Assembly (NCBI GenBank): GCA_021107705.1
Contig: JAIOSJ010000269.1
Coordinates: 1 to 34,112, forward strand
Direction: 5' to 3'
DNA: 34,112 nucleotides
Source of the DNA: Thermoanaerobaculales bacterium
GTDB taxonomy: Bacteria > Acidobacteriota > Thermoanaerobaculia > Thermoanaerobaculales > Sulfomarinibacteraceae
The position numbers were made by a program, and so were the translations under genes. Below, in pieces: positions 1 through 34,112 of this stretch; the first letter of the stretch is position 1, and every line of letters starts with the position of its first letter. The notes beneath the pieces are model-generated. The model was not told where the DNA came from. It searched no databases and worked only from the letters and a program-made list of their open reading frames with translations.

Positions 1-341
1 AGTTCTCCACCTGGCTCTACCGCATCGCCTACACGACCTTCCTCAACCACGTACGTCGGCCCCAGCGTGTGGTTGCCCTTGAAGAGCGCACGGCGGAGCG
101 AGTCCAGGCAAAGGTCGAGAATCCCGAGGCGGCCGCCGGCCGATCGCAACAGGATGAGATCCTGCGGCGATCGGTCCTCCGCCTGCCGGATCCCCTTCGG
201 GAGACGGTGGCAGCTCGCTTCTGGGGCGAGATTCCGGTGCGGGAACTCGCCGTCGCAGACGGTATTTCGGAAGCCGCAGTGCGCAAAAGGCTGCGCAAGG
301 CCCTTTCGATCCTCAGAACAGAAATGGAGGTGGCGTCATGA
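1..341 (+). CDS. ECF-type RNA polymerase sigma factor, C-terminal part (truncated by window start)
   Basis: The reading frame is already open at base 3 and runs to a TGA at 339-341, so the 5' end lies outside the window. The visible start of the product (FSTWLYRIAYTTFLNHVRR) is the region 2.3/2.4 signature used for promoter melting and -10 recognition. The C-terminal part holds a sigma region 4 helix-turn-helix (LPDPLRETVAARFWGEIPVRELAVADGIS as a run of helices, then AVRKRLRKAL), which contacts the -35 element. The stop overlaps the start of the next gene by 4 bp (ATGA), so the two are translationally coupled. Sigma genes in this position usually sit with their own anti-sigma factor, which suggests the downstream membrane protein takes that role. 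Family is certain; the regulon is unknown. Confidence 0.9.
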   Translation, partial: FSTWLYRIAYTTFLNHVRRPQRVVALEERTAERVQAKVENPEAAAGRSQQDEILRRSVLRLPDPLRETVAARFWGEIPVRELAVADGISEAAVRKRLRKALSILRTEMEVAS

Positions 342-2539
342 CCGAGCGAGACATCATCCGCCGGTTGGAAAATAGTCCTGTGCCGCCCCCGCCCGAAGAT
401 CTGGCGGCACGCATCATCAACGATATTCCGGAGGAGATCGAGCTTCATCCCGATCTTGCCGGAGAAGAACGGAAATTTCGGCCATTCCACCGGCGACCCG
501 GCTGGCTGGCCGCTGCGGCAGCCGTGACCGTGGCCCTTGGCGGCGCCGTGACCTGGGAACTGCAACGTCAACGACCCACGGATATCTCCCTGGCGGCCCC
601 ACAGACAGTCTTTGACGAAAGAGAGGCGATCGAGATCCCCGCCACGCAGAGTGTGACAGATACTCAGGTGTCGGCAACACCAGCCGTTTCCGGTAAAGAA
701 GAGGTCAAAAAGGTCTTGGGAACGGCGGCAGCCGACGAAAGGACCACATCCGCCGAGATGGCAACGCACCTGGAAGGCGCCTCAGGTATCGCCGTCGACC
801 AGGAATCACCTGCAAGAAAATCACGTCAGCTACCCTCTCCTGAACCCGCACCGGCGGAATCCCTCGGGGCCACGGCCGATCCGGCCCCAGCACCGTCCAA
901 CCTACGGGAGGAGAGGGGAAGAATCCGTGCCTACGATTCGGCGCCGGACCGAGCCGACCTCAGCGGCGTGGACAAAGGGTTGAACGAGCACGAAGGTCAC
1001 ACTCAAGATACCTTCCTCATGAAGCAAGTCTCCGGTGCGCCGGCCGGAGGTGTTCGTGGGTCGGCCGAATCCAAGAAATCAAAGGATCTGGGTGTTTTCG
1101 TTTCTTCATCGACCGGCGACATGGCCGAGCCCAATGATCAAGCCTACGGCGACGTCTTCTTCGAACACACCGGGGTTAATCCATTTATCGATACTGAAGA
1201 TGATCACCTCTCGACCTTCGGTCTCGACGTGGACACGGGATCCTACACTGTGGTTCGGCGATATCTCCGGGACGGAAACCTCCCGCCACAGGCAGCCATC
1301 AGGGTCGAAGAGTTCGTCAACTTCTTCGACTATGGCGACCCTGCGCCGCGGAGGGATGATTTCAGACTCACGCTGGAAGGCGCCCCCTCGGCATTTGCTC
1401 AGGGCGACAGGATCCACACCTTGCGCATGGCCGTCAAGGCACGCGAGGTGGATGCCGAAGACCGCCCCCCCGCGGTGCTCGTCTTCTGTGTCGATGTCTC
1501 GGGATCGATGGAACGAGAGAACCGCCTCGCCCTGGTCAAAAAGGCTCTGTTCGAGCTTTTGGAGAATCTGCGCAACGACGACCATGTGGGCCTGGTGGTC
1601 TACGGCTCGCGCGGTCAGGTGCTGCTCAAGCCCACCACCAACCGAGAAATCATCATCCGGGCCATCAATCGTCTGCAGCCCGGCGGCTCCACCAATGCCG
1701 AGGAGGGTCTCAGCCTGGCTTATGGACTCCTGAGCGATGGTGATCGGGACGGACGATTGCGTCGGGTCATCCTGTGCTCCGACGGGGTCGCCAACGTCGG
1801 CCGGACCGGCCCGGACTCCATCCTCGAACGCATTCGTCTTGAGGCCCAGGACGGCATCGAACTCACGACTGTGGGTTTCGGCATGGGCAACTACAACGAT
1901 GTGCTGATGGAGCGACTGGCCGACACCGGGAACGGACGGTATGCCTATGTGGACAATCTCCAGGAGGCCCACCGGATCTTCGTCGAAGAACTCACAGGGA
2001 CCCTGTTCACCCTCGGCCATGACGCCAAGGCTCAGGTTGAGTTCAATCCTGAAGTCGTCTCACGCTGGCGGCTTGTCGGCTATGAGAACCGCGACATCGC
2101 CGACAATCTCTTCCGTGATCCTACCGTCGATGCCGGCGAAATCGGCGCCGGCCACAACGTGACCGCGCTCTATGAGGTCAAACTCCAACCCAGAGCTTCC
2201 CGGCACGCCTTCGTCGCCACCCTCCGCTACCGCTATCGGCCCATGAATCAAACACGACCGGTAGAGATGGAGAAGACTCTGCGCGTCTCCGACCTCGAAA
2301 AGAGTTGGGAAAAGGCAACGCCGTCACTCAGACTTGCCTCTCTGGTTGCCGAATTCGGAGAGATCCTCAAAGGCGCCTACTGGGCCAGGGACGGAGATCT
2401 CGAGGAGGTACTGCGGCGTCTCCAGGGGTTGCAAGTCGAATTCGAGGATGATTCCCGTGTGGCCGAACTGACCGCCCTGGTGGCCCGTGCAGCCGACCTG
2501 CAAGGCGAAGAGGCGAAGACTGACCGGGGCAGACGCTGA
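338..2539 (+). CDS. Membrane-anchored von Willebrand factor A (YfbK-type) protein
   Basis: A 733-residue protein. Residues 1-50 are cytoplasmic-looking and resemble the N-termini of anti-sigma proteins (MTERDIIRRLENS, then PPEDLAARI). A single membrane span follows at about 55-73, then a low-complexity Pro/Ala/Glu-rich stretch to about 270. Residues ~278-340 match the region preceding VWA in YfbK-like proteins (NPFIDTEDDHLSTFGLDVDTGSY). The VWA domain is at ~378-560 with an intact metal-binding site: DVSGS, the GGSTNAEEG threonine and the CSDGVANVG aspartate. The rest corresponds to the DUF3520 C-terminal domain of the same family. Coupling to the sigma gene by an ATGA overlap suggests an envelope-sensing partner that may hold the sigma factor at the membrane. 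The family assignment is from recognisable motifs; the anti-sigma role is inference. Confidence 0.9.
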   Translation: MTERDIIRRLENSPVPPPPEDLAARIINDIPEEIELHPDLAGEERKFRPFHRRPGWLAAAAAVTVALGGAVTWELQRQRPTDISLAAPQTVFDEREAIEIPATQSVTDTQVSATPAVSGKEEVKKVLGTAAADERTTSAEMATHLEGASGIAVDQESPARKSRQLPSPEPAPAESLGATADPAPAPSNLREERGRIRAYDSAPDRADLSGVDKGLNEHEGHTQDTFLMKQVSGAPAGGVRGSAESKKSKDLGVFVSSSTGDMAEPNDQAYGDVFFEHTGVNPFIDTEDDHLSTFGLDVDTGSYTVVRRYLRDGNLPPQAAIRVEEFVNFFDYGDPAPRRDDFRLTLEGAPSAFAQGDRIHTLRMAVKAREVDAEDRPPAVLVFCVDVSGSMERENRLALVKKALFELLENLRNDDHVGLVVYGSRGQVLLKPTTNREIIIRAINRLQPGGSTNAEEGLSLAYGLLSDGDRDGRLRRVILCSDGVANVGRTGPDSILERIRLEAQDGIELTTVGFGMGNYNDVLMERLADTGNGRYAYVDNLQEAHRIFVEELTGTLFTLGHDAKAQVEFNPEVVSRWRLVGYENRDIADNLFRDPTVDAGEIGAGHNVTALYEVKLQPRASRHAFVATLRYRYRPMNQTRPVEMEKTLRVSDLEKSWEKATPSLRLASLVAEFGEILKGAYWARDGDLEEVLRRLQGLQVEFEDDSRVAELTALVARAADLQGEEAKTDRGRR

Positions 2540-2550
2540 GGACCTGAGCG

Positions 2551-2852
2551 TTTGCAAAACTCCATGAAAAGACCACAAAGAGAGCAGCCACGAAAATGCA
2601 CGAAAATGCACAAAAAAGGGACCAAATCGATTGCTGTTTGCCACCGGGATTCTCTGCAGCTGACAACTCAGGCGCGTGCAAAATCCAGCGTAAGAGAATG
2701 CGGGCCGGGAGGCCTGCGCTCCAGTTCGGTATCCAGGGGTCTTGACTCTTTAACTCTTATGCTCTTTAACTCTATTTCTGTGTCTTTTCGTGCCTTTTTG
2801 CGCCTTTTTGTGGCTATTTCCCCTCTTTGTGGCGCTGTCCTCGAATTTTGCT
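2551..2852. repeat. Intergenic palindromic (MITE-like) repeat, copy A
   Basis: The stretch between the VWA gene and rubrerythrin has no credible gene. Its ends are imperfect inverted repeats: TTTGCAAAACTCC at 2551-2563 faces TAGCAAAATTCGAGG read on the minus strand at the other end. Inside lie rich GCCACAAAAAGG / CCTTTTTGTGGC arms and a core containing GCGCTCCAGTTCGGTATCC at about 2718. The same ends, arms and core recur at 18989-19194. Copy A is longer (~300 bp). No transposase is present. Confidence 0.7.
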
Positions 2853-2883
2853 AGGAGGCTGGATTCCGCCCCGGATTCTATGA

Positions 2884-3405
2884 TCAGAGGTCCAGCGCAT
2901 CCGGCTCGAAATACTCGCGCGGATGCTTGCACACCGGGCACATCCCAGGAGCGTCTGTGCTCTCGTGGATGTGGCCGCACTTGGAGCACTTCCAGCGGAT
3001 CGGCTTCTCCCTCTTGAACACGGTACCGTTTTCCACCATCTCCAGGAGCTTCTGATACCGGTCGCGGTGTTCAGCCTCGACCTTGGCAATCGCCTTGAAC
3101 AGTCTCGCCGCCTCTTTATTGCCCTCTTCCTCGGCGTCCCTGGCAAAATCGGGGTACATGGTGGTCGTTTCGTAGTCCTCACCTTCCATCGCAGCTCTGA
3201 GATTCTCCGCGGTCGTACCGATTCCGCCGAGGAGCTTGAACTCATCCTTGGCATGCTGCATTTCGTTGGCCGCGGTTTCTTCAAAGATGTCGGCAATGTA
3301 GTGGTATCCCTCCTTGCGGGCCACCTTCGCCCAGTAGGTGTACTTGTTTCGCGCCTGGCTCTCTCCGGCAAAGGCTGCTTTGAGGTTTTCTTCAGTCTTG
3401 GACAT
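2884..3405 (-). CDS. rbr: Rubrerythrin
   Basis: A 173-residue non-haem iron peroxidase that reduces hydrogen peroxide in the cytoplasm of anaerobes and microaerophiles. The N-terminal four-helix ferritin-like domain has the di-iron ligand pattern (EESQAR-type first helix, EANEMQHA, and EAEHRDR in the last helix). The C-terminus is a rubredoxin-like FeS4 domain with CSKCG and CPVCKHPREYF. An ATG lies two codons upstream at 3411, but the AGGGAGA ribosome site is only 1-2 bases from it and 7 bases from the ATG at 3405, so 3405 is preferred. It follows the CDF transporter gene with a 42-bp gap that holds a small GC hairpin (3426-3438). It points to a life with intermittent oxygen exposure. Confidence 0.95.
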   Translation of the reverse strand: MSKTEENLKAAFAGESQARNKYTYWAKVARKEGYHYIADIFEETAANEMQHAKDEFKLLGGIGTTAENLRAAMEGEDYETTTMYPDFARDAEEEGNKEAARLFKAIAKVEAEHRDRYQKLLEMVENGTVFKREKPIRWKCSKCGHIHESTDAPGMCPVCKHPREYFEPDALDL

Positions 3406-3447
3406 CTTCATTCTCCCTTTTGGTTGCGGCTGCGCCGCGATTGAAAT

Positions 3448-4329
3448 TCATTCCTTTTCCGGCTCCACTTGGACGACGACATCTCCGATACTCGGTCCAT
3501 TCGAAAGGAGATGCTTCTTGACGGCTCGTGCGATGGAAAAGCCCTCAGCCACCGTGAGGTCCCCATCGACCTCGAGATGGAGATCCACGGCGAGTTTCGG
3601 ACCCGTGTAGCGGGTACGAAGCGCGTGGGCGGCTCTGACCCCATCGACCTCAAGGGCGAGTCTGCCGATCCTTTCCCGAACATCCGCGGGCGCCCCGGCG
3701 TCAACCAACTGTTGCAGGGCGGGGTGAAAGACATTCCAGGCGGCCCAGAGGATGAATCCGCAGATGACAAGGACGCCGAGCCGGTCCACCCAGGCCAACC
3801 GAGGAAAGAACATCTCGGTCCCGACAGCCATGACCGCCGGAATCGACGAAAAGGCATCGGATCGGTGGTGCCAGGCGTTGGCCACCAGCGCCGGAGAGTC
3901 CGCCGCCCGGCCCTCTTTTCGGGTCCAGTGGAAGAGCCATTCCTTGCTGAAAACCGAAATCAGGGCGGCCACCAGGGCGACCAATGTAGCGGGTCCGGTG
4001 CGCGGATCTCTGAGGTGAGCGATAGCATTCCACCCCATGCCGATACCGACCGCCGCGAGAGACATTCCGATCCCTACAGTCACCAAGGTCTCAATACGAC
4101 GGTGTCCGTGGGGATGACGCTCATCCGGTGGCTGGGCCCACAGCAGGGTTCCGACAAGCAGGATGATATCGGTGAAGAGGTCAGTGAGTGAATGCACCCC
4201 ATCCGCGACGACGGCGGCCGACGACCCCACCAGGCCCGCTGCGATCTTGCCGGCGGCGAGCACGATGTTTGCACCCATGCCGACCACGGTGGCCCGCTGG
4301 ACGCGTTGGATCGAAGCGCTGTCGTTCAC
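3448..4329 (-). CDS. Cation diffusion facilitator (CDF/FieF-like) metal efflux transporter
   Basis: A 293-residue inner-membrane divalent metal/proton antiporter. The TM2 metal site HSLTD appears near residue 46 and its TM5 counterpart is HHRSDAFSS. The loop HPHGHRRIE after TM2 is typical of FieF/ZitB proteins, and the C-terminal 90 residues form the cytoplasmic ferredoxin-like regulatory domain. The start is GTG at 4329, which overlaps the elbB stop by 4 bp (GTGA), so the two genes are cotranscribed. The substrate (Zn, Fe, Mn, Co) cannot be read from the sequence. With rubrerythrin downstream, iron or manganese handling under oxidative stress is a reasonable guess only. Confidence 0.92.
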   Translation of the reverse strand: MNDSASIQRVQRATVVGMGANIVLAAGKIAAGLVGSSAAVVADGVHSLTDLFTDIILLVGTLLWAQPPDERHPHGHRRIETLVTVGIGMSLAAVGIGMGWNAIAHLRDPRTGPATLVALVAALISVFSKEWLFHWTRKEGRAADSPALVANAWHHRSDAFSSIPAVMAVGTEMFFPRLAWVDRLGVLVICGFILWAAWNVFHPALQQLVDAGAPADVRERIGRLALEVDGVRAAHALRTRYTGPKLAVDLHLEVDGDLTVAEGFSIARAVKKHLLSNGPSIGDVVVQVEPEKE

Positions 4330-4985
4330 GCTAGGCGCAAGAGTTCGGCGACGGTCTTCTCAATTCCCTCGGCCGCCTCACTCATGTTCTGAGCGAGCAT
4401 GTAGGCCGGCGAGGTGATGATCTTCCTCTCCTCGTCGATGACGAATTCGGTCACCGGGCAGTTGACGTGTTTCGCACCCATTTCTTCGATCGCTTCGGCG
4501 GTATCGAGATCCGAGCCGATCGTGACCGATGGCCCCTCTTGACCGAAGACCTTGGCCAGCAGAGCCGGGGCGATACACACGGCGGCCACCGGTTTGCCGC
4601 CGAGATGAACTCGGCGAACAAGGTCGGCAACCTGCGCATCGACCTCGCAGTCGGCGCCCTGGACCGCAAAATTGCAAAGGTTCTTGGCGGCGCCGAAGCC
4701 TCCGGGAAGAATCAAGGCGTCGAGTTCGTCTGCCTCAACTTCGGCGACATCACGAATGGCGCCGCGGGCAATGCGCGCCGACTCCACCAGAACGTTGCGG
4801 CTCTCACCGTCCGCTACCTCTCCGGTCAGGTGATTGACGACGTGCATTTGCTCCCTGTTTGGGGCACACAGAACCATCTCGGCGCCTGCCCTGTCCAGAG
4901 CCAACATCGTGATCACCGACTCATGAATCTCCGCACCGTCGTAAACACCGCAGCCCGAGAGAATGACTCCTACTTTCTTGGCCAT
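4326..4985 (-). CDS. elbB: ElbB-type glyoxalase (DJ-1/PfpI superfamily)
   Basis: A 219-residue DJ-1/PfpI-fold protein. Diagnostic ElbB stretches are SGCGVYDGAEIHE near the N-terminus, ALILPGGFGAAKNLCNFA-like residues around 90-110, and the nucleophile elbow AVCIAPALLA. ElbB/GlxIII proteins show weak glyoxalase activity and were once linked to isoprenoid synthesis; the physiological substrate is unsettled. A GTG further upstream is in frame, but GGGGGG lies 6 bases before the ATG at 4985, so that start is chosen. The gene heads an operon with the CDF transporter (overlap) and probably rubrerythrin. Confidence 0.92.
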   Translation of the reverse strand: MAKKVGVILSGCGVYDGAEIHESVITMLALDRAGAEMVLCAPNREQMHVVNHLTGEVADGESRNVLVESARIARGAIRDVAEVEADELDALILPGGFGAAKNLCNFAVQGADCEVDAQVADLVRRVHLGGKPVAAVCIAPALLAKVFGQEGPSVTIGSDLDTAEAIEEMGAKHVNCPVTEFVIDEERKIITSPAYMLAQNMSEAAEGIEKTVAELLRLA

Positions 4986-5014
4986 CTTCAGCCCCCCTTT
5001 TATCACTCTGGGTT

Positions 5015-5043
5015 ATTGTAGCGCTGCGCCGCACACCGTTGCC
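5015..5043 (-). promoter_or_regulatory. Possible sigma-70-like promoter of elbB
   Basis: On the minus strand a TACAAT -10-like hexamer lies at 5020-5015, about 30 bases before the elbB ATG. The -35 position (5043-5038) reads GGCAAC, a poor match, so this is weak. Confidence 0.3.
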
Positions 5044-5075
5044 AGTCGGAGTCGGGGCTTTGCGCTGCCGACCGC

Positions 5076-6239
5076 TCAGATCTCCGTTCCCTCCCGCAGC
5101 AGGTCCAGATACGCGCTGTAGGAATAGGTTCGATCGCGTCTCCGACCGCTGGTCTCCTTCAGAATTCCGGCATCGCAAAGCGAATAGACGGCTTTCGCCG
5201 CGGTGGGTTTGGTGGTAAGGCAGATCCTGACAGCGGACTTCACGGTGACGATTGGATTCTGCGGCAAGTTCTCGAACAGCCTGGAACCCACGACGGTGGC
5301 CCCTCCGGAGCTGAGGTAGCGAGATCGATCACGGCTCACCATATCGAACAACGATCCGATCACGTTCATCGACTCATCGGCGATGACGGCGACTCCTTCG
5401 AGGAAGAACGCCAGCCATCCTTCCCAGTCTCCGTCAGTCCGGACGGCGCCGAGCCGGTCGTAGTATTCCTGCCGGTGGCGTTTGAAGAAGAGGCTCAGAT
5501 AGAGGAGGGGCTCGCTGAGCTGCTTCCAATCCTCCAGACAGAGTGCGATGAGTAGTCGACCAAGTCGTCCGTTACCGTCGAGATAGGGGTGGATGGTCTC
5601 GAATTGCACGTGGGCCAAGCCCGCACGGACGAGCGGCGGCAGAGTGTCGTCGGAGTTGAGCCAGGTCTCGAGATTGCCGAGCAGGTTGGCCAAGAGGGTG
5701 GGCGGCGGCGGGACAAAGCGGGCGTTACCGGGGCGCGTGCCACCGATCCAGTTCTGAGACCGACGGAGTCTGCCCGGCTGCTTGTCCTGACCCCTCGTGC
5801 CCGCCATAAGTCGCTTGTGAGCGCCATTCAATAGCCGGACCGACAGCGGTAGTCCGTTCGCTCGGCTGAGCTGCCCGCGCGCGAATTTCAACGCCTCCAG
5901 GTAGTTGCAGACCTCCTCGACATCAGCCGGGGCGGCGCTGACGGGCACCTCGGCTTCGGAGGCGAACAGGTCGTCGAGTGAGGCCTGAGTTCCTTCTATC
6001 TGTGAACTGATGACCGCCTCTTTGCGCACGAAGGCATAAACGAACCAGTCCAAGGAGGGAACCATTCGTGCCGCCGCATTCAGAACGGCCAAGTTGGATT
6101 CGGCCACCGCCAATTGGGCCGCCAGATCTCCCGTGAGCTTCAGCTTCGGCCGCGAAGGTGGGAGAGGGTTCGGTATAAAGGCCCTCACCTTCTCCCCGGC
6201 AACACTGGTGGTTTCGTAGGTTCCGGTCGACCTGGCCAC
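5076..6239 (-). CDS. Fic/DOC family protein, class II, with C-terminal winged helix
   Basis: A 387-residue Fic protein, a family that usually transfers AMP from ATP to protein hydroxyls. The active-site loop HPYLDGNGRLGR lies near residue 214 and is intact. The autoinhibitory helix motif SSQIEG lies near residue 77, N-terminal to the Fic core, which defines class II. The last ~90 residues (TVKSAVRICLTTKPTAAKAVYSL, shown split across two helices) look like a winged helix-turn-helix, seen in many stand-alone Fic proteins. An upstream GTG (6245) is possible, but the run GGGGGG sits 5 bases before the GTG at 6239. Two near-palindromic boxes lie upstream. Part of this gene is duplicated at 8650-8713. 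The target protein is unknown. Confidence 0.93.
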   Translation of the reverse strand: MARSTGTYETTSVAGEKVRAFIPNPLPPSRPKLKLTGDLAAQLAVAESNLAVLNAAARMVPSLDWFVYAFVRKEAVISSQIEGTQASLDDLFASEAEVPVSAAPADVEEVCNYLEALKFARGQLSRANGLPLSVRLLNGAHKRLMAGTRGQDKQPGRLRRSQNWIGGTRPGNARFVPPPPTLLANLLGNLETWLNSDDTLPPLVRAGLAHVQFETIHPYLDGNGRLGRLLIALCLEDWKQLSEPLLYLSLFFKRHRQEYYDRLGAVRTDGDWEGWLAFFLEGVAVIADESMNVIGSLFDMVSRDRSRYLSSGGATVVGSRLFENLPQNPIVTVKSAVRICLTTKPTAAKAVYSLCDAGILKETSGRRRDRTYSYSAYLDLLREGTEI

Positions 6240-6259
6240 GATCACCCCCCTTCGCTAAA

Positions 6260-6302
6260 AAAGAATTGTTTCACAGCAGGACGCTTTAGTAAAGAATTCT
6301 TT
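6260..6302. promoter_or_regulatory. Paired AAAGAATT(C/G)TTT boxes upstream of the Fic gene
   Basis: A perfect 12-bp palindrome AAAGAATTCTTT lies at 6291-6302 and a one-mismatch copy AAAGAATTGTTT at 6260-6271. The centres are 31 bp apart, about three helical turns, and 20-65 bp upstream of the Fic start. The spacing and position look like a dimeric operator pair; the Fic protein's own C-terminal winged helix is a candidate ligand (inference). Confidence 0.5.
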
Positions 6303-6361
6303 ATTTTAAAAAGGCACTGAGAAAGGAGCGCATCCAGAGTATGCCTCTCCTGAAGGCCGGC

Positions 6362-6388
6362 AAGAATATGGCAGTGTCCCTTATAAAT
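6362..6388 (+). repeat. Dispersed AAGAATATGACAGTGTCCC-type motif, copy 1
   Basis: Reads AAGAATATGGCAGTGTCCC then TTATAAAT. It differs by single bases from the copies at 10563 and 16518. All copies lie in non-coding DNA within the variable zone. Confidence 0.65.
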
Positions 6389-6493
6389 GCGCTGGGCGAT
6401 TGGATCGACTTCGCCAACGTGCAGCCGGGGGACCGGATCGAGGGTAACTTCCTCATCGGGCTCGATCTCGGCCGCCATCTTCTGCTCGCAGGC

Positions 6494-6520
6494 AAGAATA
6501 AAACAATGTCCCTTTCAAAT
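6494..6520 (+). repeat. Dispersed AAGAATATGACAGTGTCCC-type motif, copy 2
   Basis: Reads AAGAATAAAACAATGTCCC then TTTCAAAT. It is in the same orientation as copy 1 and 132 bp downstream of it, so the pair may bracket a short decayed insertion. Confidence 0.55.
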
Positions 6521-6683
6521 CACAGAAGTGCGGGTTAGGGGCGCACCAGCATCGTATTGTCTGCGGGCCCGGGATGAAAGATGTCGCATATGTGAATGAG
6601 ATTGACGCCTTTGTGTATGGACTTCGACGGCCTTTTGCATCAGATTTACAGTGTGATAACAGGAACATTCAAGGAGGTGCGTT

Positions 6684-6845
6684 ATGCGTTGCTGTCGCCC
6701 GATTCGATCCCTCTTCGCTCTTTGTATTCTCGTTGCCGCCGATGTGCTTGCAGACGATGGTCGAATCGAAATCAGGACGCCTGACGTGACCCTCGTTTTG
6801 GCCGAGCACCTGATTTCAACCCAACCCAAAGGAGGTCTCCGATGA
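6684..6845 (+). CDS. Small exported leader-like protein (53 residues)
   Basis: A 53-codon frame starting MRCCRPIRSLFALCILVAA. A strong AAGGAGG ribosome site at 6671-6677 sits 6 bases before the ATG. The N-terminus has basic residues, a hydrophobic core (LFALCILVAADVLA) and a plausible ADVLA-DD signal peptidase cut, leaving a mature peptide of only about 30 residues. Its stop (TGA, 6843-6845) overlaps the ATG of the 463-residue gene in an ATGA junction, and its last codons encode the next gene's ribosome site. It may be a genuine secreted peptide or a truncated exported protein retained as a translational-coupling leader. No family is recognised. Confidence 0.6.
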   Translation: MRCCRPIRSLFALCILVAADVLADDGRIEIRTPDVTLVLAEHLISTQPKGGLR

Positions 6846-8233
6846 AACTTCACAAAACACCAAACGGCCAACGAACAGCCGGCATCGCGCTCGCAGTGGT
6901 CATGATACTGGGGGCCCCCTGCGGCTCTGCCCAGGCTCAGGACAACGAGCCATGGAACATGCACGCAGTCGAGGGGGTGGTCAACGTCATTCCCGTCCAG
7001 GGCCGATTGGCCACCTCGACCGGCGCTCCCCTCAATGGACTGTATAACGTAACCTTCCGCTTCTACGATGCGCTGAACGGCGGGGATCTTCTCTGTGATG
7101 ATCAGGATACCCTCACAATAGACAACGGGCTGTTCAACGCCGAAGTCAACTGGTGTACTTCCTCGGACATCAGCGGCCAGGCGCTCTACCTCAGCATCGA
7201 GGTCGGCACTGACGGCGAGATGGACCCGCGGCTGGCGGTCTATCCCGTGCCCTACGCTTTCACCCTCCGACCCGGAGCGCAGATCCTCGACACGCGAAGT
7301 AACGACGCTCTCCTGCACATCGAGAACGACGCCGAGAGTGGTCGCGCCTTGCGCGCCTATGCGATGGCTGAGACATCGACCAACTACGGCGTTGTCGGCG
7401 CCAGCAGGTCGCCCGACGGCTTTGGAGGGTACTTCTACAACACCGGCGGAGGTGTGGGCCTAAAGGCTGAGAGCAATGGTGACTTTGGCACGTATGCCGG
7501 GCACTTCTACAACAGCGGCGATGGTGTCGGCCTGTTCGTTGAGAGCGATGGGCCCAATGCCGACGCCATTCAGGCCGAAAGTGCCACCAACGACGGTGTG
7601 CAGGGAAAGAGCGGCGCTTTGAACGGCCGCGGCCTGTACGGATACAACACGGGGGGCGGCAGCGCAATCGGCGGATACTCGAACTCATCTTCGCGTCCCA
7701 CACTACGGCTGACACAAATGGACCCGGACGGCGACTTTGTGATCGGGGGAAATATGATGGAGGATTTCTGGCGCGTCGATCGCACCGGAAAAGGGTTTTT
7801 CAACGGCGGCACCCAGACCGGTGGCGCAGATTTCGCCGAGCGTGTTGATGTCGTCGGCGATGAGAGTTCGTATGAGCCGGGCGACGTCCTGGTCATCAGC
7901 CAAACGGTGGACCGGGCTGTCGAACTCGCGGCGAAACCCTTCTCAACCGCCGTCATGGGCATCTACTCGACCGAGCCCGGCGTACTTGCCGGCGCGCCGG
8001 ACAGCGATCTCGACCTTGGCGGAATTCCCGTGGCCATCACCGGAATCGTCCCCTGCAAGGTCAGCAACGAAAACGGGTCAATCAAGCGCGGGGATCTACT
8101 CGTAACCTCCTCCAGAACCGGTCATGCGATGCGGGCCGGCGCCAACCCGCCGGCGGGAACGGTCGTTGGCAAAGCTCTTCAGCCGCTCGAAAAGAAACTG
8201 GGAGTCATCGAGATCTTTGTCTGCGCACGGTGA
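6842..8233 (+). CDS. Exported protein with tail-fibre-like body and C-terminal self-assembly-type domain
   Basis: A 463-residue protein with a signal peptide (about residues 1-32, hydrophobic GIALAVVMILGAP, cut near AQA). Residues ~50-150 (VQGRLATSTGAPLNGLYNVTFRFYDA in two strands) form a domain common at the start of long secreted proteins of Acidobacteriota and deltaproteobacteria. The middle (~165-310) consists of Gly/Asn-rich repeats such as GGYFYNTGGGVGLKAES and AGHFYNSGDGVGLFVES, suggesting a beta-rich fibre. Residues ~335-463 (GADFAERVDV to LGVIEIFVCA) resemble the C-terminal domain of peptidase-G2-like fibre proteins. An AAGGAGG site lies 7 bases upstream. Probably displayed or released at the cell surface; the partner is unknown. 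Confidence 0.8.
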   Translation: MKLHKTPNGQRTAGIALAVVMILGAPCGSAQAQDNEPWNMHAVEGVVNVIPVQGRLATSTGAPLNGLYNVTFRFYDALNGGDLLCDDQDTLTIDNGLFNAEVNWCTSSDISGQALYLSIEVGTDGEMDPRLAVYPVPYAFTLRPGAQILDTRSNDALLHIENDAESGRALRAYAMAETSTNYGVVGASRSPDGFGGYFYNTGGGVGLKAESNGDFGTYAGHFYNSGDGVGLFVESDGPNADAIQAESATNDGVQGKSGALNGRGLYGYNTGGGSAIGGYSNSSSRPTLRLTQMDPDGDFVIGGNMMEDFWRVDRTGKGFFNGGTQTGGADFAERVDVVGDESSYEPGDVLVISQTVDRAVELAAKPFSTAVMGIYSTEPGVLAGAPDSDLDLGGIPVAITGIVPCKVSNENGSIKRGDLLVTSSRTGHAMRAGANPPAGTVVGKALQPLEKKLGVIEIFVCAR

Positions 8234-8246
8234 AAGGAAATTCTAC

Positions 8247-8564
8247 ATGAATACACGACAGCTCCTCACAGCGTTCATTTCACTGCTGGTGGTGCTGGCC
8301 CCGGTCGGCACGGAAAGCACCGATACGTCCTCAGACAACTATGCTCTCGAGTGGCACACCACCACAGGCAACGGTGGAGGGGACGCGGAATCGACGAACT
8401 ATGCCGTCGAATTAACGGTCGGTCAGGTCGGCATCGGTGAAACCCAGGGCACGAGCTACGATGCACAGATCGGATTCTGGTACGGGATGGAAACAGAGAA
8501 TCCAATTTTCAGTGATGGATTCGAATCCGGCAACGTCTTGGCGTGGTCCTCAGCAACACCTTAA
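8247..8564 (+). CDS. Small exported protein ending in a DGFESG-x-x-x-AWS motif
   Basis: A 105-residue protein, ATG at 8247 with GAAAGGAAA upstream and only 13 bases after the preceding gene, so the two are likely cotranscribed. Residues 1-22 are a signal peptide (LLTAFISLLVVLAPVG). The middle (NYAVELTVGQVGIGETQGTSYDAQIGFWYG, split) resembles short beta-strand domains found at the C-terminal side of secreted proteins in several lineages. It ends FSDGFESGNVLAWSSATP, closely matching the end of the beta-helix protein encoded convergently at 8731-10302. The shared tail may be a sorting or maturation signal. No enzymatic motif is visible. Confidence 0.75.
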   Translation: MNTRQLLTAFISLLVVLAPVGTESTDTSSDNYALEWHTTTGNGGGDAESTNYAVELTVGQVGIGETQGTSYDAQIGFWYGMETENPIFSDGFESGNVLAWSSATP

Positions 8565-8649
8565 CTGTTGCGGAGCCATAAGGTACCGATTGAACAGGAA
8601 CCGGCGCACCCTTCACAACTTCCCAAGCCCTGGCACGCATCCCTGGCAT

Positions 8650-8713
8650 ATCCTGACAGCGGACTTCACGGTGACGATTGGATTCTGCGGCAAGTTCTCG
8701 AACAACCTGGAAC
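8650..8713 (-). pseudogene. Fragment of a Fic gene (64 bp)
   Basis: These 64 bases match 5224-5287 inside the Fic gene with one mismatch (position 8705 against 5279). In the Fic frame the change is CTG to TTG, both leucine. The encoded piece corresponds to SRLFENLPQNPIVTVKSAVR of the winged-helix region. Flanking bases show no similarity to the Fic gene. It is a remnant of a duplicated or paralogous Fic gene, lying between two convergent secreted-protein genes. Confidence 0.75.
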
Positions 8714-8730
8714 GCAGCGGCGTCCACAGC

Positions 8731-10302
8731 CTACGGGACGCTGGTGGACCAGGCCATCGTGTCTCCTAATTCGAAACCGTCCACGAAGATGAGGTCGTCC
8801 GCTTCGTACGAGCCGATGTCACAGATGGCCGACCCGTCGCCGTCACCATCCAGGGGACGGACCACTCCGTTCTGCGAGGTGTTGTTCACCGGTGGGGCCG
8901 CGCACACGGCGTTGTCTGCGGCGTCAATCGCGGGGCTGCCGGATTCCAGTGGGAGAAATTCCGGGCTGCCGGTCGGCGCACCGAGCTCGGGATCGGTGTT
9001 GTTGAGGGCGTTCGTCGAGAAACCACAGCTGGCCGCAGAGTCGAGGTTGTTGCCACCGTCGGTGATCAGACCGGAGCAGTTGCCTCCAAGTGGACTGTTG
9101 GCGACGATCGTGTTGGAGAGCGTCGCCGTGTCACCAGGTTCGTTGTAGATGCCTCCACCGGCGCTGGTTGCGCTGTTCTCGTACAGCGTGCTGTTGATGA
9201 CGGTCACCGTATGCCAGTTGTCGATAGCGCCACCCCATTGCGCGCTGTTGACAGAAAAGGTGCAGTTGAAGATGGTCACGGTGCCGTCGTTGTCGATGCC
9301 ACCGCCCCATCCCGCATCGTTTCCCCAGAAGGTGCTGCCGATGATGTCTGCCGTGCAGCCCGAGTCGTTATAGATGCCCCCACCGTCGTCAATCGCTGTG
9401 TTATCCAGAAATATGCTGTCGGTCACTGTCAGCGCTCCGCCACCATAGTTGGAGACAGCGCCGCCATCGTCGCTTGCAGTGTTGCCTGAGAATGTGGTGC
9501 CGGTGATGTCCAGGGTGGCCCAGTTGTCAATCGCACCACCCCACTGCGCGCTGTTGGCGAAGAAGGTGCTGCCGACAATGCCCAGCGCGCCATCGCTGTC
9601 GATGGCTCCGCCCCAGCCCGCGTCGTTGCCTGAGAATGTGCTACTCGTAATGCTCGCCCAGGCCCCGGTGTCGTTGTAGACGCCGCCGCCATCGTCCGCT
9701 GCGCTGTTGCCTGACACGGTACAATCGGTGATGGTCAGTGAGCCCGAGTTGTAGATGCCTCCACCGTCGTCATCGCTGAAGACTCTCCCGTTCGTCACCG
9801 TCAAGCCCTTCACGGTGAGGTCCCCACCGGCGTTCACGTAGAATGCTCTGACCGCGTTGTTGCCGCTGATCGTGATGCTCCCTCCGCCCTGAATCGTCAA
9901 TGTGCCTGCAGCGCCAACAGTGACGATGTTGGGAAGCTGCGACGAGAGGATGATCGTACCGCTCACACCAAATGTGATGACGTCGTTCTCCCCACTCCCG
10001 TTGGCCTCTATGATCGCCTGCCGCAGGGATCCTGCTCCGCTGTCGTTGACGTTGGTGACCACATAGTCTGCTGCGTGGGAGCGAGGCACGACCACGGTGA
10101 ACACCAGGCCGCCCAGCGTCGCAGCACGAACGAGTGTACGAGCAGCTTTGCCGAGGGTGCCCATGACCGAGCCAATGCCGCACACGAATGAAGCTCGTCT
10201 GACCGCAAACACTGATTGTGTGTTCACATCACTTCCCCCGGTCAGTTCGCGTCCCTCTCCCTGCCCTAGGCCCAAGTAGGGATAGTGATTTTCCTTTTCC
10301 AT
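8731..10302 (-). CDS. Beta-helix surface protein with choice-of-anchor-Q-type C-terminus
   Basis: A 523-residue exported protein. The N-terminus is long; a hydrophobic segment (GGLVFTVVVPRSHAA) near residue 65-80 is followed by the mature start DYVVTNVNDSGAGSLRQAI, a common opening of PMP-like beta-helix proteins. Residues ~150-400 are repeats of about 25 residues with GGGIYN/GGAIDN turns and STFxxNSA strands, typical of a right-handed parallel beta-helix. Then comes DPELGAPTG..SPAIDAADN, characteristic of the choice-of-anchor-Q region. The end reads FVDGFELGDTMAWSTSVP, shared with the neighbouring small exported protein. The ATG at 10302 has TAGGAG upstream. A likely adhesin or surface-layer component; the ligand is unknown. 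Confidence 0.85.
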   Translation of the reverse strand: MEKENHYPYLGLGQGEGRELTGGSDVNTQSVFAVRRASFVCGIGSVMGTLGKAARTLVRAATLGGLVFTVVVPRSHAADYVVTNVNDSGAGSLRQAIIEANGSGENDVITFGVSGTIILSSQLPNIVTVGAAGTLTIQGGGSITISGNNAVRAFYVNAGGDLTVKGLTVTNGRVFSDDDGGGIYNSGSLTITDCTVSGNSAADDGGGVYNDTGAWASITSSTFSGNDAGWGGAIDSDGALGIVGSTFFANSAQWGGAIDNWATLDITGTTFSGNTASDDGGAVSNYGGGALTVTDSIFLDNTAIDDGGGIYNDSGCTADIIGSTFWGNDAGWGGGIDNDGTVTIFNCTFSVNSAQWGGAIDNWHTVTVINSTLYENSATSAGGGIYNEPGDTATLSNTIVANSPLGGNCSGLITDGGNNLDSAASCGFSTNALNNTDPELGAPTGSPEFLPLESGSPAIDAADNAVCAAPPVNNTSQNGVVRPLDGDGDGSAICDIGSYEADDLIFVDGFELGDTMAWSTSVP

Positions 10303-10749
10303 CTAACTCCTACCCTACCATGCCTGAGGGCCACCTATGGGGCTTGAGGAGCCCAATTCGAGGCTGGTTCTACGTTGATGCTGCTTCAGGGGGGGGGTAT
10401 CTGGGGTGGTTGTAGACTCAAGGAGGAAAAGGAGCGGAAGAGCGGTGCCGCCCGCTCACTCCCCCAGAAGACCTTTCATGGCCAATAACAGCCCATTCCT
10501 TCCATATACGGACGGCTCATGCCAACATGGCTACCGCGTCAGGATTCAGTTGGAATGAGTTCAAGAATATGACAGTGTCCCTTTTAAACGATCTTAAATT
10601 TAGATGATCTGGGTTCCCGCCATTGCATTGACCATGCCATGAGCGAAGCGCCCCGTCTGAGAGTGGGCCCCTGGTTCCCGGCGTCGCGGCAGGCCCCAGC
10701 CGGGGACACCGGATGATCGATTGCCTGAATGTGTGGCAAAATACCGACC
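10303..10749. other. Non-coding stretch with a G9 tract and a dispersed-motif copy
   Basis: No credible gene. It contains a run of nine G at 10389-10397, which is nine C on the coding strand about 87 bp upstream of the beta-helix gene start. It also holds the dispersed motif at 10563-10588, followed by an AT-rich near-palindrome (ATCTTAAATTTAGAT). Confidence 0.6.
10563..10588 (+). repeat. Dispersed AAGAATATGACAGTGTCCC motif, copy 3
   Basis: Reads AAGAATATGACAGTGTCCC then TTTTAAA, the best match to the consensus of the set. It lies upstream of the acetyltransferase gene. Confidence 0.7.
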
Positions 10750-11400
10750 ATGTCGTATCAACGACTCAACCTCGACACCTGGGCCCGGCGGCCGCATTTT
10801 GACCTCTTCGACAAGATGGCTCACCCATGGCTCGACATATGTTGCTCGGTTGACGCGACAATAGCGTGGTCGATCTGCAGTGCTCCCGATGGCCCCTCGT
10901 TCTCTACAGCCTCGCTTTTCCTTGCCATCGGTGCCGTCAACTCGGTCGAACAATTAAGGATGCGAATTCGGGGTTCGGAGGTCATTGTTCACGATCATGT
11001 TCACGTCGGATCGACCATTCTCCGCGACGACGAGACCTTCGGCTTCGGTTTCATCAACGCAAACGACTACTTTCAAATATTTGCCGCCGCAAACGCTGCC
11101 GAGTTTGATCGTGTTCGAGTTCAACGAGATGAACTCGTCGATCGCGACATCGACGACGTCATCCATTTCTCAGTCGTTCCCTGGCTGAATTTTACCGCGA
11201 TTGGGCACCCTCGTGATCGCAATACGTTCTCTTCGGTTCCAAAAGTTGTGATCGGCAAGTGCCATTTGCAGGGATCAAGGTGGCTCCTTCCGGTCGCCCT
11301 GTCAGCCCACCACGGCCTTGTCGATGGCCTCCATGCTGCGCGTTTCTTCGATCATCTTCAGCACCGTTTTGACCATGCTGAGACGCTCCTATCCTCGTGA
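10750..11400 (+). CDS. Chloramphenicol acetyltransferase-family protein (CatA-like)
   Basis: A 216-residue protein of the trimeric CAT fold, the normal length for the family. The opening YQRLNLDTWARRPHFDLF matches the conserved CAT N-terminus. The active-site signature HHGLVDG lies at residues 187-193, with H188 as the general base and D192 as the structural aspartate; FFDHLQ follows as expected. The FGFGFI and NPWL-equivalent (VPWLNFTAIGHP) segments are also family-like. CAT proteins O-acetylate chloramphenicol using acetyl-CoA, but environmental members may act on other hydroxyl substrates. No ribosome site is obvious before the ATG at 10750 or the in-frame ATG at 10729. It stands alone between copies of the dispersed motif, which suggests acquisition by transfer. 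Confidence 0.88.
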   Translation: MSYQRLNLDTWARRPHFDLFDKMAHPWLDICCSVDATIAWSICSAPDGPSFSTASLFLAIGAVNSVEQLRMRIRGSEVIVHDHVHVGSTILRDDETFGFGFINANDYFQIFAAANAAEFDRVRVQRDELVDRDIDDVIHFSVVPWLNFTAIGHPRDRNTFSSVPKVVIGKCHLQGSRWLLPVALSAHHGLVDGLHAARFFDHLQHRFDHAETLLSS

Positions 11401-11415
11401 GCGATCAGCGGGCTC

Positions 11416-11586
11416 CTACAGAAGCTCCCGCAACCTGGCATAACCTGATCGGCTGACCGGAATCTGGACGCCGTCTGCGAGGATGGCAATCCGGCTGTCC
11501 TTGGCGTAGAGCTCGATACGAGAGATCCGGTCGATGTTGACAAGATAGGACCGATGGACTCGGATGAAGCGATCCGGATCGAGCCT
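11416..11586 (-). pseudogene. LytTR DNA-binding domain remnant
   Basis: 56 codons on the minus strand encode the C-terminal end of a LytTR output domain: RFIRVHRSYLVNIDRIS, then IELYAKDSRIAILADG and IPVSRSGYARLRELL, ending in TAG at 11418-11416. The domain is missing its first half and there is no receiver domain or start codon. It follows the stop codon of the LiaF-like gene immediately and in the same frame, so a deletion seems to have joined the two. LytTR regulators of this kind usually follow a histidine kinase and a LiaF-like gene. Confidence 0.8.
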
Positions 11587-12336
11587 CTAGTGCTTGATCT
11601 CGACACCGCCCATGATGGCGAATCCGCGAACGATCAAAACCTTCCCGCCCTGAGACGCGAGACCCCGGGTCTTGTCCTCGAACGCACCCATGATTGCCGT
11701 CCCGCGGACTTGCACCTCCCAGTCATCCGGCACCCTGAGCTCAACTCCGCCCCAAAAGGCAAAGGTGTGAATCTCTGCAGGTTCTCCCGCCGAACCGCAG
11801 TCGGAGAGGTCGATCTCACAGCCACCGAGCATGGCCGTTGCGTCGCCGCCCTGAAAATCATCACAGGCGATGTGCCGCTGGACTCCACCCATCACTGCGG
11901 TGGCATCGAAGAAGCTGGCGCTCTCCGGATCGACCTGGCGCCGACCGCGAGTGATGGCACGCCACAACAACTGGGCGCCGAGAAGGACCAACAGCAGGGG
12001 CCATAGCTCCCAGACGTTGAAAGTCCAAAAGTCCATTGTGTTGAGCAGGAGCAGGGTGCCAACCACCAGCCACAGCAGACCCGCGCCGAGCCTGCGGTCA
12101 CGTCCGGGCTGGATCAGGTGGGATAAACCAAGCAAAATCAACAATGCCGGCCAATAGTCGAACAGGTTTTCCACGTCCATGATGTCGAGATTGTCAAGAG
12201 TGAGCAAGATGCCGACGGCCAGAACCCCAAGGCCGAGGATCGCCTTGCCGACGGGCCAACCTCGTGAGCAGCTGGATCTGCCCTCATTTTGAAGGTCGGT
12301 GCCGTTTCGGTAACTGCGATGTGAAGTGTCACGCAT
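11587..12336 (-). CDS. LiaF-like membrane protein (DUF5668 with cell-wall-stress C-terminal domain)
   Basis: A 249-residue protein. Four membrane segments occupy residues ~30-125 (AILGLGVLAVGILLTL, YWPALLILLGLSHLI, LGAGLLWLVVGTLLLL, LWPLLLVLLGAQLLW), matching the LiaI-LiaF-like transmembrane region. The C-terminal ~110 residues are a beta-rich domain with repeated G-G-x-E/A-M-G turns (TAVMGGVQ, TAMLGGCEIDL, TAIMGAFEDK, FAIMGGVEIKH). Such proteins inhibit or sense with LiaS/LytS-type kinases in the envelope stress response. A GTG start 24 bases upstream is in frame, but AAAGGAGA is well placed for the ATG at 12336. The expected kinase is absent, and only the tail of its regulator remains. Confidence 0.85.
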   Translation of the reverse strand: MRDTSHRSYRNGTDLQNEGRSSCSRGWPVGKAILGLGVLAVGILLTLDNLDIMDVENLFDYWPALLILLGLSHLIQPGRDRRLGAGLLWLVVGTLLLLNTMDFWTFNVWELWPLLLVLLGAQLLWRAITRGRRQVDPESASFFDATAVMGGVQRHIACDDFQGGDATAMLGGCEIDLSDCGSAGEPAEIHTFAFWGGVELRVPDDWEVQVRGTAIMGAFEDKTRGLASQGGKVLIVRGFAIMGGVEIKH

Positions 12337-12420
12337 ATCGTATCTCCTTTCACCACTCACAATAGGTCAAGGGCCGAAGCAAAGCACGCCGATTTCGGCG
12401 AATGGCGGTCAGACCCTGGT

Positions 12421-12451
12421 GAACGGTGTCCCATTTAAACGTCCCTTTAAA
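12421..12451 (+). repeat. Degenerate copy of the dispersed GTGTCCC-TTTAAA motif
   Basis: GAACGGTGTCCCATTTAAAC, followed by a second GTCCCTTTAAAAC half. It keeps the right-hand part of the motif and lies between the LiaF-like gene and the PH-domain gene. Confidence 0.4.
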
Positions 12452-12480
12452 ACGAGAACACAACCCAGTTGAAGACCGAT

Positions 12481-14028
12481 TTACCATCGAAACTCGGTAG
12501 AGCGGGTCTCGGCGTACAGCCGCTGAAGGATCGACAAGGCAACGTCCACGTCAAGGAAGGGAATCCGGATCCGGTGGCCGGTGGCGCCGGCCCCGGCGGT
12601 GTCCACAGCCACCGTTGCCATGCGTTTCCGGTGGTCGAACGGTGTTTGGCGAATCGAGACGGTTTGCATGTTAACGAAACGCACCACGCTGATCTGGCGG
12701 CTGAGCCAGCCGCTTCGAAAGTAGATGGCGTGCTCGGTCAGCGCGTAGCCAGCATGGCGTACCCATTGACGGGCGATCAGCCAGGCCATGGTCAACACTA
12801 CCAACGGCAGCCAGAGTGCGTGCCATCCGCTCAGCGGAATCAGAGAGAACGTGAGCACCGCCGCGAGGGCGACCGTAATCGGCATGACGGCAAGAGCCAC
12901 TCTTTTGACGATCCGCCGCGTCGCCCTTGCCTCGATTGGCTTCCATCCGACCGCTTCGATGTCGATCTCTGGGAGTATGTGGTGCACCAGCCCGGTGGCC
13001 TGACCGGTCTCGATGATCGGAGCCAGCCACTGGCGCGTAGTGTTGACACCGGAAGCGGCCAGCTGACCACTCAAGTCAGAATCGGCAGTGGAGGCGCCGG
13101 CAGTCTCAACGTCGATCGATGTGCGGCCGAAGCAGCGATGCAGCAATGTGGAGGTGATAGTCACAAGCTGGATCCGGTGCACCGGAATGAGCGACGAGAC
13201 CAAGGTCAGCAGGCCATACTCCGCTCGAAGCTCTTCGTTCTTCTGGCGCAGCGTGAAGCCTCGGTACCGCACCAGGTACCAGGCGATGGACAGCAGCCGG
13301 AGGAGAACGAGGAAGAACACGATGAAAGCCAGGCCCAGTAGTGCTCTGCCGGCCAATGAGCCAGAATCGAATAGCCAGGCGGCCCACTCAGGTGCCTTGG
13401 CGTGGACACCTGCGTAGGCGCGCATCCAGTCCTGGTCCCACCAGTTTGTCTGTGAGAAGACGCCCATCCCCGCCGCGACGACGATGAACCCTCGGTTGCT
13501 GATCAGGCCCAAACGCACGAGTTCGAGGTCCGGTACCTGCAGCAATGGGGCGTCTGCCGCTCGTGCCTCGGGTGAGTCCGTTGCGATGGCCTGTTCCTCG
13601 CCCAGCGAGTAGCGCCTAAGTTCGTCGGCTGCCTCCAGTGACAGCACCCGCAGCAGCGCTTCGGGCTTGCCGCCGGCTGCGGTTTCGATCCGCGCCGTGG
13701 TCACCCCCAGCAAGCGGTGGATCGGATTGCGCACCAGTGCAACGTTGTGGATCCGCTCGTAGGAGATGTGGCGCACGTTCTTGGTCAGCAGTCCGTCGCG
13801 AACCACCAGTTCACTGTCGGTAAACCGATAGCTGTAGACCTTCTGCCTGATAAACGCGTACACGAGGGCCGGCACGATCAGAAGCAGCGAAAGGAAATGC
13901 AGATGGGTCAGCAGGAATCCACCCGAGGCGACGACGGCGCCTGCCGCCGGAATGAGCAGTGCTCTCATCGTGCCCGCGGCGATGAACATCCACGACCAGC
14001 TGTTCAGCTGTCGGGCTTCAGTCTGCAT
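12481..14028 (-). CDS. Bacterial PH-domain (YdbT-like) membrane protein
   Basis: A 515-residue membrane protein built of repeated membrane-flanked bPH2 (DUF304) units. Hydrophobic pairs lie at ~15-60, ~165-240 and ~350-410, each followed by a PH-like beta domain: YSYRFTDSELVVRDGLL with HISYERIHNV, then GFTLRQKNEELRAEYGLL, then GYALTEHAIYFRSGWLSRQ with VRFVNMQTVS. This matches B. subtilis YdbT, which acts with YdbS; that pair has been tied to resistance to certain antimicrobial peptides. The gene overlaps the upstream YdbS-like gene, so the two are cotranscribed. The start may be ATG 14028 or GTG 14037; neither has a clear ribosome site, as expected for coupled translation. Confidence 0.85.
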   Translation of the reverse strand: MQTEARQLNSWSWMFIAAGTMRALLIPAAGAVVASGGFLLTHLHFLSLLLIVPALVYAFIRQKVYSYRFTDSELVVRDGLLTKNVRHISYERIHNVALVRNPIHRLLGVTTARIETAAGGKPEALLRVLSLEAADELRRYSLGEEQAIATDSPEARAADAPLLQVPDLELVRLGLISNRGFIVVAAGMGVFSQTNWWDQDWMRAYAGVHAKAPEWAAWLFDSGSLAGRALLGLAFIVFFLVLLRLLSIAWYLVRYRGFTLRQKNEELRAEYGLLTLVSSLIPVHRIQLVTITSTLLHRCFGRTSIDVETAGASTADSDLSGQLAASGVNTTRQWLAPIIETGQATGLVHHILPEIDIEAVGWKPIEARATRRIVKRVALAVMPITVALAAVLTFSLIPLSGWHALWLPLVVLTMAWLIARQWVRHAGYALTEHAIYFRSGWLSRQISVVRFVNMQTVSIRQTPFDHRKRMATVAVDTAGAGATGHRIRIPFLDVDVALSILQRLYAETRSTEFRW

Positions 14029-15070
14029 CGGTCGCACGGTCGGGTCGGAGGTGGTCGCACAGGCGTACCGCTACAGTGTGTTCGAGTCCCGCGAGAGAAA
14101 TTGACGCCCCCGCGGTGCCGGCGGTGTGCACCGTGAGCGTGGCCAGATCGAATCGTCTCTGCAAGGGCCCCTGAGTGAAGTCGGTGTGCTGGACCCGCGA
14201 GATCGGAATCCAAATCACCGTGCGCCAGAAGACGCCGCGACGGATGCGCAATCCACCCTCGTCAACCAGGTATCGCAAGCGCTTGTGATGCACCGCGGGC
14301 CACTTGTAGGCGAACGACAAAGCCGTCGTCGCAAGCACCAGCCAGACCCCGAACAGTGCGAGATAGACTGCGCTCGGAAGGCCTCCCACGACCCAGCCGA
14401 CGGTGATGAGGATCAGCGGAACCAGTGCAATGAGGGACGTAACCGAAAGTCCGGTGAAGCGGGCGACTCTTACCGAGCGCGGGTCAACGTGGTGCTCCTC
14501 GCCGTCGACCATCGACGGCAGTTCGGGGGGCTCGGAATCGGGCGACTCTGGTCTCGCTTCGACGGCCGGGTCAGGTTTGCTGATTTGTTCGCGATCAGCT
14601 ACTGCTGCTCCTCCGGCCTCGGCGGTCGAGGACGCTCGTCGGACCTGATTCAGGAAGCTCGATAGACTCTGTTGAATAAAATACTCCCAACCAACTATGC
14701 CTCTTTCCCGGGTGAACTCCGGAATGTCAGAGGAGAAGGACTCAATTCCAGTGGAGGTCAAGACCAGCTTCGTACCTTCGTCGATCTTCGACAGCTTCCA
14801 TTCGGTGGAACCAAGGCCGGGAAAGCCTTCGTAACGCCATGTGTACGTGATGCTCTCGACCGGCACGACCTCGGTGACTTTCCACTGGTGGCGGAAGATC
14901 CGCCCACTGACCTCGATGTCGAACTCCGTCTCGAATCCTACCTCGGGACGAAAATCTTCGATCTGTTCGAAGTACCACTGCCGCATCAGGCTCGAAGTGG
15001 TTATCGCCTGCCACACCGCCTCCGGCTGCACTGAAAATGACTGTTCGACGACGATCGGCTCTGAACTCAC
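14018..15070 (-). CDS. SRPBCC (AHSA1-like) domain fused to a YdbS-like PH-domain membrane protein
   Basis: A 350-residue two-part protein. Residues 1-145 are an SRPBCC/AHSA1 lipid-cavity domain (VEQSFSVQPEAVWQAITTS, LMRQWYF, VTEVVPVESITYTWRY, GSTEWKLSKIDEGTKL). An acidic Pro/Glu linker (~150-190) follows. Residues ~195-350 are two membrane spans and a bPH2 domain (YLVDEGGLRIRRGVFW, IPISRVQHTDFTQGPLQRRF, LTVHTAGTAGASISLAGL), typical of YdbS. The start is GTG at 15070 with AGGGGAG 7 bases upstream. It overlaps the YdbT-like gene. YdbS proteins are normally about 160 residues, so the added SRPBCC part is unusual and could bind a lipid or hydrophobic ligand (inference). Confidence 0.83.
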   Translation of the reverse strand: MSSEPIVVEQSFSVQPEAVWQAITTSSLMRQWYFEQIEDFRPEVGFETEFDIEVSGRIFRHQWKVTEVVPVESITYTWRYEGFPGLGSTEWKLSKIDEGTKLVLTSTGIESFSSDIPEFTRERGIVGWEYFIQQSLSSFLNQVRRASSTAEAGGAAVADREQISKPDPAVEARPESPDSEPPELPSMVDGEEHHVDPRSVRVARFTGLSVTSLIALVPLILITVGWVVGGLPSAVYLALFGVWLVLATTALSFAYKWPAVHHKRLRYLVDEGGLRIRRGVFWRTVIWIPISRVQHTDFTQGPLQRRFDLATLTVHTAGTAGASISLAGLEHTVAVRLCDHLRPDRATDAD

Positions 15071-15492
15071 GGCTTGACTCCCCTCGAGAGACTCTCCCGA
15101 TCATAGATCAGGGGATAGGAATTTCCTTTTCGAACACCACGACCCTACCACGACCTGAACCTCCCTTGTCCCGCCGCCTAATGGTGCCATAATGGTGCCA
15201 CATAATGGTGCCCCTTTAGGATCTTAGGAAGCTTGAGAATACTCTCCCCCCTCGGTGACTGGCCACCTGATCTGAAGCAGCTAAACGAACTTCCCAACTT
15301 CCTATAAGCACCGCTATGGCACCGCTACGGTGCATTTCCTCAGGAGGCAACAGAGTACGGAAGGGGAGAAGGCCCGCCTCTTGAGGAAAAGACCTCGGCT
15401 TCCCGTCTTGGGGGTCTTGGGCGCTCTCGGGGTTGGGTGACAGCACACAGGGTAAGCCGGCCTGTAACCAGGTATGGGACAATAGAAGGACC
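15071..15492. other. Non-coding stretch upstream of the nucleotidyltransferase module
   Basis: Apart from the triple ATAATGGTGCC repeat (15179-15212) and a related CTATGGCACCGCTACGGTGC segment near 15311, nothing gene-like is seen. It should hold divergent promoters for the SRPBCC-PH gene and the nucleotidyltransferase gene. Confidence 0.5.
15179..15212 (+). repeat. Tandem ATAATGGTGCC repeat (three units)
   Basis: TAATGGTGCC, ATAATGGTGCC and, after CA, ATAATGGTGCC again. The units are spaced 10-13 bases apart. A nearby inverted GGCACC element suggests a REP-like or transposon-end remnant. Confidence 0.6.
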
Positions 15493-15984
15493 ATGGTGAC
15501 CGACCACAAACCTGTCGTTGACGAAGACCGCCTCAGGGCCGTGTTTCTGGCACTCGCAGACCAAGGGGTCGAGTATGTGGTTTTTGGGGCTGTGGCGCTC
15601 GGCCTTCACGGGCTCGCGAGAGCCACTGGTGATCTGGACCTGTTCATTGATCCGACTTCGGCCAACGTGGAAAGACTGAAATCGGCGCTGAAGTCCGTCT
15701 TCAACGATCCCAGCATCGACGACATTTCTGCCGAGGATCTTTGCGGCGACTATCCCGCGGTCCGGTATATGCCGCCGGAGGGGTTTGGTTTTGACATTCT
15801 GACTCGACTCGGCGAGGCCTTCGCCTTTTCTGATCTCGATGGTGAGCTGAAGGAATTCGATGGTGTGCCTGTGAGGGTGGTTACGCCGAGGACTCTGTGG
15901 TTGATGAAGAGAGACACGGTTCGGCAGGTTGATCGCTTTGACGCGAGCCTTTTGGCCGAAAAATTCGGCTTTGAGGAGGGATGA
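15493..15984 (+). CDS. Stand-alone nucleotidyltransferase (AbiEii/DUF6036-like)
   Basis: A 163-residue protein of the polymerase-beta nucleotidyltransferase fold. The motif is FGAVALGLHG at 31-40, then ATGDLDLFID, giving D47 and D49 as metal-binding residues, with a third acidic residue at D101 (GFGFDIL). The C-terminal VRVVTPRTLWLMKRDT is typical of AbiEii/MNT-like proteins. The frame is open further upstream, but AGAAGGA lies just before ATG 15493 / GTG 15496, so this start is preferred. The stop overlaps the next gene's ATG (ATGA). Proteins of this type act as toxins or antitoxins that modify RNA, tRNA ends or partner proteins; which applies here is unknown. Confidence 0.82.
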   Translation: MVTDHKPVVDEDRLRAVFLALADQGVEYVVFGAVALGLHGLARATGDLDLFIDPTSANVERLKSALKSVFNDPSIDDISAEDLCGDYPAVRYMPPEGFGFDILTRLGEAFAFSDLDGELKEFDGVPVRVVTPRTLWLMKRDTVRQVDRFDASLLAEKFGFEEG

Positions 15985-16229
15985 TCGTGCCGGTTTTTCG
16001 TTATCGATCCGTCGAAGAGATGCCGCCCCCCTGGCGGGACGCCAACGACCCTGGGAACCTCCGAAACGTCGCTTTGATGATGGCTTTCTATGCTCGTATG
16101 ACTCCCGATACCGGTCGTCCACGTGGCGTTCGAAAGTTCAAGACGATCGAGGAGGCCAACGCGGATGGTGGAGATCCGTATCGAATGGAGCGTCTCAGCC
16201 GAGAGTCACCCCTGCGATATCGGCCTTGA
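15981..16229 (+). CDS. Small partner protein of the nucleotidyltransferase (82 residues)
   Basis: An 82-residue protein starting MIVPVFRYRSVEEMPPPW. The opening RYRSVEEMPPPWR and the later VRKFKTIEEANAD look like two similar strand-helix units (a F-K/R-S/T-I/V-E-E pattern). Such small proteins are found beside nucleotidyltransferases in other genomes as far as I can recall. Strong GAGGAGGG lies at the overlap with the upstream stop, so translation is coupled. No DNA-binding motif or membrane span is visible. An antitoxin or substrate-like role is inferred from context only. Confidence 0.75.
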   Translation: MIVPVFRYRSVEEMPPPWRDANDPGNLRNVALMMAFYARMTPDTGRPRGVRKFKTIEEANADGGDPYRMERLSRESPLRYRP

Positions 16230-16631
16230 GGGTCTCACGGATGTACTGAGCACTTGCTCCCCTGAGTGTTTTCCTCGTCTTTTCGAAGGCGAAGCCGCCA
16301 AGCTTCGCCAGTCGTCCAGCCTCTGCTACCGAGTTTTGGTGGACCCTGTTATCTATTACATCTTTCAAACAAGGAACGAGCAGGGATGTGAGCAGGATTC
16401 GACGGAAAGTCGGCTGGACTCGGGCAAGAGTGAGAAGAGTGAGCAACCTTCCCGTATGTGGCCCGGTTTGAATCACCGGCCTTCTGGTGCACCTGGCGGG
16501 TGCACCGGCGTCGGATGAAGAATAAGACAGTGTCCCTTTTAAAATCTCCCTTCGCAGGTGCTCCCGAAGGTCGGGGTTCAAATCCAGACCGACCCTTGGC
16601 GACCCCGGAGAAACACCGTACCCTGAACTCG
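16230..16631. other. Non-coding stretch after the nucleotidyltransferase module
   Basis: Contains the dispersed motif at 16518-16543 and two short T-arm-like pieces (CCGGTTTGAATCACCGG near 16461 and GGTTCAAATCC near 16575). Neither folds into a full tRNA by eye. No gene is supported on either strand. Confidence 0.5.
16518..16543 (+). repeat. Dispersed AAGAATATGACAGTGTCCC-type motif, copy 4
   Basis: Reads AAGAATAAGACAGTGTCCC then TTTTAAA, one base off the copy at 10563 across the 26 positions. It is the last copy before the conserved ATP-grasp/miaA block. Confidence 0.68.
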
Positions 16632-17828
16632 ATGTCTCGTGAATTCTGGTGGAACGCGGATTTTGACCTCGCCCTGCAACCGGGATGGAAAGCTTCGTCT
16701 GAGCCCGGGCTCGGAGCACAGATCCGCGAATTGGGTCACCATGCCCTTTTAGCGGCCTCGCCCGACGATTCAGTACTCCTTGCCCAAGCGCCGCCAGAGG
16801 GCTTTCTCTCCTATCTCGTGCAAAACGGTCTCGAGCCACCGAAAACATCCATCCTGCCCGAACTTCGTCCTGCAGCGGAATTCACACCGTACGGGTGGAG
16901 CCCTCAGGCCGTTGCCCTCAGAGGGCGCTATGACTACCCCTCTCCCCATCCGAAGATGGAAATCATCCGCCGGGTCAACTCCCGGATTTTCGGGCACGAG
17001 CTGGAACGCGACGCCTTCGCCTCACCCACGCCGAGGGGGTCGTTCTCCACTGTCGATGAGTTGGTCTCGATTCTCGCCGACGAACCCGAATGGCCTCACG
17101 GTTGGGTCGTCAAGACGATGCACGGCAACGCAGCCCTCGGCAACCGGAAGATCCGCAGCCGAAAGCCGACAAAGGAAGACCATACCTGGCTTTCGGGCGC
17201 CCTTGTGAGGGGAGAGATGGTCCTCGAGAGGTGGCTGCCGAGGGAGGTGGATATGTGCGCGGTATTTGAAGTGACCGAAAGCGGAGCCGTCACTGCCCCG
17301 CGACTCCACGAGACCATCCACACGGCTGAGGGTGGTTTCATCGGCGCCCTTTTCGATCCCGACTCCACCTGGCTCAGGCCCTGGCGCGAGGAATTATCCA
17401 CCCATGCCCTCAAGATCGGGTCGGCTCTGGCGGGGGAGGGATATTTCGGCCCGGTCTGCATCGACGCTCTGGTCTGGAGGAAGAACAACCGCCTGCAGCT
17501 GCGACCCCTGGTGGAAATCAACGCCCGCCGCCACGTCTCCGAAGGCTGGGCCCGCTTGGCCCGAGAATGGGGCGGATGCGTGTACGGCCGTTTCTTCTCG
17601 GCGCGGAAGCTGCGGCTGCCCCAAGGCTATAGGGAGTTCCACGAGGCCCTCGGCGGGGACGCATGGGACCGCCGATCACGCCATGGAGCACTGCTCACCT
17701 CCCCTCTCTCATTCGAGGATCAGGGCCATCGCCGCAGGCCACGAAAATTGAGCGTTCTCTTTCGCGGCTCAGGCAGAGATGAGGTCATGGCGATGGAAGA
17801 ACGTTTTCGGGATTTATTCGAACGATGA
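16632..17828 (+). CDS. ATP-grasp-like protein of unknown substrate
   Basis: A 398-residue protein. Features of the ATP-grasp fold include HGWVVKTMHGNAALGNRKI (lysine and Gly-rich nucleotide loop, near residue 160), MVLERWLPREVDMCAVFEV (central strand with the acidic hinge) and GPVCIDALVW followed by LRPLVEINARRHVS, where D, E and N would bind Mg-ATP. This enzyme class forms acyl-phosphate intermediates to make amide or thioester bonds. The frame is open upstream of 16632, but that portion runs through the dispersed motif; MSREFWWNADFD is the natural opening. It overlaps miaA by 4 bp (ATGA). The substrate and pathway are not recognised. Confidence 0.72.
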   Translation: MSREFWWNADFDLALQPGWKASSEPGLGAQIRELGHHALLAASPDDSVLLAQAPPEGFLSYLVQNGLEPPKTSILPELRPAAEFTPYGWSPQAVALRGRYDYPSPHPKMEIIRRVNSRIFGHELERDAFASPTPRGSFSTVDELVSILADEPEWPHGWVVKTMHGNAALGNRKIRSRKPTKEDHTWLSGALVRGEMVLERWLPREVDMCAVFEVTESGAVTAPRLHETIHTAEGGFIGALFDPDSTWLRPWREELSTHALKIGSALAGEGYFGPVCIDALVWRKNNRLQLRPLVEINARRHVSEGWARLAREWGGCVYGRFFSARKLRLPQGYREFHEALGGDAWDRRSRHGALLTSPLSFEDQGHRRRPRKLSVLFRGSGRDEVMAMEERFRDLFER

Positions 17829-18760
17829 AAAAATCTCTCAAGCTCGTGGCAATCGTTGGACCGACAGCGACCGGCAAGACCCGTCTCGGGGTTGAATTGG
17901 CTCATCGCCTCGGTTCCCAAATCTTGTCCGCAGATTCTCGCCAGGTCTACAGGGGCCTTGATCTTGGGACCGGAAAAGACCTGGCCGACTACAGTAAGGT
18001 TGAACCTCCCGTGCCCTATCACCTCATCGACGTCGCAGAGCCCAGCGACATCTACACCCTCTTTGACTACCAGAGGGACTGTTTCGCCGTTCTTCGTAAA
18101 CTGGCGTTGGAGACTACCTTTGGTTCCGGCGAGGTGCCGCTGGTCATGGTGGGCGGCAGCGGCCTGTACATCGAAGCTGTGCTGCAACAATACGCCCTGG
18201 CCGACGTCGCCGAAGATCCCGCCCTGAGACAGAGGCTGGCCCATCTCTCGATCGAAGAACTCAGGGATCGTTTGCGACGCGAGGCGCCTGATCAGTTCGA
18301 ACGCACCGACACCTCGAGCCGACGACGTCTCATCCGCGGCCTCGAAATCGCAGCCGCATCCGCTCGAGGACCCGTGATTTCGACCGAGCCCCTCGGCCTC
18401 GACCTTGATGTCAGAGTCGTCGGAATTGACGTCGATCGGAAGACCCTCAGGTCTCGAATCGCGACTCGTCTCGCTGAGCGTCTCCAAGCCGGCATGGTCA
18501 ACGAGGTTCGAGACCTGCTTGAGGGTGGTCTGCCCCGATCCCGACTCGAAAGCCTCGGCCTGGAGTACCGCGCGGTCGGCGCCTTCCTCGCCGGCAGGAG
18601 GACCTACCAAGGCATGGTGCGCGATCTCAATATTCGGATCGGCCAATTCGCCAAACGCCAGCAGACATGGTTCCGCGGCATGGCCCGGCGCGGGTTGGAT
18701 GTCACGTGGGTCGAACCAGGGGACATCCACCAGCTCATTCACCTGACCGAGGGGTGGTGA
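17825..18760 (+). CDS. miaA: tRNA dimethylallyltransferase
   Basis: A 311-residue enzyme that transfers a dimethylallyl group to N6 of adenosine 37 in tRNAs reading UNN codons, the first step toward ms2i6A. The P-loop GPTATGKT is at 12-19. The substrate-recognition stretch ILSADSRQVYRGLDLGTGK follows, then VPYHLIDVAEPSDIYTLFDY and the MVGGSGLYIEAVL motif. The C-terminal RQQTWFRGM tRNA-contacting element is present and the length is normal. Start ATG 17825 overlaps the ATP-grasp gene stop. No miaB or hfq partner is nearby. Confidence 0.96.
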   Translation: MKKSLKLVAIVGPTATGKTRLGVELAHRLGSQILSADSRQVYRGLDLGTGKDLADYSKVEPPVPYHLIDVAEPSDIYTLFDYQRDCFAVLRKLALETTFGSGEVPLVMVGGSGLYIEAVLQQYALADVAEDPALRQRLAHLSIEELRDRLRREAPDQFERTDTSSRRRLIRGLEIAAASARGPVISTEPLGLDLDVRVVGIDVDRKTLRSRIATRLAERLQAGMVNEVRDLLEGGLPRSRLESLGLEYRAVGAFLAGRRTYQGMVRDLNIRIGQFAKRQQTWFRGMARRGLDVTWVEPGDIHQLIHLTEGW

Positions 18761-18816
18761 ACGGTATCCTCAGAACCTATCTTTAGGGGTAGAGAGCAAT
18801 CTCTTGGAGGTGCGTC

Positions 18817-18930
18817 ATGAATACGGACCTTTCGGTTTCCGCCCACCCCGCCGAAGCACGAATGATGCTGAGTCATTCGACATGGTTCTCGACATTTCGA
18901 CCTTCGGAAAAGACACGACCGTCGCCCTGA
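18817..18930 (+). CDS. Possible small ORF (37 residues)
   Basis: An ATG with a well-placed GGAGG (18806-18810, 6 bases away) opens 37 codons beginning MNTDLSVSAHPAEARMM. A different frame through the same DNA encodes FDMVLDISTFGKDTTVALIH and RALEAKGLV before TAG at 18963-18965, which looks more protein-like. The site may be a frameshifted small gene rather than an intact one. No family is recognised. Confidence 0.25.
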   Translation: MNTDLSVSAHPAEARMMLSHSTWFSTFRPSEKTRPSP

Positions 18931-18988
18931 TCCACCGAGCCCTCGAAGCGAAGGGGCTTGTTTAGGCTGTCAGCTGTCGGCTTAACCG

Positions 18989-19194
18989 TTTGCAAAGCTC
19001 CCAGAGATAGCCACAAAAAGGCAAAAAAAAGAAACCAATAGGACTGCTGTGGTTGCGTTGTGAAACTCGGGTCGGGCAATCGCGCTCCAGTTCCGTATCC
19101 AGGGATCTTGACCTCTTTGACCCTTTTGACTCTTATGACCCTATCTTCGTGCCATTTTGTGCCTTTTTGTGGCTATTTCTTGGAGTGTTGCAAT
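18989..19194. repeat. Intergenic palindromic (MITE-like) repeat, copy B
   Basis: About 206 bp with clear terminal inverted repeats of ~35 bp. Left: TTTGCAAAGCTCC, then TAGCCACAAAAAGGC. Right, read on the minus strand: ATTGCAACACTCC, then TAGCCACAAAAAGGC. The core has CGCTCCAGTTCCGTATCCAG and a 9-base tandem (CTCTTTGAC, CCTTTTGAC, TCTTATGAC). The ends and core match copy A at 2551-2852. It lies between miaA and the ECF sigma gene and encodes no protein. Confidence 0.75.
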
Positions 19195-19278
19195 ATGCTA
19201 TCAACACAGCTGTAAAATCGGAGTCGCGTTTCCAGTTGCTTCTAAACCTTTTCCCGCACTCCCGTATCCAAGCTATTG

Positions 19279-19863
19279 ATGGACGCGATGGAGATTCACG
19301 AGCAGTACGGACCCGGCAATGGCAGAATTGATCATGCTGTGATTGATGATCGACTGCTCGTTCGCCGGGCCCAACGGGGAGATAGGGACGCTTTTGAAGC
19401 CCTGTATCACGCCCATTGCCGCCGAATCTACGCCCTCTGCCTTCGCTTGGCGGCACGACCGGCGGACGCCGAGGACCTGTCCCAGGAGACCTTCGTCCGG
19501 GCGTGGCGCGCCCTGGGCTCTTTCAGGGCAGAGTCCTCTTTCGCGACCTGGATTCATCGGGTGGCCATCAACACCGTTCTGGCTCATTTCCGCCGAAAGG
19601 AGAGCCGACCGGATTTTGACGGAGACACTCTCGACAACGTAACTCCATTTCACGCTGCCACGGGGGGAGGTCAATCTGCAACGGCGGTTGACCTTGAACG
19701 AGCCATTGCCGGCCTGCCCACCGGCGCCCGAACGGTCTTCGTTCTGCACGATGTCGAAGGTTATCGTCATCGAGAGATCTCCGAGATGACCGGGTTGGCG
19801 GAGGGCACGTCGAAGGCCCATCTTCACCGGGCACGGCGACTACTGCGGGAGAAATTACGATGA
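19279..19863 (+). CDS. ECF RNA polymerase sigma factor (RpoE-like)
   Basis: A 194-residue group IV sigma factor. Region 2 runs from LLVRRAQRGDRDAFEALY through DAEDLSQETFVRAWRAL to FATWIHRVAINTVL. Region 4 is AIAGLPTGARTVFVLHDVEGYRHREISEMTGL (shown as adjoining helices), then EGTSKAHLHRARRLLREKL. No long C-terminal extension is present. Possible starts are TTG 19276, ATG 19279 and ATG 19288, with no strong ribosome site to decide. The TGA overlaps the anti-sigma ATG (ATGA). It probably drives its own operon, including the DUF4097 gene, in response to an envelope signal (inference from gene order). Confidence 0.93.
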   Translation: MDAMEIHEQYGPGNGRIDHAVIDDRLLVRRAQRGDRDAFEALYHAHCRRIYALCLRLAARPADAEDLSQETFVRAWRALGSFRAESSFATWIHRVAINTVLAHFRRKESRPDFDGDTLDNVTPFHAATGGGQSATAVDLERAIAGLPTGARTVFVLHDVEGYRHREISEMTGLAEGTSKAHLHRARRLLREKLR

Positions 19864-20507
19864 AAGACTGCGAATACATTCGCCAATTGCTGGATGAGGT
19901 CATCGACGAGTACCTGAGTGCCGACCGCATAGCCGAGATCGACCATCACCTTGAACAATGCCGTCCCTGTCGCGATCAACTGCAGGCTTTGAGAGAAATC
20001 CGCAAAGCCGCTTCCCGTCTCCCCGGCGAACTGGACCCACCCCGAGATCTCTGGCCGGGAATCAATGCCCATCTGCACCAAAGGCCTACTTCAGGTCGGA
20101 GAACCCACCGCTTGGCCTGGGCTGCTGCGCTCGTGCTGGCAGCCACAGCGAGCCTGCTGTGGGACGGACACCACCGACCGGCGACGCCTACTCATGCCGT
20201 AAGTCAAACGAGATCGTATGGGGCCGCAACCGCACACCATGAGACCACAAGCCTCGCCGAGGTACGCGCCAGTTATAGAAATGCGCGCACTGAACTACTG
20301 AACGTCATCGACTCCCGCCGGTCCGGCCTGGCGCCCGAAACCCTTGAAGTCATCACCAAAAACATGGTTTTGATCGACAACGCCATCTTCGAGATCGAAA
20401 GTGCATTGGAGGCGGCTCCCGGAGAAGAACGGCTCGACCGGCAGCTGCTCATGGCCTACAACCAACAGATCGAATTGCTTCGATGGGCTGCACGTCTGTC
20501 CGCCTAA
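19860..20507 (+). CDS. Zinc-finger anti-sigma factor with one membrane span
   Basis: A 215-residue protein. The N-terminal ZAS-type domain has the H-x3-C-x2-C pattern in DHHLEQCRPCRDQL (residues ~28-41), with C4 as a probable fourth ligand. One membrane segment lies at ~84-101 (AWAAALVLAATASLLW). The periplasmic part has a helical, coiled-coil-like tail (SLAEVRASYRNARTELL, then NMVLIDNAIFEIESAL). It should bind the sigma factor encoded immediately upstream (4-bp overlap) and release it on an envelope signal. The DUF4097 gene follows 20 bp later with its own AAGGAGAAA site. Confidence 0.88.
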   Translation: MKDCEYIRQLLDEVIDEYLSADRIAEIDHHLEQCRPCRDQLQALREIRKAASRLPGELDPPRDLWPGINAHLHQRPTSGRRTHRLAWAAALVLAATASLLWDGHHRPATPTHAVSQTRSYGAATAHHETTSLAEVRASYRNARTELLNVIDSRRSGLAPETLEVITKNMVLIDNAIFEIESALEAAPGEERLDRQLLMAYNQQIELLRWAARLSA

Positions 20508-20527
20508 GCAAAAACAAAGGAGAAATC

Positions 20528-21409
20528 ATGAGAAACAAAGTATCTGCACTGACCTTCACAATCCTGCTCTTGGCTTTCGCGGCCTTCGCCGGCACCCCGG
20601 TGAATGAGAGCCGATCCGTCGATCCGAATGGGACGGTGAGCATTTCCAACATCGCCGGGCTCATTGAGGTCCAGGGCTGGGACCGCGCCGAAGTCCAGGT
20701 CACGGGAACCCTCGCAGACGGGGTCGAAAAACTGGAGTTCGAAGTCTCCGGAACTCACACCAAGATCAACGTCAAATACCCCAGAAGATCAAAAAACATC
20801 GAGGGTTCCTCCATCACCGTAATGGTTCCTGTCGCCTCAACTGTCGAGGCCCAGGGAGTCAGCGCAGACATCACCGCCACCGGATTACGAGGTGAGTTGG
20901 ATCTGGAAAGCGTGAGCGGCGATATCGAAGTAGGTGTGGGACCTGCGGTGATTGATGCGGAGAGCGTCAGCGGTGATATCACCCTTGACCTCGCGCCAGA
21001 TCGAACCGAACTGGCAACCGTCAGTGGGGATATCGTGGTCAAAGATGTGGGCGGCCGCATCGAGGCTGCATCCGTGAGCGGAGATGTCCGAATTGAAGGA
21101 GGGATGCTTGATGGTGGAGAATTTGAAACCGTCAGCGGCGACCTGTGGGTCTCGGCCGATCTCGGCAACGGCAGTCTCGAAATGGAGAGCATGAGCGGTG
21201 ATCTGACGCTCGAGGTACCGGGCTCCATCAGCGCGGACTTCGATGTGGAGACCTTTTCCGGCTCCATTCATAACGACCTCAGCGGTGATCGGCCGAGCCG
21301 CACTTCCAAATACACACCCGGCGAAGAACTCTCGTTCTCGATCGGATCAGGCGGCCTTCGGATCAATCTTTCAACCTTCAGCGGTTCGATAAAATTGACC
21401 CAAAAATAG
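20528..21409 (+). CDS. Exported DUF4097-type beta-repeat protein
   Basis: A 293-residue protein with a signal peptide (VSALTFTILLLAFAAFA, cut near residue 21). The body is a ladder of ~20-residue beta repeats carrying the SVSGDI/TVSGDL/TFSGSI hallmark at least seven times (ESVSGDIEV, ESVSGDITL, ATVSGDIVV, ASVSGDVRI, ETVSGDLWV, ESMSGDLTL, ETFSGSIHN). DUF4097 repeats form beta-solenoids; the function is unknown, though members are often governed by ECF or LytTR systems. The ATG at 20528 has AAGGAG 5 bases upstream. It is the third gene of the sigma/anti-sigma operon and its most likely effector. Confidence 0.88.
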   Translation: MRNKVSALTFTILLLAFAAFAGTPVNESRSVDPNGTVSISNIAGLIEVQGWDRAEVQVTGTLADGVEKLEFEVSGTHTKINVKYPRRSKNIEGSSITVMVPVASTVEAQGVSADITATGLRGELDLESVSGDIEVGVGPAVIDAESVSGDITLDLAPDRTELATVSGDIVVKDVGGRIEAASVSGDVRIEGGMLDGGEFETVSGDLWVSADLGNGSLEMESMSGDLTLEVPGSISADFDVETFSGSIHNDLSGDRPSRTSKYTPGEELSFSIGSGGLRINLSTFSGSIKLTQK

Positions 21410-21424
21410 GGCAATCGACAGGAG

Positions 21425-21458
21425 AAAAAACGGCGCGGTCCACCCGCGCCGTTTTTTT
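21425..21458. terminator. Rho-independent terminator, probably bidirectional
   Basis: An A6 run, then CGGCGCGG (21431-21438), loop TCCAC and CCGCGCCG (21444-21451), then T7. It lies between the convergent ends of the DUF4097 gene and the RNase E/G gene and can serve both strands. Confidence 0.9.
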
Positions 21459-21524
21459 GGCGGTATCGTACGGATTCAGACCGTGAGGAGGATCTCGGAG
21501 TTGTCGCAGCGGGGTTGAAATTGA

Positions 21525-23492
21525 TCAGTAGGCGAATGGATCGTCTTCCGAGGCTGGTCCGACTTCATTAACCAGGGAATTCTCCTTCTTGACCGTTTCC
21601 CCTTTTTCGGATTTTGTTTCTTCGGTCTTCGGCTTCTTGGATCGGCGAGGCCGACGGCGGCGGCGAGAGGGTTTTGCAGCAGCCTTTTCGTCTGCCGAAG
21701 GACTGTCTTCATCGGAAGGACCCGCCACAACGGGACTCTCAACATCTTTCACCTCGGGGCTCTCCTCGGCTTTCCCTTCAATCCCTTCGCCCTCCGTTTT
21801 CTTCAGCGTCGTCTTCTTACGACTCCGTCCGCCACGCCGACGGCGGCGGCGAGAGGATTTTGGCGCCTCTTCCGAGGAGGCTTGGTCCTCTTGCACATCC
21901 GCGATCGATTCATCCAAAAGATCGGCGTCGACAGATTTCCCGCCGGCACTGTCCGCGAGATCGGCAGCAGTCACCGCTGCCTCAATCGGGGCGACATCGA
22001 GCGATCCCTTCTTCTCCTCACGCTGGATCCAGGACACCCGTTCCTCGGACCGGTGCAAGCCGGAGGCAGCAATCACCTCGATATGCAGCTCAAACTCCCT
22101 TTCGAGGGCGGCAATCTCCTGTCTCCGCTCGTTCTGGAAGGCGTCGGCAAGTTCCGGATGGAGTTCGATTCGCGCACCCGCGAGCCTTTTGGATGCAGCC
22201 CTCGTTTCGATGCGTCTCAGGAGATTCAGACCGACCAACTCGGAGCTGGCGATGGTTCCGCTGCCCTCACAGGTCGGACACGGACGGTGACTGCGTAAAC
22301 TCAAGGCCTTCTTGATGCGCTGCCGATTGATCTCCAGGAGACCATTGGGAGAAATCTTACTGACCGTGAAACGGGCCTTGTCCACTTTCATGGAGTCTCG
22401 CAAGGTTTTCTCGACGTCTTTATTGTTCTTGGACGCTCGCATGTCGATGAAATCAACCACCAGCAGGCCACCGATGTCCCGCAGCCGCAACTGGCGGGCC
22501 ACTGCCCGGGCCGCCTCAAGGTTGGTATTGAGGGCGTTTTCCTCCTGGTTTGCGCCCCGGGTTCCACGCCCGGAATTGACGTCGATAGCCGTGAGGGCCT
22601 CGGTGCCGTCGATGACGATTGATCCTCCCGAAGGCAGAGAGACAGTCCTCTGGTAAATGCAATCGATCTGTTCTTCAAGCTGAAAGTGGCTGAACAACGG
22701 CATTCGGTCGGTATAGCGAACGAGCCGGGTCTTGGCGCGTGGCATGAAGCTGGCCATGTAACCCTTTGCCTTCGCAAAGACCTGGTCATCGTCTACCAGG
22801 ACTTCGGTGATCGAACTGTCGAGATGATCACGCAGGGCCTGAACCACCAGATCCTGATCCGAATACAGGAGTTTCGTACCCTTCCCGGTGGAAGCCTCTT
22901 TCTTGATCTTCTTCCAAAGACGATGGATGGCATTCAAGTCCCGATTCAGGGTTGCCTTGGGCTGATCGAGGGCATTGGTGCGGACAATGACCCCCACATC
23001 TTCGGGCAGATTCATCGAGGCGATCTTCTCCTTGGCCGCCTTGCGGACCTCGTCGTCCTCGGTACGCCTTGACACACCACGCACATCATCGAAGGGCATC
23101 ACGACCAAATACCGTCCCGCAAGACTGACATTGGTCGTGACCTGGGCGCCCTTGTGAGCAATCGGGTCGCGGGTCACCTGAACGGTGATCGCCCTTCCCC
23201 TTTCGAGAATGTTTTCTATTCGGGGTCTTTTCCCGTCGCCCGCCGGTTTGCGGTGCATCGCCTGCGGCACGACATCGTCGGCACGAAGCAGAGCATCTTT
23301 GCCGGTCCCAATATCGACGAAGGCCGCCTCCAAAGCAGGGCGTACGTTGACGACGATTCCACGGTAGATATTGCCTTTGGTCAGACCGCTTTCGACTGCG
23401 GCGACCTCAAAGCTTTCCAGAGTTTTTTCTTGAATAATTGCAACTCGAACCTCTTCCGGTCGAGTCGCGTTAATGAGCATTTTGCGGGCCAT
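21525..23492 (-). CDS. rng: Ribonuclease E/G
   Basis: A 655-residue endoribonuclease for RNA decay and rRNA processing. The N-terminal S1-like domain is at ~37-120 (GNIYRGIVVNVRPALEAAFVDIG). The catalytic DNase-I-like region carries IDGTEALTAIDVNSG and LLVVDFIDMR, the two Mg-binding aspartate regions. The zinc-link is CPTCEGSG near residue 408. The C-terminal ~130 residues are an acidic/basic tail with two similar arginine blocks (SSRRRRRRGGRSRKK and SRRRRRPRRSKKPK), likely RNA- or partner-binding. The length lies between RNase G (~490) and E. coli RNase E (1061), so the E/G distinction is open. GGAGG sits 5 bases before the ATG. It follows fabH by 48 bp. Confidence 0.93.
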   Translation of the reverse strand: MARKMLINATRPEEVRVAIIQEKTLESFEVAAVESGLTKGNIYRGIVVNVRPALEAAFVDIGTGKDALLRADDVVPQAMHRKPAGDGKRPRIENILERGRAITVQVTRDPIAHKGAQVTTNVSLAGRYLVVMPFDDVRGVSRRTEDDEVRKAAKEKIASMNLPEDVGVIVRTNALDQPKATLNRDLNAIHRLWKKIKKEASTGKGTKLLYSDQDLVVQALRDHLDSSITEVLVDDDQVFAKAKGYMASFMPRAKTRLVRYTDRMPLFSHFQLEEQIDCIYQRTVSLPSGGSIVIDGTEALTAIDVNSGRGTRGANQEENALNTNLEAARAVARQLRLRDIGGLLVVDFIDMRASKNNKDVEKTLRDSMKVDKARFTVSKISPNGLLEINRQRIKKALSLRSHRPCPTCEGSGTIASSELVGLNLLRRIETRAASKRLAGARIELHPELADAFQNERRQEIAALEREFELHIEVIAASGLHRSEERVSWIQREEKKGSLDVAPIEAAVTAADLADSAGGKSVDADLLDESIADVQEDQASSEEAPKSSRRRRRRGGRSRKKTTLKKTEGEGIEGKAEESPEVKDVESPVVAGPSDEDSPSADEKAAAKPSRRRRRPRRSKKPKTEETKSEKGETVKKENSLVNEVGPASEDDPFAY

Positions 23493-23516
23493 GGGCCCTC
23501 CATTTCTAATTTCAGA

Positions 23517-23541
23517 AGGAGCGCCGAGCGCTCCTGTTTTT
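23517..23541 (+). promoter_or_regulatory. Strong hairpin between fabH and RNase E/G genes
   Basis: An 8-bp perfect stem AGGAGCGC (23517-23524) / GCGCTCCT (23528-23535) with a 3-base loop. It is followed by GTTTTT on the plus strand only, so it would terminate antisense (plus) transcripts. On the mRNA strand it sits in the 5' leader of the RNase gene, 25 bases before the ATG. Confidence 0.5.
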
Positions 23542-24596
23542 CATGCGCGATAAAGCACGGCGCCCCAATTGAGGCCACTGCCCAAACCAATGAAACACAT
23601 CAGATCGCCTCTCTTGATGCGGCCCTGAGCCTTCGCCTCGGCGAATGCAATCGGTATGGTCCCGGCAGTCGTGTTGCCGTATCGCTGAATGTTGTTAAAA
23701 ACCTTTTCATCGGGCAGCCCAAGTCGTTTCTGGACTCCCTCGTTGATCCGAAGATTGGCCTGATGCATGATGACCAGATCCAGATCCTCCGGCTTGAGGT
23801 TGTGGCGATCGAGCAGTTCAATCGTCACCTTCGGCATATTTGTAACGGCCAGCGCATACACCCGACGCCCGTCGACGTACGGTGTGATGTCACCGCTCTC
23901 AATCATTTCCTCGGTGAAGTAAGGCCGGAAGGCGCTCCCCCCTGCCGGAGTCCAGAGCCTCTCTGCGTGACTGCCATCGGTGTGAATGACGAAATCGACA
24001 AGACCGCGATCCTCATCCTCTGACGCCGAAATCACAACCGCCCCCGCACCGTCCCCAAACAAAACGGTTCGGTCCCTGGTGGCCGTGTTTCGCTCATACT
24101 CATCCTGTGGAATCGGACCATCTTTCTTGCCGAGCAGCACATCCCAGCTCTTGAACGGCATGAAGCAAGAGTGTACTTCCGCCCCGACAACCAACACGTG
24201 TCGAGCCTGCCCGGAACGAATAACGGCATCGGCAACCTGTAGGGCATAGATGAACCCTGCACACTGTTGGCGGATATCCAGGCAGGGCACCTGATTCAGC
24301 CCAAGCTTGTGTTGCAGCAACGGAGCGGGACCGGGAAAATAATAGTCGGGAGTCATGGTGGCAAAGATGACGTAATCGATGTCGGAAGGCTCGAGCCCAG
24401 CCTCCGCAATTGCGATGCGACCAGCCTCAGTCCCCAGATCCGAGGTCGCGGTCCCGGGTTCGACAAGGCGACGCTCCTCAATCCCAGTTCGCTGGCGGAT
24501 CCACTCATCCGTAGTATCCATGACTCTTGCGTAGTCGTCGTTGGTCACGACGACGGGGGGTACAAACATTCCTGCACCCGTAATGACGGCGCGCAT
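23541..24596 (-). CDS. fabH: 3-oxoacyl-ACP synthase III (FabH-type)
   Basis: A 351-residue thiolase-fold enzyme that starts fatty-acid synthesis by condensing acyl-CoA with malonyl-ACP. The catalytic triad is intact: C112 in QQCAGF, His in IMHQANLR and Asn in QRYGNTTAGT. The ~317-residue canonical form is extended here, mainly by a loop after HSCFMPFKSWD (LGKKDGPIPQDEYERNT), as in FabH-like enzymes that accept longer or special acyl starters. The frame is open upstream, but AAGGAGA sits before the ATG at 24596, so that is the start. The rest of the fab cluster is not in this window. The starter substrate is not determined. Confidence 0.92.
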   Translation of the reverse strand: MRAVITGAGMFVPPVVVTNDDYARVMDTTDEWIRQRTGIEERRLVEPGTATSDLGTEAGRIAIAEAGLEPSDIDYVIFATMTPDYYFPGPAPLLQHKLGLNQVPCLDIRQQCAGFIYALQVADAVIRSGQARHVLVVGAEVHSCFMPFKSWDVLLGKKDGPIPQDEYERNTATRDRTVLFGDGAGAVVISASEDEDRGLVDFVIHTDGSHAERLWTPAGGSAFRPYFTEEMIESGDITPYVDGRRVYALAVTNMPKVTIELLDRHNLKPEDLDLVIMHQANLRINEGVQKRLGLPDEKVFNNIQRYGNTTAGTIPIAFAEAKAQGRIKRGDLMCFIGLGSGLNWGAVLYRA

Positions 24597-24676
24597 CTCC
24601 GTCTCCTTTTCAGGACGCATCATACCTTACAGCCCGAAACCGGAAGACTAGAGGCCGAAAGCTCGGGTCCGCGATA

Positions 24677-25141
24677 CTATTTCACCTCGGCAAAGAAATA
24701 GACCTTGGCGGTTTCGGCGAGAACCCTTCCGTCGATCTTGTATTTCTGTGAGTCTTCTTTGAAACGGCCGCCTCCCGCCTTGATGGGACGCAGCACCAAA
24801 CGGCCCAATTGGCGACCTCGCTCATCCTCCAACAAGAGAATGACTTCCAGGTTCAGAGTCTCCTCTCCGAGATTCTCCAATTCGTTGGTGATGGTGGTTC
24901 TGACGTTATTGCCCGCCTGGAAATCAACCGGATCACCCGCGTCAATCCGAAAACTCCGCCAGAGGAGGCCGTCCAAAAGCACTTCGAGGTTCAGTACCTC
25001 TCCGACCTTGATTTCATACTCTTCTTGAAAGGGGCTCGTCACCTTCCTTGGCTCGTCCTCTTGTGCCGAAACAGACGACGCCAAACCGGTGAAAACCACC
25101 ACAACCAACAAAATTACGATACGAGAGACAAACCTTGCCAT
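24677..25141 (-). CDS. Small exported protein of unknown function
   Basis: A 154-residue protein with a signal peptide (IVILLVVVVFTGLASSVSA, cut before QEDEP). The mature part is predicted mostly beta (EIKVGEVLNLEVLLDGLLWRS, TTITNELENLGEETLNLEVI) and charged, with no cysteine and no known catalytic motif. GGAG lies 5 bases before the ATG. It starts 30 bp after the CsgG-like gene, so they form one operon and may act together in the envelope. The family is not recognised. Confidence 0.75.
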   Translation of the reverse strand: MARFVSRIVILLVVVVFTGLASSVSAQEDEPRKVTSPFQEEYEIKVGEVLNLEVLLDGLLWRSFRIDAGDPVDFQAGNNVRTTITNELENLGEETLNLEVILLLEDERGRQLGRLVLRPIKAGGGRFKEDSQKYKIDGRVLAETAKVYFFAEVK

Positions 25142-25171
25142 AGCTACTCCGAAAACATCACTCCGAGATCG

Positions 25172-26083
25172 TCAGGGAAGGTGAATCGTCATTCCCTTCT
25201 CAATACCGGCGGCATCTCCCAGGGTCACCGAGCAGATCGAGAGCTTCTCCTTGACTCGAGTTGTCTCCAAAGTCGCCAGGATAGTCATGGATTCGTCCAA
25301 AATCTCGCCGGTGTCGGGATCACGAATCACCTCGACATCACCCACGGTGAAAAGCTGACCCACCGAGATACCTTCTCGCTCTCCACGATTCACGTAGACC
25401 TGACCGTCCTTCACCATGACCACCGATCCGGTCCACTGGATACTTGGAAGTTGAGCGATGAGAAACTGCACCGCTTCATCGCAGGCTGCCTGGATGGCGA
25501 GACCGACGTTGTCGTTCGACTCTCCACCAAAGGCGGCGCCCCAGTCACCGGTGTTGTATCCAATGCTCATGCCCTTCTGTTTCGATTCACCGACGACGCT
25601 CTTGGAAGCAACGACCTGGCCGGTTGTGGAATCGACGATGTAGATAGTCGCGTTGATCTCACCTTTGCCGCCTTTGCCACCGAGGCGAATACCCTTGATA
25701 CGAATGCCTCCTCCGCCCTTCTTCGTGCCGTCTTGTACGTGAGTAATTGCACCCTTGACGAGCAATTGAGCCGGAGTCATTTGGCCCGTGACCGGTGCCT
25801 TTTTCCCGCCCGCAGTCCGTCCGGACGCAGCAAAATCCTGTTCATCCAGCGCGGCGCCACGCATGTCCGATTCACCGAGGACGATGAATCGATCCGACTG
25901 GTTCAGCATGTCGGTGAGAACGGTACCCCAGGCGTTTCCGATGTCGAAATGGCCATACCAGCCGGCCTGGTTTTCAAACTCGGTCACCGTGATTGAATAA
26001 CGCAGTCCTCCGGTCGCCTCATCGGCATAAGCCAACCCGGCGCCAAGAACCAACACTGTTGCGAGAATCAGAGCCTTTTTCAT
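25172..26083 (-). CDS. CsgG/HfaB-family outer-membrane-associated protein
   Basis: A 303-residue exported protein with a signal peptide (ALILATVLVLGAGLAYA). The N-terminal half matches the CsgG fold: ITVTEFENQAG, DIGNAWGTVLTDMLNQSDRFIVLGE, LLVKGAITHV, then a Gly-rich basic segment and INATIYIVDSTTGQVVAS. Residues ~215-303 (GSVVMVKDGQVYVNRGEREGISVGQLF, split) are an additional beta domain like those in flagellar-assembly-type CsgG relatives. No lipobox cysteine follows the signal, unlike E. coli CsgG, so a curli-type secretion pore is less likely than a periplasmic or assembly role. GGAGGG lies 4 bases before ATG 26083. Confidence 0.82.
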   Translation of the reverse strand: MKKALILATVLVLGAGLAYADEATGGLRYSITVTEFENQAGWYGHFDIGNAWGTVLTDMLNQSDRFIVLGESDMRGAALDEQDFAASGRTAGGKKAPVTGQMTPAQLLVKGAITHVQDGTKKGGGGIRIKGIRLGGKGGKGEINATIYIVDSTTGQVVASKSVVGESKQKGMSIGYNTGDWGAAFGGESNDNVGLAIQAACDEAVQFLIAQLPSIQWTGSVVMVKDGQVYVNRGEREGISVGQLFTVGDVEVIRDPDTGEILDESMTILATLETTRVKEKLSICSVTLGDAAGIEKGMTIHLP

Positions 26084-26167
26084 GCTTCCCTCCATACCTT
26101 ACGTTCGAGCCATGGTACCGCGTCCGCGGCGGTGCTTCAACGTTTTGGCCTACGAAGGATTGAAATT

Positions 26168-27079
26168 CTACTCCTGTCCAAAGCGGCGGCACGTTCTTCG
26201 TGGGAAAGGGGTCCATGTCGGCACATCGAGTGTATCGCCTTCCGAAGAGGGAAGCGGAAACCAAGCCCCATCCAAGACCCCGGCCCCGGCGCCTTGAATG
26301 ATGTGAAGTTCCTGTGCCGGAGTGAAGCCCTGGCCGATCAATCCGAAAAGGGAACCATTCTCGCCCTGCACCACATCCAAAACGATCACTGCATGGCCCG
26401 GACTCCCGGGAGTCACAAAGAAATCTCCCGGCCGAATCGGCTCATTCACCTCCACCATGACGCTGTCCAAGCCCAGAGACAGGGTTCCGGCGTACACGAA
26501 GAGATGCTGCAGCCACGATCGATAACCGGCGTGGCCAGCCGGCCGTGCCCCGCCGTCGATCCGCTGAACTCCCCGCCCCTGCGCCACAAAACGATCTCCC
26601 CTCAGCCAACCCTCATGGGAGGAAAGATCTCCACTCGTGAAGTGATAACACGCATCAACCGCATGGCCCGAAGCCCAGAGATATTCCGCATGCAGCCGCA
26701 AGATCATATCCGCACATTGCTGAAGATCGCCCCGACCGAGGTCGAGCAGGACAACTGCGGCAGCCGCCGCCCTGACCCTGCGCCCAACATAGTCCACCAC
26801 CTCAGTACGATCGAGACGAACGGGCAGCCCCCGCAACCAGGCGGCAAATTCCTCCTGTCCAACCACGACACGCATGGTCCCGCTCGGGGCCGGAAAGACC
26901 ACCTCGAGCGGCGCGAGGTCCGGGAGGGGTTCCCCCCAGTCGACGAGCCACGGATAAGCCGAACGATCCAGTTCCGGCCGTGGAGCAACCGTGGTTTCGG
27001 GCGCCTGAGCACAGGCCGTCAGCACCACACTCACCACGATGATGATTCCCGCCGTCTGTACCAAAAACCGGTTCTTCAT
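26168..27079 (-). CDS. DUF4846 lipoprotein
   Basis: A 303-residue predicted lipoprotein: hydrophobic TAGIIIVVSVVLTAC places the lipobox LTAC with the cysteine near residue 23. The DUF4846 signature is visible: AAAAVVLLDLGRGDLQQCADMILRLHAEYLW (split over two helices), HFTSGD and FFVTPGSPGHAVIVLDV. Members occur mainly in Bacteroidota and Acidobacteriota; the function is not established, although the PGSPGHAVIV stretch resembles NlpC/P60-like or transglutaminase-type folds. No ribosome site is obvious. Its 3' end lies 84 bp before the CsgG-like gene, so cotranscription is possible. Confidence 0.82.
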   Translation of the reverse strand: MKNRFLVQTAGIIIVVSVVLTACAQAPETTVAPRPELDRSAYPWLVDWGEPLPDLAPLEVVFPAPSGTMRVVVGQEEFAAWLRGLPVRLDRTEVVDYVGRRVRAAAAAVVLLDLGRGDLQQCADMILRLHAEYLWASGHAVDACYHFTSGDLSSHEGWLRGDRFVAQGRGVQRIDGGARPAGHAGYRSWLQHLFVYAGTLSLGLDSVMVEVNEPIRPGDFFVTPGSPGHAVIVLDVVQGENGSLFGLIGQGFTPAQELHIIQGAGAGVLDGAWFPLPSSEGDTLDVPTWTPFPRRTCRRFGQE

Positions 27080-27102
27080 CGATCGAGCGTAGCAGGCGTC
27101 GA

Positions 27103-27123
27103 GTCTCAGGTCTCAGGTCTCAA
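27103..27123 (+). repeat. Tandem heptamer GTCTCAG (three units)
   Basis: GTCTCAG, GTCTCAG and GTCTCAA in direct succession between the DUF4846 and malic enzyme genes. Confidence 0.7.
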
Positions 27124-27182
27124 ATCGCGCAGATTGCTGTCTATCGAGCATTGCAGCCGCGAGAGGGCTTGGCACAGGGCTT

Positions 27183-29456
27183 TTAGCCCTTTTTCTTCGC
27201 GAATCGCTGGGCCTTGCACACACACAAGGCCGCCATATTCACGATGTCGTTGACTTCCATCCCGCGTTGCAGCACATGAACCGGGGCGCCGATGCCGCTC
27301 AGGATCGGGCCAATGGCTTCGATCTTGCCCAAACGCCACAATAACTTGTACGCGATGTTGGCGGAGGCCAAGTTGGGACACACTAGGACATTGGCATCCC
27401 CCTGAATGCTCGACCATGGGAAAGCGCCCTCCGCGATCGAAGGTTTGACGGCAGTGTCGGCATGCATCTCACCCTCGATCGAAAGCTCCGGCCAACGCTC
27501 CTTCGCAATCTGTACGGCCTCACGCACCCTGCAACACTCAGGATCCTTATTGGACCCGAAGTTCGAATAGGACAACATCGCCACATGAGGCTCGACATCG
27601 AAATATGTCTTCGCGGCCCGCGCGGTGAGGAAGGCAATCTCCGCCAATCCCTCGGCGGTCGGATTTGGGTTCACCGTGGTATCGGCGATGAAGATCATGC
27701 GGTCCTCGAATAGCAGGAGATAGACGCCGGCAACCCTAGAGACCCCCTCCCCAATCCTGTGCACACGCAGAGCCGGTCGAATGGTGTCCGGGTAGGAATT
27801 GGAAATCCCGGCGAGCAATCCATCGGCATCCCCTTCGTGCACCATCATGTTGCCGAAATACATCGGATCGCGGAGACGCTTGGCGGATTTCACCGCCGTC
27901 GCTCCCCGCCGCCACCGCATCTCGTGGTACTTCTTGGCGTACGAGGAAGAACGCTCATCCCCCACCGGATTGACGATCTCGACCTCGTTCTCACCGATAC
28001 CGTGTTCGGCCAGTAATGCCGAGATGACTCCGATATCACCGAGCAAGATCGGCTTACAGATGCCCTCATCGATGACGATCTTCGCAGTCCGAACGATGGC
28101 CTCATGCTCGCCCTCGGGAAAAACGATCCGTTTGGGATCCACTTTGGCCTGGTCGATGACTCCATGCATGACCTTGCGCGTGCGGGAAAGGCGATTTTCG
28201 AGTTCGCGGACGTAGTCCTCGCGTGAAGAGAAGGGTTTCTGGGCCACGCCGGTCCGAATCGCAGCCTCGGCGACAGCGAGGGCTTCCCACAGGAGAACCC
28301 GAAAGTCAAAGGGCTTCGGAATGAGATATTCCCGCCCGAATTTGAGTTGCTTGCCCCCGTAGGCGCGGATCACCGAGTCAGGCACATCCTCTTTGGCCAG
28401 ATCAGCCAGAGCCTGCGCCGCGGCCAGCTTCATTTCTTCGTTGATGCCGGTCGCCGCAACATCAAGCGCACCACGAAAGATGAAAGGAAAGCCGAGTACA
28501 TTGTTGACCTGGTTGGGATAGTCCGAGCGGCCGGTTGCCATGATCACGTCCGGCCGGGCGGCGAACGCATCTTCCGGGGTGATCTCGGGGTCAGGATTGG
28601 CCATCGCGAAAATGACGGGGTTCTCCGCCATCGTCTTCACCATTTCCTGAGTCACCAGACCTTTCAAAGAAACACCCGCAAAAACGTCTGCGCCACGCAT
28701 GGCATCGGCCAGCGTGCGGGCTTCGGTCTCGATCGCGAATCGTTCCTTGTAGGGGTTCATCCCTTCGGTCCGACCTTTGTAAATGACTCCCTTCGAGTCG
28801 GTCATGAGGAGATTTTCGGGCCGAACACCAAGAGAAAGGTAAAAGGTAGCGCAGGCAATACCGGCGGCGCCGGCGCCGGAGAATACAACCTTGATATCTT
28901 CGATCTTCTTTCCGATGACCTCGAGCGCATTCAGAAGGGCAGCCCCGGAAATAATGGCCGTCCCGTGTTGATCATCGTGGAAAACCGGAATCTTGCAGGT
29001 ACGCTTGAGTTCTTCCTCGACCTCGAAACACTCCGGGGCCTTGATGTCTTCGAGATTGATGCCCCCAAGGGTCGGCTCGAGAAGCTGACAGAATCGAATG
29101 ATTTCTTTCGGGTCCTCGGTGTCGATCTCGATGTCAAAGACGTCGATGCCCGCAAACTTTTTGAAGAGAACTCCCTTGCCCTCCATTACCGGTTTGCCGG
29201 CGAGGGCGCCGATATTGCCGAGACCGAGCACCGCGGTGCCGTTCGAAACCACCGCCACCAAATTGCCCTTGTTGGTGTACTCGAAGGCAAGATCGGGGTC
29301 CTTGGCGATGTCGAGGCACGGCTCCGCAACGCCTGGGGTGTAGGCCAGGGAAAGATCTCGCTGAGTATCACAGGGCTTGGTCGGAACGACCTCAGTCTTC
29401 CCATGTCGTTCTCCGGTGTGGTAGGCGAGCGCGTCTTCACGGGTGATCTTCTTCAT
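27183..29456 (-). CDS. maeB: NADP-dependent malic enzyme fused to a phosphotransacetylase domain (MaeB-type)
   Basis: A 757-residue two-domain enzyme, normal length for MaeB. Residues 1-~425 oxidatively decarboxylate malate to pyruvate: [14 protein letters not shown], the divalent-metal site [10 protein letters not shown], the nucleotide loop [11 protein letters not shown] and [12 protein letters not shown]. Residues ~430-757 are a phosphate acetyltransferase-like domain ([45 protein letters not shown]) that mostly serves acetyl-CoA or acetyl-phosphate sensing. A TTG two codons upstream is in frame; AGGGG sits 8 bases before ATG 29456, which is preferred. An inverted repeat lies just upstream. 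It links the TCA cycle with pyruvate and supplies NADPH. Confidence 0.96.
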
Positions 29457-29477
29457 AATCAAATCCCCTTTTATGTG

Positions 29478-29503
29478 AATGATTTATCAAATGTAAAATC
29501 ATT
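29478..29503. promoter_or_regulatory. Inverted repeat in the malic enzyme leader
   Basis: AATGATTT (29478-29485) and its exact complement AAATCATT (29496-29503), separated by 10 AT-rich bases, 22-47 bp upstream of the maeB start. It is either an operator or a weak leader hairpin. Confidence 0.45.
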
Positions 29504-29552
29504 TCGAGAAAGATTTCACAAGTGCGGAATATATTCGCTGGAAGCGCGAAGG

Positions 29553-30599
29553 TCAACCTTGTTTTCGAATTTGTCGATGGCGCTCTACCGCCAGTCTCAA
29601 CAGCTCATCGAGGAGGGCCGGATACTTGACTCCGCTGAGGTCCCATAGGCGGGGATACATGGAAATCGAGGTGAAGCCAGGAATGGAATTCACCTCGTTG
29701 ACCCACAATCGTTCGGTGTGCCCCTCAAGGAAGAGATCGACCCGCGCCATGCCCTCACAACCGAGAAGACGGAAGACGTCAACCGCCAGCTTTCGCACCC
29801 GGGCCACCAGCTCTTCATCGAGAGGCGCCGGCGCCAGAAGACGGCACCCGTCATCCAGATACTTGTCTTTGTAATCGTAGAAATCTCTGCCTGGAATGAT
29901 TTCACCAGGCAGAGAGGCCCGCGGTTCGACATTCCCCAGCACCGCAACCTCGATTTCACGCGCATCCAAACCCCGCTCGACAATAAGGCAGGGTCCAAAA
30001 TCAAAACCCACCTTCATTGCGTCGTCCAACTCTCCCGGATTCTTGACCTTGGAGATGCCGAGGGAAGATCCAAGCCGGGTGGGTTTGACGAAAACCGGCA
30101 GCCCAAATTCAAGAATCCTCCGCCGCAGCGGCGCCACATTCGCGTACCACTCATGGCGCCGAACGGTGACCCACGGCGCAGTTTCAAAACCTGCCTGAAC
30201 GAGTAAACGCTTCGTCTGAAGTTTGTCCATACACACGGCCGAGGCGGTGACATCGCAGCCCACGTACGGCAGATCGAGCATTTCAAACAGACCTTGAATG
30301 GCGCCATCTTCACCATATGGACCATGGAGAACGGGAAAGGCGACATCGAAAGTCTCACTGAGAAAACGAGGATCGAGACGATGGCGACCCTGAAATTCGA
30401 CAACCTCGTCGGTACGATCACCACTCTCCTGAAGAATCCTTTGGGCTTTCCCCTGGTCTACCCACATACCACGTCGATCGATTGCCATGGGAAAAACCTC
30501 ATGACCACCTGCACTGAGAGCGCGCGACACTGAACGCGCAGATACGACGCTGACATCATGCTCCGCCGAACGACCACCGAAGATCAACGCAATTCGCAT
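29553..30599 (-). CDS. ddl: D-alanine--D-alanine ligase
   Basis: A 348-residue ATP-grasp enzyme that makes the D-Ala-D-Ala end of the peptidoglycan stem peptide in the cytoplasm. Visible motifs are IFGGRSAEHDVSVVSA, VLHGPYGEDGAIQGL, VGCDVTASAVCMDK, VKPTRLGSSLGISKV, the omega-loop FYDYKDKYLDDG and the metal site VNEVNSIPGFTSISMYP. The tyrosine-containing omega-loop points to D-Ala-D-Ala rather than D-Ala-D-Lac specificity. The gene starts 3 bases after the HAD gene's stop, so the two are coupled. The gap to maeB carries that gene's promoter region. Confidence 0.96.
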   Translation of the reverse strand: MRIALIFGGRSAEHDVSVVSARSVSRALSAGGHEVFPMAIDRRGMWVDQGKAQRILQESGDRTDEVVEFQGRHRLDPRFLSETFDVAFPVLHGPYGEDGAIQGLFEMLDLPYVGCDVTASAVCMDKLQTKRLLVQAGFETAPWVTVRRHEWYANVAPLRRRILEFGLPVFVKPTRLGSSLGISKVKNPGELDDAMKVGFDFGPCLIVERGLDAREIEVAVLGNVEPRASLPGEIIPGRDFYDYKDKYLDDGCRLLAPAPLDEELVARVRKLAVDVFRLLGCEGMARVDLFLEGHTERLWVNEVNSIPGFTSISMYPRLWDLSGVKYPALLDELLRLAVERHRQIRKQG

Positions 30600-30602
30600 G
30601 CT

Positions 30603-31268
30603 TCAGATCTTACCGTGTTTGAAGCCGCGTTCAAGCAATCTCGGGAGTTCGGAAATGTTCTCGAGGACCTTGAGACACCCGGCCTCTCTGAGTGTCTCAG
30701 CAGTCGCCGCACCAGTCGAAATTCCTATGACCGACACCCCGGCCCTTCTGCCGGTTTCGGCATCAACGGGCATGTCACCGACCAGAATCGCCTCAGTCGT
30801 ATCGTAGCCGGTCGTTGCGAGTATCTTCGCGACCATCGAAGGGTCCGGCTTGTGAGCCCCGGCCCTTTCGGGCCCTTCGACCGCAGCCATAAGAGGCATC
30901 CAACCATGATGCGCGACGAGCTTTTCCACCCAATGAATAGGCTTATTGGAAGCCACCGCCAAAGTGTGGTTTCGAGCCAATTCTCGGAGAACTTCTTCCG
31001 TTCCGGGAAACGGAGGCGAGTTCTCGCACAGGACCTCGTCGTAGTGATGACGAAACCTCGCCATCAAATCATCGGTACCGACCCCATCCCCCGCCGCCGC
31101 TGCGATCAGGCGTCGCGCCCCCAGACCCACATGGCGACGAACCCACGCGAGGTCCACCGGAGGCCGCCCGAACTCGTCAAGGGCAAGATTGAGCCCCAGG
31201 CGAATCCCCGGGAAACTATCAACCAGCGTACCGTCAAGATCGAAGATGATCAGTCGAAAGTGCGACAT
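30603..31268 (-). CDS. HAD-family phosphatase (phosphoglycolate phosphatase-like)
   Basis: A 221-residue haloacid-dehalogenase-fold hydrolase. Motif I is FDLDGTLVD, motif II is VASNKP, motif III the lysine in AHKPDP, and motif IV is ILVGDMPVDAETG. A helical C1 cap lies between motifs I and II, as in Gph/PGMB enzymes. An in-frame upstream start at 31286 exists; ATG 31268 (MSHFRLIIFDLDG) places motif I at the usual distance from the N-terminus. It precedes ddl by 3 bases. The substrate is not evident; phosphoglycolate or a sugar phosphate is typical. Confidence 0.9.
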   Translation of the reverse strand: MSHFRLIIFDLDGTLVDSFPGIRLGLNLALDEFGRPPVDLAWVRRHVGLGARRLIAAAAGDGVGTDDLMARFRHHYDEVLCENSPPFPGTEEVLRELARNHTLAVASNKPIHWVEKLVAHHGWMPLMAAVEGPERAGAHKPDPSMVAKILATTGYDTTEAILVGDMPVDAETGRRAGVSVIGISTGAATAETLREAGCLKVLENISELPRLLERGFKHGKI

Positions 31269-31303
31269 GGCGAAAGTGTACGCCAACCAGGTTAGAATTC
31301 CCT

Positions 31304-32479
31304 ATGGCTGTTCAGACAGGTCTTCAGAGACTCCTCGCCGATTCGGCGACCATCAAGGATCGACGATGGGCGCTGCTCGCGAACCAGGCATCGGTCACCC
31401 GGAACTTGGAGACCGCTCGTCTTGCCTTGGCTGCAGTTGCAGGCCCCCCGATCCGGCTCTTTGCTCCTGAACACGGTCTCGAAGGTGTGGCCCAGGACAT
31501 GGAGGCTGTCGCCGATTCAGTTGATCCCTTGACCGGCGCGACGGTGCACTCGCTTTACGGAGAGGACGCCGGCACTCTGGCCCCAAAGGCCCAGTCCCTC
31601 GAAAATCTCGATGCGATTGTCGTTGACATGCCCGACATCGGGAGCCGCTACTACACCTTCGCGGCCTCCCTGGACGGAATGATGGCGGCGTGTGAAATGG
31701 CGGGCGTCGAGGTTGTGGTTCTTGACCGGCCCAACCCCCTCGGTGGCCTCAGACGAGAGGGAGGCATGGTTCAGCCGGGGTTCGAGAGTTTTGTCTCGCA
31801 ATTACCGACACCGATTCGCCACGGTCTCACTCTTGGCGAGATTGCCCTGCTGTTGCACCGCGAACGCTATCCCGATCTCGAACTCACCGTCGTCCCGTGC
31901 CTCGGCTGGAAAAGAAGCGACCTCTTCGACGCCACAGACCTGCCATGGGTTTCCCCGTCCCCAAACATGCCGACTCTTGACACGGCTCTACTCTATCCGG
32001 GCCTTTGCCTCATCGAAGCCACCACCTTGTCCGAAGGCCGCGGGACGACTCGGCCCTTCCATCTTGTGGGGGCGCCCTGGGTCGATGCCCACCACCTCGT
32101 CGATTCCTTGCGCACCCTCGAGTTGCCTGGAGTCGCTTTCCGAGCGACGTCATTCCGCCCCGAATTCCAAAAACACGCCAACAGGATCTGTGCCGGCTGC
32201 GATTTGCACATCACGAATCGCGAAATGCTCAGGCCGCTGGAACTCGGGCTTGAAATCGTGAAGACCATTCACGATCTCTACCCGAACGACTTTTCCTGGC
32301 GTGCCGAACCTTACGAATTCGTTACCGAGGCGCCCGCTCTCGACCTGCTCACCGGGTCTTCAAGGGCTCGCTCAATCATCGAAGGTGGACAAGAACTCCA
32401 ATGCCTTTTTGACGAATGGCACGAGGAAGTTAAAGCCTTTGAAAACACACTCGGGAACATTCTGCTGTACCACGAGTAG
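31304..32479 (+). CDS. DUF1343 exo-beta-N-acetylmuramidase (NamZ-type)
   Basis: A 391-residue protein of the DUF1343 family, whose B. subtilis member NamZ (YbbC) removes terminal N-acetylmuramic acid from peptidoglycan fragments. Family motifs are LLANQASVTRN, IRLFAPEHGLEGVAQ (the likely catalytic Glu-His region), LDAIVVDMPDIGSRYYTF, VVLDRPNPLGG and SPNMPTLDTALLYPGLCLIE. It lacks a signal peptide (it begins MAVQTGLQRLL), so it may act in the cytoplasm on imported muropeptides, unlike the secreted enzyme. It diverges from the HAD-ddl operon with only 35 bp between starts, so regulation is probably linked. Confidence 0.9.
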   Translation: MAVQTGLQRLLADSATIKDRRWALLANQASVTRNLETARLALAAVAGPPIRLFAPEHGLEGVAQDMEAVADSVDPLTGATVHSLYGEDAGTLAPKAQSLENLDAIVVDMPDIGSRYYTFAASLDGMMAACEMAGVEVVVLDRPNPLGGLRREGGMVQPGFESFVSQLPTPIRHGLTLGEIALLLHRERYPDLELTVVPCLGWKRSDLFDATDLPWVSPSPNMPTLDTALLYPGLCLIEATTLSEGRGTTRPFHLVGAPWVDAHHLVDSLRTLELPGVAFRATSFRPEFQKHANRICAGCDLHITNREMLRPLELGLEIVKTIHDLYPNDFSWRAEPYEFVTEAPALDLLTGSSRARSIIEGGQELQCLFDEWHEEVKAFENTLGNILLYHE

Positions 32480-32491
32480 GAGCTTGTAGCC

Positions 32492-33205
32492 CTAGTCGAA
32501 ATCATCCAAGGAAAGAATTCCTTTCAGAAAGCCTTCCAACGCCTGCCCACTCTGGTCTTCAAGATCCAGAAACCGAATTCCGATCCCACTCACCTGATCT
32601 CGGGCGTCAATCGTGTGGCGAACAACCTCGGCCCGGCCGGTCACGACCTTCTCGCTCTCGGGAACCGCAAAAGAAAAGTTGAACCTTTGGCCGACTTCAA
32701 GCATGTTTGAAGTTCCCAAAAGCATGCCCGACTGCGAAATATTCTGAGTGAAGGTGCGAATCTTGCAATCGCGCTCGCCCAACGGCATCTGCAGACGAAC
32801 CATCAGCCGGGCTGACGCCCGGGGTGAGACGTCCACGACCTCTGCGATCACGCTGTTCAGTCCAGATGTCTCTTCGACTGAGATCACCCGATTCACTCCC
32901 CTGCCGATGAACGCCACCGCCCTCTTCAGGCTCTCCGGAAAGGTCAGAACCACGAGACCTGCACCGCGGCTGAGACTGTCGGAGGATCTCACCTCCTTGA
33001 GAAAGAGATCAAAAGACCTGTTACCGAAGGGATAGGTTACGACAATGACGTCATAGAGAGTCTTGGTCGCTGCATCGACAACTTCGCTCCAACCACAGGC
33101 GTGATCAGCATCGAACCCCTCGGGGGAAGGAAAAAGGCCCCAAAACTTGGTCGACTCGTCGGTCGCAAACAGAATTTTCCTGCTCGTTTGATGACTCTGG
33201 TTCAT
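32492..33205 (-). CDS. PilZ-domain protein with N-terminal receiver-like region
   Basis: A 237-residue protein. Residues ~1-115 look like a degenerate response-regulator fold (KILFATDEST at the start, LYDVIVVTYPFG and GAGLVVLTFP as core strands). Residues ~125-232 are a PilZ domain with the arginine motif (ARLMVRL) and NISQSGMLLG, the binding signature for cyclic di-GMP. The receiver part lacks a clear phosphoacceptor aspartate in the usual position. Such proteins couple c-di-GMP to motility or surface behaviour. It lies 12 bp from the convergent DUF1343 gene. No ribosome site is evident. Confidence 0.85.
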   Translation of the reverse strand: MNQSHQTSRKILFATDESTKFWGLFPSPEGFDADHACGWSEVVDAATKTLYDVIVVTYPFGNRSFDLFLKEVRSSDSLSRGAGLVVLTFPESLKRAVAFIGRGVNRVISVEETSGLNSVIAEVVDVSPRASARLMVRLQMPLGERDCKIRTFTQNISQSGMLLGTSNMLEVGQRFNFSFAVPESEKVVTGRAEVVRHTIDARDQVSGIGIRFLDLEDQSGQALEGFLKGILSLDDFD

Positions 33206-33402
33206 TAGACATGAGTTTAACCCAAATTGAGCGATTCTTATCGGCGATCTGCACCAAGCCCGACCTCCTAAGAAACTCCCCGCGTTTGTGGGAAACTTCT
33301 CGCCAGCTATCTACTGCGGGCGGCGCGTGACAGCCTTCGCGACGAAACCCGGTGGGAGGATCGGACTAAGGAGCGGTGCACATGGGGATACGAAAATGGG
33401 AT

Positions 33403-34112
33403 CTATTTCTGCGCAGGTTCCAGAAGCCACCGACGCCTTTTTCGATCGTGACCAACGACCCGGAGAACCACTTCCGAGCCCACCCAAAGGACCTTGAAGG
33501 GGCTCTTCTGCCTCGGTTGCGCCTCCACCAGATGGGCGTCCGTCCGCCACTGAACTCCCGTCGATCTCTCGAGGTCCTTGAAATGGATCTTGACCTCCAC
33601 CGGAGGCTCATTCAAGCGTACATAAAGCATGTGGGGCTTCATGCCGAGAACGATTCCCCGACGAAGCGGTCGATGTTCCATTTCCAATTCGACATCGCGT
33701 GCGAAGAGGCGATCCAGAACCAACTGCAAAACCTCTTTCTCCAGCGTCCGTTGCAGAGATTTACTACGATTCCCCGCCTCGACGATTTTCTCTCGAAGGA
33801 TCATGTCGCCGTCAGTCGGCTCTGCCGAAGAGGGCCCGTTCAGCTGTTCCAACGCCTCCTTGTGGGTGAAAATGCCGACAATTTCACGCATCGGAGACGA
33901 AAACCGAGCATAAACCGATGCACCGATCCCATAGTGTGCTCCCACTTTGTCACCAAAGAGAGACCGTCGATTCATCAGAATGGCGTGGCGCTCGATGGCC
34001 TCGGCGACACCCGGCCGAGCCCGCCTCGGCAGAGCTGCAAGATAGTCAGCAAGAGGCTGGTTCGCCGCTCGCCATCTCCAACGTGCCGAATCCAGATCGT
34101 GGAGCCGCACGA
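33403..34112 (-). CDS. RNase R/II-family exoribonuclease, C-terminal part (truncated by window end)
   Basis: At least 236 codons on the minus strand are open at the window edge, so the N-terminal part lies beyond 34112. The RNB-domain C-terminal signature HYGIGASVYARFSSPMREI (compare the HFGLALxxYTHFTSPIRRY of RNase R) is at ~60-78 of the visible part, followed by FTHKEAL. The last ~80 residues are a beta-rich OB/S1-like segment ending in basic KRRRWLLEPAQK. The enzyme degrades RNA from the 3' end. The catalytic aspartates lie outside the window. The 197 bp between it and the PilZ gene contain nothing recognisable. Confidence 0.88.
   Translation of the reverse strand, partial: VRLHDLDSARWRWRAANQPLADYLAALPRRARPGVAEAIERHAILMNRRSLFGDKVGAHYGIGASVYARFSSPMREIVGIFTHKEALEQLNGPSSAEPTDGDMILREKIVEAGNRSKSLQRTLEKEVLQLVLDRLFARDVELEMEHRPLRRGIVLGMKPHMLYVRLNEPPVEVKIHFKDLERSTGVQWRTDAHLVEAQPRQKSPFKVLWVGSEVVLRVVGHDRKRRRWLLEPAQK

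Follow-up and report, generated by a model that had tools for sequence, protein, structure and literature searches.

The window, that is, the whole 34,112-nt stretch of DNA analyzed here, encodes a protein in which a single reading frame links two entire units, an SRPBCC domain of the AHSA1 type and a YdbS part with its two membrane helices and bPH_2 domain. As judged from sequence comparison, this in-frame joining is a genuine rearrangement of known parts, so far solitary, and represents a new domain architecture within a known family. The fusion of an SRPBCC domain to a YdbS-type PH protein, proposed in the original prediction, was borne out by the single open frame and by the Pfam matches to AHSA1 and bPH_2, and the two parts very probably reside in one protein. 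The gene is organized as follows, with the basis of each assignment in brackets.

14018..15070, minus strand: SRPBCC-YdbS fusion gene (open frame of 350 codons, GTG start).
14636..15070, minus strand: SRPBCC (AHSA1-type) domain, residues 1–145 (Pfam, stand-alone relatives and fold comparison).
14603..14644, minus strand: residues 143–156, putative former intergenic or leader stretch, now translated (ends and starts of relatives).
14609..14614, minus strand: GGAGGA at codons 153–154, probably left over from the Shine-Dalgarno sequence of ydbS (spacing as in genome G057).
14600..14602, minus strand: GTA at codon 157, presumed to have been the ydbS start (comparison with locus L045).
14498..14602, minus strand: acidic disordered linker, residues 157–191 (tails of YdbS relatives and pLDDT).
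14279..14479, minus strand: two predicted transmembrane helices, residues 198–229 and 233–264 (hydropathy and model helices).
14078..14281, minus strand: bPH_2 domain, residues 264–331 (Pfam, E 9.2e-16).

The GTG start of the fusion gene is preceded at 7 nt by the purine-rich sequence GAGGGGAG. AHSA1 and bPH_2 domains were called with the curated cut-offs of Pfam, and none of the NCBIfam profiles matched the fusion protein above a cut-off. The predicted structure has a mean pLDDT of 90 and a pTM of 0.51; the SRPBCC domain and the membrane-bPH_2 part are both well predicted and are separated by a disordered tether, and the pTM value means that the orientation of the domains to each other is not fixed by the model.

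The SRPBCC half matched AHSA1 at residues 14–132 (E 9e-14; 52.2 bits against a cut-off of 22.1), and Polyketide_cyc2 scored barely above its cut-off on the N-terminal half (27.8 versus 27.4 bits). Stand-alone SRPBCC relatives are 42–54% identical to the window protein across residues 1–149. The lists of fold matches from Foldseek and VIA-align were filled by this half of the protein, and its helix-grip fold was evident from the VIA-align match to 3q63 (Z 18.0, rmsd 2.3, 135 aligned) and the Foldseek match to 3q64 (E 6.7e-9); an Aha1 structure, 8z3h, was also among the VIA-align matches (Z 14.6, rmsd 3.0, 130 aligned). To assess conservation, the window protein was aligned with 12 SRPBCC and 16 YdbS proteins that stand alone, hand-picked from the relatives found, with the interrupted locus L035 and several more distant ones left out. 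Identity reaches at least 90% in 25 columns of the SRPBCC relatives and in 27 of the YdbS relatives, of which the window protein keeps 24 and 26, respectively, indicating that the SRPBCC and bPH_2 matches are not due to chance.

The bPH_2 domain scored 58.3 bits against a curated cut-off of 22. As is characteristic of YdbS, it is preceded by two membrane helices according to hydropathy and the model, with the hydropathy maximum spanning residues 202–256. The turn between the helices is poor in charges, and basic residues flank the helix pair on both sides (judged by eye); from this topology, a cytosolic location is predicted for both the SRPBCC and the bPH_2 domains. Among stand-alone YdbS proteins, the nearest are the two copies of genome G057, which belongs to the same class, with 58% and 51% identity; they begin with MDDREQ or MDDREK.

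The acidic linker had been regarded as an added part, and this view was not upheld: stand-alone YdbS relatives carry a comparable acidic or proline-rich tail before the first helix, and the linker is, by this comparison, the ancestral disordered N-tail of this YdbS subfamily. Within it, the pLDDT of the fusion model falls below 50 at residues 160–174. Codon bias is weaker over a stretch of 44 linker codons (0.083 bits per codon) than in the two halves (0.122 and 0.235).

The junction retains traces of two formerly separate genes. The ends of stand-alone SRPBCC relatives fall near window residue 142 and YdbS relatives begin at window codon 157, and codons 143–156 are best read as a gap between genes that became coding, given these ends, the ribosome motif lying in register and the start codon turned into GTA. 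In the model, a helix covers residues 121–159, and residues 143–156 are thus predicted to extend the last (C-terminal) SRPBCC helix. The nearest YdbS relative (L045) starts with ATGGATGATCGCGAACA, and the window protein reads GTAGCTGATCGCGAACA at this position. At the DNA level, GGAG-ACTCG-ATG-GAT-GATCGCGAACA of this G057 locus corresponds to GGAG-CAGCA-GTA-GCT-GATCGCGAACA in the window, and the distance from GGAG to GATCGCG is 11 nt in both and 12 nt in locus L044. Only 3.7% of random window positions have a GGAG core 5–14 nt upstream, and 1.5% have GGAGG or AGGAG. The fusion frame is open, and the two other frames have stop codons right at the junction. An internal stop or start that would split the domains into different proteins, named in the original prediction as evidence that would contradict it, was looked for: there is no stop, and an internal YdbS start that existed once is, by comparison with L045, now lost. 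The translated intergenic stretch together with the lost ydbS start argues against two separate proteins.

Two neighboring genes on the same strand were identified downstream of the fusion gene.

12481..14028, minus strand: ydbT-like partner gene with three bPH_2 domains (open frame and Pfam).
11587..12360, minus strand: LiaF-like gene with a LiaI-LiaF-like TM region (Pfam).

The window thus also has the YdbT neighbor typical of YdbS, with three bPH_2 domains and the same orientation. The expected overlap of the YdbT-like partner gene with the fusion gene was found to be 11 nt, with three bPH_2 stretches recognized by Pfam. This figure holds for a start at ATG 14028, which is the likely ydbT start because the proteins of relatives begin with MQTE or MESD; a start at GTG 14037 was dropped for this one. 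The ydbT product is 71% identical to its G057 homologue.

The LiaF-like gene is also present in the two family members G016 (92% identical) and G006 (84%), both without ydbST, and it was rejected as an old operon member on this ground, with the reservation that these are draft contigs; it is probably an older neighbor, separate from the ydbST block. The DNA of G006 and G016 matches the window up to 12428 and then diverges, with an M1 peptidase-like gene (recognized by eye from its translation) after the divergence point in G006. Homology ending here at an empty site suggests, as far as draft contigs tell, that the ydbST block was either inserted at this position or lost differentially. A LiaFSR/PSP-type envelope stress operon was not found at this place in the window, where the LiaF-like gene is present but lacks an adjacent two-component system. 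In G016 and G006, a LytS-type kinase and a LytTR-type response regulator (by eye) adjoin the LiaF-like gene; about 1.65 kb with kinase and regulator is missing from the window, and all that is left of the regulator gene is a 171-nt stretch at 11416–11585, which is 86–87% identical to the 3′ end of the gene in G016 and G006. On the other side of the fusion gene, upstream and on the opposite strand, an AbiEii-like nucleotidyltransferase frame lies at 15433–15984 (plus strand; E 2e-5, a match that narrowly passes the Pfam cut-off). Between the two, at 15173–15212, a TAATGGTGCC-like unit occurs in three tandem copies with spacings of 11 and 13.

The distribution of the fusion was analyzed with the whole protein in overlapping genome sets, of which the phylum sets are samples, and with single alignments that could miss a diverged second half. 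At the level of domain architecture, the predicted fusion was confirmed in the window, and no second one emerged among the relatives, phyla and plasmids searched. None was found in 99 relatives (40 genomes matched, E 1e-3) or in 396 genomes of the phylum (61 matched, E 1e-6), where the matches, the window's own aside, split into SRPBCC-only and YdbS-only proteins. The phylum to which an Ignavibacteria genome belongs was sampled with 395 genomes, of which 146 matched at E 1e-8, and none of the matches listed covers both halves. There was also none in the 10 genomes behind the SRPBCC loci or in 11 contig loci, and a plasmid search gave 10 records, none with 80% coverage and none a fusion. When the SRPBCC half alone was compared with 148 genomes of the class, five matched: the window's own, three distant ones (28–34%) and G004.

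Several matches that crossed the boundary were rejected as fusions. The one in G057 (C48:62673, 129–349) runs into upstream DNA, and the ydbS there starts with MDDREK; those in G204, G269, G274 and G644 contain stop codons; and those in G523 (4–154) and G763 (6–156) have long frames that reach no bPH_2 part. A match in G498 (C48:30199) covers 110–337 at 29% identity with one TGA inside.

Adjacency of the two parts was likewise confined to the window: with two HMMs in 82 loci, several of them overlapping and with short flanks, the window's own locus was the only one with both domains, and no SRPBCC gene was found next to ydbST elsewhere. A ydbT gene was found in 7 of the 99 genomes, the window's own included, and ydbST genes in none of the 19 other family members searched, of which G006 and G016 show the empty site. 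In G004, of the same family, the start of an SRPBCC gene (C114:5192–5311; L009, L046) shows 73% identity over residues 2–41 with GGAGG upstream; it ends abruptly into unrelated sequence and is either a pseudogene or a contig misjoin. A second, different locus of the window's own genome (G000 C277:5286–6231) contains two bPH_2-like matches, and several family members carry such loci.

On the sequences compared, the window is not alone in having another gene joined in frame to the YdbS tail. In G303 (L065:221–1573), a ydbS lies in frame behind a complete domain of HemD, the enzyme uroporphyrinogen-III synthase, with HEM4 at 22–251 and bPH_2 at 363–441 (Pfam). The presumed ydbS start ATG is kept at the boundary with GGAAG upstream, and YdbS may for this reason still be made separately there. 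This HemD-YdbS joining calls for caution in inferring function from one case.

We envisage that a stand-alone SRPBCC gene came to sit directly 5′ of a ydbST pair and that an in-frame connection to ydbS would have arisen when the SRPBCC stop was lost or the frame shifted slightly. Translation would then have extended across the former gap between the genes, including the ribosome site of ydbS, and the ydbS start would have decayed to GTA. The predicted product is one inner-membrane protein of 350 residues, about 38 kDa as calculated from this length. Its N-terminal SRPBCC domain would be cytosolic and linked by a flexible tether to two membrane helices, followed by a bPH_2 domain that would likewise be cytosolic. 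The protein would be made together with YdbT via the overlapping genes. The SRPBCC family binds hydrophobic ligands, and the pocket of this domain may bind a hydrophobic or amphipathic molecule at the face of the inner membrane; the bound molecule might be handed to the YdbST complex or signaled to the bPH_2 domains. We tentatively prefer this reading as a whole, in which two genes were joined and the pocket binds a ligand for YdbST or reports to it, as a possibility not far short of an even chance; in it we infer the topology, the pocket, the ligand and the hand-over or coupling. Delivery or reporting of a ligand to YdbST is suggested by the precedents of the sigma-W regulon, DdE/DdF and AhfA described below. 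It is rather unlikely, and so offered as speculation, that a lipid- or peptide-binding SRPBCC domain is covalently wired into YdbST as a one-piece shuttle-transporter or a ligand-gated version, with the YdbS N-tail as a natural docking point for cargo proteins.

The main rival, which is a real possibility and nearly as likely as the ligand reading, is a neutral fusion by stop loss, in which each half continues its separate work and the tether contributes nothing by itself. That a single genome is known to carry the fusion favors neutrality and counts against a ligand, and a functional link gains no independent support from the 82 loci, none of which, the window's own aside, pairs SRPBCC with ydbST; moreover, the second in-frame joining, that of the unrelated enzyme HemD in G303, suggests that the YdbS N-tail may simply tolerate fusions. 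The weaker codon bias of the linker, the pTM of 0.51 and the distant relationship of the one pair with known transport also weigh against the ligand reading. Against neutrality, both halves are intact, and YdbS would now depend on the fusion because its own start codon has degenerated without an evident substitute. Additional production of YdbS from an internal start, which would yield two proteins, is improbable. From codon 105 to codon 227 the frame offers a single start, ATG 187, which does lie directly before the first membrane helix, and the old ribosome site is partly kept, but no Shine-Dalgarno-like sequence was seen just 5′ of this ATG, and the remaining GGAGGA faces GTA, which as a rule is not used as a bacterial start codon.

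We consider it still less probable that two loci were misjoined in the metagenome assembly. The genome is in 444 contigs, and the truncated SRPBCC gene of G004 ends at an abrupt break, but a junction in frame between complete domains, with the ribosome site in register and the start codon changed, is unexpected for a random misjoin. A role as a co-chaperone of the Aha1 type, recruiting an Hsp90-like chaperone to YdbST, would also be allowed by the presence of Aha1 structures among the fold matches. Other SRPBCC proteins match better, however, as the values for 3q63 and 8z3h given above indicate, and to our knowledge Aha1 activity is in general not a property of bacterial members; we regard this as very improbable.

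The natural fusion to a putative ligand-binding domain is a "Rosetta stone" hint that the substrate of YdbST is small, hydrophobic or amphipathic and reaches the complex from the cytosolic side. The hint is weak, being a single case. YdbST-like pairs are widespread and are linked to envelope stress and bacteriocin export, and the SRPBCC pocket lends itself to screening in the form of a soluble domain.

Among the papers searched, none joins the SRPBCC/AHSA1 and bPH_2/YdbS families. In the passages seen of three reports, DUF304 is not named in a phage shock review (PMC11237479), SHOCT is reported with bPH_2 and SRPBCC is not named (PMC3581485), and DUF304 is named and YdbS is not (PMC2817789).

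With the YdbS/YdbT pair (COG3402/COG3428; bPH_2, PF03703), the window shares two helices and one bPH_2 domain in YdbS and an overlapping YdbT gene with three bPH_2 domains; it differs from the stand-alone relatives by the SRPBCC domain that precedes the usual N-tail of its YdbS. Conversely, the stand-alone AHSA1-type SRPBCC proteins of Ignavibacteria, Bacteroidota and others have the same complete domain as the window protein but are single-domain proteins without a membrane part. According to the parts of the literature consulted, ydbST is part of the B. subtilis sigma-W regulon (PMC3498285), and DdE/DdF, relatives of YdbS/YdbT, are required for export of the bacteriocin EntDD14 (PMC8657885). 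DdE and DdF are 17–18% identical to YdbS and YdbT (PMC8657885), and transport by YdbST relatives is, in the source as seen, known for a distant pair only. The DdE/DdF pair of enterocin DD14 has the same number of membrane helices and bPH_2 domains as the window pair, but it lacks an SRPBCC domain and is dedicated to a bacteriocin cluster (PMC8657885), none of which was noticed in the ORF list of the window. AhfA, a soluble SRPBCC protein of Corynebacterium, is described in the passages seen as a proposed lipid shuttle to membrane transporters; it has an SRPBCC domain in common with the window protein, whereas AhfA belongs to the DUF2505 family and is soluble and unfused (PMC9671496).
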